A stretch of 64,000 bases of DNA from Parapedobacter koreensis. GTDB lineage: Bacteria; Bacteroidota; Bacteroidia; Sphingobacteriales; Sphingobacteriaceae. Shown one piece after another: positions 1 through 64,000 of the stretch; position 1 is the first letter of the stretch, and each line of letters begins with the position of its first letter. A program made the position numbers and the translations under genes. The notes below the pieces were generated by a model that was not told where the DNA came from, searched no databases, and worked only from the letters and a program-made list of their open reading frames with translations. The stretch covers positions 682,001-746,000 of the forward strand of contig NZ_FNZR01000002.1 of NCBI RefSeq assembly GCF_900109365.1, written 5' to 3'.

Positions 1-1
1 G

Positions 2-361
2 CAACCCCTGCTTACGGGCGACCACGACCGGCGCTTCTTTGAAGGCTCCTGGATGCACAAGTACAAGGACAATTATTACCTGTCTTATTCCACTGGCGAT
101 ACCCATCAATTGGTATACGCCATCGGGGATAATCCTTACGGGCCGTTCACCTACCAAGGTGTGATCATGACCCCGGTCATCGGATGGACTACCCATCACT
201 CCATTGTCGAGCACGGCGGTAAATGGTGGCTGTTCTACCACGACACCCAATTGTCCGGCGGCAAGACGCATCTGCGCAACATCAAAGTGACCGAACTCCA
301 GTACGACAATGACGGACGCATCCGAACGATAAATCCATACCGCAATGCCGACCCCATCTAA
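2..361 (+). CDS. Glycoside hydrolase family 43 enzyme, C-terminal part
   Basis: Only the last 119 codons are inside the window; the reading frame is open from base 2. The translation has the typical end of a GH43 five-bladed beta-propeller: the FFEGSWMHKYKDNYYLSYS block followed by HHSIVEHGGKWWLFYHD. GH43 enzymes are beta-xylosidases or alpha-L-arabinofuranosidases, which fits the xylan genes that follow. The catalytic Asp and Glu residues lie outside the window except possibly the Glu of FFEGSW, which matches the general-acid region of the family. No C-terminal accessory domain follows. It is convergent with the GH10 xylanase gene, with a strong hairpin between them. Exact specificity cannot be read from this fragment. 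Confidence 0.88.
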   Translation, partial: QPLLTGDHDRRFFEGSWMHKYKDNYYLSYSTGDTHQLVYAIGDNPYGPFTYQGVIMTPVIGWTTHHSIVEHGGKWWLFYHDTQLSGGKTHLRNIKVTELQYDNDGRIRTINPYRNADPI

Positions 362-391
362 CGCGTACTGCTCCTGAAAAAATCCAATGAA

Positions 392-422
392 AAAGGCTGT
401 TTCGGTAAGTGAAACAGCCTTT
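392..422. terminator. Bidirectional hairpin terminator
   Basis: A perfect 12-bp inverted repeat (AAAGGCTGTTTC at 392-403, GAAACAGCCTTT at 411-422) with a 7-nt loop lies between the convergent GH43 and GH10 genes. The arms begin with A and end with T runs on both strands, as expected for a two-way intrinsic terminator. Confidence 0.85.
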
Positions 423-467
423 CATGTTAATGGTCGACATGATCGACTTATTACAGGATTCGGTTAA

Positions 468-2693
468 TTAATATTCCAGCTCGCCACTAAATTCCTCACT
501 AACGTCCCTACCCGCTAATCCATCGGCGAATCCCTTGTACGCATGCTTACGTGCGTAATTTTGGTCCCAAAGGTTCGGTGCATCCTCAGGCAGCCAGTAT
601 TGGTGTTCCTGGGCATTATCCGAAATACCCCAGACCGTTATTCCAAATTGCTGTTCTTTTGGAATATGGGTGTTATACATTTCCACCACATAACGGTATA
701 GCGCTGCCTGCTCCGCATATTGTTCCATTGTTGGAGAAGTGGTGCCCACCTGGATATCCAGTTCAGATACCTTGATCAATTTGCCCGTCGCTGCCAGCTT
801 CTCAAACATCGCGGCAATATTATCCCTGTTGGAACTGAGTGACAAGTGCATCTGTGTGCCGATACCGTCTACGGCAGCGCCCTGACTTTCCATGTAATTT
901 ACATAGTCGATCAAGCCATCAAGTTTCGCTAATGATCCGCTTTCCAGGTTATAATCATTGATAAATAACTTATCCGTAGGCTTCGCTTGCTTGCGTGCCA
1001 AGTTAAATGCCAGCACAGCATAATCTTCTCCCAAATAGTCCTGCCAATAAAATTCATCGCTGGCCGGATCCACGACATTAGCTCCGGTTCTTAAGGTTCC
1101 ACTCTCGGTCATCGGCTCGTTCACCACGTCCCACGCATGGACACTGCCCTGATAATGGGAAACCATCGCCGTAATCCACGTTTCCAACGCCCCTCCGATA
1201 AGCTGTTTTTTCTCTTCAGGTGTTTTCTCAATGATGAGCGTTCCACCCGGAGATCCTCCGCCGCCTTTTTCGACGACCTTTATGTCGTCTATATAGTAAG
1301 TGACACCCGGTAAATAGCCAAAATCAAAGCTCAGTTTTACACTGGTACCCGAGCTATAGGCTATCCCATCCAAATCAACACTGATCAACGACCAATCCGT
1401 GCCCGTCGTAAACGACTCACCGGCACCTGTACCCCGCCAGTCCAGCCACGGATATTGATTGGTCAGACCGGGGAACGAAACCCTGCCCTGGCCCGCCACG
1501 CTGGATTTCACATAAAAAGAAAAGGTATAGTCGTTACCTGCCTGCAGCGGCAGTCCGGGGCTTTCGAGTTGCAAATCCCACGCATTAGCTGCGGTTGCGG
1601 ACGTGGTCATTTTCACCGCATAGCTGCCCGCATGAACATCCTCACCAACAACTTCAATTCCCGCACCGGGGTTCAGCGCCGCCCAGTCGCCTAAACTCCC
1701 GGATTCAAATCCACCGTTAGGCACGTGATTATATTCCGTCGGCGCCGCATCTTCATCGATGACACTGATCGAATTGATATCCACGTAATAAACACCGGGC
1801 ACCTTACCCAAATCGAATGCAAGCTTTATCGTACTGGCGGTTGCGGTAAAGTCGGCCCCCAAAGTCGATGTGCTATACGTCATTTTAGTCCACACCCCAC
1901 TGGTTTCGAATAGCGCTGCCCCATTTAACCACGGATAATTATTGGCCATCCCGTCAAAAGACATCCGTCCGTTTCCCGGCCCGTCTGACTTTATCCAAAA
2001 GGATATTTCGTAGCGGTGTCCTGCTGTGGCAGGAATGCCAGGGCTCATCAACTGGGTATCCCATTCATTTCCGGCAGCAGTGACCTCCAGGCGCAGCGCT
2101 GGGCCATTGCTGAGCCCACCATTGTCCACCAACGTCATGCCTCCTGCGTTATTTCTGCTCCAACCGGAGAATGAGCCGTCTGCCAGCGGACTCACGTCCA
2201 GTACACTGCCACCTGCCGCAGGCACGACCGTAGGCGCTATCAGACTGTTCAAATAACTCGCATTTTGATTTTGATGCCAAACCAGCGTGTGCCCATATAC
2301 ACGTAAGTTGGCCGCCACCAGCTGGTCAATGACCGCGTCCACGGGTCCGAAATTAATCGCGCCATCTGCCCCCACCATAGACCCGTGTTTCATTTCATAG
2401 CCGGCTACAACCTCGTGAAAATTTTCATTCACCAAGGTCCTATAGGTCTGATCACTCGAATACAAGGCGAAATCTATTCCGACGCCGAGTGTAAAATCGG
2501 AGTAGCTTTTCAGTACATCATACCTCGAAATCGCTTCGCGCAATTCCAATGGCAACTCCGCCATCGTGACCTGCCCGTATCGCGGGTCCCTCCCCCATTC
2601 CATCTTGTTTTTATCACAGGCACCAAGCATGGACAGCAGCAGCACACAGGCCATGAGCAGACCGTTGTGCATATTTATCTTTCTATTCATCAT
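468..2693 (-). CDS. Surface endo-1,4-beta-xylanase, GH10 barrel split by two CBMs
   Basis: Cleaves internal beta-1,4 bonds in xylan, probably at the cell surface. It is a lipoprotein: hydrophobic leader then Cys about 26 residues in. The first part of the GH10 barrel (about residues 55-155, with GYEMKHG and GHTLVWHQNQ) is separated from the rest (about 490-740) by some 320 residues forming two similar beta-sandwich modules. Each has a GRxSFxGxxNxYPWL segment and ends YxVDINS or YYIDDIKV, as in CBM4/9-type modules. The acid/base Glu is in WDVVNEPM and the nucleophile in KVSELDIQV. Inserted CBMs at this point are known from xus-linked Xyn10 enzymes of Prevotella and Bacteroides. ATG at 2693 was chosen; an in-frame TTG lies two codons upstream. 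Last gene of the operon, 27 bp after the glycan-binding gene. Confidence 0.95.
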   Translation of the reverse strand: MMNRKINMHNGLLMACVLLLSMLGACDKNKMEWGRDPRYGQVTMAELPLELREAISRYDVLKSYSDFTLGVGIDFALYSSDQTYRTLVNENFHEVVAGYEMKHGSMVGADGAINFGPVDAVIDQLVAANLRVYGHTLVWHQNQNASYLNSLIAPTVVPAAGGSVLDVSPLADGSFSGWSRNNAGGMTLVDNGGLSNGPALRLEVTAAGNEWDTQLMSPGIPATAGHRYEISFWIKSDGPGNGRMSFDGMANNYPWLNGAALFETSGVWTKMTYSTSTLGADFTATASTIKLAFDLGKVPGVYYVDINSISVIDEDAAPTEYNHVPNGGFESGSLGDWAALNPGAGIEVVGEDVHAGSYAVKMTTSATAANAWDLQLESPGLPLQAGNDYTFSFYVKSSVAGQGRVSFPGLTNQYPWLDWRGTGAGESFTTGTDWSLISVDLDGIAYSSGTSVKLSFDFGYLPGVTYYIDDIKVVEKGGGGSPGGTLIIEKTPEEKKQLIGGALETWITAMVSHYQGSVHAWDVVNEPMTESGTLRTGANVVDPASDEFYWQDYLGEDYAVLAFNLARKQAKPTDKLFINDYNLESGSLAKLDGLIDYVNYMESQGAAVDGIGTQMHLSLSSNRDNIAAMFEKLAATGKLIKVSELDIQVGTTSPTMEQYAEQAALYRYVVEMYNTHIPKEQQFGITVWGISDNAQEHQYWLPEDAPNLWDQNYARKHAYKGFADGLAGRDVSEEFSGELEY

Positions 2694-2720
2694 TTTCAAA
2701 CTAAAGGTTTAACCATACGT

Positions 2721-4043
2721 TTACTCGAAATCGCTGAATGCGGGTGTACTTAATGGCACAATGCGGATATTGTCAAAATAGACGTTTACGTTCGTATTTT
2801 CCGCGGGCACCCCATTGATCGGCCCATTCTCCAGCCACGGGCCCGCCTGTGCGTAAGTCACTGTGGAAAGCAGGGACAATACCCCCTGGAAATCCATGCC
2901 CGCGAAGTCTTCGCTGTCGCTGAAAGGCAAGGTAACGGTAAACCAATGGCCCGGATTCTCGAACGGAACACGCGATCCGCCCGACTCCCATGGGGCATAC
3001 AGCATGCAGTAGCGGGTGGTGCCGAAGCCGTCAGCGACGACAAACCGGATATTTCCCGAGTTCCATTCGCCTTGCACATAGATATCCAGCTGCACCGCCA
3101 CCTGATCGGTCGATGTCGTACCCGGGATGACCGTGTTGTCAATCATACTCCCCCACACGCCGTTGTTGATCCAATAGCGGGTAATGTCTACAGCGGCATC
3201 GGAGGCTGCCATCGTCCGGCTGTCCTTGTTGAGCGATCGGTATAGACCTTGGGATTTCGGCCCATTTCCATCGGCGGGCAGCAGCGCATCCAGATCCTCG
3301 GATATCTCGCCGTTGCTCCATGATGCCGTATTCACGTTATCAAAGTTGTGCAGCAGTCCCCGCTTAAAATTGAAATACGCCGGGGAATAGACCCCTCCAT
3401 TGGCTCCCACCAACAACAATGCACCACCTTCGTCGGATACGTTATCAGGTACCGTAACCGTACAATAGGTTCCTTCCTCGTCGTCCGAGACGATACCGCT
3501 TGTGACGGTTATCCCACCGGGAAACGTAATGCTTTCTATTCCCTGTAAGCCTGTGCCATAGATGGTAATTTCCTCACCCGCCTGTGGCATGGTATGCGAA
3601 ATGCTCGTTACAGTGGGTGCCGACGACCGGATTTCAAAGGCATATTGGTACAGCTGTCCTCCTTTTTCGAGCACGATGGTATTACGTTCGTCCGGGTTGG
3701 CATCAAATGTCGGGGTTTCCGCCGCGATGGACAACCAAATATTATGGTCAGTAAACAACGCCGAGTTAAACGACGTCTGGTACCCATTGATAAAGATGCG
3801 TTCAACCCCTGAAAACCCCTCCCCTTCAATGCGTATGGTCTGGCCGATACGCGCAAACTCCACGGCCCTGTCCGGCACATCCGAATTGACGTCCTGCAAA
3901 TACACCACATCGATGCGCATCGGTCCGCCGGAAGCCTCATCACTCTTTTTGCAGCCATTCAACAACAAAACCAAAAGAAACGCCGCCAGGGCCGCGTGGG
4001 CCGCCCCTTGGTATATACTTTTATTCTTAATTAAGCTTTTCAT
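2721..4043 (-). CDS. Surface glycan-binding lipoprotein (IPT/TIG, SGBP type)
   Basis: 440 aa. The leader ends LLLNGC, giving lipid attachment at Cys31. Two immunoglobulin-like IPT/TIG repeats follow (about 40-130 and 135-225; IRIEGEGFSGVERIFING and EITIYGTGLQGIESITFPG). The C-terminal half (about 230-440) looks like the beta-sandwich of SGBP proteins and ends NVYFDNIRIVPL. No catalytic motif is visible. In this position, after two SusC/SusD pairs and before the xylanase, the family member in the xylan core locus is XusE, which binds xylan at the cell surface. It starts at ATG 4043, 11 bp after the susD stop, so co-transcription is very likely. Ligand preference is inferred from context. Confidence 0.88.
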   Translation of the reverse strand: MKSLIKNKSIYQGAAHAALAAFLLVLLLNGCKKSDEASGGPMRIDVVYLQDVNSDVPDRAVEFARIGQTIRIEGEGFSGVERIFINGYQTSFNSALFTDHNIWLSIAAETPTFDANPDERNTIVLEKGGQLYQYAFEIRSSAPTVTSISHTMPQAGEEITIYGTGLQGIESITFPGGITVTSGIVSDDEEGTYCTVTVPDNVSDEGGALLLVGANGGVYSPAYFNFKRGLLHNFDNVNTASWSNGEISEDLDALLPADGNGPKSQGLYRSLNKDSRTMAASDAAVDITRYWINNGVWGSMIDNTVIPGTTSTDQVAVQLDIYVQGEWNSGNIRFVVADGFGTTRYCMLYAPWESGGSRVPFENPGHWFTVTLPFSDSEDFAGMDFQGVLSLLSTVTYAQAGPWLENGPINGVPAENTNVNVYFDNIRIVPLSTPAFSDFE

Positions 4044-4054
4044 GCCAACATTCT

Positions 4055-5722
4055 TTAATCAAACAGATCGGTGATTTTCTCCTCAGTGAATTCATACGGG
4101 ACCGGCGGCTCCCGCAATAGCGGGTTTTGTATCAGCTCCGACTCGGGGTATGGCAACAGGAATATGGCAGGGGTCACATTTCCGACGGCCCTCGTTTCAC
4201 GGTCCCTATCCGGGTCTTCCCTGAGCACGTTAGGTGCATCAAAAAGAAACGGTACAATCGTACCCCGGTCTTGCGATTCGATGTAGTTGATCACTTCCTG
4301 CTGTTTGTAATACGCCCTGCTCAGCAAGTCATACCAATATAAGCCCTCCATACAAAATTCAACACGCCTTTCATGGCGGATATCGTTATAGGTGATGCTT
4401 GTCTTGGGATCCAAGCCCGCACGTCTGCGCACTTCGTTGAAATAAAAAAGCGCCTGTTCATCACTGCTTGATGCCGCGTTCCCGAGTTCGGCTTCCGCAT
4501 AATTTAAATAGACCTCGGCCAGCCGCAACATATAGGTATTGAGCGCTGAATTCATACGTGCTATCGCCGCGTTGTCCCGGGAGGATCCCACCACCCCTTT
4601 CTTTACATTTAAGAATTGCTGGCCATTTCCCCGCTCATTGAGGTATCCGCCCGCAGCTTTGCTGATCTCCGGATAGAAATCTCCATATCCCATCCAGGTA
4701 GCCTTGCGGCGAATGGAATCCCTTGGCTCATATTCTTTAATCACGTCGTATGTTGCCCTTGTCCAATCCCCCCAGGCCGCATCATCGCCCGTTAGCTGTG
4801 AGCTGGAAGCAAAATAGGCTTGCTGCGGATTGATATAGCCCCAGCCCGTAGCACTGCTGAGGCCGGGAACCCATTGCAAGGCAAACATCGATTCGCTGTT
4901 GTTATTGTTTTCAATTTTGAAGAGATCCGGATAACTATCCATCAACCGGTAACTGCTTTGTGTAATCACTGCCGCTGCAGCCCGTTTGGCCAAATCCAGG
5001 TAAGTCTGGTTGCGCGTACCGCCGTTCGGATTGGCTTCGTTGTCTACATAACCGGAATACGCCAGGTATACACGGGACAGCATCCCGAATGCCGAAAACT
5101 TATTCACCCTTCCGGATTGCAATGAAACCGGGGGCAGGTATTTAGCGGCATATTCGAGATCCCGGATAGCAAACTCAAAGACATCCTTCCTTGGATGGCT
5201 GTTGATGACCGGATTATTGACAATCGGACTGGGGTCTTCGGTAATGATGGCATTCCCCCACAGCGAGGCTAAATACCAATACGCCACGCCGCGCATGAAA
5301 CGGGCTTCAGCGATATAAGTCCGTTTTTCTTCATCGCTGGCCGAACTTTGGTTGATGCTGATGATGACCTTGTTGGACTGCTGGATAACCACATAAAAAG
5401 ATTGCCATGCACTGACCAACGGACCGGTAAGGCCGGTGACCGCGAGATCGGCAAACGGGTAGACATAATCCGAGAATGGCGCATATAAATTATAGGAAGC
5501 ACCATCGCCCAATCCATAGTAAAACTGCCTGTTGAAATCCGACCAAACCACATTATATAACGGCGAGGTCAATGAAGGCAGGTTTTCTTCCGTCAAGCTT
5601 TCCCCGGTAATCAGATTATTGGGTTTTATATCCAGGAAATCGCTGCACGACTGCGTGAGCACAGCAATCACCGAAGCCAGCAGCACATAGATGGGTTTCA
5701 TTGTTATAAATCTATTTTTCAT
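4055..5722 (-). CDS. SusD/RagB-family glycan-binding lipoprotein (pair 1)
   Basis: 555 aa, outer-membrane lipoprotein that forms the lid of a SusC channel and binds the incoming oligosaccharide. The leader ends LTQSC, lipid site Cys26, followed by SDFLDIKPNN, the usual SusD start. The TPR-rich core (AEARFMRGVAYWYLASLWGN) and the C-terminal ELIQNPLLREP tail are typical of RagB/SusD. The start at ATG 5722 lies 4 bp after the susC stop; a GTG at 5746 would overlap susC and add residues before the signal peptide, so it was not used. In the xus scheme this is XusD. Likely xylan oligosaccharide ligand, by context. Confidence 0.95.
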   Translation of the reverse strand: MKNRFITMKPIYVLLASVIAVLTQSCSDFLDIKPNNLITGESLTEENLPSLTSPLYNVVWSDFNRQFYYGLGDGASYNLYAPFSDYVYPFADLAVTGLTGPLVSAWQSFYVVIQQSNKVIISINQSSASDEEKRTYIAEARFMRGVAYWYLASLWGNAIITEDPSPIVNNPVINSHPRKDVFEFAIRDLEYAAKYLPPVSLQSGRVNKFSAFGMLSRVYLAYSGYVDNEANPNGGTRNQTYLDLAKRAAAAVITQSSYRLMDSYPDLFKIENNNNSESMFALQWVPGLSSATGWGYINPQQAYFASSSQLTGDDAAWGDWTRATYDVIKEYEPRDSIRRKATWMGYGDFYPEISKAAGGYLNERGNGQQFLNVKKGVVGSSRDNAAIARMNSALNTYMLRLAEVYLNYAEAELGNAASSSDEQALFYFNEVRRRAGLDPKTSITYNDIRHERRVEFCMEGLYWYDLLSRAYYKQQEVINYIESQDRGTIVPFLFDAPNVLREDPDRDRETRAVGNVTPAIFLLPYPESELIQNPLLREPPVPYEFTEEKITDLFD

Positions 5723-5726
5723 GATT

Positions 5727-8700
5727 TTACAAACTAAGATTAACACCTAAAGTATAAATGCGCGGAGCTGGGTATCGTCCGTTATCCACACCATTCAGCT
5801 GGTTGCCGCCGCTGTAGGTAATGCCAATTTCCGGATCATAGCCTGAATAATTGGTAAATGTGTATACATTTTGCAGGTTGGCATAAATCTTCAGGTTCTG
5901 GAGCTTTATCCGTTCCATCCACCTCGTCGGAAAGTTATAGGCCAGGGTGATGTTCTGGATACGGAGGTAAGATCCGTCTTCGACATAACGGTCGCTGAAC
6001 GCATAGTTGTAATTCGATGTTTGCTGGCCGATTGCCAGCCGGCTCATGTCCCCATCTCCTCCTGCGACCCGCACATTCCGGTAATCATTCGGTCCATCCG
6101 GATCGATCAGCTCAAGGCGTGCGTAATTAAGCGCCTTGGCGTAGAGGTTTGAGATATTCCTGCGTGGATTTTCCAGGAACCTGCGCGAATAATTGATGAC
6201 GTCATTGCCGTATGAACCTGTCAGAAATACGGTCAAATCCCAATTCCGGTAATTAAACGTATTACCAACACCGAAGGTAAAATCCGGTGCCGGATTTCCG
6301 ATGAAAGCGCGGTCCTGTTCGTCGATTATCCCATCGAAATTGACGTCCCGATAGATGTAGTCGCCAACCCATACACCCGTTTGTTCGTCGATGGGAAGAT
6401 CAAACATCACCGGGATCCGATGGATGTCGCCCGCTTCGTCTTTGTAATAAAAGTCTGTAGCCTGCTCAAACCGGCCAACAATCTGATAGCCATAGAACTG
6501 CCCGATGGGTTGCCCCACTATCGTTTGGTTGATAACCGGGCTGTCATTCACACCATACGTGCTGCTCTCGATGGTCCGCGAGTCGATACCGGTCTGTGTA
6601 TTGATGGCCAGCACCTTGTTCCTATTCAACGAAAAAACGAGATTGGTATGCCACCGGAAATTATCCCGCTGGAAATTCGTCGTCGCCAGTGTAAATTCAA
6701 TCCCCCTATTCTGTAAGGAACCAAGGTTTACCCAAGGGCGGCCGCTCGCGCCTGTACCCGCAGTGCCCGCGTATACCGGTAGCGAGGCCTGCAAGAGCAG
6801 GTTTTCGGTCTTCTTATGGTAGAAATCAACCGTGAAATTTACCCTGTCCTGCCACAGGCCGAGGTCGATACCCAGGTTACTGGAGGTTGTGCTCTCCCAT
6901 TTCAAATCTTCGTTGGGTGTATTGGCCGCTATCAATCCGGTGCCCCAGATCGTCGTCGCAGTGCCATATGTAGCGATATATGCATAGTTGTCTGGAATAT
7001 TCTGGTTGCCCACGAGCCCCCACCCCAGGCGCAGCTTCAGGTTGTTGATTGTTGGATGATCCCGCAAAAACCCTTCACTGGAAACCTTCCATGCAAATGC
7101 AGCAGAAGGAAACCATCCGGTACGGTTTTCGGGAGCAAATTTCGAAGACCTGTCCCTTCTCAACGTAGCCGTCAGCAAATACCTGTCGTCATATGAATAA
7201 AAAACCCTGCCAAATTCGGACAGGATGGAACTTGCGCCCGAATACCCCGTGTTGGCCGCCGTCGTTGCATCCCCCAACGACAAGTCCGTTGATCCATTGG
7301 TCGTATAGCCTGTCCGTGATCCACCCAGGAACTCCCAGGATGTTTTCTGCATTTCCTGGCCCAACATTGCATCAATACTATGTACACCGAATGCTTTGGT
7401 ATACGTCAATATATTCCGCCATGTCCAGAATTGGTTAAATTGCTTCGAATAGGTTCCTTCGTTGTTGTCCATGAATTGGGTTGGCGAGAGGTAGTAAGTT
7501 GGTTGGAACCGGTACGAATTGGGCGTACTGTAATCAAACGAGACCTCCGTCCGGAAGGTCAGGCCGGAAAGGATATCCGCTGAGGCAAATGTATTGCCCC
7601 GGATACCGTAAGATTCCATCCGGTTATCGATAAGCGTTGCCATTGCCATTGGGTTGGTAGGCATGAATTGTTCATCAGATGCGGCAAACGACCCATCAGC
7701 GTTCCTTACAGGCACATCCGGAGTTGTCCTCAGCGCGATGGAGACCAAGGACTGGTCGGAAACCGTCAACGTCTGATTCAAGTGGTTAAATGCGAAATTT
7801 ATACCGGCTTTTAAATAACTTTTGACCTGCGATTCAAAATTGCCCGTTAAGGTAAGGCGCTTAAATCCGGAGCCCGCCGCAATGCCATCCTGTTTTAATA
7901 ACCCGCCGGTCAACGCGTAGGTATTCCGCTCACTGCCGCCGGAGATGGAAACGTTGTGGTTGTTCATCTGCGCATTATTAAAAAGTTCGCTTTGCCAATC
8001 GGTGCCTTCACCCAACAAATCAGGACGGATGAAATTGTTGTTCGGCGTGGAGATGTTATAATCCGCCAACGTATTTCGATGCGCCGCATATTGCCTTAAG
8101 TTCAAGACATCCATCTTTTTGGGAATCTGCTGCATGCCGGTATAGCCGTGGTAACTCAGGGTAGAAAATCCGGCTTTCCCCCGCCTCGTGGTAATCACAA
8201 TGACCCCATTGGACGCCCTGGAACCATAGATAGCCGTTGCCGATGCATCTTTCAGCACATCCACGGAAACGATATCCATGGGGTTGATGGAGGCGAGTGC
8301 GTTGGTATTGGTATTATCCCCGCCGGCAGCCCCGCCTTCAATGATGACACCATCTATCACGTAAATCGGTTCCGTGGATGCACTGAGCGAACTGATGCCC
8401 CTTATCCTGACCGAATTGCTCGCCCCGGGCATTCCGGAGTTTTGCTGAAACTGCACACCCGCCACGCGCCCCTGCAATACCTGATCGATATTGACGACCC
8501 CCGATTCCGAAATGGATTTTTCGTTTATCGAGCTTATGGCCCCCGTCAGATCAGACCGCTTTTGCGTTCCATAACCAATGACCACCACTTCATCCAACGT
8601 ATTGGGGTCTTCCGATAGCTGGATACGGATATCGGATCGGCTTTCTACCAGGTGCTCCTGTGTATAATAACCCAAATGGGAGAATACCAACGTGCTTCCG

Positions 8701-8903
8701 TCAGGAACATTGGTGATTTCGAACGAACCATCCTCCCGGGTGTAGGTACCATTGCTGGTTCCCTTTACGTTGATGTTTACCCCCGAGATGGGCTCATCGT
8801 TTTGGTCGACTACCTTCCCCGTTACAGGCTGCTGAGCTTGCACATGGAAAGCCCACAGGAAAGCAAAAACAAAAGCAAGAAATTGTTTCAATTTTGCATT
8901 CAT
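5727..8903 (-). CDS. SusC/RagA-family TonB-dependent oligosaccharide transporter (pair 1)
   Basis: 1058 aa outer-membrane channel importing glycan fragments with energy from TonB. Signal peptide 1-24 (ends VQAQ), CarboxypepD_reg domain about 26-97 (PVTGKVVDQNDEPISGVNI), TonB box LDEVVVIGYG at 103-112, plug about 115-235 with the SusC signature VDVLKDASATAIYGSRASNG, then a 22-stranded barrel ending YTLGVNLSL. Length is normal for SusC. The gene is followed by susD, glycan-binding protein and xylanase with 4-27 bp gaps, an operon. A 339-bp leader separates it from the preceding susD and holds its own promoter, LacI-type operator and structured leader. Confidence 0.96.
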   Translation of the reverse strand: MNAKLKQFLAFVFAFLWAFHVQAQQPVTGKVVDQNDEPISGVNINVKGTSNGTYTREDGSFEITNVPDGSTLVFSHLGYYTQEHLVESRSDIRIQLSEDPNTLDEVVVIGYGTQKRSDLTGAISSINEKSISESGVVNIDQVLQGRVAGVQFQQNSGMPGASNSVRIRGISSLSASTEPIYVIDGVIIEGGAAGGDNTNTNALASINPMDIVSVDVLKDASATAIYGSRASNGVIVITTRRGKAGFSTLSYHGYTGMQQIPKKMDVLNLRQYAAHRNTLADYNISTPNNNFIRPDLLGEGTDWQSELFNNAQMNNHNVSISGGSERNTYALTGGLLKQDGIAAGSGFKRLTLTGNFESQVKSYLKAGINFAFNHLNQTLTVSDQSLVSIALRTTPDVPVRNADGSFAASDEQFMPTNPMAMATLIDNRMESYGIRGNTFASADILSGLTFRTEVSFDYSTPNSYRFQPTYYLSPTQFMDNNEGTYSKQFNQFWTWRNILTYTKAFGVHSIDAMLGQEMQKTSWEFLGGSRTGYTTNGSTDLSLGDATTAANTGYSGASSILSEFGRVFYSYDDRYLLTATLRRDRSSKFAPENRTGWFPSAAFAWKVSSEGFLRDHPTINNLKLRLGWGLVGNQNIPDNYAYIATYGTATTIWGTGLIAANTPNEDLKWESTTSSNLGIDLGLWQDRVNFTVDFYHKKTENLLLQASLPVYAGTAGTGASGRPWVNLGSLQNRGIEFTLATTNFQRDNFRWHTNLVFSLNRNKVLAINTQTGIDSRTIESSTYGVNDSPVINQTIVGQPIGQFYGYQIVGRFEQATDFYYKDEAGDIHRIPVMFDLPIDEQTGVWVGDYIYRDVNFDGIIDEQDRAFIGNPAPDFTFGVGNTFNYRNWDLTVFLTGSYGNDVINYSRRFLENPRRNISNLYAKALNYARLELIDPDGPNDYRNVRVAGGDGDMSRLAIGQQTSNYNYAFSDRYVEDGSYLRIQNITLAYNFPTRWMERIKLQNLKIYANLQNVYTFTNYSGYDPEIGITYSGGNQLNGVDNGRYPAPRIYTLGVNLSL

Positions 8904-8993
8904 ATTTTATAAGCTTTAATTGATATAATTGATTAGTATTATCCCCGTTGCCTGGACAGACGCATACACCGGTTAGCCACCATAAACTGAAAA

Positions 8994-9007
8994 CCAACGT
9001 TGGCATG
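8994..9007. promoter_or_regulatory. Palindromic element CCAACGTTGG, copy 1
   Basis: A perfect 10-bp palindrome with a central CG, extended by CATG, lies 91 bp upstream of the susC start. The same 14 bases occur 84 bp upstream of the other tandem susC gene (14374-14387). A CG-centred palindrome is the classic form of a LacI-family operator, but it lies inside the predicted transcribed leader, so it may instead act as a roadblock site or an RNA element. Confidence 0.6.
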
Positions 9008-9039
9008 CAAAGCCGTCCGGTATCCAAATATGTTCTTCC

Positions 9040-9100
9040 ACCGATGCAAAAAGGTCTGAAAATCGGTTTATAAGCACCCCAAAAGGGGTTTGGTTATTCC
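9040..9100 (-). promoter_or_regulatory. Candidate structured mRNA leader of susC pair 1
   Basis: Read on the minus strand, the RNA would contain AAUAACCAA, stem P1 (ACCCC-UUUU-GGGGU, bases 9076-9089), UUAUAAACC, then stem P2 (ACCGAU at 9067-9062 pairing with AUCGGU at 9045-9040). The leader of the other tandem susC gene has the same blocks in the same order, with different but still pairing stem bases. The stretch begins about 10 nt after the -7 element, so it would be the 5' end of the message. Confidence 0.55.
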
Positions 9101-9108
9101 GCTACCCA

Positions 9109-9148
9109 CAAATCTAAAAATAAAAAATGAAAACCGCAACCGATTGCA
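9109..9148 (-). promoter_or_regulatory. susC pair 1 promoter overlapped by LacI-type operator
   Basis: On the minus strand: -33 element TTGC (9139-9136), a 19-nt spacer, and -7 element TAGATTTG (9116-9109), matching Bacteroidota TTTG-N19-TAnnTTTG. The -33 element is inside GCAACCGATTGCA (9136-9148), which fits the LacI/PurR consensus GCAAnCGnTTGC. The same 13 bases occur at the lacI promoter (14508-14520). Binding there should block the promoter. The transcript would have a leader of about 200 nt. Confidence 0.7.
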
Positions 9149-9184
9149 TGTTTTTACATAAAGGCAAAAGACGCTCCAATCCAT

Positions 9185-9224
9185 AAGGCCGGTAGATCCC
9201 CTCATCGTGGACACTACCGGCCTT
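9185..9224 (-). terminator. Hairpin after susD of pair 2
   Basis: Perfect 11-bp inverted repeat (AAGGCCGGTAG at 9185-9195, CTACCGGCCTT at 9214-9224) with an 18-nt loop, 18 bp after the susD stop on the minus strand. It separates pair 2 from the promoter of pair 1. The T tract that would follow is poor, so termination may be partial. Confidence 0.6.
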
Positions 9225-9242
9225 GTTAATTGGACATTCAGG

Positions 9243-11177
9243 TTAATTGTATCCTGGATTCTGATACATTTCGGTCTCCCCTTCCATCGCATCCAGCTGG
9301 CCCTGCGGAATGGGCCGCAAGTAGTGATATGGCTGGATACTTCGTGTCACCGTTTGCGGCGTATGGTCACCGATATTGGGTCCGCAGATTTCATACGTAC
9401 CCGCCAATTCGGTCCATTTCTGTGTACGTATCAGATCGTACCACCGATAACCTTCACCATAGTATTCACGTGACCGTTCGGCCAAGATATAGTCGATGTC
9501 TATCGTCGCCGGTGTGGCAGCGACCAAGGCGGCACTATTATCGGCTATTTTCTCCACATTTCCGTTGTTATCCCAGCGCCACTTTCCCGCGCGCTCACGG
9601 ATGACGTTGATAAGATCCCGCGCGCTACGCGTACCCGATGCACCTTTCACAGCGGCCTCAGCCGCGATAAGGTAGAGCTCTGAGAATTTAGCAATATTAA
9701 ACGGCCGCGTGCTCGCTGCATTCGGCTGCCCCAATCCATCGCCATTATCGGTGCGGTAAGGGCCAAGTTTCCAAAGCCCGGGATAGACGCGCCGACTGAC
9801 GCCACGGGGCGACACCACAAAATCGCTCCTTCCGGGCAGTATACCTGCGCCGACGTTACTATTATAGGTCGAATTGGAGTAATCAATAGTTCCTTCCGGT
9901 TCCTCATCCAGAAAGGTCAGTATCGCATCGCCGGGGTTTACCGGCGCAAAATTTACGTTGTACACCGGGCCACTGACACCGGCCTTATCCCAGTTGCCAC
10001 GATAAACGGTGGTAAACGTGCCATCGTAGCGGGAGTCATTGGTCTTGTCGGCAAAGGTATTGGTAATCGCTCCAATCGTGGGACTCATCCGCATCCACGG
10101 CCGCCCGAGCGCTTGCTCGGCTTCACGCTGGACGGAACTCATAGCCGTCCACCCCGAGTTGGACGAACTGCTTCGGATTTCGGTATAATTCCATGTCATC
10201 ATCCATCCGGCAAAGTTCTCCGGAGCTTCACCATTGCTATACGTAAGGCTTCCTGCGTTGTAAAATTCACTGCTCTCCGTATGGTCGGCATACAACAAGA
10301 TTTCGTTGTTGCGATCATTTGGCCCCAAATTGACGTCGTAGAATGTCGGCTGTAAACCGAAGGGCCCCGGGTTGTCGATACCCGCTGTTGCCACATCATA
10401 TGCCTGCTGGTAGTACCACTGGGCATCATGTCCATCCGGATCGACACGATTGGTCTCCGGATAGGTCGGAATATTATTCGGGTTTTCCAGCCACCATCCG
10501 TAGGTCAGGTAAGCTTTTGCGAGATATAGGCGAGCAACCGTTTTGGTGACACCGCCCGTTACCCGGCCGGCATCCGGCAAATCATTTACCGCGACCAGCA
10601 AATCCGGGAAAATAGCTTTGGTGTACACCTCAGGCACGGTATTCCGCGCGGAGGTCCTGCTGGGATTGGTGTTGAACGCCAGTTCGCCTGCACCCAAATC
10701 CAGCGGTATCCCGCCAAAGGTCTGCACCAGTATGAAATAGTCGAACGCCCGGAAGAACCTGGCTTCGGCGATCAACGCATTTGAGATTGTACCTACTTCT
10801 GCGGCATTTTCAATGATACCGCTTGCCGTGTTGATATTGCTGAATGCAGTGCCCCACAGGACATCAGCACGGCTGTTGATCGGCGTGATCTGTCCCTGCC
10901 CGCTGAGGTCCATGACCAGGAAGTTTTCGTCCGCCCCTTGCCCATACGTTGCCTCATCGGTGCCCGTGAGGGTCGTGTTATAATAGTAAGCCTGCCCATA
11001 AATGTAACGCAGGTGTGCGTACATGGAGGTTATTCCACCTTGGACGCCTTTTTCGGTCGTGAAAAAACCGGGCTCATAAATGCTACGCGGTTGTTCGTCC
11101 AAAATCTTAGCGCATGCCGAAAAGAACAACGCTATCACGGCTGCTCCTATATAATTGATATTACGTGTCTGTTTCAT
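9243..11177 (-). CDS. SusD/RagB-family glycan-binding lipoprotein (pair 2)
   Basis: 644 aa, surface lipoprotein partner of the SusC encoded 11 bp upstream. The leader ends ALFFSAC (lipid site Cys22), followed by AKILDEQPRS. It has the SusD helical core (EARFFRAFDYFILVQTFGG), the internal AEAAVKGASGTRSARDLINVIRERAG segment near the last TPR, and the usual end GETEMYQNPGYN. It is longer than the SusD of pair 1 (555 aa), so the two pairs probably bind different chain lengths or decorations of the same glycan. Tandem SusCD pairs upstream of an SGBP and a GH10 enzyme match XusB in the conserved xylan locus. Confidence 0.95.
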   Translation of the reverse strand: MKQTRNINYIGAAVIALFFSACAKILDEQPRSIYEPGFFTTEKGVQGGITSMYAHLRYIYGQAYYYNTTLTGTDEATYGQGADENFLVMDLSGQGQITPINSRADVLWGTAFSNINTASGIIENAAEVGTISNALIAEARFFRAFDYFILVQTFGGIPLDLGAGELAFNTNPSRTSARNTVPEVYTKAIFPDLLVAVNDLPDAGRVTGGVTKTVARLYLAKAYLTYGWWLENPNNIPTYPETNRVDPDGHDAQWYYQQAYDVATAGIDNPGPFGLQPTFYDVNLGPNDRNNEILLYADHTESSEFYNAGSLTYSNGEAPENFAGWMMTWNYTEIRSSSSNSGWTAMSSVQREAEQALGRPWMRMSPTIGAITNTFADKTNDSRYDGTFTTVYRGNWDKAGVSGPVYNVNFAPVNPGDAILTFLDEEPEGTIDYSNSTYNSNVGAGILPGRSDFVVSPRGVSRRVYPGLWKLGPYRTDNGDGLGQPNAASTRPFNIAKFSELYLIAAEAAVKGASGTRSARDLINVIRERAGKWRWDNNGNVEKIADNSAALVAATPATIDIDYILAERSREYYGEGYRWYDLIRTQKWTELAGTYEICGPNIGDHTPQTVTRSIQPYHYLRPIPQGQLDAMEGETEMYQNPGYN

Positions 11178-11188
11178 TACTATTTTCT

Positions 11189-14100
11189 TTAAAATACCAG
11201 GTTAATACCAAACAAGTAACTACGCGTTGCCGGCGAATTCGTACCAATCGTCAATAACCGGGGCCGGTACGTATTGGTTACCGCCGCATTTTCGTCAGCA
11301 TAGGAGTTGGTTTCCGGATCCAATCCGGTCTCCCTGTTATAGGGAGAGAACAAGACAAATGGATTCTGTACCGTGAAATAAAACCGCAACCGGTCAATGC
11401 CGGCACGTTGCACCCAATCGCTGCCGTCGAAGTTATAGCCCAGTGACAGCGTGCGTATCTTCAGGTGCGATGCATCGAAGTAACCCAGGGTACTGCCGTA
11501 CTTCGGATTGTCGCCGCTGATAATACCACCGGGCATGGGATACCGCGCATCGGTATTTTCCGGCGTCCAGTAGTCTACCCGCACGTTATTCCTGCGTCCG
11601 CTCAGCATATTCAGGTAGCCGGATGCGGTGTGGAGCGTACTGATGAGCGTGCCACCGCGCTGGAACATCCCTACAGCGCTCAAATCAATATTTTTATAGG
11701 CAACACGCGTGTTGAAACCGCCCTGAAAATCAGGCTGCAGATTGATAATTTGCCGGTCGGCAAGCCCGATTGCCCGGGCAGGTGTCCCATCGTCATTATA
11801 ATCGCCGGTGTATTTTACCTTGACCATACCCACGTTTCCACCCGGTTCCAGGATATCCAGGTAAGGGTCTCCCTCCTGCCAGAGTCCCGTATACTCGTAA
11901 TCAAAAACGACATCAATGGGATGTCCTACGAACCACCAGTTGCCTTCGTCCCTGTCCTGTCCGGAAGCCAATGCCACCAGCTTGTTGCGGTTGCCATACA
12001 CGTTGATACCAGCTTCCCAAGTCCAGCCATTGTGGTCATCCAATATCACCCCATTGAGCGAAAGCTCCAACCCTTTATTTTGTGTTTCCCCAATGTTAGC
12101 CGTGTAACTTCCCACACCCGCTGTATTCGGCAGATTGACATTCAACAGCACATCGTTGGTGTTTGTTACATAATACTCTAAGGTACCGGACAAACGGCTG
12201 TTCAGGATGGAGAAGTCCAACCCATAGTTCCACGTTTCCGAATATTCCCATCCCAAACCTGCATTGGGCAATTGGGATACATAATAGCCTACAGCATAGT
12301 TATCGCTGCCGAAATTATACGGCCGGGTGTTCAAACGCCCCAATGTCGCATAGGGGGCAATAGCCTGATTGGAGGTTTGCCCGTAGCCCACCCGCAGTTT
12401 GAGCATGTCCACAAAGGAAACGTCTTGCATAAACGCTTCTCTTCCAATATTCCATCCGGCTGATATCGCTGGATACGTGTGCCATTTGTGACCCGATGCC
12501 AGCCTTGAGGAGCCGTCGGACCGCAGCGTGGCCGACAGCATATAGCGATCGTCATAGGAATACATGACACGGCCCATCCACGACATCAATCCCCACAATT
12601 CATAGATCTGTCCATTCGGATCGATCGTAATTTCGCCTGTTGCCTGCCCCAGGTTATAGAACTGGAATGCATCAGCGGGAATATCCCTTGCCGCTATACC
12701 CGATTGGTTGAATTTGTTCTGCTCGGAAGAGTACAATGCCGTTACATTGATGTTGTGTTTTTCAGCAAACGTACGGTCGTAGGTCAGCAGGTTTTCAACG
12801 ACCCAGTGATAGGTGTGCTGGTTGCTGATGGAAGCCGATGAAGGTGTGGTGGGGTTTGTGGCGTTTATGCCCTGCCCGGTATAGGCCCCACCATTGCTTT
12901 GGCGGTAGTCCAAACCAAGATTGATTCGATACTTCAGCCCCTCGACCCAAGGTACACTCACTTCGCCATATACGGAGTTGTATGTAGCATAAGCCCGGGT
13001 CTCGTTTAACCATTGGTCTTGTACACCTTCTATAATTTCCCTCGTGGCCGTCCAGGGCTCATCCAAGGGCATGCGTATCGTCCGTTTCCAGGTGCCGTCC
13101 TCATTGTAGGGATTGGCTATCGGCGACATGCTTAAAGCGGCATACAACCCCACTTGGGAACCTTCTGTCATATTATAATTGTTGTTGGTGGTAAAGCCGA
13201 CCCGGAAATAATCCCCCAGTTGCTGATCGACCGTACCGCGCAATGAAATACGGCTGTATTTTTGCGTGGGAACCACGCCTTCATCCTGGAAGTAGCCCCC
13301 GCCGAAATTATAGTTGCCCTTTTCAGTGCCAGCCGAAACGCCGACATCCTGGCTGATTGTATTTCCGGTTCGGTAAAATAGATCCTGCCAATCGGTATTG
13401 ACATCATCAGATTCATCCAATCCATTCTGGTACTGGCCAGCAGCGGCACGGAGCGCGGCAAATTCCGGTCCATTCATCATCGGATATTTGGAAAAAATAG
13501 TTTTAAAACCCTGAAAGCTGTTGTAGGATACGCGTGCCGCTTGCCCGCTCTGCCCTTTGTTGGTGGTCACCAATATCACGCCGTTGGCCCCGCGCGACCC
13601 ATAAATCGCGGTTGCAGAAGCATCCTTGAGGATATCAAGACTCTTAATGTCGTTCGGATTGATGTCACCGATGGACCCCGCAAAGGGGATACCATCGAGC
13701 ACCACCAACGGGTCGTTGCTGGCATTCAGCGAACGTGTACCACGGATACGGATTTGCGTAGTTGCGCCCGGTTGTGATGAGGTTTGCGATAGCTGTACCC
13801 CCGGCAAACGCCCTTGCAAGGCCTGCGAAATATTCGCCGATGGCACGTCGCGCATCTGATCGCCGCCGATTGTGGCCACCGAACCTGTCACCGCTTCTTT
13901 CCGCTGGACACCGTATCCCACAACAATCACTTCATCTAACGCACTGGCTTCCCCTACCAATGTGACGGTCAATTGCTGGTCAGCTTCGCCCACTTTAATC
14001 TCTTGCGTAGCATATCCAACATAGCTGAATATCAATGCACTGCTTGCAGGCACACGGATAGTGAAGCGGCCGCCGTCATCGGTAGACGTGCTTGCTGTGC

Positions 14101-14290
14101 CCACACTCGACCGGATGGAAACCCCACTCAGCGCCACGCCTCCTTCATCGACAACGATCCCTGATATCCCCACGCCACCGCCTTGGGCCATGGTGTATAC
14201 GGAATAAAAAAACAAAAGCAACGATAGACAGGCGGCTTTGATGGCTTTCCCTCGCTGTCGCCGCAATCCCGGTTTGTATACGCTTATCAT
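11189..14290 (-). CDS. SusC/RagA-family TonB-dependent oligosaccharide transporter (pair 2)
   Basis: 1033 aa. Signal peptide to about residue 36 (YTMAQ) with an unusually long basic N-region, CarboxypepD_reg domain about 42-112, TonB box LDEVIVVGYG at 118-127, plug with the LDILKDASATAIYGSRGANG signature, then the barrel. First gene of its operon, transcribed divergently from the lacI regulator with a 292-bp shared region carrying operator, promoter and structured leader. Corresponds in position to XusA of the xylan core locus. Substrate (xylan oligosaccharides) is inferred from the neighbouring GH67, GH115 and GH10 genes. Confidence 0.96.
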   Translation of the reverse strand: MISVYKPGLRRQRGKAIKAACLSLLLFFYSVYTMAQGGGVGISGIVVDEGGVALSGVSIRSSVGTASTSTDDGGRFTIRVPASSALIFSYVGYATQEIKVGEADQQLTVTLVGEASALDEVIVVGYGVQRKEAVTGSVATIGGDQMRDVPSANISQALQGRLPGVQLSQTSSQPGATTQIRIRGTRSLNASNDPLVVLDGIPFAGSIGDINPNDIKSLDILKDASATAIYGSRGANGVILVTTNKGQSGQAARVSYNSFQGFKTIFSKYPMMNGPEFAALRAAAGQYQNGLDESDDVNTDWQDLFYRTGNTISQDVGVSAGTEKGNYNFGGGYFQDEGVVPTQKYSRISLRGTVDQQLGDYFRVGFTTNNNYNMTEGSQVGLYAALSMSPIANPYNEDGTWKRTIRMPLDEPWTATREIIEGVQDQWLNETRAYATYNSVYGEVSVPWVEGLKYRINLGLDYRQSNGGAYTGQGINATNPTTPSSASISNQHTYHWVVENLLTYDRTFAEKHNINVTALYSSEQNKFNQSGIAARDIPADAFQFYNLGQATGEITIDPNGQIYELWGLMSWMGRVMYSYDDRYMLSATLRSDGSSRLASGHKWHTYPAISAGWNIGREAFMQDVSFVDMLKLRVGYGQTSNQAIAPYATLGRLNTRPYNFGSDNYAVGYYVSQLPNAGLGWEYSETWNYGLDFSILNSRLSGTLEYYVTNTNDVLLNVNLPNTAGVGSYTANIGETQNKGLELSLNGVILDDHNGWTWEAGINVYGNRNKLVALASGQDRDEGNWWFVGHPIDVVFDYEYTGLWQEGDPYLDILEPGGNVGMVKVKYTGDYNDDGTPARAIGLADRQIINLQPDFQGGFNTRVAYKNIDLSAVGMFQRGGTLISTLHTASGYLNMLSGRRNNVRVDYWTPENTDARYPMPGGIISGDNPKYGSTLGYFDASHLKIRTLSLGYNFDGSDWVQRAGIDRLRFYFTVQNPFVLFSPYNRETGLDPETNSYADENAAVTNTYRPRLLTIGTNSPATRSYLFGINLVF

Positions 14291-14373
14291 ACTGTAGGAT
14301 TTTATTGGTTTAATAATTTAGTTAATTGCTACTTTACCGTATCCACTTGACCAATTTTCCCAACTGCACAGTT

Positions 14374-14387
14374 CCAACGTTGGCATG
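14374..14387. promoter_or_regulatory. Palindromic element CCAACGTTGG, copy 2
   Basis: Second copy of CCAACGTTGGCATG, 84 bp upstream of the susC of pair 2. Flanking bases differ from the first copy, so the conserved part is the palindrome plus CATG. Confidence 0.6.
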
Positions 14388-14404
14388 TGGCACTTTTGAC
14401 AACT

Positions 14405-14473
14405 ACCTTATCATCGAAATGATTGAATCTGGATAAGGTTTATAACGTCCTCCCGGACCTTGGTTATTTCTTT
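14405..14473 (-). promoter_or_regulatory. Candidate structured mRNA leader of susC pair 2
   Basis: Minus-strand RNA order: AAUAACCAA, stem P1 (GUCC-GGGA-GGAC, bases 14447-14458, closing a GNRA-type loop), UUAUAAACC, stem P2 (ACCUUAUC at 14439-14432 pairing with GAUAAGGU at 14412-14405). Compared with the leader of pair 1, both stems differ in sequence but keep pairing, while the single-stranded blocks are identical. Confidence 0.55.
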
Positions 14474-14480
14474 CTGTGGG

Positions 14481-14520
14481 TAAAGGTAGAAACAAAAATT
14501 AATTTATGCAACCGATTGCA
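14481..14520 (-). promoter_or_regulatory. susC pair 2 promoter sharing the lacI operator
   Basis: On the minus strand a TTGC -33 element (14511-14508), 19-nt spacer and TACCTTTA at the -7 position (14488-14481; one mismatch to TAnnTTTG). The -33 part lies in the same palindrome that covers the lacI promoter on the plus strand, so one operator could control both divergent transcripts. Confidence 0.55.
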
Positions 14521-14546
14521 AAAAAAAACTTTTTTTCTTATTTTAG
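14507..14546 (+). promoter_or_regulatory. lacI-GH67-GH10-GH115 promoter with operator
   Basis: TGCAACCGATTGCA (14507-14520) is a palindrome of the GCAAnCGnTTGC type. Its TTGC half (14516-14519) is the -33 element; after 19 nt comes TATTTTAG (14539-14546), one base from TAnnTTTG. The ATG of the regulator follows 36 bp later. This arrangement suggests autoregulation by the LacI-family protein. Confidence 0.62.
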
Positions 14547-14582
14547 CCGAACCATTTAGTGAACCGTATTTTTACCAAACAA

Positions 14583-15620
14583 ATGAGTACGTCCAACGAG
14601 AAAAAAGAAGTAACCATTTATGATATTGCGGCTGCCCTCCAAATATCAGCGGCAACCGTGAGCCGGGGGCTGAAAAACCATCCCGCAATCAAGCAGGCTA
14701 CGAAAGATCGGATTTTTGCCCAAGCCGAGCGCATGGGATACCGATTCAACACCTTTGCCCGCAACCTGCGGACAAAACGAACGTATACAATCGGTGTCAT
14801 TGTACCCCGGTTGAATAGTATGTTTATGTCGGATGTCATTGCTGGCATGGAAAAGGTATCCAATGAAGCAGGCTATGAACTAATCATCAGCCAATCCCTG
14901 GAGACCATGGAAAAAGAAATGAAGAACGCCGTTACCATGTTTAATAACAGAGTGGATGGTTTATTGGTATCCCTGGCCTATACGACAACAGGCATTGACC
15001 ATTTCAAGCGCTTCTTTGATAAAAATATTCCCTTGATTTTCTTTGACCGCGTATTCGAACACCCCAACTGCCCGAATATCGTCATCAACAATTATAAAGC
15101 AGCCTACGAGCTTACTTCCTACCTTATCCAGCAAGGTGCCCGGCGTATTATGCATGTAGCGGGTAATCTCAACAGGAATGTCTATAGCCAACGCTTCAAG
15201 GGGTACAGAGACGCCTTGTTAGACAATGGCATTCAATTCCAGGAAGGCTGGCTCATCGTCAATAACCTCAGTGCAGAAGACGGCATACATACCGCAAAAC
15301 ACATCTATGCACTGACGGAACGGCCCGATGCCGTCTTTGTAGCCAATGATACCTGCGCAGTGGCTTGCATGCAGGAATTGAAACGAAATGGCATATACGT
15401 CCCGAAAGACATCCTCGTTGCTGGATTTAACAACGATCCGATCGCTACGGTGGTTGAACCCAACCTCACTACCGTTAATTATCGGGGGCCTGAAATGGGA
15501 GAAATGGCAGCCAAAACACTCATCAACCTGCTTAATGGAAATGGTGAACAGCATACCGCGGCAACCATCATGCTGCGCCATGAATTGATCATACGGGATT
15601 CTACCCAACGACCACAATGA
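14583..15620 (+). CDS. LacI-family transcriptional regulator
   Basis: 345 aa DNA-binding regulator. The N-terminal helix-turn-helix is clear (VTIYDIAAALQISAATVSRGL, about residues 10-30), then the hinge (NTFARNLRTKRTYTIGVIVP), then a periplasmic-binding-protein-like sensor domain (about 68-335) with FVANDTCAVACMQELKRNG and ILVAGFNNDPIATVVEPNL. It starts at ATG 14583; an in-frame GTG at 14559 would add eight residues before the HTH region and was rejected. It heads a four-gene run with GH67, GH10 and GH115 (gaps 25, 11 and 32 bp). It probably represses this operon and both susC promoters until a xylan-derived sugar binds. LacI control of a xylan locus is less usual in Bacteroidota than control by a hybrid two-component system. 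Confidence 0.92.
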   Translation: MSTSNEKKEVTIYDIAAALQISAATVSRGLKNHPAIKQATKDRIFAQAERMGYRFNTFARNLRTKRTYTIGVIVPRLNSMFMSDVIAGMEKVSNEAGYELIISQSLETMEKEMKNAVTMFNNRVDGLLVSLAYTTTGIDHFKRFFDKNIPLIFFDRVFEHPNCPNIVINNYKAAYELTSYLIQQGARRIMHVAGNLNRNVYSQRFKGYRDALLDNGIQFQEGWLIVNNLSAEDGIHTAKHIYALTERPDAVFVANDTCAVACMQELKRNGIYVPKDILVAGFNNDPIATVVEPNLTTVNYRGPEMGEMAAKTLINLLNGNGEQHTAATIMLRHELIIRDSTQRPQ

Positions 15621-15645
15621 AACCAATGATGAAAATAAGCCGATT

Positions 15646-17805
15646 ATGAACCCATACACCCGCATTTTGTCCTTCCTGGCAGGAGTTTGCCTATACAGCC
15701 TTCCTGTTGCGGCCCAATCCGGCTATCGGTTGTGGCTGGATTTCAAATCCTTACCCACAGAAACGGCCGATGGCTACAAGCAACGGCTTACAGCCCTGCT
15801 TTTCCCTGTGGCAAACCAAACAGATAGCATTGCCAAGCAGGAACTGCTCACCGCATTGGATGGCTTGCTCGGGCAACGCCCCACATCGGTTGATACCCCC
15901 CAAAAGACAGGCACCCTGATTGTCGGCACCCCCGCTACCCTCCCCTGGCTGGCTGGTGAAGCCATTGGCGAACATCTCGATCACATGGGCGAGGAAGGAT
16001 ATGGCATCCACAGCACGACCATCAACGGCAGCCCGGCAACGGTCATCCTGGCCAATACCAGCAAGGGTGTGCTATACGGTGCCTACGCATTCCTTGGCCT
16101 GCTGCAAGGCGGCGAGGATATCACACAAGTGGCCATCACCACCCGGCCCAAGGTTACATTGCGCCTGCTCAATCATTGGGACAACCTCGACCGCACCGTG
16201 GAACGCGGCTATGCGGGCTTCTCCCTGTGGGACTGGCACCGTCTGCCGGGATACCGCGATCCGCGTTACACGGACTATGCCCGCGCCAATGCCTCCATCG
16301 GCATCAACGGCACGGTGCTCAACAATGTGAATGCCAACGCGCTCATGCTTACGGCGCCCTACCTTGAAAAGGCCGCGGCACTGGCCGACATCTTCCGTCC
16401 CTACGGCATCAAGGTATACCTGTCTGCACGGTTCAGCGCCCCCATCGAACTGGGCGGCCTTGCCGATGCCGACCCGCTCAATCCCAAGGTGCAGCAATGG
16501 TGGAATGAAAAGGTTGCGGAAATTTACCGGTATATTCCCGACTTTGGTGGCTTCCTGGTGAAGGCCAATTCCGAAGGGCAACCCGGTCCGCAGAACTACG
16601 GGCGCAGCCATGCCGACGGGGCCAACATGCTGGCCGATGCGCTGGAACCCCACAACGGCGTGGTCATGTGGCGTGCCTTTGTTTATGACGACAAAGAACC
16701 CGATGATCGGGCCAAGCAGGCTTACAACGAGTTCAAACCATTGGACGGCCAATTCCGTGGCAATGTCATTGTGCAGGTCAAGAATGGTGCAATCGACTTC
16801 CAGCCGCGCGAACCCTTCCATCCGCTCTTCGGGGCCATGCCCCAAACGCCCCTGATGATGGAATTCCAGATCACGCAGGAATACCTCGGCTTTGCCACCA
16901 ACCTGGCTTATTTAGGCACCCTGTTCAGTGAAACGTTGCAGGCCGACACCTATGCCGACGGCCCTCAATCAACCGTTGCGCGTGTCGTTGACGGCTCATT
17001 GACCGGGCAATCGCTTACGGCCATAGCCGGCGTGGCCAACACGGGTACCGCCACCAATTGGACGGGACACCCCTTTGCACAGGCCAACTGGTTTGCCTAT
17101 GGCCAGCTGGCGTGGGATCCCGAAGCCGACGCCGCTACCATTGCCGAGGATTGGCTACGCCGTACCTTCGGCAACGATGCTTCCCTCATCGGTGCCCTGC
17201 TGCCCCTGATGATGCAGTCGCGCGAGGCCGTGGTCAACTACATGACACCCCTCGGCCTCCATCACCTAATGGGATGGAGCCACCACTACGGACCGGGGCC
17301 GTGGATCAAGGACAAACAGCGGGCCGACTGGACGTCGGTGTATTACCACCAGGCTGATAAAGATGGCATTGGCTTTGACCGCACCGCTTCGGGCAGCAAT
17401 GCCTTAGGCCAATATACACCGGAGGTACGCAAGCGATTTGAAGACCCGCAAACCTGCCCCGATGAGTACCTTCTGTGGTTCCACCACCTCCCTTGGGATT
17501 TCCGGATGAAATCCGGCGAAACGCTCTGGGAGACGCTCTGCGGCCACTATTATGGCGGCGTAGCGGAAGTGGCCGGCATGCAGGCCGTCTGGGAAGCACA
17601 GCGCGGCAAGGTGGATTCGACGGTCTTTCAGGAGGTAAGTGATTTGCTGGCCGTCCAGCACGAGGAAGCCATCCTGTGGCGCGATGCCTGTGTGCTGTAC
17701 TTCCAGCAATTTTCGGGCATGCCCATCCCGGAAGGACTGGAGCAGCCAGCGCATCCGCTGGAATATTATGAGCATTTGCAATTCCATTTTGTGCCGGGGA
17801 TATAA
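15646..17805 (+). CDS. GH67 alpha-glucuronidase
   Basis: 719 aa enzyme removing 4-O-methyl-glucuronic acid from the non-reducing end of xylo-oligosaccharides. Signal peptide about 1-24 (PVAAQ) suggests a periplasmic location. Domain order is that of the family: N-terminal domain with GYGIHSTTINGSPATVILAN (about 118-136), central barrel with RLLNHWDNLDRTVERGYAG (about 173-191), and helical C-terminal domain. The catalytic residues are visible by family motif: acid Glu310 in KANSEGQPGP, and Asp384 (GAIDFQPREP) and Glu412 (QITQEYLG), spaced as in the Cellvibrio GlcA67A enzyme. Works together with the GH115 two genes on, which acts on internal residues. Confidence 0.96.
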   Translation: MNPYTRILSFLAGVCLYSLPVAAQSGYRLWLDFKSLPTETADGYKQRLTALLFPVANQTDSIAKQELLTALDGLLGQRPTSVDTPQKTGTLIVGTPATLPWLAGEAIGEHLDHMGEEGYGIHSTTINGSPATVILANTSKGVLYGAYAFLGLLQGGEDITQVAITTRPKVTLRLLNHWDNLDRTVERGYAGFSLWDWHRLPGYRDPRYTDYARANASIGINGTVLNNVNANALMLTAPYLEKAAALADIFRPYGIKVYLSARFSAPIELGGLADADPLNPKVQQWWNEKVAEIYRYIPDFGGFLVKANSEGQPGPQNYGRSHADGANMLADALEPHNGVVMWRAFVYDDKEPDDRAKQAYNEFKPLDGQFRGNVIVQVKNGAIDFQPREPFHPLFGAMPQTPLMMEFQITQEYLGFATNLAYLGTLFSETLQADTYADGPQSTVARVVDGSLTGQSLTAIAGVANTGTATNWTGHPFAQANWFAYGQLAWDPEADAATIAEDWLRRTFGNDASLIGALLPLMMQSREAVVNYMTPLGLHHLMGWSHHYGPGPWIKDKQRADWTSVYYHQADKDGIGFDRTASGSNALGQYTPEVRKRFEDPQTCPDEYLLWFHHLPWDFRMKSGETLWETLCGHYYGGVAEVAGMQAVWEAQRGKVDSTVFQEVSDLLAVQHEEAILWRDACVLYFQQFSGMPIPEGLEQPAHPLEYYEHLQFHFVPGI

Positions 17806-17816
17806 ATACCAGTGTC

Positions 17817-18887
17817 ATGAAAAGACTACCAGTGTTCATCAGTTTACTGGCATTAGCCAGCACATCGTCTGTCCGGCCCCAACCGGACAAAGGCTTGAAG
17901 GATTATTATGCGGCCTATTTTCCCATCGGCGTGGCCGTCAACCCGAGAAGCCTTGACGGTGAGGAAGCCGCGTTTATCCAGCAGCACTTCAATAGTGTCA
18001 CCGCTGAAAATGCCATGAAAATGGGACCGCTGCAACCCAAGGAGGGTGTATTCAACTGGGAACTTGCTGATGATATCGTGGCATTTGCTGCTTCCCGCGG
18101 CATGCGGATTAGGGGCCATGCCCTATGCTGGCACCAGCAGGTGGCCGACTGGTTTTTCGTGGATGACGAAGGCCAACCAGTCTCCAGGGAAATCCTGCTG
18201 GAACGCCTGCGGACGCACATCCATACCGTCATGAAGCGGTACAAGGGGAAGGTATATGCTTGGGATGTCGTGAATGAAGCCATTGACGACAACCCGGAAA
18301 ACCTGTTGCGGCCATCAAAATGGACGGCGATCATCGGTGAAGACTTCGTGGAAAAAGCCTTTGAATTTGCCCACGAAGCCGATCCGGATGCCAAGCTCTT
18401 CTACAACGACTACAACAGCGAACGACCGGAGAAGGTGGAGCGTATCTACACACTGCTGAAACGGCTCAAAGACAAAAACGTCCCGATACATGGTGTCGGG
18501 CTGCAAGCACACTGGTCTGTTTTTGAACCTTCGGAAGACCAATTGCGCTATGCGTTGGATCGGTTTTCCTCGCTCGGACTGGAGCTGCACATCACCGAAC
18601 TGGATGTCTCGGTATATCCCTGGGAAAAGGAACGCCGCTCCAAACGTGCCGACGAATCCGATGTGTATACCGAGGCCATGCAAAAAGCCCAGGCCGAAAA
18701 ATACGCGATGGCATTCCGGGTATTCCGTGATTACCGCGACGTCCTGACCAGTGTCACCTTCTGGAATGCCAACGACCGCTACACCTGGCTCGATAATTAC
18801 CCGGTAGCGGGAAGGAAAAATCATCCCTCCCTATTCGATACCCAGCGGAAACCCAAAAGGGCTTATTGGAGGGTGGTAGATTTCTAA
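17817..18887 (+). CDS. GH10 endo-1,4-beta-xylanase, periplasmic
   Basis: 356 aa, a single uninterrupted GH10 barrel without binding modules. Weak signal peptide (first 20 or so residues), so probably periplasmic, acting on imported oligosaccharides. Family motifs: FNSVTAENAMKMG (about 58-70), RGHALCWHQQ (99-108), acid/base Glu154 in YAWDVVNEAID, nucleophile Glu261 in LHITELDVSVY. Starts 11 bp after GH67. The division of labour with the CBM-bearing surface GH10 at the other end of the locus is typical of xylan loci. Confidence 0.95.
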   Translation: MKRLPVFISLLALASTSSVRPQPDKGLKDYYAAYFPIGVAVNPRSLDGEEAAFIQQHFNSVTAENAMKMGPLQPKEGVFNWELADDIVAFAASRGMRIRGHALCWHQQVADWFFVDDEGQPVSREILLERLRTHIHTVMKRYKGKVYAWDVVNEAIDDNPENLLRPSKWTAIIGEDFVEKAFEFAHEADPDAKLFYNDYNSERPEKVERIYTLLKRLKDKNVPIHGVGLQAHWSVFEPSEDQLRYALDRFSSLGLELHITELDVSVYPWEKERRSKRADESDVYTEAMQKAQAEKYAMAFRVFRDYRDVLTSVTFWNANDRYTWLDNYPVAGRKNHPSLFDTQRKPKRAYWRVVDF

Positions 18888-18919
18888 TCCTTTAATAAAA
18901 CCCATTAAAACACCGAGTT

Positions 18920-21739
18920 ATGCAGAAAATCGCCGTTTTCATAGGAATTTTAGGAATCGTACAGATCGCATACGCATCCGGCAAGGAATTTCCCATTGTT
19001 GGCAGCCACCAAGCGGCCAACATCATGGTCGACAGCAGCGAACACCGTAGTGTACTGCGGGCAGCCTCGGACTTACAATTGGATATCGAGCGCATCACCG
19101 CCGTACGGCCCACATTGAATGGCAAGGGTACCCCTGCCACTATCATCATCGGTACCATCGGAAAATCACGCGTCATCGATGAACTGGTTCGCACGGGAAC
19201 GATTGACATGACCGATGTCACCGGCAAATGGGAAAGCACGCTCATCGAAGTGGTAGACAACCCCACTTCAGATATTGCACAGGCGCTGGTCATTGCAGGC
19301 AGCGACAACCGGGGTACCATCTTCGGGATTTATGATGTCTCCTACCAAATCGGGGTATCCCCATGGCACTATTGGGCTGATGTACCCGTGAAAAAAAGCG
19401 ACGAGCTGTTCTTCCCGGCCAAAAGGACGGTTCTCCAATCCCCCGCCGTCAAATACCGGGGCATCTTTATCAACGACGAGGCCCCAGCACTGGCGGGCTG
19501 GGCTGAAAAATACCACGGTGGCTTCACCCATACCTTCTACGAAAAAGTATTCGAGCTTATCCTCCGTCTTAAAGGCAACTTCCTGTGGCCTGCCATGTGG
19601 GGCCGGGCATTCAACGACGACGACTCACTGAATCCCGTGCTGGCCGATCAATATGGCATCGTGCTGGGCACTTCCCACCACGAGCCCATGGTGCGTGCGC
19701 ACGACGAATGGCGGCGCTACGGCAATGGGTCGTGGGATTATCAAACCAACAAAACTGCACTCCAAGCATTCTGGAAAGCAGGCATCCAGCGGATGGGTAC
19801 TCATGAAAACCTGGTGACCATCGGCATGCGGGGCGACGGCGACGAGCCGATGACCGAAGGCACGGCCATCGGACTGCTGGAAACCATCGTGGCCGACCAG
19901 CGCCAAATCATCAGCGAAGTTACCGGGAAAGATGCAACAGCAGTACCGCAAGTGTGGGCGCTGTACAAAGAAGTGCAGGACTACTACGACCATGGCATGC
20001 GCGTGCCCGATGACGTGACCCTCCTGCTCTGCGATGACAACTGGGGCAACATCCGCAAGCTACCCAAGCTGTCCGACCCGCCGCGCAAGGGAGGCTATGG
20101 CATCTACTACCACTTCGATTATGTAGGCGGCCCGCGCAACTACAAATGGCTGAACACAAACCCCATTACCAGAGTATGGGAACAGATGAACCTGGCTTAT
20201 CAGTATGGTGCCACCCAGCTATGGATTGTGAATGTCGGCGACATCAAGCCCATGGAATTTCCCACGGAATTTTTCCTCGACATGGCGTGGTCGCCCGAAC
20301 GCTGGGGTGCCGCGCAACTGCATGCATATACCGTGGAATGGGCGCAGAAACAATTCGGCGAAACCCATGCAAGCGACATCGCCGAGTTCCTTGCGCAGTA
20401 CACCAAATTCAACGGCCGCCGCAAGCCTGAGCTGCTCGATGCCGATACCTACAGCCTCCACTACTACCGCGAATGGGAACGCGTGGTGGCCGACTACAAC
20501 GCCTTAGCCGACCGCGCCCAAGCTGTCCATGAGCGACTACCCGCGCAATACCGCGACGCCTACTACCAGTTGGTACTCTTTCCCATCCTGGCCTGCGCCA
20601 ACCTCTACGAGCTCTACTATACCGTAGCCAAAAACCGGCTCTACGCCTCCCAGCGGCGCGCGGCAACCAATACGATGGCCGAACAGGCCGAAACCTTGTT
20701 CGCAAAAGATTCCCTGCTCACCCATCAGTACAACGACGTGATGGCCGGAGGCAAATGGAGCCACATGATGGACCAAACCCATATCGGCTATACGTACTGG
20801 CAGCAGCCCGAACATCAGGTCATGCCCGAGGTAAAACGCCTCACCATGCCCACAGAGGCCCGGATGGGCGTACACGCCGAAGGGTTCCGGTTTGACGGAC
20901 AGCAGCAACCGCTATTGCCCGAACTGAACCCCCATACGCGCGACAGCGCCTACATCGAAATCTTCAACCAAGGGGAAGGCACGTTCCCGTTCGAAGCGAA
21001 GTCTTCGGCCGACTGGGTGCGGCTTTCCGATACAGGCGGGACGATCAGCGATGAACTGCGACTATGGGTGTATATCGACTGGGACAAGGTCCCTGCCGGG
21101 AAACATACCGCCACCATCCGCATAAAAGGGACAGGACAGGAAACACGTGTGCAGATCCCCATACATTATTACCCGCTACCTAAGGCTGAACAACCCAACA
21201 CCTTTATCGAAAACAACGGCTATGTCGCCATCGAAGCACATCACTACAGTGAAGCGGTGGATGCCAAGGGCATCCAGTGGCAGGTGCTACCGGATTACGG
21301 GCGCACGGAGTCTGCCGTCGCGGCCATGCCCGTGACCGCCCCTCCCCTGCCTTGGGACGAAGGAAGCCCGCACCTGGTATACCGCTTTTATAGCCACGGC
21401 GAAGGCGACGCCCAGGTGACGCTGCACGTATCACCCACCCTCAATTTCAACGGGGAAGGCCATCTGAGGCTGGCCGTATCCGTGGATGGGCAGGCTCCGC
21501 AATTGATCAACATCAACGAAGACGGATCCGAGAAAGCATGGGGTGAGGGGGTTGCCAACAACATCAAGCATGTGGTTTCCCGCCATTCGCTTGCCGATAG
21601 CGGGAAACATGCCTTAAAGGTATGGTTCGTCGACCCCGGTGTGGTATTGCAACGGGTGGTCATTGACCTCGGCGGCGAACAGCCGAGTTATTTGGGGCCG
21701 CCAGAAAGCTTATGCAGCCGCAACAACGCCTCCAAGTAA
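18920..21739 (+). CDS. GH115 xylan alpha-1,2-glucuronidase
   Basis: 939 aa. Removes (4-O-methyl-)glucuronic acid from internal as well as terminal xylose residues of glucuronoxylan. Signal peptide about 1-20. The GH115 core is clear: VKYRGIFINDEAPALAGW, LWPAMWGRAFNDDDSLNP, LGTSHHEPMVRAHDEW, TIGMRGDGDEPMTEG and LLCDDNWGNIRKLP. A C-terminal beta-rich domain (about 760-935) ends YLGPPES, the usual family end. The stop codon lies 52 bp inside the GH88 gene on the opposite strand, so the last codons are read through the antisense gene. Third enzyme of the lacI operon. Confidence 0.95.
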   Translation: MQKIAVFIGILGIVQIAYASGKEFPIVGSHQAANIMVDSSEHRSVLRAASDLQLDIERITAVRPTLNGKGTPATIIIGTIGKSRVIDELVRTGTIDMTDVTGKWESTLIEVVDNPTSDIAQALVIAGSDNRGTIFGIYDVSYQIGVSPWHYWADVPVKKSDELFFPAKRTVLQSPAVKYRGIFINDEAPALAGWAEKYHGGFTHTFYEKVFELILRLKGNFLWPAMWGRAFNDDDSLNPVLADQYGIVLGTSHHEPMVRAHDEWRRYGNGSWDYQTNKTALQAFWKAGIQRMGTHENLVTIGMRGDGDEPMTEGTAIGLLETIVADQRQIISEVTGKDATAVPQVWALYKEVQDYYDHGMRVPDDVTLLLCDDNWGNIRKLPKLSDPPRKGGYGIYYHFDYVGGPRNYKWLNTNPITRVWEQMNLAYQYGATQLWIVNVGDIKPMEFPTEFFLDMAWSPERWGAAQLHAYTVEWAQKQFGETHASDIAEFLAQYTKFNGRRKPELLDADTYSLHYYREWERVVADYNALADRAQAVHERLPAQYRDAYYQLVLFPILACANLYELYYTVAKNRLYASQRRAATNTMAEQAETLFAKDSLLTHQYNDVMAGGKWSHMMDQTHIGYTYWQQPEHQVMPEVKRLTMPTEARMGVHAEGFRFDGQQQPLLPELNPHTRDSAYIEIFNQGEGTFPFEAKSSADWVRLSDTGGTISDELRLWVYIDWDKVPAGKHTATIRIKGTGQETRVQIPIHYYPLPKAEQPNTFIENNGYVAIEAHHYSEAVDAKGIQWQVLPDYGRTESAVAAMPVTAPPLPWDEGSPHLVYRFYSHGEGDAQVTLHVSPTLNFNGEGHLRLAVSVDGQAPQLININEDGSEKAWGEGVANNIKHVVSRHSLADSGKHALKVWFVDPGVVLQRVVIDLGGEQPSYLGPPESLCSRNNASK

Positions 21740-22878
21740 TAGTAGTCGCCATAGTTGATAGACGTATTGATCTCGCTCCCGTTCGGCTTATGCCCCGTGA
21801 CACCTTTCAGCAATGCCGTATTGCCCGGCATGTCTACCCGATAATGGTCAAAAAGCGACCGGAGCATCGCCTGCGCACAATCAAAATACGTGTCTTTTTC
21901 AGGCCCTTCAACAAACGTGCAAAGCTCCAGCAGGGCCGATGCAACGATGGCGGCCGCCGATGCATCGCGCGGCGCATCCGGGATATCGGGGTCGTCGAAA
22001 TCCCAGTAGGGAACCAAGTCATCGGGCAACCTATCGAGGTATACGTCGGTTACTTGCTGGGCAAAATCCAAAAATTTCGGATCGTGTGTTTCCCGATAGA
22101 CCATAGTAAATCCGTAGATAGCCCAAGCCTGCCCGCGTGCCCATACGCTTTGATCCGCAAACCCTTGATGAGTCACTTGTTTAATTCGCTTTCCGGTATC
22201 TTTGTCATATACCACGACATGGTAGACTGTGTGGTCTGGCCTGAACTGGTTCGCCATCGTCACCTCCGCGTGTTTCACCGCGATGTCATACAACGAATCC
22301 GCACCACCATTCTTTGACGCCCAAAACAACAATTCGAGATTGATCATATTGTCGATGATCGTGTTGTGCTGTGGCCATTCCAAGTTTGGCACTGATCTGG
22401 GCCAGGACAAGATGGTACCGACGCGGGGGTTGTACAAGGTAGCCAAGCTATCTGCCGTTGCCAAAATAACTGGTTTGTATGCTTCATTTGAAGTTAGCCG
22501 ATACCCATTGCCAAAACTATTGAATACCTGAAAGCCCAAGTCGTGGTCGGTCGCTGGTTCCTGCGAGAGCGGCAACAACTGCTTAGTAAATATGTCGGCT
22601 GTCTTCAACAATGTCTCATCACGCGTAGCTTCATAGGCATACCATAAGATGCCGGGCCAAAATCCACTGGTCCAATCGCTATGGCTCACATATCGCCAAG
22701 TCTTTCCATCTTCGGTAATGTTTCGAGGGATATTTGGCGGATCGGGTGGTAAAAGGGCTAAAGTCTGACGCACTTTCGCTACACTGTAATCGATTTCGTG
22801 TTGAACGTCATATTGCTGCTCGTTTTGGCAAGACAGGATAAGCGCTAATGGGGGAATCAGCTTGAATAAAAGTTTCAT
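21688..22878 (-). CDS. GH88 unsaturated glucuronyl hydrolase, lipoprotein
   Basis: 396 aa. GH88 enzymes remove the 4,5-unsaturated uronic acid that a polysaccharide lyase leaves on the non-reducing end of its products. The leader ends LALILSC (lipid site Cys17). Family motifs of the (alpha/alpha)6 barrel: HSDWTSGFWPG (66-76), DHDLGFQVFNSFGNGY with catalytic Asp113, and IIDNMINLELLFWAS with Asp176, which match Asp88 and Asp149 of the Bacillus UGL enzyme. Last gene of the susC-susD-lyase-GH97-GH88 operon, 25 bp after GH97. Its final 52 bp overlap the GH115 gene. Together with the lyase it implies a uronic-acid polymer as target. Confidence 0.94.
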   Translation of the reverse strand: MKLLFKLIPPLALILSCQNEQQYDVQHEIDYSVAKVRQTLALLPPDPPNIPRNITEDGKTWRYVSHSDWTSGFWPGILWYAYEATRDETLLKTADIFTKQLLPLSQEPATDHDLGFQVFNSFGNGYRLTSNEAYKPVILATADSLATLYNPRVGTILSWPRSVPNLEWPQHNTIIDNMINLELLFWASKNGGADSLYDIAVKHAEVTMANQFRPDHTVYHVVVYDKDTGKRIKQVTHQGFADQSVWARGQAWAIYGFTMVYRETHDPKFLDFAQQVTDVYLDRLPDDLVPYWDFDDPDIPDAPRDASAAAIVASALLELCTFVEGPEKDTYFDCAQAMLRSLFDHYRVDMPGNTALLKGVTGHKPNGSEINTSINYGDYYYLEALLRLHKLSGGPK

Positions 22879-22903
22879 CAGTATAGTTTACGTAAGCGCG
22901 TTT

Positions 22904-24802
22904 TCAATCCTTCGGAAAAATCCAAACCGCCTGACCACCAGAAGCCTGCAGATCAGCATTCAACTGCATCGATCGGTTTACGACAAGTTCACGGATACCG
23001 ACTTTCGTGCGTGTTGACACATGTTGGTCATCTTCATAAATTTTGGCAACGTATTCCTTGCCTTCTTCCAAAAAATCCAATGGGATATTCAATTTCCGTG
23101 CGTCGTTGTTGGTAATACTTCCTACAAACCAACGGTCGCCAGTCCTGCGGGCAACGCTAATGTATTCACCAATCTCACCCTGCACAACCCGGGTATCGTC
23201 CCACACGGTGGGCACCTGGTCAAAAAACTCCAGTTCGGGTTCGTCCCGGCTGTCGCTGGGCTTGTCATACCAGTACAAGAATTGAAGCGGACTGTAATAA
23301 ACGACAGACAAAGCCAATTGATGCGCCGACGTCGTTTTAAGCAGCCGTACATTCGTCAGTCCATGTCGGGTATCGAACGTTGTTTTGCCATCGAAATCCT
23401 GCCGGTAATAACAGATGGTATAGTCTGCCGCACCTTGGGTATACCGGGTAAACGGCAAGGTCACATTGTGCGTGGCATCCGGAAACTCTTCATTGCCATA
23501 AATTCCCTCCTGTGATAGCAGATTCGGGTAGGTACGGCTGAACCCCGATGGCCGGTATTCATCGTGGATATCTACTATTAATCCATATTCCGCACACTTC
23601 CGGACAGCCTCGTGCATCCAAGCCGTCCAGTATTGCGAGCCCACCTGCACAAAACCAAATTTTAGGCCGTCTACGCCCCAGGACTTGTAAAGGGGCAGGA
23701 TGTCATCCAGTTGCTGAAACAGCGCCCGCTGATTGACATATAAGATAACTCCGATGCCACGTTGTTTAGCATAAGCAATGACGGTTTTAAGGTCTAACGC
23801 ATCCGGGTTCGAGTTGCGTGCCGGATCCAACGTAACCGTGGTCGCATCAGACGATTTGCTGCCTTCAGGCCCATACCAACCGGCGTCGAACATCAAATAC
23901 TGGAGATGATGCTTGACAGCAAAGTCGATGGTAGCTTTCGCGCCTTCTGTTGTAAGTGTTACTTCGCGCATCGCTTTCCCGGGTTTAATCCACCACGGAT
24001 TATCGATTTCACTTGGTGGATTGAGATTAAGCAGCAGGTCGTTATGCTCAATCAATTGCCCCGGTCGCTCTGCCACCATAATGACCCGCCATGGTGTTTG
24101 GTAAGGTGCGATGTGATCCACCGGACCGTACATGGCACCTTTTATCGTATTGGCTTTATGTGCACTGAGCACGAATTTGGTACGCACATAATCGACTACG
24201 GCCGCTTCTGTCAACAGCACATAAGGACCATTCTCTAAGGTCAATACCAATGGGCGCTCGCTTTCACCAGGCCAATCCGCCAATGGCCGTTTCTCATAGA
24301 CGCTTTGGGCTTGCTTGGTAAAATAAGCCTGTGTGTTGGCTGGCAGCTGAAACTCCGTATATTCGTCGGTCACTTGAAAATATTCGTTCCCGGGAAACCG
24401 ATAGCGGAAGGCGATGCCCTCATTATATGCCCGAATCTGTAGCTTCAATTGCTTCTTATCCGTTCCCTTTTTCGTAACCGTCAACTCACAAGACCGATAA
24501 TGGTCGGTCACCTGTGATCGCTCACCGTAGATCGGCTTCCACACCGTATCGGTTTCCCCGATTGTCTGATCGGCTATTTCCAGTCCGACGGACCAATCTT
24601 CGGCCGCCCGGATGCCCAGCTGGGACTCCAGGATAACGGGTGTTCCCCGATAAGCTACCATATACCACAACCTTTCCTTGGCCGTATAAACCTGCATTTC
24701 GTAGTTGCCATCGGGCGATTTCAATGACAAACGCTGTGCGACACCTATCCGGCCGCACATAAGAAGAAGAGATAGCGCAATTAAACGCAACGTAATTGAC
24801 AT
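22904..24802 (-). CDS. GH97 alpha-glycosidase, inverting SusB-like type
   Basis: 632 aa. Signal peptide 1-23 (MSITLRLIALSLLLMCGRIG then VAQ). N-terminal beta-sandwich about 24-290, (beta/alpha)8 barrel about 291-560 (LMFDAGWYGPEG), C-terminal beta domain. In retaining GH97 galactosidases the barrel carries a nucleophile Asp at the position that here reads LKFGF (380-384), so that residue is missing. Instead the protein has DIHDEYRPSG (411-420), RTYPNL and QEGIYGNEE, as in the inverting alpha-glucosidase branch that includes SusB. ATG 24802 was preferred over ATG 24841, which overlaps the lyase gene and spoils the signal peptide. Likely role: removes alpha-linked sugars from products of the neighbouring lyase. 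Substrate unknown. Confidence 0.9.
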   Translation of the reverse strand: MSITLRLIALSLLLMCGRIGVAQRLSLKSPDGNYEMQVYTAKERLWYMVAYRGTPVILESQLGIRAAEDWSVGLEIADQTIGETDTVWKPIYGERSQVTDHYRSCELTVTKKGTDKKQLKLQIRAYNEGIAFRYRFPGNEYFQVTDEYTEFQLPANTQAYFTKQAQSVYEKRPLADWPGESERPLVLTLENGPYVLLTEAAVVDYVRTKFVLSAHKANTIKGAMYGPVDHIAPYQTPWRVIMVAERPGQLIEHNDLLLNLNPPSEIDNPWWIKPGKAMREVTLTTEGAKATIDFAVKHHLQYLMFDAGWYGPEGSKSSDATTVTLDPARNSNPDALDLKTVIAYAKQRGIGVILYVNQRALFQQLDDILPLYKSWGVDGLKFGFVQVGSQYWTAWMHEAVRKCAEYGLIVDIHDEYRPSGFSRTYPNLLSQEGIYGNEEFPDATHNVTLPFTRYTQGAADYTICYYRQDFDGKTTFDTRHGLTNVRLLKTTSAHQLALSVVYYSPLQFLYWYDKPSDSRDEPELEFFDQVPTVWDDTRVVQGEIGEYISVARRTGDRWFVGSITNNDARKLNIPLDFLEEGKEYVAKIYEDDQHVSTRTKVGIRELVVNRSMQLNADLQASGGQAVWIFPKD

Positions 24803-24809
24803 AGTTGAA

Positions 24810-25940
24810 TTAATTTGGAGATCGGAATAATAAGGTACCATAGCCCGGATGGTCAGCCGTCCACGGCTCGCCTTCTGGCATTATTTTATCTACCACCATT
24901 CGGGTATAGAACGGATTTAACTTAGCCCGCTTTTCATAATGATTAAGGACAATTTCGAAAACACCACGCCATTTACCACGGTCATGGTGTGCGATTTCGG
25001 CATGGTAATACTTGCCTGTCCTGTCCAGCCAAGTCGAGAACGGCACATCAAATCCTAAATTATATTTTGCAGTATATTCAAAACCTGCGAGCAGACGGTT
25101 TTCCGCGGCCCCGTACATATCCAATCCCTGGTTGTAGCCGATTTCGCAAGCTTCTGCCAGGCAGCCCAGACCAAATTGCGTATGCGCTTGATCTCGTCCG
25201 CTTTCCTGGCATTGCCCCGCTTCATTGATCACATAGTGCGTCAGCCGGCCATTCCCCTCGCCCTTGTAAAAATACGTGACCGCACGGTCAAACATTTCCC
25301 TATCATCCAGGAATACACCGAACGTCATCATGGCCTTGATACAAGCTGCATCCCAGTTGCCATTGGCAAACGTAGCAAATTCAGCGATGACCGGATACAG
25401 CACTTCACGTACCATGCGCTCGAAAGCCGCGATCCGCTGCGTATCCCAGTCCGCATCACTATGTCGAATAAGCTCTGCCGCGTTGACCAACAGGTGACCA
25501 CACAAAGAAGCCATCAATTCCCTATCGTGGTTGATGACCTCTTTCAATTCCCTCGCATAGCCATCCATGATTTCAACAGCTTTGGCAGCATGCCGCTGAT
25601 CGCCCGTGAGCCTCCATTGTACCGCATTGTAGTAAGCTGCTAAGCAGTCGTCCTCGAATTCCTTCTTGTGCAGGTTTGGCTCATTGGGCTGGCTGCCCAT
25701 CCGCGAAACGACATCATATGGACCATTGACATCATATTGATAAGAGGCACGCCTATCTTTCAAAAACAAGGCATAAGCGTTGGCCCACGGCTCACGGTTC
25801 TCCGTGATTGCCTGCTTAATTGCCATCAGCGCATCTTCCGTATGCAAAATGCCAGGATGAACGAATGGTTCTTCAGTTTGCTGGGCAGCCCCCCACCTGC
25901 CCAGCAATAAACCAATAATAATTAACCAAAATTTTTTCAT
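24810..25940 (-). CDS. Alginate-lyase-fold polysaccharide lyase (PF05426 type)
   Basis: 376 aa. Signal peptide 1-20 (MKKFWLIIIG then LLLGRWGAAQ). The body is an (alpha/alpha) toroid of the alginate lyase superfamily: PGILHTEDAL near the N-terminus, NGNWDAACIKAMMTFGVFLDD (193-213) and the QCQESGRDQAHTQFGLG segment (243-259). Such proteins cleave beta-1,4-linked uronic acids by beta-elimination; characterised relatives act on alginate or on glucuronan (families PL5 and PL38). Which family this belongs to cannot be settled by eye. The GH88 gene two positions on would process its unsaturated products. ATG 25940, 10 bp after the susD stop, was chosen; an upstream TTG lies inside susD. Confidence 0.8.
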   Translation of the reverse strand: MKKFWLIIIGLLLGRWGAAQQTEEPFVHPGILHTEDALMAIKQAITENREPWANAYALFLKDRRASYQYDVNGPYDVVSRMGSQPNEPNLHKKEFEDDCLAAYYNAVQWRLTGDQRHAAKAVEIMDGYARELKEVINHDRELMASLCGHLLVNAAELIRHSDADWDTQRIAAFERMVREVLYPVIAEFATFANGNWDAACIKAMMTFGVFLDDREMFDRAVTYFYKGEGNGRLTHYVINEAGQCQESGRDQAHTQFGLGCLAEACEIGYNQGLDMYGAAENRLLAGFEYTAKYNLGFDVPFSTWLDRTGKYYHAEIAHHDRGKWRGVFEIVLNHYEKRAKLNPFYTRMVVDKIMPEGEPWTADHPGYGTLLFRSPN

Positions 25941-25950
25941 TTCCAAAAGT

Positions 25951-27768
25951 TTACCATCCAGGGTTATTTCCAATCTCCGAGCCGTTTGACAGCGTATTTA
26001 GCCAAGCCAGTGGAATCGGCCTTAAATAAAACTTGGACTCTCCAGTGGTCAATTGTGTCTGGATGCCGCCAAAGATATTGGCCGTATCCCAGTTGTGTGC
26101 CAGTACGCGCTCGCCCAAGCGACCCGTCCGTTGCAGGTCGTTCCAATGAGACACTTCACCAAACAGCTCCAATGCACGTTCATCAAGGATATCATCCAGG
26201 GTAATCGTTCCGGTTTTTCGCAGGCTTCCTGGGACCTTCGCTGCACGCTCACGTACCTCATTGAGGTAAAACGAAGCTTGCCCATTGTCTCCGTTTTGCA
26301 ATGCGGCCTCCGCGGCAATCAGATACGTTTCCGCCAAACGGAAAAGATAGATATTCCGGGTTCCGGAAGCCGCATTACTTTCATTATAAATCGTGTTGGC
26401 GTCCTTGAATTTCCAGACCGGCAAGAAAGCCCGCGTATTGGAATTGCTGGTTTGGTACGCATTCCGGAAATAATCGTCCTGCGACATATCGTCCGGATCG
26501 CCCGTAGGGAAATTGTATACGGTAAATTCCACGGCATCTTTATCTTCCTGAGTCCAAAACTTGAAGTTCGGGTCGCTCGGCACTGGAAAATACACTACGG
26601 TATCCCCAAGTGCAAATCGGCCGGCCACGGGCGAAGTACATTGGAACCAGTTTTTACCGGTGTTCCTTCCATCGATTGACGTAGCCGGATCGGCGTTCAG
26701 CGGGCTCATGAAAGTCACTTCCGCGCGGCGGTCATTTGCCCAGTCAAAGAGCATATAGAAATATTTCGTCGGCACAAAGCTCGCGTCATCGTTGCTATAA
26801 TAGTTATCCTTCGAAAGGCCCGGCCAACCCTCCCGGTAAGGAAAGAGGTAATACATATGCCGACCATTCACGTTGTTGTTTGCCGTTTCCGAGAAGCCTA
26901 TCGAGAAGATAATTTCGTCGTTGCGCTGATTGGCCTGCCGGTGTACCTGCATATAATCGTCCAACAGGCTATGCCCCGAATTGTTGATGACATCTATCGC
27001 ATCATTGAATGCATTTTGATAATCTGTCGGTGCCGCATAATCTTCATATCCCCGGGTAAGCAATACCAGCGCACGAAGGTGTTTTGCTGCAGCAGCGGAG
27101 GCCCGCCCGTAATTCACGCCAGTCTGCCGTGTAGGCAATAGCTCGATAGCCTCGCCCAGATCGGACAAAATCTGCTCGTAAAATGCCGATGCGGGGCTCA
27201 TGTCAGCAGTATATACCGGAGCCATCGGTTCTTCTGTCAATAGTGGCCCCTGTCCCCAATTTTTGACGATTTCAAACAGATAGAGTGCGCGAAGGAATTT
27301 CGCCTCCGCTATGCGCGTGGCCAGCACCGCCTCATCGATACCGTCCAGGTCTTGATCACGTGTCAGCACGTCCGGTGCACGGCCTATTGCTGCATTCACA
27401 TTTTTCAAGGCACTGTACAACCGGTTCCAATGTGCATTTAGGCTTCCTTGATTCGCATCAAACGTCACCGTATACTGGTTAAGGGGCGATACCGAGCCCA
27501 CAAAATTCTGGGTTACGACATCCGTTCCCAATTGCGATATATTGATATAGTCTTTACTATTATAAATGCTGCGCAAATCAGCATAGCAGCCAATGACTAA
27601 ATTTTCATAACCTGATGCCGTCATGAAAAATTCTTCAGCAGACTGACTGGAGTAGTTGACTTCATCCAAGAAGTCACTGCACGCAGCCAATGAGCCTGCG
27701 ATACCAAGGAGGGCAACCCCTTTAACGATATATTTCGATAATTTCATTTTTCTCATTTTTAAGTTCAT
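25951..27768 (-). CDS. SusD/RagB-family glycan-binding lipoprotein (pair 3)
   Basis: 605 aa. The leader ends AGSLAAC followed by SDFLDEVNYSSQ, the standard lipidated SusD start. The helical core (EAKFLRALYLFEIVKNWGQGP) and a C-terminal tail ending LSNGSEIGNNPGW are typical. Three in-frame ATGs (27768, 27756, 27747) are possible; the first follows a GGGTTAGG stretch and was chosen. Located 23 bp after its SusC partner. The cargo is unknown; with lyase, GH97 and GH88 downstream, a uronate-bearing oligosaccharide is likely. Confidence 0.95.
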   Translation of the reverse strand: MNLKMRKMKLSKYIVKGVALLGIAGSLAACSDFLDEVNYSSQSAEEFFMTASGYENLVIGCYADLRSIYNSKDYINISQLGTDVVTQNFVGSVSPLNQYTVTFDANQGSLNAHWNRLYSALKNVNAAIGRAPDVLTRDQDLDGIDEAVLATRIAEAKFLRALYLFEIVKNWGQGPLLTEEPMAPVYTADMSPASAFYEQILSDLGEAIELLPTRQTGVNYGRASAAAAKHLRALVLLTRGYEDYAAPTDYQNAFNDAIDVINNSGHSLLDDYMQVHRQANQRNDEIIFSIGFSETANNNVNGRHMYYLFPYREGWPGLSKDNYYSNDDASFVPTKYFYMLFDWANDRRAEVTFMSPLNADPATSIDGRNTGKNWFQCTSPVAGRFALGDTVVYFPVPSDPNFKFWTQEDKDAVEFTVYNFPTGDPDDMSQDDYFRNAYQTSNSNTRAFLPVWKFKDANTIYNESNAASGTRNIYLFRLAETYLIAAEAALQNGDNGQASFYLNEVRERAAKVPGSLRKTGTITLDDILDERALELFGEVSHWNDLQRTGRLGERVLAHNWDTANIFGGIQTQLTTGESKFYLRPIPLAWLNTLSNGSEIGNNPGW

Positions 27769-27791
27769 CCTAACCCTTCATCATTCTTTGA

Positions 27792-30700
27792 TCAGAAGGA
27801 AACATTCAATCCAAAAAGCACACTGCGTGTCATCAAGTCCGTCCCGCCAATACTTGCGCTTGGCTGTTCAGGGTCAAACCCGGACCAGCTGGTAAAAATG
27901 AATGGGTTTTGCACGGTGGCATAAAGCCGTATGCGGCTTGCTTTGATCTGTTCAGCAAGGGAGCTTTTGAATGTATATCCCAGCGTCGCATAAGCTATCT
28001 TCAGAAAATCTGTACTTTGCACCACATGGGATACGGTAGATACCGTGCTATTTTGATCACGGTAAGGCCCCATATTGGAAGGTTGTCCCATGGTGTTTGA
28101 TGGATTTTCCGGCGTCCAATAGTCTTTCCTCAGGTTGTTGAAATTCATATTGTTATTTTCCAGGGCATAGGAGACATAAAACTGATTTCGCTCGCGGGCA
28201 CCTGTTCGCCAGTAAGTGTGGACGGCCAGATCGAAATCCTTGTATTCAAACGTATTCGTGAAACCACCATTCCAGTCCGCTTGCCTTTTGCCATCAATGG
28301 CACGGTCACGGTCGTTGTGAATTGCCCCATCTCCGTCGAAATCACGCACACGGAATTGTCCCGGACGTTGCCCGTACCGGGCAGCCTCTTCCTCTTCGCC
28401 GAGTTGCCACACACCAATAGTCATCAGGTTCCAGTTTGTCCGGATAGGTTGCCCGATGAACCATCGGTTGGCATAATCGCCCATCATTCCTTCCAACTGC
28501 GGCGAATAGCGTCCCATGTCTTCCTTTGCCGCCAAATCCACGATGGCATTGTGATTGTACGCGACACTAATTACCGAGGTCCATCTAAAATTATCGGTTA
28601 CTACATTGACCGTATTCAGCATCACCTCCGTCCCCTTGTTGCGCACCGATCCCACATTGTCCGTGATAGAACCATAGCCCAGGTGTGTAGGCACTATCCG
28701 GCTCATGATCAAATCGGTGGTCAACCTATTGTAGAGTTCTACACTACCTGATATCCGGCTGCGGAAAAGTCCGAAGTCAATCCCCAGATTATATTCGGCC
28801 GTCTTTTCCCAGGTAAGCGCATCGTTACGCAAGTTGTTGGGTGCATTTCCGATGACGTCTTCCCCAAAAACATAATACCTTGGGCCCGATATCGTACCGC
28901 TTGTCGAATAGGGGGACACGGAATCGTTGCCGGTACGCCCATAGCTCAGCCGAAGTTTAAGGTCGCTCAACCAGTCGACATCCGTCAGGAACGCTTCCTG
29001 TTTAAGGCGCCAGGCAACGGCCGCAGAAGGAAAAAGAGCCCATTTATTGCCTGATGCCAGCTTGGATGACCCGTCATAGCGTGCACTTGCTGTAAGCATG
29101 TATTTATCATTAAACGTATAGTTTGCCCTAAGGAGGTACGACATCAGGTTGACCCGCGTATAGGCAGAGCTGAGACCTGTCATTTCGCCTCCTTGTAGGT
29201 TATACCACAGCGAGTTGAAACTCAGGTCACGCGAAGCCGCCTGAATGTTTTCATATTGATTTTGTTGCAAGGAAAACACACCGGTAATATCCAAGCGATG
29301 TACCCCGGACTCCCACTTATAATTCGCAATGTTGTCGAATACCCAGTTCAAATCCGTGTATTTCCGCAAGCTATTGGTGGCTCCCGCCGCAGTCCCCTGC
29401 AAAGCTTTGGTATACACCCCGCGATACTGGCCCACCTGCGTATTGACGATGTAGGGAGAGAAGGACGAACGGAGTTCCAATCCCTCAATCGGTTTCAGGC
29501 TCACATACGCATTAGCCAAGATATTTGTTGCCTTCGTATTATTAAACTCATTCTGTTGGGTGACCAAGGGATTAAACAAGCCGTTGCTTGGGTACCGGAA
29601 AAGTTCTGTGCCATCCACCAGGCTATTCGGGTGCTGTGTAGGCCGCATACGGATAGCATCCTGCATCAAATCCGAATTGCCCGTTTCACGGTCATCATAG
29701 GTCAAGTAAAGGCTTCCGCCGAAATTCAGAAATCTGTTCGCTGTCAAATCCAGGTTAGCGCGCAGGTTATACCGGTCATATCCTTGCGGATACAACATAC
29801 CACCCTCGTTATAATAGCCCGCAGAAAGCGAATACTTGGTATCTTCGGTGCCACCAGTCGCCGAAATGGTGTGGTTGGTTTGCATTGCCGTATTTGACAC
29901 GGCGCTGACCCAGTCGAAGTAATTGTTTTGTTGTACCGCAAGTAGTTCTGAAGGATCCGAAAAAATAGTCTCGTCCGAAATGTATTCGTTGTTATTCGTT
30001 GCCCGGCGGGTCTCACGGGCAAGCTGCACGTATTCATTCCCGGACATCATGTCCGGTAAATTCATGTATTGCCGAAAGCCCACATAACCCTGGTAGCTGA
30101 CACTGGGCTTACCATCGACACCCCGTTTCGTGGTGACGATGACCACGCCATTGGCACCACGCGAACCGTAGATAGCCGTGGCCGATGCATCCTTTAAAAT
30201 ATCAACCTTTTCAATGTCGTCCGGATTAATTTTATCCAGATTTGCGCCTGGCACTCCATCGATAACGACAAGTGGTTCATTGGTACTCGAAATCGAGCTC
30301 AATCCACGCACCTCAATCGAATAACCGCCGCCTGGCTTGCTGTTGCTCCGCACAATGTTCACGCCGGACACCGCCCCTTGCATACCCGCCAACGCGTTGA
30401 ATTGCCCGCCCTTGGTCAATGTTTGATTGGAAACACTTCCTACGGCCCCTGTTAAATCGGATTTCTTGACCGTGCCATAACCCACCACAACCACCTCGTC
30501 CAGTTCGCTCTGTTCGACGTCCAGCAGAATCATCATATTGGTAGCTGCACTGACACGTTGCGCGGTGTAACCTACCGATGAAAACTCCAATGTGGCACCT
30601 GCTGGAATATTTTGTAATGTAAAATTTCCCTGTTCATTCGTGCTGGTTGACGTCGATGAGCCCACCACATTGACTGCTACCCCGGGCAGTGGCTCATTCG

Positions 30701-30821
30701 TCGTCGCATCCCGGACCGTACCATTCGCAGTCTGACCTTGAGCAAACGATTGCATTGTTGCCCAAAGAAAAAAAGGTAACAACCAAAAGCCTCTATTCGA
30801 AAAAGCTAATTTTAATGTCAT
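27792..30821 (-). CDS. SusC/RagA-family TonB-dependent oligosaccharide transporter (pair 3)
   Basis: 1009 aa. Signal peptide about 1-28 (WATMQSFAQ), CarboxypepD_reg domain about 31-102 (GTVRDATTNEPLPGVAVNV), TonB box LDEVVVVGYG near 106-116, plug with VDILKDASATAIYGSRGANG, barrel to the end (SVLFGLNVSF). Start ATG 30821; the upstream in-frame TTG at 30875 would precede the signal peptide. First gene of the second polysaccharide operon, downstream of the hybrid two-component regulator gene. A candidate -7 element lies about 180 bp upstream. Confidence 0.96.
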   Translation of the reverse strand: MTLKLAFSNRGFWLLPFFLWATMQSFAQGQTANGTVRDATTNEPLPGVAVNVVGSSTSTSTNEQGNFTLQNIPAGATLEFSSVGYTAQRVSAATNMMILLDVEQSELDEVVVVGYGTVKKSDLTGAVGSVSNQTLTKGGQFNALAGMQGAVSGVNIVRSNSKPGGGYSIEVRGLSSISSTNEPLVVIDGVPGANLDKINPDDIEKVDILKDASATAIYGSRGANGVVIVTTKRGVDGKPSVSYQGYVGFRQYMNLPDMMSGNEYVQLARETRRATNNNEYISDETIFSDPSELLAVQQNNYFDWVSAVSNTAMQTNHTISATGGTEDTKYSLSAGYYNEGGMLYPQGYDRYNLRANLDLTANRFLNFGGSLYLTYDDRETGNSDLMQDAIRMRPTQHPNSLVDGTELFRYPSNGLFNPLVTQQNEFNNTKATNILANAYVSLKPIEGLELRSSFSPYIVNTQVGQYRGVYTKALQGTAAGATNSLRKYTDLNWVFDNIANYKWESGVHRLDITGVFSLQQNQYENIQAASRDLSFNSLWYNLQGGEMTGLSSAYTRVNLMSYLLRANYTFNDKYMLTASARYDGSSKLASGNKWALFPSAAVAWRLKQEAFLTDVDWLSDLKLRLSYGRTGNDSVSPYSTSGTISGPRYYVFGEDVIGNAPNNLRNDALTWEKTAEYNLGIDFGLFRSRISGSVELYNRLTTDLIMSRIVPTHLGYGSITDNVGSVRNKGTEVMLNTVNVVTDNFRWTSVISVAYNHNAIVDLAAKEDMGRYSPQLEGMMGDYANRWFIGQPIRTNWNLMTIGVWQLGEEEEAARYGQRPGQFRVRDFDGDGAIHNDRDRAIDGKRQADWNGGFTNTFEYKDFDLAVHTYWRTGARERNQFYVSYALENNNMNFNNLRKDYWTPENPSNTMGQPSNMGPYRDQNSTVSTVSHVVQSTDFLKIAYATLGYTFKSSLAEQIKASRIRLYATVQNPFIFTSWSGFDPEQPSASIGGTDLMTRSVLFGLNVSF

Positions 30822-30855
30822 AATTCTTTTTTTAAGGTTTGAAAAATTCACTTCA

Positions 30856-30880
30856 AATAATTGGTTCCCTCCCAATTATT
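30856..30880. repeat. 9-bp inverted repeat in susC pair 3 leader
   Basis: AATAATTGG (30856-30864) and CCAATTATT (30872-30880) form a perfect 9-bp inverted repeat 35 bp upstream of the susC start. It would fold as a hairpin in the mRNA or act as a DNA dyad. ATTGGTT recurs nearby (30882-30888 and 30920-30926). Confidence 0.5.
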
Positions 30881-30999
30881 CATTGGTTAACATTTGCTTA
30901 TCAATGGCCAAATGGCATCAATTGGTTTAATTGTAATTGTTTTCCTGAATCATAATTCACATGTTTAAAATATGGGTTAGCTTCTTATTAATTGGACAG

Positions 31000-31007
31000 C
31001 AAAAGTA
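31000..31007 (-). promoter_or_regulatory. Candidate -7 element for susC pair 3
   Basis: The minus strand reads TACTTTTG, an exact match to TAnnTTTG, about 180 bp upstream of the susC start. A matching TTTG -33 element at normal spacing is not obvious, as expected for a promoter that needs activation by the adjacent hybrid regulator. Confidence 0.45.
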
Positions 31008-31054
31008 GGTTGAATGCCTTTTCAAGGCTGGGTCAAATTGTCTCAAATGATAGG

Positions 31055-34000
31055 TCACTTTGTACAATCCGTCTTTTCTTTCTCCCGGTATTGCGTAGGT
31101 GTCATACCGAAGGTATCTTTGAAGTGTTTATTGAAATACTTGAGCGTGTTGAAGCCGACCATATCCGCGATTTCCGCAACATGGAGTTGGCTATCGCGAA
31201 GCAATTGGGCTGCCCTTTTCAAACGAATAGCACGGATAAATTCTGCCGGATTCCGACCAGTAAGGGATTGAAGTTTTCGATACAGGTGCCCACGGCTCAA
31301 TCCAATCTCCTGGCCGAGGTCATCAACTCCATACTGTGGATTGTCCATATTTTTTTCGACACTTTGCAATGCCTTTTGCACCAGCGCCTCGTCAAGCGAA
31401 TTGATCGTAATGCTGCTTGGCGTTACTTCGATGGTGGTATGAAACAGCGCCTTCCGCATTTCCTGTTGTTCGATAAGTTTTTCAATACGTGTCAACAGCG
31501 TAGCATATACAATGGGTTTAGCCATATAGGAATCTGCTCCGGCAGCATATACGGCCAACTTTGCATCCTCAGATGTCCGTGCCGTCAAGAGGATAATGGG
31601 GATATGGCTGGTCTGGATATTGCTTTTCAATCGCTGACAGAGGGTAATCCCATCTATCTTAGGCATCATCATGTCCGAAAGGATAAGGTCGGGCTCGTCG
31701 ACCAATGCCCGTTTTTCACCTTCCTCCCCATCCGAAGCTTCTATCACACTATAATGCACAGCCAGTTGCGACTTGAGAAACTGCCTGAACTCGGTATTAT
31801 CCTCCACGATGAGAATCTTTTGGGTTGTAACGACCTGTATAGCCTTAATCGATTCCTGTGCATTGTCCTGTGAAGGCAGTGCAACGGGTTCAGCTGCCAA
31901 ATCAGTAGGCAATTGTACGGTAAATGTTGTCCCGCTGCCCAGGCTACTGGCCACGTCTACCTGCCCTTCATGCAACGCTACATACTCGTTGACCAGGTAC
32001 AGACCAATACCGCTTCCCGCCTGATTGGACACCTGGTTGTCTGCCTGATGAAACCGGTCGAAGATATAAGGTAAATCGGCTTCAGCAATCCCACGTCCCG
32101 TATCGGCCACGATGATGCGCACGCATCTTCGTTCGCCCGTGATGTCCGTTGACACGCGCAACCTCACCTTCCCCTCTTGCGGGGTAAATTTGAAGGCATT
32201 GGACAGCAAGTTGTTCATCACCTTCTGGATCTTGTCTTTGTCAAAAAACATGTACACCGGCGTTTCCGGTCTATTCAGCGCAAAGTCCAAGTATTTACTA
32301 TCGGCTATAGGTTTAAAAGAAGCATATACACCTTCTAAGAATTCAACGATATCGCCATGGCTCAATCGCAATTCTTCACCCTTCACCTCCAGCTTGCGGA
32401 AATCCAGTAGTTGGTTGACCATCGCCAACAAGTCATTTGAATGCCCATATATCGCTCCCAGTCTTTCCTTCAGCGCAGGGTCGTCCACATCATTGCGCAG
32501 CAATTCCAGCGGGGTCATAATAAGCGACAATGGCGTGCGAAACTCGTGGCTGATGTTGGTAAAGAAATTGAGTTTAAATTGGTCAAGTTCCTCCCGTTGA
32601 CGCTGCGCTTCCATTTCTTGTTTACGCAGCATTTTAAGGTGATTTCGCCAATTAAAATACCTAATAATTCCTAACACAGCCAATAAGGCAAGTACAACAT
32701 ATAATAACTTAGCCCATGCCGTAGCCCAAAAAGGTGGGGAAATCACAATGGCCAGTTCGGCATATTCGTCTCCCCAATGCCTATCGTTATTGGCTGTATA
32801 CACTTTAAATGTATATTTCCCCGGCGGCAAACCCGTATAGTTTACCCTGCCCACGCCGTCGGTTTGTATCTCCGTCCAGCCTTGGTCATAGTTTTCCAGC
32901 CGGTATCGGTAATAGGTCTTGGAAGGGTTTACATAATTCAATCCCGCAAACTCCAGCGTGATAAAGTTTTCATGATGCTTCAGATGGATGTCATGCATCT
33001 GGTTGATGGGCTGTTCAAATAATATACGCCCATTATGGGTTATACGCTCCTTAATAGGCGTGTTAAACAGCCTGAACCCGGTAAAAATCGGTTTATGCAC
33101 ACCGGCATTATACACCATCGACTCTGGATGAAACACATTCATGCCATGTACGCCGCCAAAATACATGGTACCATCGCTGGCCCGCATGGATGCACCGGTA
33201 TTAAAGCGTCCTGCCTGCACACCCGCTCCATCCGTACTACCGAAATTTGTGACCGTAAAATCATAGCCTTCCGTGCCACTATTCACCGTAATCTTGCTGA
33301 TGCCATTCATGGTAGACACCCACATATCTCCTTTTTCGTCTTCCAAAATAGCCGATACCGTCTGGTTCGGGCGATCATCGTTGATCGGAATTTCGTAGAT
33401 TCGGTTGTTTCCCTCATCCCACACCTTTAGCCCATCAACGCTTATCCAGTGAAGCGATCGGCTATCCGGATAAATAAAATTAAACTCCGCTCCATGGGTC
33501 CGGATCTGATCCCTGTAAGACGGAAACCACAGGCTGTCTGTTGTTATATCGTAGAAAAACAACTCCTCTGCGGCCACAGCAAGCACACGGTCATTCATAC
33601 GGGTAAACGTCAGCCCCAATTTGAGGTTGCCTATTTCCGGATGGTTTTTATACAAATAATCAATGGATCCCGTACGCGGGTCAAATCGGCCCACTCCCCC
33701 ATACACGCTCACCCACAGCTGGCCTGAAGCATCTTCGATGATCATCCGGCCATTGTTCGGATTCGGGTCGGCATGGATAGCGACACCCGGTTGCTCATAT
33801 TGCCGCACTTGCCCATTCGCTATGCAGAATACGCCGTTAAGGAATGTGGGCACCCATATCCGTCCCCGGCTATCGCGATAGAGCCACATACAAAGTTTTC
33901 CTTTCAGCTCGGGGTATACGCTCTCTAATCGGTTGGTTTCAGGGAAATAGCGAAATAATCCGTTAACCGTACCCACCAGAATCGTACCGTCCGGTTCTTC

Positions 34001-35098
34001 AAGAAAACAGCGGACATTTTCATTGGTGACATGGCTTTCATGCGGCACAGTGTGTATCAGATTGATTTTGCGCATGCTTGCATGGTAATAACAGATTCCC
34101 TGAAACAATGTACCAATCCATACCCCATTGTCATCATCGATGTAAATCGTACTGATATCATTGACCAGCCTTCCACCGGTCGTCAGGGGCAAGCCGACAA
34201 ACGATTGCGTATGGAAAGACCTCCCACTGACCACTCGAATTTCTGCCAGCGACGTGCCTACCCATGCGTTGCCATCCTGATCGACATCCATGCAAGTAAA
34301 AAAGTTGGACAAACCGGCAATATTCGTTGTAACATTCCATTGGTCGGACAAGGGGTCGTAATACAGGAGATCGGTTTGGTGCATCAGCCACATCCCACCC
34401 TTGGACGATCGCTTCAACACCAGATTATACGACGCCTCATTGATCAATCCTGCCAACCTATCGTCTTCACGAATAATTTTCCGTGTACGGTAGTTCCACA
34501 GCCGGACCAACCCATTCGAATAAACTATCCAGCAGGTATCGCCCACCCGTTCGATTTCGCGCGGCAAAAGATCTCGGCCCCCTGTTTCAATACCTGGATG
34601 TGGCAACGCAATACATTTACCAATTGCCGTATCGTAATACGAAAGTGTACGATCCTCCTCAACAAACCACAAGGTTGTAGTATCGTCAACAAAGAAATCG
34701 CTCAACTTGCCAGATACTCCATACGCCCGCAGAACGCTGTCTACATCCGGCACATATTGATTGGTATTCAGGTCGAACAGCTGTAACCGATGCTTCTCTT
34801 TAAGCCAGATACGGTTTTGGCTATCCACATATTCCTCTTCATCTCCCGTACAGTTCCATGTATATAGTGTGCCGCTATCTTGGCGAAAGAAATCAAACGT
34901 CCCGCCGTTGTACAGGTTTAGCATTGATTGCGTCCGTATCCGCACGCGACCATCCGGTGTAGTGCCTATTCCCTTGATCAAGTTGTCAGACAACCCGCTA
35001 TTGGCATCAATATGGCGAAAAACATAGGAATGTTGTGCCTGTAAATGAAAGCAAGACAGACACCAGCTAACAATTATTCCGATTTTAATGATTTTCAC
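31055..35098 (-). CDS. Hybrid two-component sensor kinase/response regulator (HTCS)
   Basis: 1347 aa one-protein signalling system in the inner membrane. Signal peptide 1-22 (CLSCFHLQAQ), periplasmic beta-propeller repeats about 25-700 (for example GVWIGT, GRIWVPT, LWVSVYGGVGRF), Y_Y_Y domain about 715-787, membrane helix about 793-813, HisKA with His851 in NFFTNISHEFRTP, HATPase with Asn963, DTGRGI (999-1004) and GSGIGL, receiver with Asp1142 in LSDMMMP and Lys1194, and an AraC-type HTH at about 1245-1340. It senses an oligosaccharide in the periplasm and activates the adjacent susCD operon. The start is GTG 35098; a stop codon lies just upstream in frame and the resulting leader is a good signal peptide. 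Confidence 0.96.
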   Translation of the reverse strand: MKIIKIGIIVSWCLSCFHLQAQHSYVFRHIDANSGLSDNLIKGIGTTPDGRVRIRTQSMLNLYNGGTFDFFRQDSGTLYTWNCTGDEEEYVDSQNRIWLKEKHRLQLFDLNTNQYVPDVDSVLRAYGVSGKLSDFFVDDTTTLWFVEEDRTLSYYDTAIGKCIALPHPGIETGGRDLLPREIERVGDTCWIVYSNGLVRLWNYRTRKIIREDDRLAGLINEASYNLVLKRSSKGGMWLMHQTDLLYYDPLSDQWNVTTNIAGLSNFFTCMDVDQDGNAWVGTSLAEIRVVSGRSFHTQSFVGLPLTTGGRLVNDISTIYIDDDNGVWIGTLFQGICYYHASMRKINLIHTVPHESHVTNENVRCFLEEPDGTILVGTVNGLFRYFPETNRLESVYPELKGKLCMWLYRDSRGRIWVPTFLNGVFCIANGQVRQYEQPGVAIHADPNPNNGRMIIEDASGQLWVSVYGGVGRFDPRTGSIDYLYKNHPEIGNLKLGLTFTRMNDRVLAVAAEELFFYDITTDSLWFPSYRDQIRTHGAEFNFIYPDSRSLHWISVDGLKVWDEGNNRIYEIPINDDRPNQTVSAILEDEKGDMWVSTMNGISKITVNSGTEGYDFTVTNFGSTDGAGVQAGRFNTGASMRASDGTMYFGGVHGMNVFHPESMVYNAGVHKPIFTGFRLFNTPIKERITHNGRILFEQPINQMHDIHLKHHENFITLEFAGLNYVNPSKTYYRYRLENYDQGWTEIQTDGVGRVNYTGLPPGKYTFKVYTANNDRHWGDEYAELAIVISPPFWATAWAKLLYVVLALLAVLGIIRYFNWRNHLKMLRKQEMEAQRQREELDQFKLNFFTNISHEFRTPLSLIMTPLELLRNDVDDPALKERLGAIYGHSNDLLAMVNQLLDFRKLEVKGEELRLSHGDIVEFLEGVYASFKPIADSKYLDFALNRPETPVYMFFDKDKIQKVMNNLLSNAFKFTPQEGKVRLRVSTDITGERRCVRIIVADTGRGIAEADLPYIFDRFHQADNQVSNQAGSGIGLYLVNEYVALHEGQVDVASSLGSGTTFTVQLPTDLAAEPVALPSQDNAQESIKAIQVVTTQKILIVEDNTEFRQFLKSQLAVHYSVIEASDGEEGEKRALVDEPDLILSDMMMPKIDGITLCQRLKSNIQTSHIPIILLTARTSEDAKLAVYAAGADSYMAKPIVYATLLTRIEKLIEQQEMRKALFHTTIEVTPSSITINSLDEALVQKALQSVEKNMDNPQYGVDDLGQEIGLSRGHLYRKLQSLTGRNPAEFIRAIRLKRAAQLLRDSQLHVAEIADMVGFNTLKYFNKHFKDTFGMTPTQYREKEKTDCTK

Positions 35099-35133
35099 TC
35101 GACGCTATAGCTCTTCATACGCTGGTCAGTTTG

Positions 35134-35141
35134 CAAAAATA
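35134..35141 (-). promoter_or_regulatory. Candidate -7 element for the HTCS gene
   Basis: The minus strand reads TATTTTTG (exact TAnnTTTG), about 36 bp before the GTG start, with TTGC about 20 nt upstream as a -33 element. This is a normal constitutive housekeeping-type promoter for the sensor. Confidence 0.5.
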
Positions 35142-35210
35142 ACAATAGCTCCATAACCTTTGCAACATTTACGATTAAAGTTACGATGCAGATGTTGCCC
35201 ATGCCCAACC

Positions 35211-35852
35211 TCAAACAGTAATCACATCAACATAGCTGCTCGGCGAAATATCGCTTCCGTTGTAGCAAGTAAATGAAGCATAGACGTGTACGGGTTTTCC
35301 AACAAACATCGGCCGAACAGCGATTACATCCCGGCCTTCAGTCCGCGACGCGCCGTTAAAACGGAATTCGCAGACCTCGTCATCCGGAAAAAACAACACG
35401 GCAAGCAAGTAATCCCTGCCGCCGGCGTTGCCCTCGCCGGTGTCATTCGTCCACTGCAGTTCCAGCCCCCCATCTACCCAGCGTGCCGTACCGTCTTTCA
35501 CGGGCGGCACACTGCCCATGCTCACCAAAGCTTTCCGGTAATCGAATGCTAAATCCGGGTATTCGCCCACGATAGCCTGCTTCTTGTTGTAGGACATCGC
35601 CACATTAAACGCACTCATGACCCTCCGATCAGCTTCATGCCTGAATCCTACGCGGATGAATTGGATCACGCGCTGCAGGAAGCGTTGTGTCAGTGTCATC
35701 TTTAATTGGTTAGCCAGTTGATCGGGCGTACGCGGTTTTGAGGAAAAACGAGGCAGGCCGCGTATCACGTCCTTGCCGCGCCATTGATAGCCGACAATGC
35801 TGCCTACCTTTCCGCTGAATCCACCATTAGGACCGTTTTTCAAGATTGCCAT
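35211..35852 (-). CDS. DUF6266 family protein
   Basis: 213 aa, no signal peptide and no membrane segment. The N-terminus MAILKNGPNGGFSGKVGSIV followed by GYQWRGKDVIRGLPR is characteristic of the DUF6266 family, which is common in Sphingobacteriales and has no known function. The middle has a basic stretch (FSSKPRTPDQLANQLKM) and the C-terminal half (about 110-213) is beta-rich. It stands alone between the HTCS gene and the DUF2490 gene, and its upstream region contains three palindromes. No catalytic motif is visible. Confidence 0.8.
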   Translation of the reverse strand: MAILKNGPNGGFSGKVGSIVGYQWRGKDVIRGLPRFSSKPRTPDQLANQLKMTLTQRFLQRVIQFIRVGFRHEADRRVMSAFNVAMSYNKKQAIVGEYPDLAFDYRKALVSMGSVPPVKDGTARWVDGGLELQWTNDTGEGNAGGRDYLLAVLFFPDDEVCEFRFNGASRTEGRDVIAVRPMFVGKPVHVYASFTCYNGSDISPSSYVDVITV

Positions 35853-35873
35853 ATCCTTTTCCTGTTTTTTGTA

Positions 35874-35999
35874 TATTACTAAAGTAATAAAACCTGATGA
35901 CCAATTCCAACAGTAACTGATAAGTTACTGATAGTTTATAAGGATTTATTAGGGATTTGTCCCTATAAAGTCCCTACAATTTCCGTATTATTTCCGTAT
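35874..35999. repeat. Cluster of short palindromes and a direct repeat
   Basis: The 311-bp gene-free stretch 35853-36163 is AT-rich and holds three inverted repeats, each with a 4-bp spacer: TATTAC/GTAATA (35874-35889), CAGTAACT/AGTTACTG (35911-35930) and TAGGGA/TCCCTA (35950-35965). Then TTTCCGTAT occurs twice with an 11-bp period (35980 and 35991). They lie upstream of DUF6266 on one side and DUF2490 on the other. The rest of the stretch shows only a promoter element for DUF2490. Confidence 0.6.
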
Positions 36000-36122
36000 A
36001 ATGTTTCTACAATTAGTAAAAGTAGTAAGAAGTAAATAACCTGTTCATGCAGTTCCTGTTGCGGAATCGTAAAAATAATAGTGCATTCCCACTGCTACTT
36101 TCATTTCGGTCAGCGAAATTCT

Positions 36123-36130
36123 TATTTTTG
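36123..36130 (+). promoter_or_regulatory. Candidate -7 element for DUF2490 gene
   Basis: TATTTTTG matches TAnnTTTG and lies 33 bp before the ATG. The -33 element is weak. Confidence 0.4.
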
Positions 36131-36163
36131 GGCGCTTCAATGTTAACAAATCATTAATTATAA

Positions 36164-36994
36164 ATGAATTTAACATCATTTACATCAAAACTTTTCTCAA
36201 CTAAATATTCCTTATTTCTCTTCATTGCGTTATTCAGTTATTTTCCCGTCGTTTTTGCGCAGATAAGCCCACCGGGATTGGGCAGCACGGCAACCGCTTC
36301 TTGGATAGCGTTTGGAATCAAACAGAACCTCAATGCCGAAAATACCAAAAGTTCAACCACTTATTTAGGGTTTGGCCGCATCAGCGACCCGCACCTTGGC
36401 AGCAATCCCGCGCGGCATCCAGCCATTATGGTACTTAACCAAGAGTTTTACCATCAGTTTGCCGACCGCTGGCAGTATTCCTACGCATTAAGCTACCGTC
36501 GACAAAACCAATACCAGGAGTCCGACGCCCACTTCGTACCGGATTCCATTCCGATACAACAGGAGTTCAGGTTATATGGTCGTATGGCCTACACACATCC
36601 CCTTGGAAAGAGCAAATGGACCAACACCTTCCGCCAAGAGGTACGGAAATATTTCGACCCGGATTTTGGAGCCGTCGAGGAAAACATCCAGTTCAGGACC
36701 CGCGCGAAGACACAGCTGACCATCCCGCTGGATGTCGATGGCAACCAAAAGATTGTCGGCGGCGCGGAAGCCTTATTTGCCATTTCGGAAGAAAACGTAC
36801 CCGGCCATGAGTGGAGTCCTTTTGCCTATAAGGAAAGCCGCTTTACCTGCTACTATTCGTTCCAGCCAAGTAAAAGCCCACTCACACTGGATATCGGCTA
36901 CATGAACAACCTCATCGGACATGGACACCATACCAAGGATGTCCAGTACATCGCGTTGGATGTGATTTGGAACAATCCGTTTACGCATCATTGA
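36164..36994 (+). CDS. DUF2490 outer-membrane protein
   Basis: 276 aa. Signal peptide about 1-32 (ends PVVFAQ). The remainder has alternating polar/hydrophobic strands with the DUF2490 features WIAFGIKQNLN at the start, LNQEFYHQFADRWQYSYALSYR, and RLYGRMAYTHPLGKSKW, and no catalytic motif. DUF2490 proteins are predicted small outer-membrane barrels of unknown function. A LytS/LytTR pair follows 138 bp downstream on the same strand, so the two may be functionally linked. Confidence 0.75.
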   Translation: MNLTSFTSKLFSTKYSLFLFIALFSYFPVVFAQISPPGLGSTATASWIAFGIKQNLNAENTKSSTTYLGFGRISDPHLGSNPARHPAIMVLNQEFYHQFADRWQYSYALSYRRQNQYQESDAHFVPDSIPIQQEFRLYGRMAYTHPLGKSKWTNTFRQEVRKYFDPDFGAVEENIQFRTRAKTQLTIPLDVDGNQKIVGGAEALFAISEENVPGHEWSPFAYKESRFTCYYSFQPSKSPLTLDIGYMNNLIGHGHHTKDVQYIALDVIWNNPFTHH

Positions 36995-37121
36995 GGATAA
37001 GTACAATCACCACTATTATCTGATACAACCGAAAGTATGGTCTCCACGCTGGATTTGCCCATTCCAGACGCGGATTTGGCCGTTTGGATGCGTTCCCCGG
37101 AATTGAAAGCAATCCGATGTG

Positions 37122-37129
37122 TATATTTG
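37122..37129 (+). promoter_or_regulatory. -7 element directly before the LytS start
   Basis: TATATTTG is an exact Bacteroidota -7 element and ends only 3 bp before ATG 37133. Transcription would begin at or very near the start codon, so the message would be leaderless. No strong TTTG -33 element is present. Confidence 0.45.
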
Positions 37130-37132
37130 CAC

Positions 37133-38191
37133 ATGAGAACGTCGGGATTTCCGATACAGATCTGGATAAAGCAGGGTTTACTTTTCTCCGTGACCCTTAC
37201 CATCTATGTGATGCTGTCGTCTTATATGGAAGGGTTGAATGGGCTACAGGTATTGGATCGGACCACATTCGCCTTCCTGGTTTTTTTCTGCATTTCCATG
37301 GGCAATACAGCCATATACGCATTGATGCCTCCGCAAAACGGGGTACGGCTTTCCGCGGCTGCTATTGGCATCAGTAGTGCATTCGCCATCCTGACCATCT
37401 ATGCGGTGCACAACCTCCATAAGCGGCTCCTTAGCGGGTACCCGATGCTATCCCAACCGGTTTCGGATATAGCAGGTGGAAAGCTATATGTTTACCTTGC
37501 CTTGCAGGCCGTGCTGATGAACGGTGTATTGCTGATCTGGCAGCACTTGAGTATCATGCAGTATGCCAAGTGGCAGGTGGAGCTTGAAAATTCACGGCTT
37601 GCCAAAGCAAAAAGCGAAGCTACAAACCAATTGCTGCGGCAGCAGATCCATCCCCACTTCTTGTTTAACGCACTCAGCACATTGAGGGCCCTGATCCGGA
37701 AAGACGGCAATATGGCGGAAGCCTACCTGCTGAGGTTGGCTGACTTCCTCCGGGTTGCGGTATCCTCAAATCCTGCCGGCACGGCAACGCTCCGCGACGA
37801 GATAAAACTGTGCCGCGATTACCTGGAGATGCAGAAAATGCGCTTCAGGGATACGTTGCGTTTCAGCATCACCGTCGATGAATCCCTTATGGATCATAAA
37901 CTTCCCCTATTTGCTGTCCAATTGCTTGCCGAGAATGCGATAAAACACAACCAGCTTACGAAGTCGATCCCGCTGTCCATCATCATCGCCTCAGAAGGCG
38001 GATGGATATGCGTCAAGAACAACATCCATGAAAAAGCCTATATAGAAGCATCCGCAGGCATCGGCCTGGCCAATCTTGCCGAACGCTACCGTATGCTCTC
38101 GGAAGAGGGCATCGAAATCGTGCGGAACAGCGAACATTTTCTAGTAAAAATCAAAATACTGAGCAATGAACGTCCTATTGATCGAAGATGA
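37133..38191 (+). CDS. LytS-type sensor histidine kinase
   Basis: 352 aa membrane kinase. Four predicted membrane helices in the first 140 residues (QGLLFSVTLTIYVML, FAFLVFFCISMGNTAIYAL, and two more), then a short coiled segment, then the His_kinase domain (PF06580 type) with phosphoacceptor His in QQIHPHFLFNALSTL (His173) and a C-terminal ATPase part with LLAENAIKHNQ and GIGLANLAERYR. No separate sensor domain is seen. ATG 37133 was chosen because a membrane segment follows; ATG 37037 is possible but adds 32 residues without clear structure. It overlaps the LytTR regulator gene by 26 bp, so the pair is co-translated. Confidence 0.9.
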   Translation: MRTSGFPIQIWIKQGLLFSVTLTIYVMLSSYMEGLNGLQVLDRTTFAFLVFFCISMGNTAIYALMPPQNGVRLSAAAIGISSAFAILTIYAVHNLHKRLLSGYPMLSQPVSDIAGGKLYVYLALQAVLMNGVLLIWQHLSIMQYAKWQVELENSRLAKAKSEATNQLLRQQIHPHFLFNALSTLRALIRKDGNMAEAYLLRLADFLRVAVSSNPAGTATLRDEIKLCRDYLEMQKMRFRDTLRFSITVDESLMDHKLPLFAVQLLAENAIKHNQLTKSIPLSIIIASEGGWICVKNNIHEKAYIEASAGIGLANLAERYRMLSEEGIEIVRNSEHFLVKIKILSNERPIDRR

Positions 38192-38933
38192 GGAATTGGC
38201 CGCCGAAGTGCTGGCAAATGCTATCCAGAAGGCTACACCGGACGTCCGGATCCTCGCCGTACTGGCTTCCGTTGCAGAAAGCGCCGAATACCTGAACGAA
38301 CCCACGCAGTCCCAACCCGACCTCATTTTCTGCGATATCCAGCTGGAGGATGGGTTGAGTTTCGAGATATTCAGCAACGTACGGGTATCCGCCCCGGTGA
38401 TTTTCTGCACAGCATATGACGAGTATGCCCTGGAGGCTTTTAAAAGCAATGGGATCGATTACCTGCTGAAACCGACAAGTGAGGAAGCCGTTGCCACCGC
38501 CCTTCGCAAGTATTATGCGTTCCAGCGTATGTTCACGGTCGGCAGAGAAAGTCATGACGGCGTTTACAAACGGCTCCTGGATGATATGCTGCGTAGGCCA
38601 GTTTCCCTGTTGGTGAATTACAGGGATAAAATCATCCCCTTATCCATCAAGGAGATCGCATTGTTCTACATCGAACAGGAGGAAACCTACCTACTGACTT
38701 TCGATAGGAAAACCTTTGCCATTGGTAGGCCCCTGGAAGAATTGGAACGGCAGGTGGGAGACGAATTCTTCCGTGTAAACCGGCAGCAGTTGGTAAATCG
38801 CGGGGCCGTGAAACACGCGTCCCAATCCATTTCGCGTAAACTGGCTGTGGATCTGACCGTCCCCTTTGGGGACACCGTCAAGGTGAGCAAGGAGAAAACA
38901 GGGCAGTTCCTGCGCTGGCTCTCCGGCCACTGA
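38166..38933 (+). CDS. LytTR-type response regulator
   Basis: 255 aa. Receiver domain 1-115 with the acidic pocket Glu7/Asp8, phosphoacceptor Asp57 in IFCDIQLEDG, and Lys in DYLLKP. A LytTR DNA-binding domain follows (about 145-252; IIPLSIKEIALFYIEQEETYLL and FFRVNRQQLVNRGAV). LytTR proteins bind direct repeats as beta-strand readers rather than by HTH. Cognate partner of the overlapping LytS kinase. Its target genes are unknown; the adjacent barrel-like and DUF2490 genes are candidates. Confidence 0.93.
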   Translation: MNVLLIEDEELAAEVLANAIQKATPDVRILAVLASVAESAEYLNEPTQSQPDLIFCDIQLEDGLSFEIFSNVRVSAPVIFCTAYDEYALEAFKSNGIDYLLKPTSEEAVATALRKYYAFQRMFTVGRESHDGVYKRLLDDMLRRPVSLLVNYRDKIIPLSIKEIALFYIEQEETYLLTFDRKTFAIGRPLEELERQVGDEFFRVNRQQLVNRGAVKHASQSISRKLAVDLTVPFGDTVKVSKEKTGQFLRWLSGH

Positions 38934-39018
38934 TGTTTCGATTTCCCCCCTTTATTTGTCCGTTTCGGTTATTTTATCCTTTTCCACGCCAAAGGATAAG
39001 GACATTTTTGTATCCAGA

Positions 39019-40002
39019 ATGAACGTAAAACTCGATGCCAAGATCTTGCTCGTTGCTGCATTATCCGCTATCCCCCTGCTATTACCAGCACAGACCGATC
39101 CGGCACAACAGACGGAACACCCCCCGGACTACCCATTGGTCAAACCCTACATAGTGCAGCTCGACCGGGTGGCCAGAGCCGACTACACCAACCGGCATCA
39201 GGATGAGGAATTTGGTAGGGGAAACGCCAGCATGCTCCGCTTCATGGCACTCGGCTCTTTCCCGATCTACAAACAAGGCAAGACGACCTTTGCGGGGAGT
39301 GTCCTATATACGCACATGGCTATTTCCAATTCAGGGATGTCGGGGCTTCCGGGATTTATACCCGACCGGCGCATGCAGATCAATGACGTGAACCTGACCA
39401 CCTCAATGTTTCACAGGGGAAACCTATGGAACAAGCCCGTCCTGCACAATGTCAACATCATCATGGCAAGCACGAACCTTGTCTACGTGAGGAAGGTGTT
39501 TGTCACTGCCGTCTCATCGCTGATCTTTGTCAAAGGCCCGGCCACAAGATACACGTTGGGCGTGTATGTGACATCGGATCCTTCAAGTACCACGCCGGTA
39601 ATCCCCGTAATCAGCTATTGGCATCGGCTCGGTGGCGGACCCTGGGAAATCGATGCGGTCTTTCCACAGAAAATCATACTGCGAAAGGCCAATTTCCTAA
39701 AGGGTTGGCTGTCAATCGGACCGGAACTGGCGGGCAGCAGTTTTTTCACACCCGAGTCCGACGCCCTCCGGGGCAACCACGAAAATCTTTCAGCGGAGCT
39801 CTGTTCGGGTATCGGGTATGAGCGTTTGTTCGGCCGCATCCTTGCCGGTGCCCGTGCCGGCTACCGCAACACCATACAGAGCCGCCTGATGAAGGTTTAT
39901 AACCGGAATACGGATTATCTTTTTGAAACGGATGCCAAAGGGAGCGCATACTTCAATTTCAGCATCTCTTTTGTCATCCCCAATGCGCAACTATCGAAAT
40001 GA
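39019..40002 (+). CDS. Uncharacterised outer-membrane beta-barrel-like protein
   Basis: 327 aa from ATG 39019. Signal peptide about 1-25 (LSAIPLLLPAQ), then amphipathic strands throughout, ending in an aromatic strand (YFNFSISFVIPNAQLSK). This pattern suggests a small outer-membrane barrel, similar in style to DUF6268 proteins, but family membership could not be confirmed by eye. It lies 85 bp downstream of the LytTR gene and its stop overlaps the start of the next small gene (ATGA), so those two are translationally coupled. A TTG at 38956 is upstream but gives no better signal peptide. Confidence 0.6.
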   Translation: MNVKLDAKILLVAALSAIPLLLPAQTDPAQQTEHPPDYPLVKPYIVQLDRVARADYTNRHQDEEFGRGNASMLRFMALGSFPIYKQGKTTFAGSVLYTHMAISNSGMSGLPGFIPDRRMQINDVNLTTSMFHRGNLWNKPVLHNVNIIMASTNLVYVRKVFVTAVSSLIFVKGPATRYTLGVYVTSDPSSTTPVIPVISYWHRLGGGPWEIDAVFPQKIILRKANFLKGWLSIGPELAGSSFFTPESDALRGNHENLSAELCSGIGYERLFGRILAGARAGYRNTIQSRLMKVYNRNTDYLFETDAKGSAYFNFSISFVIPNAQLSK

Positions 40003-40220
40003 TGCAACACATCCTGATTTTTAAGACTTCGGTGGCGACCGGGAAAGACGTATCAGCCATCAGTCCCGTGATGGACAAGCTGCTCGGCAAGGGCAACTGG
40101 ACCGTTGACCTGGACGATTGCGATAAAGTATTGCGGGTATGCACCAACCGCAATGCTACAGAAGACATCGTGGCGGCGTTGGCATTTATGGACTTCACTT
40201 GTGTGGTGTTGGACTATTGA
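39999..40220 (+). CDS. Small conserved-looking protein, ferredoxin-like fold
   Basis: 73 aa, cytoplasmic. The pattern of strands and helices (MQHILIFKTSV, a helix around ISPVMDKLLG, WTVDLDDCDKVLRVCTN, a helix around TEDIVAALAFM, CVVLDY) fits the beta-alpha-beta-beta-alpha-beta fold of heavy-metal-associated (HMA) domains. The metal-binding CxxC in the first loop is absent, so metal binding is doubtful. ATG overlaps the stop of the upstream gene by ATGA. I do not recognise a named family. Confidence 0.6.
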   Translation: MMQHILIFKTSVATGKDVSAISPVMDKLLGKGNWTVDLDDCDKVLRVCTNRNATEDIVAALAFMDFTCVVLDY

Positions 40221-40293
40221 TGCCTGGTTTTCCATCCACATTTATGCTAATATTTCTGTATTTTAGCAAGGTTTTTTTAACACGTAGCGTGCG

Positions 40294-40575
40294 ATGAAGC
40301 CAACCATCACGATTGAATATTGCCCGAAATGCGGCTGGATGCTGCGATCGGTATATTTCGCATCTGAACTATTGACTACCTTCACCGAGGAACTCGGTGG
40401 CGTCCTGCTGAAGCCTTCGGAAACAGCGGGGAGATTCACCATAGCCATCAATGAAACAATAATTGTGGATCGGAAAACGGACGGTGGATTCCCCGAAATT
40501 ACCGCGTTGAAGCGTTTGGTACGAGACCGGATAGCACCGGATAAGCAACTGGGGCATACGGATAAGGCGCAATAG
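40294..40575 (+). CDS. SelT/SelW/SelH-type Rdx redox protein
   Basis: 93 aa. The N-terminal IEYCPKCGWMLRS has the CxxC pair (Cys10, Cys13) of the Rdx thioredoxin-like family; the bacterial members have Cys where eukaryotic selenoproteins have Sec. The later part (GRFTIAINETIIVDRKTDGGFPEITALKRLVRDRI) is the typical end, with a predicted glutathione or partner-binding role. Exact function of bacterial members is unknown. It stands 73 bp after the small ferredoxin-like gene and 102 bp before the sigma factor. Confidence 0.88.
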   Translation: MKPTITIEYCPKCGWMLRSVYFASELLTTFTEELGGVLLKPSETAGRFTIAINETIIVDRKTDGGFPEITALKRLVRDRIAPDKQLGHTDKAQ

Positions 40576-40641
40576 AAAAAGTGAGGATATAGCCTGCTAA
40601 CATACCACTAAATTTATTTAGAATTATTCCACATAAATACA

Positions 40642-40649
40642 TAGCTTTG
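40642..40649 (+). promoter_or_regulatory. Candidate -7 element of sigma factor gene 1
   Basis: TAGCTTTG matches TAnnTTTG and lies 28 bp before the GTG start. The region 19-20 nt upstream reads TTTA. Confidence 0.4.
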
Positions 40650-40677
40650 GGCCGTTTAAACTGCAATCTCGTATTCC

Positions 40678-41235
40678 GTGGACAAAAACGGCCAACAAGA
40701 CCCACAACAGCAAGTCCAACACCCCTTGGATGAAACGGCGTTCCGTTTGCTGTTTGACCTTTATTGGAAACGTTTACTGGCCTTCTGCCAGCACCACACG
40801 CATGACGATGATGCGGCGATGGACATGGTACAGGATATTTTCTGCTCGCTTTGGAAACGACGGGAAACCCTCCAAATCAGTGTCAGCATGGAATATTACC
40901 TCTTCCGCGCAGCGCGCATCAAAATCAGTGATCATTTCCGCGAGAAATTCAAACGGACGGAACGGGAGAATTGCCTTGCTGAGCAGTTCTGCGAGACTGT
41001 AAACAATACGGAAGAAACCATCTACTACAAAGACCTCGACCACTTCGTGGATGGCTTGGTAAATCGCCTCCCCTGCCGCTGCCGACAGGTGTACACCCTC
41101 AGCCGCAATAGTGGATTAAACATCCGCGAAATCGCTGAGCAACTGTCCATTTCTGAGAAAACCGTGGAGGCACACCTCACCAAAGCTCTTGGTTTCTTAA
41201 AAAAGAACCTTGACGGGCAACTGGACAGCAAGTGA
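40678..41235 (+). CDS. ECF RNA polymerase sigma factor (Bacteroidota FecI type), 1
   Basis: 185 aa. Sigma region 2 (about 20-88: AFRLLFDLYWKRLLAFCQHH and VQDIFCSLWKRRETL) and region 4 (about 125-178: NRLPCRCRQVYTLSRNSGL, then IREIAEQLSISEKTVEAHLTKAL). This is the 24-family ECF type that works with FecR anti-sigma factors and TonB receptors. The start is GTG 40678; the next in-frame Met is inside region 2. Its FecR partner would be the gene at 41809, but a toxin-antitoxin pair lies in between. The controlled receptor is a pseudogene. Confidence 0.92.
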   Translation: MDKNGQQDPQQQVQHPLDETAFRLLFDLYWKRLLAFCQHHTHDDDAAMDMVQDIFCSLWKRRETLQISVSMEYYLFRAARIKISDHFREKFKRTERENCLAEQFCETVNNTEETIYYKDLDHFVDGLVNRLPCRCRQVYTLSRNSGLNIREIAEQLSISEKTVEAHLTKALGFLKKNLDGQLDSK

Positions 41236-41266
41236 TTGCACATTATCAGAATAATGAGTATATTTG
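41236..41266 (+). promoter_or_regulatory. Promoter of the YoeB-type toxin-antitoxin pair
   Basis: TTGC (41236-41239), 19-nt spacer, TATATTTG (41259-41266), a full Bacteroidota promoter. It starts right after the sigma-factor stop codon, so the TA pair carries its own promoter and does not depend on the sigma operon. Confidence 0.65.
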
Positions 41267-41288
41267 CCAGTATACGACAAAGTATTAT

Positions 41289-41489
41289 ATGGAAACGTTT
41301 ATTGTGCATCCGGAGAACAAGGCCCAAGCAAACGCAATTAAAGCCGTATTAAAAGCCATGAATATCTCTTTTGAGAAAACATCGGGCAAAACCTATGATC
41401 CGAGTTTTGTAAAGAAAATCAAAAAAAGCGAAGAAGAGTTCCGAAACGGCCAATTCAAATCTATTAAAACGGAAGATTTGTGGAAATAG
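41289..41489 (+). CDS. Antitoxin of YoeB-type pair (DUF2683-like)
   Basis: 66 aa. N-terminal HPENKAQANAIKAVLKAMNI forms strand-helix elements typical of small DUF2683 antitoxins; the C-terminus (KIKKSEEEFRNGQFKSIKTEDLW) is a charged tail that would wrap the toxin. ATG 41289 lies 23 bp after the -7 element. A GTG at 41232 overlaps the sigma-factor stop and lies upstream of the promoter, so it was rejected. Its end overlaps the toxin gene by 10 bp. Confidence 0.8.
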   Translation: METFIVHPENKAQANAIKAVLKAMNISFEKTSGKTYDPSFVKKIKKSEEEFRNGQFKSIKTEDLWK

Positions 41490-41743
41490 ATTATTCTGAA
41501 CAAGCAATGGCTGACATTGCTTGTTGGAAGAAATCTGGAAACCTCGCTATCCAAAAAAAGATCAGCCGCCTAATTAGTTCCATCCAAGAGAATCCCTATA
41601 ACGGAATAGGCAAACCCGAGGCTTTGAAATACGAGCTATCAGGCAAATGGTCAAGACGTATAACCGATGAGCACCGGATCGTTTACGAAGTCTTAAACGA
41701 CAGAATAAGAATCCATTCCGTTAAGGGGCATTACTGGAAATAA
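41480..41743 (+). CDS. yoeB: Txe/YoeB family ribosome-dependent mRNA interferase toxin
   Basis: 87 aa, the normal YoeB length. The RelE-fold core is well preserved: IGKPEALKYELSGKWSRRIT and DEHRIVYEV, ending SVKGHYWK. Catalytic residues expected from E. coli YoeB (Glu46, Arg65, His83, Tyr84) are all present here as Glu47, Arg66, His84 and Tyr85, so the toxin looks active. The start is GTG 41480, overlapping the antitoxin stop. The pair sits between sigma factor 1 and its FecR gene. Confidence 0.92.
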   Translation: MEIDYSEQAMADIACWKKSGNLAIQKKISRLISSIQENPYNGIGKPEALKYELSGKWSRRITDEHRIVYEVLNDRIRIHSVKGHYWK

Positions 41744-41787
41744 TTTTTTCCATACCCGACTAAGGGTAAGCCGCCCGAACGCCGACT

Positions 41788-41807
41788 GATGTTGTAAACG
41801 CAACATC
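41788..41807 (+). promoter_or_regulatory. Hairpin just before fecR 1
   Basis: GATGTTG (41788-41794) and CAACATC (41801-41807) form a 7-bp stem with a 6-nt loop that ends one base before the FecR ATG. It covers the ribosome-binding region and could limit translation of the anti-sigma factor. Confidence 0.5.
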
Positions 41808-41808
41808 C

Positions 41809-42786
41809 ATGGAGATTGACCACCGCTTGCTGGAAAAATACTGGTCGGGCCGATGCACGCCCGAAGAACGGACAGCCGTGGAAGCCTGGATGGCCGAAGA
41901 TACCCCCGATCGGGAATACGAATTGCATGCGCCTAATGGAGAAGAGGCACTGAAAACACAGCTGTGGCAAGGTATACAGGGCGAACGCAGTAGCAAACAG
42001 GAAGAACCGGAAAAAAAGCCCGCGGAGTCCTATCACCGGCGACTACATCACTGGCTGATGCCCATAGGCATAGCCGCTTCGTTACTCATCGTAACATCCC
42101 TCTATCTATTCAAGTGGTCATCAATTACCGAACATCCCGGGCTATCCATTGCCGAATACCGGGAAATAGCGGTGCCGTACGGCAGGAAAATGCAAGTGAC
42201 CTTACCAGACAGTACTACAGTATACCTCAACGCAGGAAGCACGCTAAAATATCCCGTTCGATTCGATGGCAGTCGACGACATGTGCTGCTCGAAGGCGAG
42301 GGCTTCTTCGAGGTGACCAAAAATCCCGAACAGCCGTTCATCGTGGAGACCCCGTATGCAGCGGCACGGGTATTGGGCACCCGCTTCAATATGCGGAGCC
42401 GTGCCCCGGATCAATCCAGCCTGACCGTGGAGGAAGGCAAGGTACAGTTTACCGCCGCAGGAGTGGCCGATACCCTTACCCTTATCGCCAATGAACAGGG
42501 CATCTACAACGGCAAAGCCATGGAACAGTTGGCCGTAAACAGCCGCAATTATACGGCATGGAAAAGCGGCGAAATCATTTTCAACGGAATTTCATTGGCG
42601 GAAGCACTGCCCGAACTGGAGCGCTGGTATGATGTCCGCATTACCTTGCAAAACCCCGGATTGGCAGATTATCGCGTGAAGGCCAGTTTTATGAATGCGT
42701 CGCTCTCTTCGGTACTGCATGACCTGGCATTCAGCATGAACATTAACTACACCGTTAAAAACAAGGAGGTTATATTGTATCAATAA
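41809..42786 (+). CDS. FecR-family anti-sigma factor 1
   Basis: 325 aa. Cytoplasmic N-terminal anti-sigma segment (LLEKYWSGRCTPEERTAVEAW), one membrane helix about 82-102 (LMPIGIAASLLIVTSLYLF), then periplasmic FecR domain (about 120-220; VPYGRKMQVTLPDSTTVYLN and LLEGEGFFEVTKNPEQPF) and a C-terminal DUF4974/STN-like domain. It receives the signal from the substrate-loaded TonB receptor and releases the ECF sigma factor. Its receptor gene downstream is broken, so the relay may now be idle or use another receptor. Confidence 0.93.
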   Translation: MEIDHRLLEKYWSGRCTPEERTAVEAWMAEDTPDREYELHAPNGEEALKTQLWQGIQGERSSKQEEPEKKPAESYHRRLHHWLMPIGIAASLLIVTSLYLFKWSSITEHPGLSIAEYREIAVPYGRKMQVTLPDSTTVYLNAGSTLKYPVRFDGSRRHVLLEGEGFFEVTKNPEQPFIVETPYAAARVLGTRFNMRSRAPDQSSLTVEEGKVQFTAAGVADTLTLIANEQGIYNGKAMEQLAVNSRNYTAWKSGEIIFNGISLAEALPELERWYDVRITLQNPGLADYRVKASFMNASLSSVLHDLAFSMNINYTVKNKEVILYQ

Positions 42787-42809
42787 ATATTAAATCATTA
42801 AATAAAGAA

Positions 42810-42845
42810 GCCCGGTGCACTCATCGCCAAACTCGTTCACCGGGC
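42810..42845 (+). promoter_or_regulatory. Hairpin between fecR 1 and receptor 1
   Basis: GCCCGGTG (42810-42817) and CACCGGGC (42838-42845) pair over a 20-nt loop containing TCGCCAAAC. The same loop motif and nearly the same arms are found between fecR 3 and its receptor gene (57272-57305). Lacks a T tract, so attenuator or RNA-binding element rather than simple terminator. Confidence 0.55.
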
Positions 42846-42896
42846 ATATGCAATGGATTCATCAATTATTCAATCACATTACACTGTTTCAAAAAT

Positions 42897-44422
42897 ATGA
42901 ACTTTTCGCTATTTAGCACCACATACCTTTCACATCTCTTCAAGACCCTCATCCTCATCCTATGGCTTACGCTTATCACATCCCTCTCCTGGGCACAGTC
43001 CGACATCCTGCAAAAACGCATCAGCATCCAGGTGAATGACGTCACCCTCGCGCAAGCATTGGAGCAAATCGAGGAGAAAGCAGGCTGCACGTTTATTTAT
43101 AGCCTCAACCTGCTGGATGCCGGCCGGAAGGTCAGCCTCAACCATCGCGACGAGACACTCGAACGCGTGTTGCAGGATGTATTCGGCGACGCCGTGAAGC
43201 GCATGGAAATCAAGGGCAACCGCATCAACCTCCAGCCATCGGCTGGCAAAGGTACCGTGTCAGGCACGGTACGGACAAGCGATGGGCAACCTGCCGGATT
43301 CGTAACTGTCAGCATCCGCGGGCAGCGGAGTACGCAAGCTGATGAGCGGGGAGGCTTCAAGCTGGAAAACATTGAAGCCGGCACCTATACAGTTGTGGCC
43401 AGCTATGTGGGTTTGCAAACCCAGCAGCAGCGGGTGACCGTAGCGCCGGACGGCACAGCCAATGTAGCGTTTACCCTGAGCGAAGATGCACAGACCTTGC
43501 AGGAGGTTGAGGTGACTGGCCAGCAACGTAAAACTTCGTCAGTGACAAAAACGGATATTCCATTGGAAAATTTGCCCATGATGGTACAGATTATCGACCA
43601 AGCTCAATTGCAGCGGCGGCAGGTGCTGTCCATACGGGAAGCCATTGCCAATGTCAGCGGCATCAACTATGCCAGCTCCTACTCAGGCGGTTATGATGCA
43701 TTTTCAGGAAGGGGATTTGAACTTACCGCCATGCGGAATGGCGTGAGTATAGCCAATGGTGCAGGGCAGCTTTATGGCGATAACATCGAGCAGATCGACG
43801 TACTGAAAGGCCCAGCCTCCATCCAATATGGCGACTTGCCGCCGGGATCGGTGATCAACTTAGTCACTAAAAAACCACTTGAACAAAATTATACACGGTT
43901 CGAAATGAAATTGGGCCAATACAGCCTGCTTCGTCCCACGTTCGATATCAGCGGTGCACTTGATGAAAACAGGACCGTACTGTTCCGCCTCAATACTACA
44001 CTTGAAAAGGCTAATAGTTTCCGGGATGAAATCAACAACCGGACATTTCTTTTTGCTCCGACCATTACCTGGAAAATCACCGATCGGCTAACCTGGAACG
44101 TTGAGGCGGTCTACAGCAATGACGAACGTACATCGGATCCGGGTATTATCTCCCCCAACCAAACGTACGATGGACTCCAGCGGTTGCGATTTGAAACCTT
44201 TCTCGGCGAACCCGCCAACATGTAGCATACAACCTTGACAACGAACTAGCCCCTTCATACTCGACGCTCGATGCCGCCATTGGCTACCAATACCGCCATT
44301 TCTTCACCCGGCTCAATGTATCAAACTTAACGAATGAGAAAGGATACACGTATGGCATGTACGGGGGGTATTACCCACTTTGGGCGAGGCGGGCAATATT
44401 GAGCATCGGCGTCAAACTCTGA
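42897..44422 (+). pseudogene. TonB-dependent siderophore-type receptor 1, internally deleted
   Basis: The first 442 codons encode a signal peptide, STN domain (RISIQVNDVTLAQALEQIEEK), a CarboxypepD_reg domain, plug (PMMVQIIDQAQLQRRQVLSI and IEQIDVLKGPASIQYG) and the first barrel strands, then stop at TAG 44223. In another frame, from 44228 to the TGA at 44420, 64 codons give the proper C-terminus of such a receptor (AAIGYQYRHFFTRLNVSNLT, ending ILSIGVKL). The whole would be about 750-850 aa; here some 300 codons of the barrel are missing and the frame is shifted. The domain after the STN is very close to that of receptor 2. Cannot make a barrel. Confidence 0.88.
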
Positions 44423-45642
44423 TGAAATTGCGGACTATCAAAAAAAAGCTATCCGATTTCAATGCCTTTTTACACCGCTGGCTCGGATTGATTTCCGGGC
44501 TGGTGGTGTTTATCTTGGGAATAACCGGCTGCATTTATGTCTTAGAACCAGACATCAAAAACGTCGCTTACCGTGATCGGCTATTCATCCAGCCATCCGA
44601 AGGAACACCGCTTTCCCTTACGGAACTAACACGCATTGCACAGGATACCATGGGGGATATTCCATTGGTATCCATCCAGGCCAATACTGCGCCGAACCGT
44701 ACATTCCGGGCAAATGCCATGTTATTCAATCCGGCCGGCACGCACTATTTCAACACGATCCAAGTGTATTACACGGTATATATCCACCCGTATTCCGGAA
44801 AGATAGTATACATCGAAAACACAAAACACGAATTTTTCAACATTATCCTGTATTTGCATTACAACCTAATGCTGGGCATGGTTGGCAAGTATATCGTGGG
44901 ATGGAGCACGGTTATTTTCATTGCCCTACTGCTTTCCGGCCTTGTATTGTGGTGGCCGTGGAATAAGCATATGCGGAAGCGTAGCTTCCGTTTCGGCTGG
45001 AAAAAAACCACGGGATGGAAGCGGAAAAACTATGACTTGCACAACGTATTGGGGTTCTATAGCCTTATCGTTTGCCTGATTTTAGCGGCTACCGGCCTCG
45101 TCTACACGTTTTCCTGGTTCAACCAAGGTTATCACCGGGCATTGACCGGAAATGCGTTATTGACCGGGAGCCGGCCCGTCAGCGATACGACGGTCAATAT
45201 CACCTCCCCGGAAGCGCCCTTGGATCGCCTTTGGAATCGCCTTCAATTGGAATATCCCGACCTATCCAGCGTTTTTTTCCTGCTTCCAACAGCAGCACAG
45301 GGTACCTACATCGCATATATTGATTACCTGGAAGGGAATAAGTACAAAGAGAAACGGTATCACTTTGACCAGTATACGTTGCAGGAATTGCCCTTCGCTG
45401 ATCACTTCGCGAAACGGTATGAAGATTTATCCGTAAGAGAAAAAATATACCGCCAGAACCGCAATATACATATCGGCGCCATTTACGGCCTGCCGACGAA
45501 AATTATCGCTTTCATCGCTTCACTGATAGCAGCCTCCCTCCCCATCACTGGCTTCCTCATCTGGTACAACCGGAAGTGGGGGAAGAAGAAAAAAAGCAGA
45601 GATAATGAACAAAGAACAAGGACGAAAGAAAGACGCAATTAA
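44422..45642 (+). CDS. PepSY-associated membrane protein 1 (reductase-like)
   Basis: 406 aa inner-membrane protein of the PepSY_TM family (PF03929). N-terminal helix LHRWLGLISGLVVFILGITG, periplasmic PepSY domain with YVLEPDIK and HPYSGKIVYIENT, helices around FIALLLSGLVLWWPW, YSLIVCLILAATGLVYTF, and a C-terminal helix FIASLIAASLPITGFLIWYN. Such proteins in FecI/FecR cassettes are thought to reduce or release iron from siderophores, with conserved His residues as haem ligands. The ATG overlaps the TGA of the deleted receptor (TGATG), so translation was coupled to it. ATG 44380 further upstream was rejected because it lies in the receptor tail. Confidence 0.88.
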   Translation: MKLRTIKKKLSDFNAFLHRWLGLISGLVVFILGITGCIYVLEPDIKNVAYRDRLFIQPSEGTPLSLTELTRIAQDTMGDIPLVSIQANTAPNRTFRANAMLFNPAGTHYFNTIQVYYTVYIHPYSGKIVYIENTKHEFFNIILYLHYNLMLGMVGKYIVGWSTVIFIALLLSGLVLWWPWNKHMRKRSFRFGWKKTTGWKRKNYDLHNVLGFYSLIVCLILAATGLVYTFSWFNQGYHRALTGNALLTGSRPVSDTTVNITSPEAPLDRLWNRLQLEYPDLSSVFFLLPTAAQGTYIAYIDYLEGNKYKEKRYHFDQYTLQELPFADHFAKRYEDLSVREKIYRQNRNIHIGAIYGLPTKIIAFIASLIAASLPITGFLIWYNRKWGKKKKSRDNEQRTRTKERRN

Positions 45643-45644
45643 AA

Positions 45645-45676
45645 TTTGGTTATATCCCCGGCGGTTAGCATATTTG
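45645..45676 (+). promoter_or_regulatory. Promoter of sigma factor gene 2
   Basis: TTTG (45645-45648), 20-nt spacer, CATATTTG (45669-45676; one base from TAnnTTTG). It lies 35 bp before the sigma-factor ATG and begins 3 bp after the PepSY stop. Confidence 0.55.
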
Positions 45677-45710
45677 CAGTTGTTTAGAATTTATCTAAAT
45701 AACACAAGCG

Positions 45711-46244
45711 ATGCTCAGCAATTCAATAGACAGGCTAATTGGCGGGGACGTGACCGCTTTTAAGGAAATCTATGACCGTTATTGGTCGCAGGTGCTGGCA
45801 GTCTGTGAACGTCTTATCGGATTACATGAAGAAGCCGCCGAACTGACTCAGGACATTTTCTATTCGCTTTGGGTGCGCCGCGCATCATTGTCTCCAGCTA
45901 TCAACCTCAGTGCGTACCTGCACCAAGCAGCTAAAAACCAATCATTTAGATACCTGCGAGACAAGCAACGTTTGGAACGCAGGCAAGCGGGTTATAACCC
46001 GGCTACCGAAAGTACGGCGTCGGCGGAAGACATCCAATTCAAAGAGCTCCAGCGCACCTATGCCAAATCGATGTCGGCCATCCGTGAGCCTGCCAAAACT
46101 ATATTCCGGTTGAGCCGTGAAGAGCACCTCACCCACCGTGAAATTGCCGACCAGTTGAATGTCTCGATAAAAACCGTGGAATACCACATGGGAAAAACCC
46201 TGCAACTATTGCGACATTCCCTGCGGGATTATTTGAAATCGTAA
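45711..46244 (+). CDS. ECF sigma factor (FecI type), 2
   Basis: 177 aa. Region 2 (about 8-75; FKEIYDRYWSQVLAVCERLIG, ELTQDIFYSLWVRR) and region 4 (about 115-172; THREIADQLNVSIKTVEYHMGKTLQLL) are complete. Its FecR gene follows after 75 bp with no insertion, the only intact sigma/anti-sigma pair of the three in this window. It should drive expression of receptor 2 and the PepSY and Fur-like genes after it. Confidence 0.93.
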   Translation: MLSNSIDRLIGGDVTAFKEIYDRYWSQVLAVCERLIGLHEEAAELTQDIFYSLWVRRASLSPAINLSAYLHQAAKNQSFRYLRDKQRLERRQAGYNPATESTASAEDIQFKELQRTYAKSMSAIREPAKTIFRLSREEHLTHREIADQLNVSIKTVEYHMGKTLQLLRHSLRDYLKS

Positions 46245-46288
46245 TTCCAATATGTTTTAATTTTAAAAAAAACAGTCTCCGTTTAGGG

Positions 46289-46307
46289 TACCCGTCCGAA
46301 ATGGGTA
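46289..46307 (+). promoter_or_regulatory. Small hairpin before fecR 2
   Basis: TACCC (46289-46293) and GGGTA (46303-46307) pair over a 9-nt loop, 12 bp before the FecR ATG. The preceding TTTAGGG also occurs before fecR 3. Confidence 0.35.
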
Positions 46308-46319
46308 TATCCTTTATAG

Positions 46320-47246
46320 ATGGACAACGAATTAATAGCCCGTTACCTGCGTGGAACCTGTACGGAAGATGAGCGGCGGTTGGTAGAACAATGGCTGCAC
46401 GAGGCAGATGAGCTGCCTCCGGCACCGCCGGCTGCCAATGGCGAGAAAGACCGTCATTGGCTGCAACTGGAAGACCGGATCAGGCAGGCCCCGGCCAAGA
46501 AACGAACCATCCATAGATTGGTATTGCTTATCGGCTCCGCTGCGGCAATGTTTCTGTTAATACTGGGATTGGGACTTTTCCAATCTACCCAGTCCCCCAA
46601 GCCACTGGAATGGGTACAGGTGGACAATCCGCCGGGCAAACAACGCATACTTACCTTGCCCGACAGCTCCGTCATCCAACTGAACGGCGGCAGCAGTATC
46701 GCCTATCCCAAACGGTTTACTGACACCCTCCGGGAAATTCGTTTCCTTCGGGGAGAAGCCTATTTTACCGTTCATCGGGACACACACCGTCCATTCATCG
46801 TGCATACCGCGGAGAAGGAATATATCCAGGTGCTGGGTACGGAATTCAACGTCCGGCATGCCGATGATCATCATCCGATCCAAATCACCTTGATTCATGG
46901 CCGTATTGCTTACCGCACAGCGACGCAATACCATCACCTGGTTCCCGGTGAGCAACTGACCAGCGACCAAGAAGATTTCAGCAAACAGCAATTGGCTGAT
47001 ACCGCCCCGGTCCTTGCTTGGACATCCGGGATGCTGTGGTTTGAAGAGACACCCGTCCAAGAGGTATTCAGCAGGCTGGAACAGCATTATGATGTCACAT
47101 TCTCCGGCAGCGAAAACGTGGAACAGCAGCTGATTACCGGCAAATTCACGAGGGAACCGCTGGATCGCATTCTATGGGTCATCAGCGAAAGCACCGATAT
47201 TGCGTTCTCCCGGAAAGGCAAGCAAATTACTATCTATAAGAAATGA
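46320..47246 (+). CDS. FecR-family anti-sigma factor 2
   Basis: 308 aa. N-terminal cytoplasmic part (ELIARYLRGTCTEDERRLVEQW), membrane helix about 64-84 (LVLLIGSAAAMFLLILGLGLF), FecR domain (NPPGKQRILTLPDSSVIQLNG, RFLRGEAYFTVHRDTHRPF) and C-terminal domain (PVQEVFSRLEQHYDVTF, ending KGKQITIYKK). Controls sigma factor 2 in response to receptor 2. Confidence 0.93.
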   Translation: MDNELIARYLRGTCTEDERRLVEQWLHEADELPPAPPAANGEKDRHWLQLEDRIRQAPAKKRTIHRLVLLIGSAAAMFLLILGLGLFQSTQSPKPLEWVQVDNPPGKQRILTLPDSSVIQLNGGSSIAYPKRFTDTLREIRFLRGEAYFTVHRDTHRPFIVHTAEKEYIQVLGTEFNVRHADDHHPIQITLIHGRIAYRTATQYHHLVPGEQLTSDQEDFSKQQLADTAPVLAWTSGMLWFEETPVQEVFSRLEQHYDVTFSGSENVEQQLITGKFTREPLDRILWVISESTDIAFSRKGKQITIYKK

Positions 47247-47304
47247 TCATTAATTCAACATATCGTTTATCAATCACCAATATGGAATCAACAGCTACCC
47301 TCCA

Positions 47305-47369
47305 TTTCCCGCCTTAACGGGAAACAAGTAATCAAGAAATAAAAAACGGACGCGCTCGCAACACGTCCG
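47305..47369 (+). promoter_or_regulatory. Two hairpins in the receptor 2 leader
   Basis: TTTCCCG/CGGGAAA (47305-47311 and 47318-47324, 6-nt loop) and CGGACG/CGTCCG (47347-47352 and 47364-47369) lie between fecR 2 and the receptor gene, 75 bp before its ATG. They take the same place as hairpins in the other two cassettes but differ in sequence. Confidence 0.45.
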
Positions 47370-47442
47370 CTTAACTAACTTTCAAGAATACAAATACATT
47401 CACTTATTCACTGCATTTTATTTCTCAAAAGCTTACAAAAGT

Positions 47443-49995
47443 ATGAATTTTAATTCAAGTGCCCGCTGGCTAAGCATGCTGGCGGCGATTTTCCTGATGG
47501 CAACGGTCATCCAGCCTGTGAAAGGCCAATCCATACGTATCCAACCCGCAACCCAGGCCGTCAAAGCTATCCTCCAGCAGATCGAGCAGCAAAACAACGT
47601 CACTTTCGTATACAGCAGCCGCTTCGCGGCAGTAGACCGGACCATCACGCTGGCTGATCCATCCAGCAGCCTGCAACATATCCTGGAGCAGATAAGTGCC
47701 CAGACCAACCTGACTTTTGCCCAGTCGGGGCAGCAAATCATTGTCAGGGAAAAAAATACGGGTATTGTAAAAGGAACAGTGACCACCAGCGACGGGCAAC
47801 CCGCAGGGTTTGTAACGGTAGGCATCCGTGGCCAACGCAGCACACAGGCCGATGATCAAGGGCGTTTCACGCTGGAAAACATCGAAGTTGGCACGTATAC
47901 GGTTACAGCCAGCTATGTAGGACTACAGACCCAGCAGCAATCCGTAACGGTAGTGGCCGGAAGTACAGCCAATGTGACATTTACCCTAAGTGAGGATGCA
48001 CAGACCCTGCAGGAGGTCGTGGTAAACGGCGAACGTGTAAATAAATTTGCCGACAAGGAAACAGACTATGCCGCGCGAATGCCGCTGAGTAATTTGGAAA
48101 ATCCGCAGGTATACAGTACGGTGACCAAAGAGCTGATGGCCGAACAGATCAACACCAACATCAATCAGGCATTGAACAACATACCGGGATCGGTGGCCGG
48201 CAATGACCCCGCTGGCGGGGTGGGTATATCCGCCCGAGGCTTTGGAGTGGGCATCAATGCAAGAAATGGAATGGCCTCCCCTACGGGAAGATCGACATTA
48301 GATCCGGTCAATATTGAGCGGATAGAAGTGTTAAAAGGCCCTTCAGGAACATTGTTCGGCAGCAATGTCGCGTCGTACGGCGGTGTGGTCAATCTGGTAA
48401 CTAAAAAACCTTATGACCGGTTCGGAGGAGAAATATCCTACTCCACCGGTAGCTGGGAACTGAACAGGGTAACCATTGACGTGAACACTCCACTGAATGC
48501 GGAGAAGACCGCTCTATTCAGGATAAATGCCGCCTACAACCGGGAAGGCAGCTTCATGGATGCGGGGCATCACAATACCATCGCCATTGCACCCAGCCTC
48601 TACTATGAGTTAAATAAAAAGCTATCCTTTCTGGTCGACATCGAATATTACAAGGAAGACAAAACCCGTAACCCTTACCCCAACATCAACACCCTAATCA
48701 ACCAGTATGGGTTGACAAACGTCAAAGATGTCCCCATCGGCTACACCACCTCCCTGTACGGTGAGGATTTCAGCGGACTGGCCAACACATTCAGGGCTTT
48801 TGTGGTAGCCACCTACAAGATGTCTGACAACTGGACATCGAGCACCAGTTTTTCCAACAGCAATACCCGGGCCACCAACAGCTACCAGGCCTATCCCAAC
48901 TGGCTCGATGAAACCACGATTGCCCGGGGATTGACGTTGTTTGGCCCGATTGCCGACGAGTATATCAACATTCAGCAAAACTTCAACGGCCAGTTTGCCA
49001 TCGGCAAAGTGGCCAACCGCATTGTGCTGGGGCTTGATTACCTGCACCATGACAACAAATTCAACTATGCGGGCGGCCTCCTAGACTCCATCGATTTGAC
49101 GCAGGGGTTTTCACCGGTAAGCCGTTCGCAAGCCGACTGGGCCATTCTCCGGGAAAACGGACTTTGGTCTTCGACATCAGGAGAGGACAGGTACAGCGCT
49201 TATGTTTCCAATGTAACCAATTTCACGAAGCAGCTGTTGCTAATGTTGAGTTTACGGCTGGATCGTTACCAGCAGAAGGAGGGTTATGGACAGACGGCGC
49301 TTGCTCCAAAGTTAGGCCTGGTCTATCAAGTTGTACCAGATCAGGTTTCGCTGTTTGGCAACTACATGAGCAACTTCAACAATTATGGTCCTTTCAACCA
49401 GCCGGATGGCACCCAACTGATCGCTGAACCTGAGTATGCAAAACAATGGGAAGCAGGGATAAAAATGAATACCTTCGACAAGAAGCTGAATGCGTCCATC
49501 AGCTATTACAACATTGACATTGAAAATGCCATCCGTGTTGACGAGAATAGCTTCATCCACCAGGACGGGGACCAGCACAGCAAAGGGATCGATATCGAAC
49601 TCATCGTCAATCCGCTTCCCGGATTAAATCTGTTGGCGGGTTATACATTCAATGACAACCAATACGTCGAATCCGCATCCAATGTAAGCATGCAAGTGAC
49701 CGGAAACCCTCAAAATATCGCCAATTTCTGGGTAAGTTATAAGTTTTTGTCTTCGCCCGCATTAAAGAATGTCGGAATTGCGTTTGGAGGCAATTACGTC
49801 GACAAATCGTATTTCAATGGTGAGAACACCGTGATCATCCCCTCGTATTTCCTGCTGAATGCCAGTGTCTTTTACGACCAGCCGAAATGGCGGGTAGGAT
49901 TGAAAGCCAACAACCTGACAGACCAGAAATATTGGTCGGGAGCTGTACCGCAGCCATTGCGAAGTGTGGTGGGCAATGTGACGTTCCGTTTTTAA
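47443..49995 (+). CDS. TonB-dependent siderophore-type receptor 2
   Basis: 850 aa outer-membrane receptor. Signal peptide about 1-29, STN domain about 35-105 (IRIQPATQAVKAILQQIEQQ), which touches FecR in signalling, CarboxypepD_reg domain about 110-195 (GTVTTSDGQPAGFVTVGIRG), plug about 210-330 (INQALNNIPGSVAGNDPAGG, IERIEVLKGPSGTLFGSN), then the barrel with C-terminal NLTDQKYWSGAVPQPLRSVV and final Phe. This matches FecA/FhuE-like siderophore receptors of about 800 aa. It is intact, unlike its close relative at 42897. Ligand unknown, probably a ferric siderophore. Confidence 0.94.
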   Translation: MNFNSSARWLSMLAAIFLMATVIQPVKGQSIRIQPATQAVKAILQQIEQQNNVTFVYSSRFAAVDRTITLADPSSSLQHILEQISAQTNLTFAQSGQQIIVREKNTGIVKGTVTTSDGQPAGFVTVGIRGQRSTQADDQGRFTLENIEVGTYTVTASYVGLQTQQQSVTVVAGSTANVTFTLSEDAQTLQEVVVNGERVNKFADKETDYAARMPLSNLENPQVYSTVTKELMAEQINTNINQALNNIPGSVAGNDPAGGVGISARGFGVGINARNGMASPTGRSTLDPVNIERIEVLKGPSGTLFGSNVASYGGVVNLVTKKPYDRFGGEISYSTGSWELNRVTIDVNTPLNAEKTALFRINAAYNREGSFMDAGHHNTIAIAPSLYYELNKKLSFLVDIEYYKEDKTRNPYPNINTLINQYGLTNVKDVPIGYTTSLYGEDFSGLANTFRAFVVATYKMSDNWTSSTSFSNSNTRATNSYQAYPNWLDETTIARGLTLFGPIADEYINIQQNFNGQFAIGKVANRIVLGLDYLHHDNKFNYAGGLLDSIDLTQGFSPVSRSQADWAILRENGLWSSTSGEDRYSAYVSNVTNFTKQLLLMLSLRLDRYQQKEGYGQTALAPKLGLVYQVVPDQVSLFGNYMSNFNNYGPFNQPDGTQLIAEPEYAKQWEAGIKMNTFDKKLNASISYYNIDIENAIRVDENSFIHQDGDQHSKGIDIELIVNPLPGLNLLAGYTFNDNQYVESASNVSMQVTGNPQNIANFWVSYKFLSSPALKNVGIAFGGNYVDKSYFNGENTVIIPSYFLLNASVFYDQPKWRVGLKANNLTDQKYWSGAVPQPLRSVVGNVTFRF

Positions 49996-50011
49996 CGAAT
50001 TCAGCTGGTTT

Positions 50012-50041
50012 CCGGGGCGTGGCGTTTGCTGCCTGCCCCGG
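50012..50041 (+). promoter_or_regulatory. Hairpin between receptor 2 and PepSY 2
   Basis: CCGGGGC (50012-50018) and GCCCCGG (50035-50041) form a GC-rich 7-bp stem with a 16-nt loop in the 68-bp gap. It lacks a T tract and may set the expression ratio or protect the upstream mRNA. Confidence 0.45.
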
Positions 50042-50063
50042 TTCCTAACTATACAGGGATCGC

Positions 50064-51293
50064 ATGTCATTCAAAAAGCTCATCGGAAAAATCCACTTGT
50101 GGCTGGGGCTCACCTCGGGTATCGTTGTCTTCATCGTTGGCATCACCGGATGCCTCTATGTATTCCACGCAGAAATCAACAAGCTGATGGATAAGGACAG
50201 CGAAGTCCGTGTGTCCCATGATAAGAGCACTACATACCTTTCCCCCTCGGAAATCATCGCACTGGCCAAACGGTATGCTCCGGTGGATAAGGAACCGGGT
50301 GCGCTCACCTATGAGGTTGGGTGGGGATGCTGGGTACTCATTTGGATGGAAAATGAAAACTACCAGCTTTTTATTGACCCTTTCACGGGAAAGCTGCTTA
50401 AAAAGACGCATTGGAAACAGGATGCCCCGGCGGAATTTGATTTTTTCGCCTGGGTGCTGAATGGGCACCGGGCGCTGTGGCTGCCGTGGGACTACGGACG
50501 CCCGATCGTCGGCTACGGCATCCTGATTTTCGTGATCGAACTCGTAACGGGTTTGGTGCTCTGGTGGCCGAAAAACCTGAAAAAAGCCAATCGTGAAAAG
50601 AGCTTCCGCATTAAATGGGGCGCCAAATTCAAACGCATCAACTATGATCTGCACAATGTGATCGGCTTTTATTCCCTGCTTATCCTATTAGCCCTCGCCC
50701 TGACTGGATTGGTATACGGCTTCCCGTGGGTATCAAAGTCGATTTACTGGGTGGCATCCGTAGGCAAACAACTCCCGGAATGGAAAAACGTCTCCTCGGA
50801 TACCACTTTTGTAGGTGAAACCTTTCAACATCCGGAGGATAGGATATGGGAGAGATTCTGGAAAAATAATCCCGAAAAAGGCGCCATTTACATCGGACTG
50901 CCCGAAAAGCCGGCAGACACTTACTTTGTGAATGTCAATAAAAAACCGGGAACACTCTACCGGCAGGAAATCTACTATTTCGACCGGTACACACTGAAGG
51001 AACTGCACGGTGGCGGAACCTACAGCCAGAACAGGTATGTTTCGGCCAGTTTAGCTGACAAAGGTGACCGGATGAATTATGATATCCATACGGGTCAATT
51101 AATGGGACTGCCCACCAAAATCCTTGCTTTTTTTGCCAGCCTGGTTGCCGCAAGCCTGCCTGTAACCGGCTTTATCATCTGGTACAACCGCAAACGAGGG
51201 AAAAAGAAAAGGCATATAAAAAGGGTAACAGCCGACGGCAATACTCCCCAAACAAAAACCAAGTCGTACATAAATGGAAACTTTGGCAACTGA
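50064..51293 (+). CDS. PepSY-associated membrane protein 2 (reductase-like)
   Basis: 409 aa, same family and layout as the PepSY proteins at 44422 and 61348: IHLWLGLTSGIVVFIVGITG at the N-terminus, YQLFIDPFTGKLLKKTHW in the PepSY part, LVTGLVLWWPKNLKKANREK, NYDLHNVIGFYSLLILLALA and a last helix FASLVAASLPVTGFIIWYN followed by a basic tail. The NYDLHNV motif (with His) recurs in all three copies and may bind haem. Likely handles iron release after uptake through receptor 2. Its 3' end overlaps the Fur-like gene by 20 bp. Confidence 0.9.
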   Translation: MSFKKLIGKIHLWLGLTSGIVVFIVGITGCLYVFHAEINKLMDKDSEVRVSHDKSTTYLSPSEIIALAKRYAPVDKEPGALTYEVGWGCWVLIWMENENYQLFIDPFTGKLLKKTHWKQDAPAEFDFFAWVLNGHRALWLPWDYGRPIVGYGILIFVIELVTGLVLWWPKNLKKANREKSFRIKWGAKFKRINYDLHNVIGFYSLLILLALALTGLVYGFPWVSKSIYWVASVGKQLPEWKNVSSDTTFVGETFQHPEDRIWERFWKNNPEKGAIYIGLPEKPADTYFVNVNKKPGTLYRQEIYYFDRYTLKELHGGGTYSQNRYVSASLADKGDRMNYDIHTGQLMGLPTKILAFFASLVAASLPVTGFIIWYNRKRGKKKRHIKRVTADGNTPQTKTKSYINGNFGN

Positions 51294-51552
51294 ATTACTG
51301 GAAACTGTCCAAAAGCGAAAAGGAACACGGATAACAGTGCCCGAAGAAACCATTATCCATTTTCTGCTTGAGCAACGAATCCCTATGGCTGGAGAAGACA
51401 TTTTCATGTGGCTTCGCAACCACGGTAGTACCATCAGCTACGCCACCGTGTACACCACACTTAAGCGACTTACCATCTTGGGTATACTCAACAACCAAAA
51501 ACAGGCTAATCGACGGCATGTGCTGTATGGAATCAGCCATCTTTTAACGTGA
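51274..51552 (+). CDS. Short Fur-like winged-helix protein, DNA-binding domain only
   Basis: 92 aa. The sequence follows the N-terminal domain of Fur-family repressors: RITVPEETIIHFLLEQRIPM, AGEDIFMWLRNHG, then the recognition helix ISYATVYTTLKRLTILGIL (about 49-67) and the wing. The protein stops soon after, lacking the C-terminal dimerisation and metal-binding domain (no HxH or CxxC motif). Normal Fur is about 130-150 aa. It is the last gene of cassette 2, overlapping PepSY 2 by 20 bp. It may be a metal-blind regulator or a competitor of full Fur. Family assignment rests on this motif alone. Confidence 0.72.
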   Translation: METLATELLETVQKRKGTRITVPEETIIHFLLEQRIPMAGEDIFMWLRNHGSTISYATVYTTLKRLTILGILNNQKQANRRHVLYGISHLLT

Positions 51553-51586
51553 CACGCTTCTAATCAAAACCGATATGACAAATTTA

Positions 51587-51617
51587 TTTGTATCAATTCT
51601 AAATAAGGCTATATTTG
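51587..51617 (+). promoter_or_regulatory. Promoter of sigma factor gene 3
   Basis: TTTG (51587-51590), exactly 19-nt spacer, TATATTTG (51610-51617): a perfect Bacteroidota housekeeping promoter, 22 bp before the GTG start. Confidence 0.75.
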
Positions 51618-51639
51618 CCCATAGAATTTTTGACAGCCC

Positions 51640-52173
51640 GTGGCGGATAAACAGCAACATATCGCTCTGCATATCGACGGAAACACTTTCCGGCAGCTCT
51701 ATGAATCCTACTGGGCTAAGGTATTCGGTGTGTGCTTCCGCGTATTGCAGGACACCGAACTGGCCAAGGAACTTGCACAGGATATTTTCGAATCCTTATG
51801 GCGGCGCAGGGAAACGTTGGTTATCACAGGCAGCCCAGAGGCCTACCTGATCCGGGCGGCGAAGCTTGAAGTGTTCCAATACATCCGCAATCAGAATATC
51901 CGTGAAGTACATTTGGATAGCTACCGGAATCAGGTACCACAGTCCATCAACAGTACGCAAGAGGATGTCCATTATGCCGAACTTACTGCCCGCATGGATG
52001 AATTGTTGGAAAGCTTGCCACCAAAACGACAGCAGATCTACCGGCTCAATTTTGAGGGTGCTAATCATCGCGAAATCGCTTCTGCCATGAACGTAAGCGA
52101 AAAAACCGTCGAATATCACATCGGTAAAACCCGCTCTTTCCTGCGCAGGCATCTAAAAGATTACAAATCATAA
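51640..52173 (+). CDS. ECF sigma factor (FecI type), 3
   Basis: 177 aa from GTG 51640. Region 2 (FRQLYESYWAKVFGVCFRVL, LAQDIFESLWRRRETL) and region 4 (ANHREIASAMNVSEKTVEYHIGKTRSFL) are intact. Its likely FecR partner is 4.1 kb downstream at 56298, separated by a DUF4198-receptor pair and a VapC-type toxin-antitoxin module. The sequence after its stop resembles that before fecR 3 (see the 12-bp repeats), suggesting the two genes were once adjacent. Confidence 0.92.
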   Translation: MADKQQHIALHIDGNTFRQLYESYWAKVFGVCFRVLQDTELAKELAQDIFESLWRRRETLVITGSPEAYLIRAAKLEVFQYIRNQNIREVHLDSYRNQVPQSINSTQEDVHYAELTARMDELLESLPPKRQQIYRLNFEGANHREIASAMNVSEKTVEYHIGKTRSFLRRHLKDYKS

Positions 52174-52240
52174 TTTTTTTCCCTGTAAATAAACTCCTTA
52201 ACAGTTATTTATTACCATACATTAGGGGAAATGCTGCGCT

Positions 52241-52252
52241 ATGCAGCTATGT
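52241..52252 (+). repeat. 12-bp direct repeat, left copy
   Basis: ATGCAGCTATGT, preceded by TTAGGGGAAA, recurs at 56277-56288 preceded by TTAGGGAAA. The two copies flank the DUF4198-receptor-VapC segment between sigma factor 3 and fecR 3. Confidence 0.6.
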
Positions 52253-52286
52253 TATCGAATCAAATAATCACATTAATAACTAAAAA

Positions 52287-53009
52287 ATGAAATACCTGAA
52301 AATACTCTTTCTCTTCATTGCGCTTATATCAGCGACTTTCCATGCATCCGCTCATGCCCTTTGGATTGAAACAACCCCTATCGGCAAAGCTGGGCAGGTG
52401 CATACGGTCAAACTGTTCTTCGGCGAATATGCCGAAGGGGAACGGGAACCACTAACCAATTGGCATTCCGACCTGAAAGATCTGGAATTGTGGCTGACCA
52501 AGCCCGACGGAAGCAAAGAAAAACTAACCGTGAATCCGGACAGCAACTTCCTGCACACATCGTTTGTTCCCTCGGCAAATGGGGTGTACATCCTCTCCAC
52601 CGCACATAAACTCGGCGACCTGAATGGCGACACCCAACTGGAGTTTTTGGCTCAAACAACCGTGAGTGTGGGCAAAATAGGTGACAACCCGGAAACCATG
52701 CTCAGCAGCCAAGAACTAACGGTATTCCCACAATCTCCCGCCAAATGGAAGGTAAACAAACCGACCAAGCTGAAAGCCCTGCATAAAGGAGGAACGCTGA
52801 CCGAGGGGTTTGCCACGATCCTATCCCCTACGGGTTGGACAAAGGGCATCCCGCTGGGTGCAGACGGAACCGTTGATTTTATCCCACTATGGCCGGGCAC
52901 CTACGTCATTGAAATCAGCCATTACGAAAAAACACCGGGCAAGCACAAAGCTAATAGTTACGAAGCACTATGGCAGGGTGCCACTTATAGCATTGAAGTA
53001 GCTAAATAG
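52287..53009 (+). CDS. DUF4198 periplasmic protein
   Basis: 240 aa. Signal peptide about 1-23 (ISATFHASAHA) with the mature start at HALWIETTP, the hallmark of DUF4198 (PF10670), which has a metal-ligand-like N-terminal His. A beta-sandwich body follows (HTVKLFFGEYAEGEREPL, GVYILSTAHKLGDL, YVIEISHYEKTPGKHKANSY). Such proteins often pair with TonB receptors and are linked to metal uptake, but no activity is established. The next receptor gene starts 3 bp after its stop, so the two form a unit. Confidence 0.85.
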   Translation: MKYLKILFLFIALISATFHASAHALWIETTPIGKAGQVHTVKLFFGEYAEGEREPLTNWHSDLKDLELWLTKPDGSKEKLTVNPDSNFLHTSFVPSANGVYILSTAHKLGDLNGDTQLEFLAQTTVSVGKIGDNPETMLSSQELTVFPQSPAKWKVNKPTKLKALHKGGTLTEGFATILSPTGWTKGIPLGADGTVDFIPLWPGTYVIEISHYEKTPGKHKANSYEALWQGATYSIEVAK

Positions 53010-53012
53010 CTA

Positions 53013-55454
53013 ATGATGTCTTTTTTCCGAGTTGCATTCCTGTGCCTGTATGGGCTGGTGTTGGGCCAGCCCATACAGGCACAAAACAAAACTAATTTCC
53101 GAACCATAAAGGGTGTGGTAAACGATTCGTTGAGCGGTGCACCCATCGGCTATGTTTCCCTACAGCTGACCGCACGCACCGGGAAAACGATCGAAACTGC
53201 GTTTTCCGACGAAAACGGCACATTTCAGTTGAAAACCACTGTTCCCGGCAGTTATCAGTTGCAAGTTTCCTTTGTGGGATATCATCCGAAGACCGTTGTG
53301 TTTACCGTAGCGGAAACGGAGCCTTCCATCCCGCTTGCACCCGTCCTTCTCGCTCCCGATGTAAACCTGCTGGATGAAGTGAATGTATCAGCGAAGAAAA
53401 GGCTCGTCGAGCAGCGGCCCGGCATGTTGGTGTACCACGCCGAAAACGATCCCACCAACGTGGGCGGCTCGGCCGCCGATGTACTGCGGAAAGCTCCGGC
53501 TCTTCAGGTGGATGCCGAGGGCAACGTGACCATGCGGGGCAGCGGCAGCATCCGCATCCTCATCAACGGCAAATATTCCGGACAGGTGGCGCGCAGCCCG
53601 GCCGATGCCCTCAACATGATTCCTTCGGACATCGTCCGCTCGGTGGAAGTCATCACCAGTCCCAACGCAAAATACGACGCTGAAGGTGCCGCCGGTGTCA
53701 TCAACATTATCACCAAGAAAAACAATATGCCCTTTGGGGGAGCCTTAACCCTAAGCGGCGGTAACCGCGAGCAGATCCTGAATCCGCGGGCAGGCATCTC
53801 TTTGGAAAAATGGCATGTAAATGCCTACGCGCACCTGCATCGCTTGCAGGATAAATGGACGCGAAGCCTGCAAAGGTCGCCGATTTCCGATCAGGGAGCG
53901 GTGTATGGTCTTACGCAATCCACAGCAGCAGACAACATAAGGCCGCACGGATCGTACGACATGAGCGTAGACTACCAACCCGACACGACAACATTGCTCA
54001 ATCTTTCCGCGGGCAGTTGGTTCGGCAATTGGCCTGTCAACACCACGCAAACCAATGTCAGCCTGCTGCCCGGCTCAGCGCAACGGTACGCGCAGGAAGT
54101 CCTCACCCGGGGAGCGCCCAATATCGGTTTTGAACTGAACAGTAGTTATACCAAGCGCTTACGGAAGCCCCGTCAGGAGCTTTTTGCCATCGCCCAGTAC
54201 AGCAATAACCTAAAAGACGATTATGACTACGATACTTGGCACCGCAATGATGCAGGCACCCCCATCTACCGGGAACGCAACGACAATCACCTGCAGACTG
54301 CGGAATGGACATTGCAATCCGATTACACGCACCCCCTGGGCCGGGGCGGACGTAATGTGCTTGAAGCAGGCGTGAAAGCCATTTTCCGGGACGTGCTGAG
54401 CGACTACACCACGCTGGCGAGCGAAACGGGTTCATCCCCGCTGGAAGTGCAGCCCAGCCGGACGGACCGGTTTGACTACAGCCAGCATGTGCTGGCAGGA
54501 TACCTGCAGACAAAACTTCAATTGCCAGCAGATTGGTTGGTCATCGGCGGTATACGACTGGAGAAGACCTACGTAGAAGGATTGCTGCGTTCGGTTGGCG
54601 AACCTTTTACCAATGACTTTACCAATTGGGTGCCCAGCGCTACATTTGAAAAGAAGTGGAACAGCAACGGGACACTGGCCGTCAGCTATACGCAGCGGAT
54701 TACCCGCCCGTCTATCATCGACCTGAACCCCAATATCGATGCCCGGGATGCCAATAACCTGGTGGTGGGTAATCCCGATTTACGGCCACAGGCTACCCAC
54801 CAAACCGAACTTTCGTACGGGGCAAGTACTGCTTCCGGCGTTTTCCTGTTCGGTTCCCTGTACTGGCGGCAGAGCGACAACGCCATCGAAGACATCATCC
54901 GCATAGATCCTGCTTCCGGCATTTCGACAATTACCAAGCAGAATCTCGGTTCCAGTCGGCAGTTGGGTGTCAATGCATCGGCCAACTGGCCGATATCCAG
55001 CCAATGGCAGTTGAGCAGCAACGCCCGCGCAGGGCATGCACGCTTCGACAGCCGTGCGCTTGAAATTGCCAATGGGGGATGGAATGCCGGAATCAACGCC
55101 AACCTGACGTATTCACCCGGCAAGCAGTATACCGTGCAGGGGTTTGTCGACTACGATTCGCGGGCGGTGACCCTGCAGGGCTATGAAACGCATTGGCTTT
55201 ATTACAGCTTTTCGGTGAGCAAGGACCTACCCAAGCAAAACCTCAACATCTCCTTCGTTGCAGCCAATCCATTTGCCGCCTATACGTCGCGGACCGATGT
55301 GTGGGATGCTTCGGGGTATCGCTCGCAGTTGGACAACCGGTATTACAACCGCAGTTTCCGGCTGACAGTCGGCTGGAAATTCGGGCAATCGGGAAGACAG
55401 GTGCAGCACCGAGGTGTGAACAATGATGATGTCAACACAGGGAAGGAGCAGTGA
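53013..55454 (+). CDS. TonB-dependent receptor of the OMP beta-barrel family
   Basis: 813 aa. Signal peptide about 1-24, CarboxypepD_reg domain about 30-112 (IKGVVNDSLSGAPIGYVSLQ), plug about 118-240 (NVGGSAADVLRKAPALQVDA, SPNAKYDAEGAAGVINIITK), barrel of the outer_membrane_beta-barrel (PF14905-type) family to the end (FRLTVGWKFG then a charged tail). It has no STN domain, so it does not signal through FecR. It is partnered with DUF4198, suggesting uptake of a metal complex, and is an insertion relative to the sigma/FecR cassette. A perfect 18-bp inverted repeat lies in its signal-peptide codons. Confidence 0.92.
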   Translation: MMSFFRVAFLCLYGLVLGQPIQAQNKTNFRTIKGVVNDSLSGAPIGYVSLQLTARTGKTIETAFSDENGTFQLKTTVPGSYQLQVSFVGYHPKTVVFTVAETEPSIPLAPVLLAPDVNLLDEVNVSAKKRLVEQRPGMLVYHAENDPTNVGGSAADVLRKAPALQVDAEGNVTMRGSGSIRILINGKYSGQVARSPADALNMIPSDIVRSVEVITSPNAKYDAEGAAGVINIITKKNNMPFGGALTLSGGNREQILNPRAGISLEKWHVNAYAHLHRLQDKWTRSLQRSPISDQGAVYGLTQSTAADNIRPHGSYDMSVDYQPDTTTLLNLSAGSWFGNWPVNTTQTNVSLLPGSAQRYAQEVLTRGAPNIGFELNSSYTKRLRKPRQELFAIAQYSNNLKDDYDYDTWHRNDAGTPIYRERNDNHLQTAEWTLQSDYTHPLGRGGRNVLEAGVKAIFRDVLSDYTTLASETGSSPLEVQPSRTDRFDYSQHVLAGYLQTKLQLPADWLVIGGIRLEKTYVEGLLRSVGEPFTNDFTNWVPSATFEKKWNSNGTLAVSYTQRITRPSIIDLNPNIDARDANNLVVGNPDLRPQATHQTELSYGASTASGVFLFGSLYWRQSDNAIEDIIRIDPASGISTITKQNLGSSRQLGVNASANWPISSQWQLSSNARAGHARFDSRALEIANGGWNAGINANLTYSPGKQYTVQGFVDYDSRAVTLQGYETHWLYYSFSVSKDLPKQNLNISFVAANPFAAYTSRTDVWDASGYRSQLDNRYYNRSFRLTVGWKFGQSGRQVQHRGVNNDDVNTGKEQ
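53041..53083 (+). promoter_or_regulatory. 18-bp perfect hairpin inside the receptor signal-peptide codons
   Basis: Arms TGTGCCTGTATGGGCTGG (53041-53058) and its exact complement (53066-53083) surround a 7-nt loop, starting 28 bp after the ATG at 53013. The stem is perfect and GC-rich (11 of 18), far longer than chance would give. It spans codons 10-24, encoding the hydrophobic part and the cleavage site of the signal peptide. Confidence 0.85.
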
Positions 55455-55466
55455 GTTGAGAGTCCG

Positions 55467-55871
55467 TCAATTATTCGGATTCCAACTTTCTGTTAGCAAC
55501 CCCTCAACCTCTTGAAAATGCTTATCCAGGGTAACTAAAACTAAATTATACTGCAAGGCTATGGCTGCAATCCAAATATCATTTTCAGGGATTGGTTTTC
55601 CTTTTCTTAACAGGCCGGCCTTGGCTTGGGCGTAAACATCGGCCGTTGATGCATCGGCGGATACAATATTACATCGTTTCACGAAATTATTTATCTGAGA
55701 AAGATGCTTCAGTGTATTTGATGATCGGTATGCCCCTAATAGCAATTCTGCAAGTACCACGTATGGAATATCGACTATTTGTCTGTCACCCAAATGGGAT
55801 GATATTTTGGTGTTGCCCTTAAAAAGTTCGATGACAATACTGGTGTCTAAGAGGATGCTATTTCCAGTCAT
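55467..55871 (-). CDS. vapC: VapC-type PIN-domain toxin
   Basis: 134 aa ribonuclease of the PIN family. The four acidic residues of the active site are visible: Asp9 (LLDTSIVIEL), Glu42 (VLAELLLGAY), Asp98 (PENDIWIAAIA) and Asp116 (VTLDKHF). VapC toxins cut tRNA or rRNA. ATG 55871 overlaps the antitoxin gene by 14 bp. Convergent with the OMP receptor gene, with only 12 bp between stops. The VapB-like protein precedes it. Confidence 0.92.
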   Translation of the reverse strand: MTGNSILLDTSIVIELFKGNTKISSHLGDRQIVDIPYVVLAELLLGAYRSSNTLKHLSQINNFVKRCNIVSADASTADVYAQAKAGLLRKGKPIPENDIWIAAIALQYNLVLVTLDKHFQEVEGLLTESWNPNN

Positions 55872-56097
55872 CAGGGTTTATGGTTTCACATGATTCGGCA
55901 ATGGCGTTCTCAATTTCCGCTGCTTCTTCCTCACTCCATATACCCACAAATTCTTGAAACGGCGATTCCAAACGAGCTTCTTTTTTTTGCTTTTTCAAGG
56001 TACGGCTAACAAAATCTTCAATAGCAGCTAGCTTTTCTTCGTTTTTTATCTTTAGGACTTGCTCGATGACGTGCAGTTTCCTCGCTTCGGTTACCAT
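55858..56097 (-). CDS. Antitoxin of the VapC-type pair
   Basis: 79 aa, acidic C-terminus. The first half (ARKLHVIEQVLKIKNEEKLA) is helical, and the second half (FQEFVGIWSEEEAAEIENAIAESCETINPDDW) is the acidic tail expected to bind the toxin active site. This layout is common in small Bacteroidota antitoxins linked to PIN toxins; no clear AbrB or MetJ-type DNA-binding motif is seen. It starts at ATG 56097 with its own promoter just upstream. Confidence 0.82.
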   Translation of the reverse strand: MVTEARKLHVIEQVLKIKNEEKLAAIEDFVSRTLKKQKKEARLESPFQEFVGIWSEEEAAEIENAIAESCETINPDDWK

Positions 56098-56122
56098 AAT
56101 GCCTCCTTTGCTTAGCTAGTCA

Positions 56123-56154
56123 CAAATATAGCTATCAAATACTGGATTCACAAA
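56123..56154 (-). promoter_or_regulatory. Promoter of the VapC-type pair
   Basis: The minus strand reads TTTG (56154-56151), 20-nt spacer, TATATTTG (56130-56123), a near-perfect Bacteroidota promoter 25 bp before the antitoxin ATG. Confidence 0.65.
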
Positions 56155-56276
56155 CCAAAAGCTATTTCTTTTGCTCCTCGATCGGAACAACAGTGCAATC
56201 CCACTAAAAACTATTCACACTACAAATGAGCAACTTATAAATTTTTCCATCGATCATTTAGGGAAACTAGCTCTTC

Positions 56277-56288
56277 ATGCAGCTATGT
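56277..56288 (+). repeat. 12-bp direct repeat, right copy
   Basis: Second copy of ATGCAGCTATGT, 9 bp before fecR 3. Here CAGCT (56280-56284) can also pair with AGCTG (56289-56293), giving a small hairpin at the ribosome-binding region, in the position taken by hairpins before the other two fecR genes. Confidence 0.6.
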
Positions 56289-56297
56289 AGCTGAACG

Positions 56298-57248
56298 ATG
56301 GAAATCACACAGGAACTCATACAGCGGTACCACCGCAACGAATGTACCGCCGCTGAGCGGGAAGCCGTGGAAGCCTGGTTGCTGGAAAGCGATGCGGAAA
56401 CCGCTTTTCCGGACGGAGTAGACATGGAGAGTCTGCGCGAAACGTCGTGGGAAGAGCTTCACCAACGTGTAGCTTTCAAGGCTCAAACAAAAGAGACAAA
56501 GCCTTTCTTCCAACGATGGGTCTTGCGCGGGGTGGCTGCAGGCATCGTGCTTGCACTTGGCTTGGCTTACTTCCTGAGACCGTCGGCACCGGCGGAGGTA
56601 CAATATCGGGTTGTCGAAGTGCCTGCCGGTAAAAAAATGGAAATCACACTACCCGATGGCAGCCGTGTACACCTCAACTCAGGCAGTTTCATCCGGTATC
56701 CGGAGCGCTTTACCGACTCCCTGCGACTGGTTTCCTTCGGTGGCGAAGCGTATTTCGACATTGCCCACGATACAACCAAGTCTTTTGTGATCAATGGGCC
56801 GCGCAGCGTCGTCCGTGTACTGGGCACGGCATTCAATTTCAGGGCCTATGAAGATGAAACCATGGCATCGGTCAATGTGGTGCGGGGAAAAGTCCAGTTG
56901 TCCGATCCCGGATCGGGGGAGTTTGTCATACTCACCGCCGGCGAGACGGGATGGCAAGACGCAGAACGACAACTTTCCAAGACCGTTCAGGATATCAGCA
57001 GCCAGCTTGCTTGGCAACGTGGCGGCCTAATCTTCGACAACCAGCCACTCAAAGAGGTATTCCGGACGATAGAACGCTGGTACGGTATCACCGTAGAAGT
57101 ACAGGATAAGGCCCTGCTCGCACAACGGTATACCGGCGAGTTTAACAACCCGCCGTTCGGGGAATTGGTAAAGAGCCTCAGTTTTGCCTATGGGTTTGAG
57201 TACCGGTTTGAAAACAAAGTGCTTACTATAAACAATGAAAAACCATGA
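56298..57248 (+). CDS. FecR-family anti-sigma factor 3
   Basis: 316 aa. N-terminal LIQRYHRNECTAAEREAVEAW, membrane helix about 75-92 (GVAAGIVLALGLAYFL), FecR domain (VPAGKKMEITLPDGSRVHLN, FGGEAYFDIAHDTTKSFVI, VRVLGTAFNFRAYED) and C-terminal domain (LKEVFRTIERWYGITVEV). No sigma-factor gene directly precedes it; its partner is probably sigma factor 3 (51640), moved apart by an inserted segment. Confidence 0.93.
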   Translation: MEITQELIQRYHRNECTAAEREAVEAWLLESDAETAFPDGVDMESLRETSWEELHQRVAFKAQTKETKPFFQRWVLRGVAAGIVLALGLAYFLRPSAPAEVQYRVVEVPAGKKMEITLPDGSRVHLNSGSFIRYPERFTDSLRLVSFGGEAYFDIAHDTTKSFVINGPRSVVRVLGTAFNFRAYEDETMASVNVVRGKVQLSDPGSGEFVILTAGETGWQDAERQLSKTVQDISSQLAWQRGGLIFDNQPLKEVFRTIERWYGITVEVQDKALLAQRYTGEFNNPPFGELVKSLSFAYGFEYRFENKVLTINNEKP

Positions 57249-57271
57249 CATAGCGATGAGGTAGGAAAAAT

Positions 57272-57305
57272 GCCCGGCGGTCCGTCGCCAAACCTTCCAC
57301 CGGGC
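57272..57305 (+). promoter_or_regulatory. Hairpin between fecR 3 and receptor 3
   Basis: GCCCGGCGG (57272-57280) and CCACCGGGC (57297-57305) pair with one mismatch over a loop containing TCGCCAAACC. Arms and loop resemble the element after fecR 1 (42810-42845). Confidence 0.55.
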
Positions 57306-57346
57306 GTGTGTAATTAACCGTTAGCTAATCACAATTCGCCAAAAAT

Positions 57347-60037
57347 ATGCATATCAGCAGACATGCAACGCATGTTACGTCAGAAAAACACCTTCTAAAA
57401 TATTCTTATTTCCTATTCATCGTCTTGCTGGCTATCAATCCGGTCCATGCACAGCCGTCATTGCTGGACCAGCGGGTCTCGCTCCGGGAACACAGCATCC
57501 GTTTGGGAGATGCCCTGCGTTATCTTGCTCAAAACGCAGGTGCTACCCTTTCCTATAATAATTCGCTGCTGGATACCGAGCAATTCATCCGTATAAACAT
57601 CCAAAACCAATCGCTCAGGAATGCCCTCACGCAGTTGCTGGGCGACAAGCTTGCCGATATCACTGTGCGCGGCAATGTCATTACGTTGAAACTCGTGCCC
57701 GGCCGGGGTCGTATTACCGGTACCGTACGGTTGCAGGGTGGCGAACCCCTCGCCTATGCAACGGTTTCGGTGGTGGGCATAAATAAAACGGAAACGGACA
57801 GCGTAGGACAATACCAACTGGAGGACATGGTGCCCGGCAGTTACCAGCTACGGGTGTCCTACGTCGGACAACTGTTGAGCAGCCGTGAGGCAGAAGTTAC
57901 CGCAAACCGTACAACTATCGTTGATTTTACGGTCAGCCGGGACAGCCGCAATTTGGAGGAGGTCAACGTGCGCGGAAGAAGCGTTGTGCAGGAAATCCGC
58001 GAGAGCGGATACAACGTCAACGTGGTGGACATGCAGAAATATGCCAACACCACCGCCGATGTGAATCAAGTGCTGCGCCAGACCACAGGCATCACCATCC
58101 GGGAATCGGGCGGGATGGGGTCGGATTTCACATTCAAAATCAACGGACTGGATGCCAAGATATTCATTGACGGCATTCCAATGGAAAATTTCGGTAGTTC
58201 GATGGGCCTCAACAACATCCCCGTGGACATGGTGGAACGCGTAGAGGTATACAAAGGTGTGGTACCCGCTTATCTTGGTTCGGATGCCATGGGCGGTGCG
58301 GTAGACGTCATTACCAAAAGGCAGTCGCGGCAGGCGATAGATGCCAGCTACAGCTTTGGTTCGTTCAACACCCATCGTACAGCCCTGACGGCCAATTTGC
58401 GTGACCAAAAAACCGGTTTAATGTTGCGGGCCAATGGATATTACAATTACTCGGACAATAATTATACGATGTATAGCGATCCGGAATACAAGGTCTTATT
58501 GGAGGTGGCGAAGGATGGTAAGTTCGTGCCCGTAGATAAAGCACGACGTTTTTACGACACCTACTGGTCGGCCATGGGTGAATTGGAAGTCGGGATGGAA
58601 AAAGTCAAATGGGCCGATTGGTTCACCGTGGGACTTATCTATTCAAAAAACAAGAAACAGAATCAATTGGGCGCCGCAGTAAACGCTATCCGAGCAGGCA
58701 ACTGGACGGAGAACGACTTCCTGATGCCGTCAGCGCGTTATGTCAAAGACGACCTATTTACGAAGGGGCTCTATGCCAACCTCTTCGCGAGCTATTCCAA
58801 CAATGCGAATGATATCCGCGATACCGCCTTATACCGCTATGATTGGAGTGGGCAATGGGTCAATCCGCTTCCTCCTATTTCCCGCGCGCCAAGTTATTTC
58901 AAATACCGGTACAACAACTATGTCTTCCGGGCTAATTTCAATTACGACTTCAATGAGGAGCGTACGCAGAGCATCAATTTCAACTATAACTTTGACTGGA
59001 ACCGCCAAAAGGTATACGATGAACTTGCACCGCCCGAAAAGCAGGACGTCAGCGGTTTGCCCAGTAGCCTTGGCAGGCATATCTTGGGCCTCTCCTGGCA
59101 GGGGCAATGGTTCAGCAAGAAATTAATCAGCAACCTTTTTGGAAAATACTACGGTTTATCAACGGATTGGACGGTAGACGAACGACGTTGGAATAACCAA
59201 GAGAAAGAAGTGGTGGGCAGTGTTATGGATTACTCCAGATTTTTCGGCTATTACAGTGCAGGAGTGGCCCTCCGCTACCGCCTGTCCGATGACATCGGAC
59301 TGAAAGCTTCTGCTGAACGCGGTTACAATCTGCCAGAAATGATCGGATTATACGGTGATGGACAGAACCACATTCCCAATTACGGACTGAAACCTGAACG
59401 CAGCGACAATGTCAATATAGGGGTTTTCTACAACCGCTTTTTAGGGAGCCATTTTCTCAACATCGATGGTTCCATGTTTTACAGGGATTCAAAGGACTAT
59501 ATTGGAACAAGGAATGCCGGTGGAGACTACTTCCAAAGCTTTAATATGCCGGGAGTTCGCCTCCGGGGCATCAATGTGGAAGCACACTATGGTTATAAAA
59601 CCAAATTCGATCTTGCGGTAAACGGCAGCTACGAATCGGCTCGTGACAATTGGAAATATGTGGATGAAGAACACGGCATCGTAAGTATTACCTATGGCGA
59701 CCAGTTGCCCAATCGGCCGTGGTTTTACGGTGGAGCAACGGCCAACATTGGCTGGGATCAGGTAAAACGGAAGGATGACCGCTTGCAATTGACCTATAAC
59801 TACCAATACACCCACTGGTATTACCTTACGTGGTCTAAACTGGGACGCAAAGACACCAAATCGGTCATCCCCTCCCAATTCATCCATTCGTTGATCGTCA
59901 CCTATTCGTGGCTGGAGCAGCGATACAATCTCTCCCTTGAAGCCCGGAACCTGACGGATGACCGGGTATACGACAACTTCCGGCTGCAGAAGCCTGGCCG
60001 GGCGCTCTATGTGAAATTCAGGGTGTCCATTATCTGA
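57347..60037 (+). CDS. TonB-dependent receptor 3 with STN signalling domain
   Basis: 896 aa. Signal peptide with a long N-region (to about 36, NPVHAQ), STN domain about 42-115 (RVSLREHSIRLGDALRYLAQ), CarboxypepD_reg domain about 122-202 (GTVRLQGGEPLAYATVSVVG), plug about 210-330 (DVNQVLRQTTGITIRESGG, VERVEVYKGVVPAYLGSDAM) and a long barrel ending YVKFRVSII. The STN domain fits signalling through FecR 3. Followed by a DUF4374 lipoprotein and a PepSY protein, an arrangement usual for iron-siderophore or haem uptake in this phylum. Ligand unknown. Confidence 0.94.
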   Translation: MHISRHATHVTSEKHLLKYSYFLFIVLLAINPVHAQPSLLDQRVSLREHSIRLGDALRYLAQNAGATLSYNNSLLDTEQFIRINIQNQSLRNALTQLLGDKLADITVRGNVITLKLVPGRGRITGTVRLQGGEPLAYATVSVVGINKTETDSVGQYQLEDMVPGSYQLRVSYVGQLLSSREAEVTANRTTIVDFTVSRDSRNLEEVNVRGRSVVQEIRESGYNVNVVDMQKYANTTADVNQVLRQTTGITIRESGGMGSDFTFKINGLDAKIFIDGIPMENFGSSMGLNNIPVDMVERVEVYKGVVPAYLGSDAMGGAVDVITKRQSRQAIDASYSFGSFNTHRTALTANLRDQKTGLMLRANGYYNYSDNNYTMYSDPEYKVLLEVAKDGKFVPVDKARRFYDTYWSAMGELEVGMEKVKWADWFTVGLIYSKNKKQNQLGAAVNAIRAGNWTENDFLMPSARYVKDDLFTKGLYANLFASYSNNANDIRDTALYRYDWSGQWVNPLPPISRAPSYFKYRYNNYVFRANFNYDFNEERTQSINFNYNFDWNRQKVYDELAPPEKQDVSGLPSSLGRHILGLSWQGQWFSKKLISNLFGKYYGLSTDWTVDERRWNNQEKEVVGSVMDYSRFFGYYSAGVALRYRLSDDIGLKASAERGYNLPEMIGLYGDGQNHIPNYGLKPERSDNVNIGVFYNRFLGSHFLNIDGSMFYRDSKDYIGTRNAGGDYFQSFNMPGVRLRGINVEAHYGYKTKFDLAVNGSYESARDNWKYVDEEHGIVSITYGDQLPNRPWFYGGATANIGWDQVKRKDDRLQLTYNYQYTHWYYLTWSKLGRKDTKSVIPSQFIHSLIVTYSWLEQRYNLSLEARNLTDDRVYDNFRLQKPGRALYVKFRVSII

Positions 60038-60064
60038 AGACCAACAAATTAATACATATCGAAC

Positions 60065-61279
60065 ATGAATACAAACAGATTCAAATCATTACTCTTTCTA
60101 TGTGCTACAGCGCTGATCGGCATATCTGCCTCTTCCTGTAAAAAAGATCCCGGCAACGGGGCTCCGGATCCAGAGCTGTCCAAGGAATACGGTATCTGGC
60201 TATATGGTGGCAGCGAAGCAACCGGCTACGGCTTTTACATGCTGACCCTTGACGATCTGATGAAAGATACGACCATCTCGATCGTCGGCACCGGTATCGA
60301 AACCAACGAAATCCTTGATTATGGCAATTGTACCTTCCGCGACGGCTATTTTTATCAGGGCTTGAATGGAAAATTCAGCAAAGGCACATTTGAAAGCGGC
60401 CGTTATGTGGAAGTGGACAACATGGTAGCCGAAATCAATTTTCAGGGTGGTTTTGACTGGGATGGAGACGACCTGATCGTTGCCAGCAAAATAGACGATT
60501 ACAAAATCCAGCTGTATACGGTAAATACCACAGACATGACCATCAAGGCGGCAAAAATCATTGACATACCGCATCTACCCGATCCGATTGTAAACCCCAT
60601 AACCGGCGAGGACCAGGAAGTGGCCACCCATATCCGCCAATGCTTCCTCAACGGCGGAAAACTATTTCTCGGCATCCGGTACGAAACCAAAACCAAGCCG
60701 ACCACGCAGTCGGAATCTTTTTTCCTTTATTCATTGGATTATCCAAGCTTAGAAAATCCCGAAGTGATTACCGATGAACGTGCGGGAGTCGGTGTCAACG
60801 CAGGTCCTGTCCCCCCCTACCTCTACCAACAGGTTCGTGATGAAGAAGGAAATATTTACTTTTTCTCAGGGACTCCGGTCATTGCAGACTCCCCCTCGGA
60901 GAAATATGGCAATGCCATTCTCCGCATGAAAAAGGATGAAACCCGGATCGATCCGGACTACCTGTTCGTGCTGCCGGACAACCTGGAAAATCCGCATAGC
61001 TTCAGTGCATACATCACAGATGGCTACGCTTGCATCGGCGAGGGCCGCTACATCGCGGATCTGCCCAATGCGAAGATGAAAGTGGATTTGCAATCCTATG
61101 AACAGGGTGATTGGGTACGCGGGCTGATTAATGCCGTGGAAGATGGCAAGATGTACACATTCGTAAGGAATAACGGCTGGAAAGTATATCGATATGACCC
61201 TAACACAGACGAATTCAAAAAGGGTGTTTCCATTGACCCTGGCATTTTTGCCGTATACCGGAATTATAAATTCAGGTAA
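60065..61279 (+). CDS. DUF4374 surface or periplasmic lipoprotein
   Basis: 404 aa. Lipid attachment at Cys25 (LIGISASSC). The body is beta-rich with repeats suggesting a propeller (GIWLYGGSEATGYGFYMLTL, FRDGYFYQGLNGKFSKGTFE, KMYTFVRNNGWKVYRYDPNT). DUF4374 proteins of Bacteroidota regularly lie next to TonB receptors and PepSY proteins in iron-acquisition operons and are thought to help bind the ligand; the function is not proven. Starts 27 bp after receptor 3. Confidence 0.88.
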   Translation: MNTNRFKSLLFLCATALIGISASSCKKDPGNGAPDPELSKEYGIWLYGGSEATGYGFYMLTLDDLMKDTTISIVGTGIETNEILDYGNCTFRDGYFYQGLNGKFSKGTFESGRYVEVDNMVAEINFQGGFDWDGDDLIVASKIDDYKIQLYTVNTTDMTIKAAKIIDIPHLPDPIVNPITGEDQEVATHIRQCFLNGGKLFLGIRYETKTKPTTQSESFFLYSLDYPSLENPEVITDERAGVGVNAGPVPPYLYQQVRDEEGNIYFFSGTPVIADSPSEKYGNAILRMKKDETRIDPDYLFVLPDNLENPHSFSAYITDGYACIGEGRYIADLPNAKMKVDLQSYEQGDWVRGLINAVEDGKMYTFVRNNGWKVYRYDPNTDEFKKGVSIDPGIFAVYRNYKFR

Positions 61280-61291
61280 TTCTCACGCACG

Positions 61292-61324
61292 AGTTGATTG
61301 GGAACATACTGCTCCCAATCAACT
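61292..61324 (+). terminator. Hairpin between DUF4374 and PepSY 3
   Basis: Perfect 12-bp stem (AGTTGATTGGGA at 61292-61303, TCCCAATCAACT at 61313-61324) with a 9-nt loop, 23 bp before the PepSY ATG. No T run follows, so it may reduce rather than stop transcription. Confidence 0.5.
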
Positions 61325-61347
61325 TAATTAACTAAACACCACTATCC

Positions 61348-62556
61348 ATGACATTCCGCAAGATCGTTTACCTGCTGCACCTTTGGCTCGGCCTTATATC
61401 CGGGTTGGTCGTATTTATCATCAGCTTTACGGCTTGCCTGTGGATACTTGTGGCCGAGCTTTCACCCTTGTGGATTAAAAACGATTCGCCTACGATATTG
61501 GCAAGGAATGCTCCTGTACAACCGCCATCGGTTTTGCTGAAACAAGCGGAAGAAGAACTCCCGGGCAAAGTGCCCACGGTCATTGTCTACAAAAACAGCG
61601 GCTCCGAAGCCTTCATTTCGTACTTCGCCAGCGAATACAGCCATACCTTATTTTTCAATCCATATTCGGGAAAGCTATTGGTAAATAAGGATAATAACGC
61701 CAAAAGTGGGGCCGATGTCGGTGGGTTGACCCATTATGACGTCCTTGGCTTCCTCATGCGGGGGCATCGGCATTTCTGGTTGCCATTCCCTGTCGGACGG
61801 CCGTTCGTCGGCATATGCACCCTGATATTCGTAATTCTGCTCCTATCGGGAATGGTATTGTGGTGGCCCAAAAACTGGAGAAAATCCAGCCGGGAGAAAA
61901 GTTTTTACATAAAGTGGAGGGCTACGTTCAAACGGCTGAATTATGATCTGCATAATGTGCTGGGCTTTTATGTATTTTCCGTAGCACTCATGCTCGCCAT
62001 TACAGGGCTTGTATATTCATTTCCCTGGGTATCAAAAGGCCTGTACTGGGTTGCTTCCGGGGGAAAAACCAAATCCGAATGGATACCGGTGGCATCGGAT
62101 ACTACAAAAATGGACAATATCCCGCTTGCTGCAGCGCTGGACACCATATGGAATCGGATAAAACCGGTGGGCAAGAACTGGGAATTGTATATGAACATCC
62201 CCAGGGAAAAAGCGGACACCTACTTTATTCGGTTCAGTCCCATTAGCAGGTTATACGCACAAGACATCTATTACTACGACCGCTATACATTGAAGGAAGT
62301 ACCCGGTGGAGGGATCTATAGCCAGACAAGATACGCCACGGCCAGCTTCGCAGACTTTGGTGACCGCATGAACAGTGAAATTCACACAGGTTCCATAGGC
62401 GGTTATCCCACAAAAATCCTCGCTTTCTTCGGCTCCCTCATCTGCGCCTCCCTCCCCGTCACCGGCTTCATCGTCTGGTACCAGCGCAAGTGGGGGAAGA
62501 AAAAGCGGCAACGGAATCAGCGGCAGCCCTCTGCCTCGCGCTTGGAAAACCCTTAG
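61348..62556 (+). CDS. PepSY-associated membrane protein 3 (reductase-like)
   Basis: 402 aa. Same architecture as the other two: LHLWLGLISGLVVFIISFTA helix, periplasmic PepSY part (HTLFFNPYSGKLLVNKDNN), LLLSGMVLWWPKNWRKSSRE, NYDLHNVLGFYVFSVALMLA, and a final helix LICASLPVTGFIVWYQRKWG with a basic tail. Closest in layout to PepSY 2. Last gene of cassette 3. Presumed role is iron release or reduction after uptake. Confidence 0.9.
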   Translation: MTFRKIVYLLHLWLGLISGLVVFIISFTACLWILVAELSPLWIKNDSPTILARNAPVQPPSVLLKQAEEELPGKVPTVIVYKNSGSEAFISYFASEYSHTLFFNPYSGKLLVNKDNNAKSGADVGGLTHYDVLGFLMRGHRHFWLPFPVGRPFVGICTLIFVILLLSGMVLWWPKNWRKSSREKSFYIKWRATFKRLNYDLHNVLGFYVFSVALMLAITGLVYSFPWVSKGLYWVASGGKTKSEWIPVASDTTKMDNIPLAAALDTIWNRIKPVGKNWELYMNIPREKADTYFIRFSPISRLYAQDIYYYDRYTLKEVPGGGIYSQTRYATASFADFGDRMNSEIHTGSIGGYPTKILAFFGSLICASLPVTGFIVWYQRKWGKKKRQRNQRQPSASRLENP

Positions 62557-62558
62557 TA

Positions 62559-62610
62559 TTGTTTATTATGCTAAACAATTTATGCTATTTTTGTTTACTA
62601 TGGTAAACAT
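62559..62610. repeat. Two related palindromes before the ATPase gene
   Basis: TTGTTTATTATGCTAAACAA (62559-62578) and TTGTTTACTATGGTAAACAT (62591-62610) are two versions of one dyad, starts 32 bp apart (about three helix turns). The changes T to C and C to G are partly symmetric, keeping GTTTA/TAAAC arms. The second lies where a -33 element would be, just before a TATATTTG box. Confidence 0.7.
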
Positions 62611-62618
62611 ATAATTAG

Positions 62619-62626
62619 TATATTTG
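62619..62626 (+). promoter_or_regulatory. -7 element of the ATPase gene
   Basis: TATATTTG, an exact -7 match, 19 bp before the ATG at 62646. The adjacent palindrome occupies the upstream part of the promoter. Confidence 0.55.
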
Positions 62627-62645
62627 TATATCACAATAAACAAAT

Positions 62646-63836
62646 ATGGAAAAGCTAACGGAAAAATTCCGGCAAAAAATCGCCTATACATCGCTGGATT
62701 TTATGCGGGGGAATATCCAAGCCATCAACTGGAACGCGCGCTTGATCGGCATAAAAGGGCCCAGGGGTGTGGGAAAAACTACGTTGATGCTCCAATATAT
62801 CAAATCACACCTGCGCGATCGGCTTGATGAAGTACTCTACGTGAGTTTGGATGACCTGTGGTTCAGCAACAACCGGTTGGCCGATCTCGTGGACAACTTT
62901 GTAAAACGGGGTGGAAAGCATCTGTTTCTGGATGAAGTACATAAATATGCCAACTGGTCGCAGGAACTAAAAAACAGTTACGACGATTACCCAAACCTAC
63001 AGATCATCTTTACCGGCTCTTCGCTGCTGGAAATACTAAATGCACGTGCGGACCTCAGCCGACGTGCTGTGGTCTACGCCATGCAAGGCTTATCGTTCCG
63101 CGAATACCTGGCCATCGAATGGGGCTACACCACCCCTGAAATCAAGCTACCAAATCTCCTTGAACACCATTCCGAAATCGCCGAAAAGATTTTACAGGAC
63201 GTCAAACCCCTTAAATATTTCTCGGCGTACCTGCAGCACGGATACTATCCCTATTACCGAGAGGAAATCGATCTGTATGCGCAACGGGTAGAGGAAGTCA
63301 TCAACATGATGCTGGAAATCGAGTTGCCCTTGTTGCGGAAAGTCGACTTGGCCTACGTGCCGAAAATCAAGCAATTACTCCTTATCATCGCCGAATCAGC
63401 TCCTTTTATCCCCAATGTCAGCAAAATAAGCGAAAAGATAGGCATCAACCGGGCCACGTTGCTTTCCTATTTGCACTACCTGCAAGAAGTGGGACTCAGT
63501 CGTAACCTTTTCCGCGCTGCCGGAGGCATTAGCCGGTTGCAAAAGCCGGATAAGATTTTCCTGGAAAACACGAACCTGGCCTATATTCTCGGGCAGCCCA
63601 ACGTGGGCAACGTCCGCGAAACGTTCTTTGCAAACCAATTGTCTTATCATCACCAAGTGCTGTTTCCCACAAAAGGGGATTTCCTGATTGACGGCCAATA
63701 TGTCTTCGAGGTGGGTGGAAAAGATAAGTCCACCGCCCAGTTAAAGGAAGTGGATGCAGGCTACATCGCCGCAGATGATATTGAATACGGGTACGGATCT
63801 AAAATCCCCCTGTGGCTATTCGGCTTTTTATATTGA
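62646..63836 (+). CDS. AAA family ATPase (AAA_14/DUF4143 type)
   Basis: 396 aa, cytoplasmic. Walker A GPRGVGKTT (38-46), Walker B HLFLDEVHKY with Asp96 and Glu97, and a sensor segment IFTGSSLLEI (121-130). A winged-helix-like region follows (VSKISEKIGINRATLLSYLHYLQEVGLSRN, about 258-288), then a C-terminal part with the DFLIDGQYVFEVGGKDKS segment that resembles the nuclease-like DUF4143 end. The family is widespread and found as single genes in prokaryotes; its role is unknown. It stands alone after the PepSY gene with its own promoter. Confidence 0.88.
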   Translation: MEKLTEKFRQKIAYTSLDFMRGNIQAINWNARLIGIKGPRGVGKTTLMLQYIKSHLRDRLDEVLYVSLDDLWFSNNRLADLVDNFVKRGGKHLFLDEVHKYANWSQELKNSYDDYPNLQIIFTGSSLLEILNARADLSRRAVVYAMQGLSFREYLAIEWGYTTPEIKLPNLLEHHSEIAEKILQDVKPLKYFSAYLQHGYYPYYREEIDLYAQRVEEVINMMLEIELPLLRKVDLAYVPKIKQLLLIIAESAPFIPNVSKISEKIGINRATLLSYLHYLQEVGLSRNLFRAAGGISRLQKPDKIFLENTNLAYILGQPNVGNVRETFFANQLSYHHQVLFPTKGDFLIDGQYVFEVGGKDKSTAQLKEVDAGYIAADDIEYGYGSKIPLWLFGFLY

Positions 63837-63905
63837 TGGCGAGACACCGGAGAAGCAATGGATAGCAGTTGCTCCTCGCATCTGGCACAATATTGCAAAA
63901 ATACT

Positions 63906-63935
63906 TTTGAATCATTCTAAATAAATTTAATTTTG
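63906..63935 (+). promoter_or_regulatory. Promoter for a gene leaving the window
   Basis: TTTG (63906-63909), 18-nt spacer, TAATTTTG (63928-63935), an exact -7 match. A short hairpin (CGGGAC at 63936-63941, GTCCCG at 63950-63955) follows directly and would be at the 5' end of the message. Confidence 0.6.
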
Positions 63936-63966
63936 CGGGACAATGTCACGTCCCGAAGATCATAAT

Positions 63967-64000
63967 ATGCAACATTCAACCCCTAAGGGCATTGGTGCCG
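63967..64000 (+). CDS. Possible start of a gene cut by the window edge
   Basis: ATG 63967 opens a frame of 11 complete codons (MQHSTPKGIGA) to the window end, placed 31 bp after a good -7 element. Too short to identify a product. Confidence 0.35.
   Translation, partial: MQHSTPKGIGA

Follow-up and report, generated by a model that had tools for sequence, protein, structure and literature searches.

The 5' leaders of the tandem susC1 and susC2 genes in the window (the whole 64-kb stretch of DNA analyzed) are very probably promoter regions under double repression in a xylan utilization locus. As judged from sequence, LacI-1, encoded divergently from susC1, would act at one operator (O1) and XylR, a second LacI-family regulator (LacI-2), at another (O2), with two local hairpins (P1 and P2) between them. 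An earlier note had taken the leaders for a conserved regulatory RNA that controls the xylan SusCD operons. They do look like a control region of these operons, but the conserved RNA was not supported.

Shared blocks and stems of the two susC leaders

On the minus strand, both leaders contain the shared blocks and stems as reported earlier. The susC2 leader (9098-8994) reads AATAACCAA-ACCCC/TTTT/GGGGT-GC-TTATAAACC, and the susC1 leader (14468-14374) reads AATAACCAA-G-GTCC/GGGA/GGAC-G-TTATAAACC. The 3' block CATGCCAACGTTGG, the most conserved block of both, ends at 8994 and 14374, respectively. Across the 5.5-Mb genome, AATAACCAA-N8..30-TTATAAACC occurs only in these two leaders. It is also correct that the stems differ between the leaders and yet pair in each (Table 1). 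The 29% identity between SusC1 and SusC2 rules out that the genes were recently duplicated, a residual doubt of the earlier note.

Table 1. Genes, operator sites, and stems of the two susCD operons (window positions)
Feature	Position	Strand	Evidence or remark
susD2	4055..5746	-	SusD_RagB and SusD-like_3
susC2	5727..8903	-	Plug and CarbopepD_reg_2
O2 of susC2, xylR-type operator ATGCCAACGTTGG(TTT), within 5' leader	8991..9006	-	Top matrix score of the window, 16.7 bits
P2 of susC2 leader, ACCGAT (9067-9062)/ATCGGT (9045-9040)	9040..9067	-	Shuffling p = 0.12
P1 hairpin of susC2 leader, ACCCC-TTTT-GGGGT	9076..9089	-	Paired in MFE fold; shuffling p = 0.12
O1 of susC2, LacI-type site TGCAATCGGTTGCG, upstream of promoter	9135..9148	-	Exact 13-mer TGCAATCGGTTGC
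susD1	9243..11177	-	SusD_RagB and SusD-like_3
susC1	11189..14290	-	Plug and TonB-dependent receptor barrel domains
O2 of susC1, xylR-type operator ATGCCAACGTTGG(AAC)	14371..14386	-	Second matrix score of the window, 16.6 bits
P2 of susC1 leader, ACCTTATC (14439-14432)/GATAAGGT (14412-14405)	14405..14439	-	Shuffling p = 0.004
P1 hairpin of susC1 leader, GTCC-GGGA-GGAC	14447..14458	-	Same stem, different loop in G028 and G045; shuffling p = 0.07
O1 of susC1, LacI-type site TGCAATCGGTTGCA, between susC1 and divergent lacI	14507..14520	-	Same site beside LacI-1 orthologs in G017, G028, G045, G048, and G087
LacI-1, LacI-family regulator divergent from susC1	14559..15620	+	Pfam PF00356 and PF13377 above cutoff

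The p values in Table 1 come from 20,000 shuffles of the variable stretches with the conserved blocks held fixed, scored for a stem at least as long. Their Fisher combination (p = 0.0015) is post hoc, because the leaders had been chosen for their stems. The MFE z-scores were -0.73 for susC1, 0.03 for its G028 ortholog, and -0.74 for susC2, and ranged from -1.42 to 0.11 across the seven leaders folded, meaning that the folds are no more stable than those of shuffled sequences. The stems are therefore modestly above chance and the leaders not unusually stable. Both P1 and P2 are retained in two orthologous susC1 leaders (G028 and G045); P2 keeps eight of its eight pairs in G028, one of them altered on both sides (U-A to C-G), and six of eight in G045.

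O2 matches the site at the xylR-xylB promoter

The 3' block CATGCCAACGTTGG is best read, on present sequence comparisons, as a DNA operator of the second LacI regulator, encoded near xylBA, which removes this block from the case for a conserved regulatory RNA. O2 is a near-perfect palindrome with a central AACGTT. The palindrome ATGCCAACGTTAGCAT is located 5.5 kb outside the window, at the xylB-xylA promoter and adjoining the gene for LacI-2. This 16-mer or variants of it were found upstream of the LacI-2 gene in all 10 genomes inspected (nine of the genus and G048), immediately after TA(C/T)CTTTA when read towards the other gene. In both genomes tested in this respect (G000 and G003), that opposite gene encodes a xylulokinase-like FGGY kinase (best match XylB, under the curated cutoff) and is followed by a xylose isomerase gene (above cutoff). 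The XylR gene itself (L238:8455-9588) has PF00356 and PF00532 above cutoff and no NCBIfam equivalog at cutoff; its xylB-xylA neighbors suggest that XylR would be a xylose sensor.

A weight matrix trained solely on the xylR-xylB sites of 10 genomes gave its two highest scores in the window at the susC leaders (Table 1), and the next-best score in the 64 kb was 4.8 bits. A score this high came up in one of 40 Markov windows, at a single site, and the second-best site did not exceed 12.8 in any of them. By this measure, the leader O2 resembles the palindrome at the promoter of the regulator gene itself, and the genome encodes the putative cognate LacI-family protein. The leader sites are asymmetric, with a right flank of AAC or TTT and not GCAT. 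In G087, O2 has its AT flank on the opposite side, a switch that is harmless to a palindromic DNA site and disruptive to an RNA motif and that supports a DNA operator. The DNA-reading helices differ between the two regulators and are conserved within each: ITFSTVAR in nine of nine XylR rows, and ISAATVSR in four of six LacI-1 rows, with ISPTTVSR in G017 and an unreadable sixth row (G048).

O2-like sites with up to 2 mismatches were hardly enriched genome-wide (53 and 55 versus 43 and 40 in the control), too little to delimit the regulon at genome scale. There are four other one-mismatch sites, candidates at most, and at least one of them precedes an ORF (C6:233691). An exact ATGCCAACGTTGG in G068, between sigma-factor-like and oxidoreductase-like ORFs, was taken for chance.

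O1 accompanies LacI-1

The LacI-type site TGCAATCGGTTGCA is located upstream of both susC promoters and adjoins the divergent LacI gene. The 13-mer TGCAATCGGTTGC has three exact places in the genome, O1 of susC2 among them. Orthologs of LacI-1 were detected in five of the 10 other genomes searched. O1 adjoins LacI-1 orthologs in G000, G017, G028, G045, G048, and G087, so that site and regulator co-occur. G003 is a relative without a LacI-1 ortholog (best match, 39%). There, no O1 within 2 mismatches was present in the 19.5 kb searched, which included the susC vicinity, and O2 is retained before the susC ortholog.

The O1...O2 pattern was found in 8 of 399 genomes, at 10 places. Seven places were retained, of which G000 and G045 have two apiece and G017, G028, and G048 one; those in G203, G314, and G358 were dropped as chance, judged on sequence alone. 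In G045 and G017, GH10 genes have a promoter region bracketed by O1 and O2; in G048, the two sites separate LacI-1 from a fructose-6-phosphate aldolase/transaldolase-like gene.

SusC2 homologs are encoded in 126 of the 399 genomes (E ≤ 1e-200). In the 600 nt upstream at 29 SusC2-homolog loci (of >150 listed matches), neither O2 nor O1 was present within 2 mismatches. In 7 of these 29, the linkers AATAACCAA/TTATAAAC directly precede the ATG without P1, and P1 is missing in the GH10 xylanase leaders of G045 and G017, which share promoter and operators. Both observations speak against a conserved regulatory RNA. ATAAACC...GCCAACGTT matched in 66 of 399 genomes; outside the genus, G017 was followed up and the rest were taken for chance. 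A looser linker pattern matched in 120 of 301 family genomes, and a reversed-pattern control also matched many; from the 120, only G028 was taken, picked by eye for its hairpin. Among the matches listed for named genomes (at least 117 stretches), CCAACGTTGG was found within 150 nt downstream of the linker pattern only in the window's own genome.

Alternative readings of the leaders

The proposal that P1, P2, and the conserved linkers form a cis-acting RNA (riboswitch, attenuator, or protein-binding leader) now appears unlikely, even though two P1 pairs and the differing P2 arms change between the two leaders with pairing maintained, and the retention of the stems in G028 and G045 and the combined post hoc p value point in the same direction. 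In three orthologs, both sides changed in one of 12 pairs, which 350 of 500 shuffles equaled; adding own1, one of the window's own two leaders, gave 3 of 14 pairs, with five P2 pairs broken or gapped in one sequence each. A search of 301 family genomes with a covariance model of the three orthologous leaders turned up no additional copy; the one other match (G191) was antisense to an ORF of 885 aa. The hit of this model to own1 was weak, at 25.7 bits (E = 0.018 in 277 kb), and own1 was missed at E 0.1 across its genome. Further homologs with compensating changes, on which the earlier note had staked the RNA, amount to two close orthologs and nothing beyond, which comes near to refuting the RNA by that note's own standard. 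No Rfam family reached its gathering score in the 64 kb, and near susC2, E values up to 10 gave sub-threshold chance matches only. As for an attenuator, none of the four terminator-like sites in 8850-14600 is on the minus strand within a leader, the one at 9076-9089 being on the plus strand. A closing helix CCAA/UUGG around both stems was dropped, its pairs being invariant by eye, and a plasmid search with the susC1 leader returned short weak matches only. We also give little credence to a small RNA element, P1 and P2 joined by AACCAA and UUAUAAACC, between the two LacI-type operators; if true, a single promoter would combine two DNA-binding sugar sensors with a third control, at the RNA level, over susC translation or mRNA lifetime.

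Alternatively, P1 (GTCC-N4-GGAC) might serve as a third palindromic site on the DNA, close to where transcription starts, since a dimeric DNA-binding protein would also yield identical arms with differing spacers, as seen in the three orthologs. This reading is highly improbable: the counterpart in susC2 is CCCC-N4-GGGG, neither a gene nor another site lends it support, and the two GH10 leaders examined lack P1. The chances are slimmer still that ATGCCAACGTTGG opens a short upstream ORF (MPTL...) for a leader peptide. By eye, an ATG does open the block in own1, own2, G028, G045 (two), G003, G017, and G048, but G087 has no ATG in this orientation, nothing is common after MPTL, and lengths vary. 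Moreover, every letter of the codons is conserved, third positions included, and the same letters occur at the xylB promoter as a putative operator.

A model of double repression

From the sites, their common positions, the independent matrix, and the co-occurrence of O1 with LacI-1, we infer how the doubly repressed promoters might work. LacI-1 would bind O1 beside the upstream promoter element and hinder initiation, while XylR would bind O2 in the transcribed leader and block elongation or the early complex as a roadblock. The effector that frees XylR would be xylose or a related compound, and susCD transcription would require both signals. P1 and P2, short hairpins between the operators near the mRNA 5' end, are probably local features that may shield this end or aid mRNA stability, and not a ligand-sensing domain. 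In susC1 they are commoner than chance, which the operator model leaves unexplained.

A proposed regulatory circuit replaces a two-copy RNA guess. Two LacI-type repressors would keep the susCD operons shut and, with one of these common to xylose catabolism, uptake of the polymer would be tied to use of its sugar. The case also cautions that operator palindromes in transcribed leaders may mimic conserved RNA. The O2 matrix and the O1-O2 spacing are usable for a regulon search in relatives.

Comparison with known systems

According to the excerpt of PMC12125979, the regulators of β-1,4-xylan systems belong to the LacI family or are hybrid two-component systems (HTCS). HTCS targets at xylan loci are, as here, susCD and xylanases. 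An HTCS precedes the susC ortholog in G003 and a GH10 gene in G045; in contrast, at susC1 and susC2 in the window, the promoters bear LacI-type sites and lacI is the divergent gene. RNA-based control at susC leaders is represented in Bacteroides by the DonS-type antisense RNAs, which, unlike the hairpins of the susC leaders, are encoded on the other strand (excerpt of PMC7366714). The NrtR-family AraR/XylR of Bacteroides resemble our candidate in that the targets of a pentose regulator include both its own catabolic operon and genes for polysaccharides in which the sugar occurs, as is the case for AraR (PMC4666351, in part). However, they are Nudix-related, whereas the regulator here is LacI, and the same portion of PMC4666351 describes no such leader operator for them. 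A close parallel to the proposed roadblock is CcpA/cre in the xyl, ara, and gnt operons of Bacillus subtilis (excerpt of PMC3463425): a LacI-family protein binds a pseudopalindrome with a central CG downstream of the start (+144 in xylA and +230 in xynP) and blocks elongation there, as we suppose for O2. CcpA, however, is a global catabolite regulator, whereas the candidate here would be a local XylR encoded beside xylBA, and the susC leaders, unlike CcpA/cre, also have a second LacI-type site at the promoter.

Two susC leaders in a xylan locus

The letters of the two minus-strand susC leaders were re-read and agree with those written in the earlier note, and a whole-genome search located the paired-block pattern only at these two places in P. 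koreensis (G000). Domain searches identified two SusC/SusD pairs downstream of the leaders, followed by an SGBP-like protein and a GH10 xylanase. The gene divergent from susC1, upstream of it, encodes a LacI-family regulator (LacI-1) and is followed by GH67 and GH10 genes; this gene content marks a xylan locus. Identity between the SusC1 and SusC2 proteins is 29%. Of the eight other genomes in the genus, four encode a SusC1 orthologue (G028, 87%; G045, 69%; G003, 68%; G087, 65%), and no match to SusC2 was found in these eight at E ≤ 1e-250. An inverted repeat preceding susC2 may mark where one susCD operon ends and the next begins (see the table).

The 3′ block is a predicted XylR-type operator

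Judged from its sequence, the conserved 3′ block of the leaders is a predicted DNA operator of the XylR type. During the search for LacI-1 relatives, a paralogue (38 to 39% identity) was found in the genus, and its gene adjoins the palindrome of the 3′ block (O2). An O2-type site lies beside the paralogue in all 10 genomes read (nine of the genus and G048), as ATGCCAACGTTAGCAT or its reverse complement in nine and as ATGCCAACGTTGGCGT in G048. Each of the ten sites is preceded, reading away from the regulator gene, by TA(C/T)CTTTA; the -7 element has the form TAnnTTTG. In both genomes checked, G000 and G003, the gene facing the site encodes a xylulokinase-like kinase with XylB as best match (315 and 301 bits, below the cut-off of 380), followed by a xylose isomerase above its cut-off. 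The paralogue has LacI and sugar-binding domains, and we named it XylR from its neighbor genes.

A matrix built only from the ten xylR-xylB sites, excluding those of the leaders, scored the leader sites at 16.7 and 16.6 bits; the next place in the window reached 4.8. Among 40 Markov control windows, a single site scoring 16.6 bits or more appeared in one, and no window had a second above 12.8. Furthermore, ATGCCAACGTTGG is present exactly in 6 of the 9 genus genomes, at 8 places, including a GH10 gene of G045 and the susC1 orthologue of G003. In the latter the promoter region is otherwise different, and its upstream neighbor, a gene for a hybrid two-component regulator, ends about 110 nt away.

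Allowing up to 2 mismatches, the genome search returned 53 and 55 O2-like places, and the reversed pattern gave 43 and 40; thus, an O2 site alone does not define the regulon. Of four other one-mismatch places inspected, two overlap ORFs, a third is covered by no ORF of 90 aa or more, and the fourth (L250), to go by its sequence, is a possible further XylR target.

O1 accompanies LacI-1

The LacI-type site O1, TGCAATCGGTTGC, occurs exactly at three places in the genome: one ahead of each of the two susC genes and a third 0.8 kb outside the window, where the O1 scan found no O2 nearby. O1 adjoins LacI-1 orthologues in G028 (92%), G045 (80%), G048 (64%), G087 (54%), and G017 (51%). In the other five genomes searched, including G003, the best LacI-1 matches reach only 37 to 39%. 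No O1 within 2 mismatches was found in the 19.5 kb fetched around the G003 susC orthologue, and three O1-like places appeared there at 3 mismatches. G003 thus appears to have switched its regulator and kept one operator. In the LacI family, residues of the recognition helix read bases. In the LacI-1 alignment, where the G048 row could not be read, this helix is ISAATVSR in four rows and ISPTTVSR in G017; in XylR it differs, being ITFSTVAR in 9/9 rows.

Coordinates of the features discussed (L numbers are fetched loci)
Feature	Position	Surroundings
LacI-1 gene	window 14559-15620 (+)	beside susC1
Inverted repeat GGCCGGTAG...CTACCGGCC	window 9224-9180, minus strand	between susD1 stop and susC2 promoter; no good T run
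Third exact O1	L202:5184 (G000:C18:681183)	between GH43 lipoprotein gene and SASA-domain esterase-like gene
One-mismatch O2-like site TGCCAACGATAGCA	L250:1501 (G000:C6:233691)	about 40 nt before 390-aa ORF
XylR-type site kept in G003	L205:16717-16800	before susC orthologue; without LacI-1 and O1; hybrid two-component gene directly upstream
O1 and perfect O2 (TGCCAACGTTGGCA) in G048	L240, 8097-9455	between LacI-1 orthologue (then GH67) and divergent fructose-6-phosphate aldolase/transaldolase-like gene
Small CCC...GGG hairpin, loop varying	L263-L270 (seven loci)	directly before ATAACCAA-n-TTATAAAC and ATG of SusC2 homologue

Stems P1 and P2 as RNA

The earlier note had read the leaders as a selected RNA with covarying stems. 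A covariance model built on three orthologous susC1 leaders and run with stricter filters on 301 family genomes returned four at E ≤ 0.1, namely the three training leaders and G191. The G191 match (E = 0.046) was taken for chance, since an 885-aa ORF occupies the other strand there. In 277 kb of collected loci, the susC2 leader scored 25.7 bits (E = 0.018); the next-best matches, leaders of G017, G003, G087, and G045 (E 0.034 to 0.79), contain the 3′ block and lack P1.

Among the three orthologues, the count of changed pairs did not exceed that of shuffles (350 of 500 reach it), because the three vary too little. P1 is identical in them with a varying loop (GGGA, AUGC, AUGU), and of the P2 pairs, 8/8 are kept in G028 (one U-A to C-G) and 6/8 in G045. 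With the susC2 leader added, both partners differ in 3 of 14 pairs, and each of five P2 pairs is broken or gapped in a single sequence. Against shuffles holding the conserved blocks fixed, P1 and P2 gave p = 0.07 and 0.004 (susC1), 0.12 and 0.12 (susC2), 0.09 and 0.016 (G028), and 0.16 and 0.19 (G045). Taken together, the four stems of the susC1 and susC2 leaders give p = 0.0015, for stems chosen post hoc. Leader folding was ordinary (z = -0.73, susC1; 0.03, G028; -0.74, susC2), likewise in four more leaders (z = -0.73, 0.11, -1.42, and -0.24).

The linkers around the stems look like common susC leader sequence of the family, since they occur closely spaced without P1 in GH10 leaders and SusC2 homologues. 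The gap from CCAA to ATAAACC is 2 nt (G045) and 0 nt (G017) in GH10 leaders and 16 to 18 nt in the four leaders with P1. Among 29 fetched SusC2 homologues, 7 have ATAACCAA and TTATAAAC immediately upstream of the ATG and separated by 5 to 8 nt, with neither P1 nor operator; AACCAA or AAACCA lies within 130 nt upstream in 23. The spacing would also suit P1 being an RNA hairpin inserted between linker blocks: P1 separates blocks that adjoin each other elsewhere, and this is the strongest argument left for RNA. At a guess, the P1/P2 hairpins may protect the 5′ end.

Proposed mechanism and known systems

In our model of two operators, LacI-1 at O1 would hinder initiation of susCD transcription and XylR at O2, a site within the leader, would act as a block to elongation, so that expression would need both signals. 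At xylB, where O2 sits at the promoter itself, XylR would block initiation. Searches of open-licence full-text literature turned up no account of the leader, nor of any LacI-type XylR from this group. That xylan loci can be under LacI control is already known, since a passage of PMC12125979 names LacI-family regulators or HTCS as regulating beta-1,4-xylan systems. The proposed XylR roadblock, with its O2 within the leader, would resemble that of CcpA in B. subtilis, which, according to a passage of PMC3463425, blocks elongation at cre sites that lie downstream of the transcription start.
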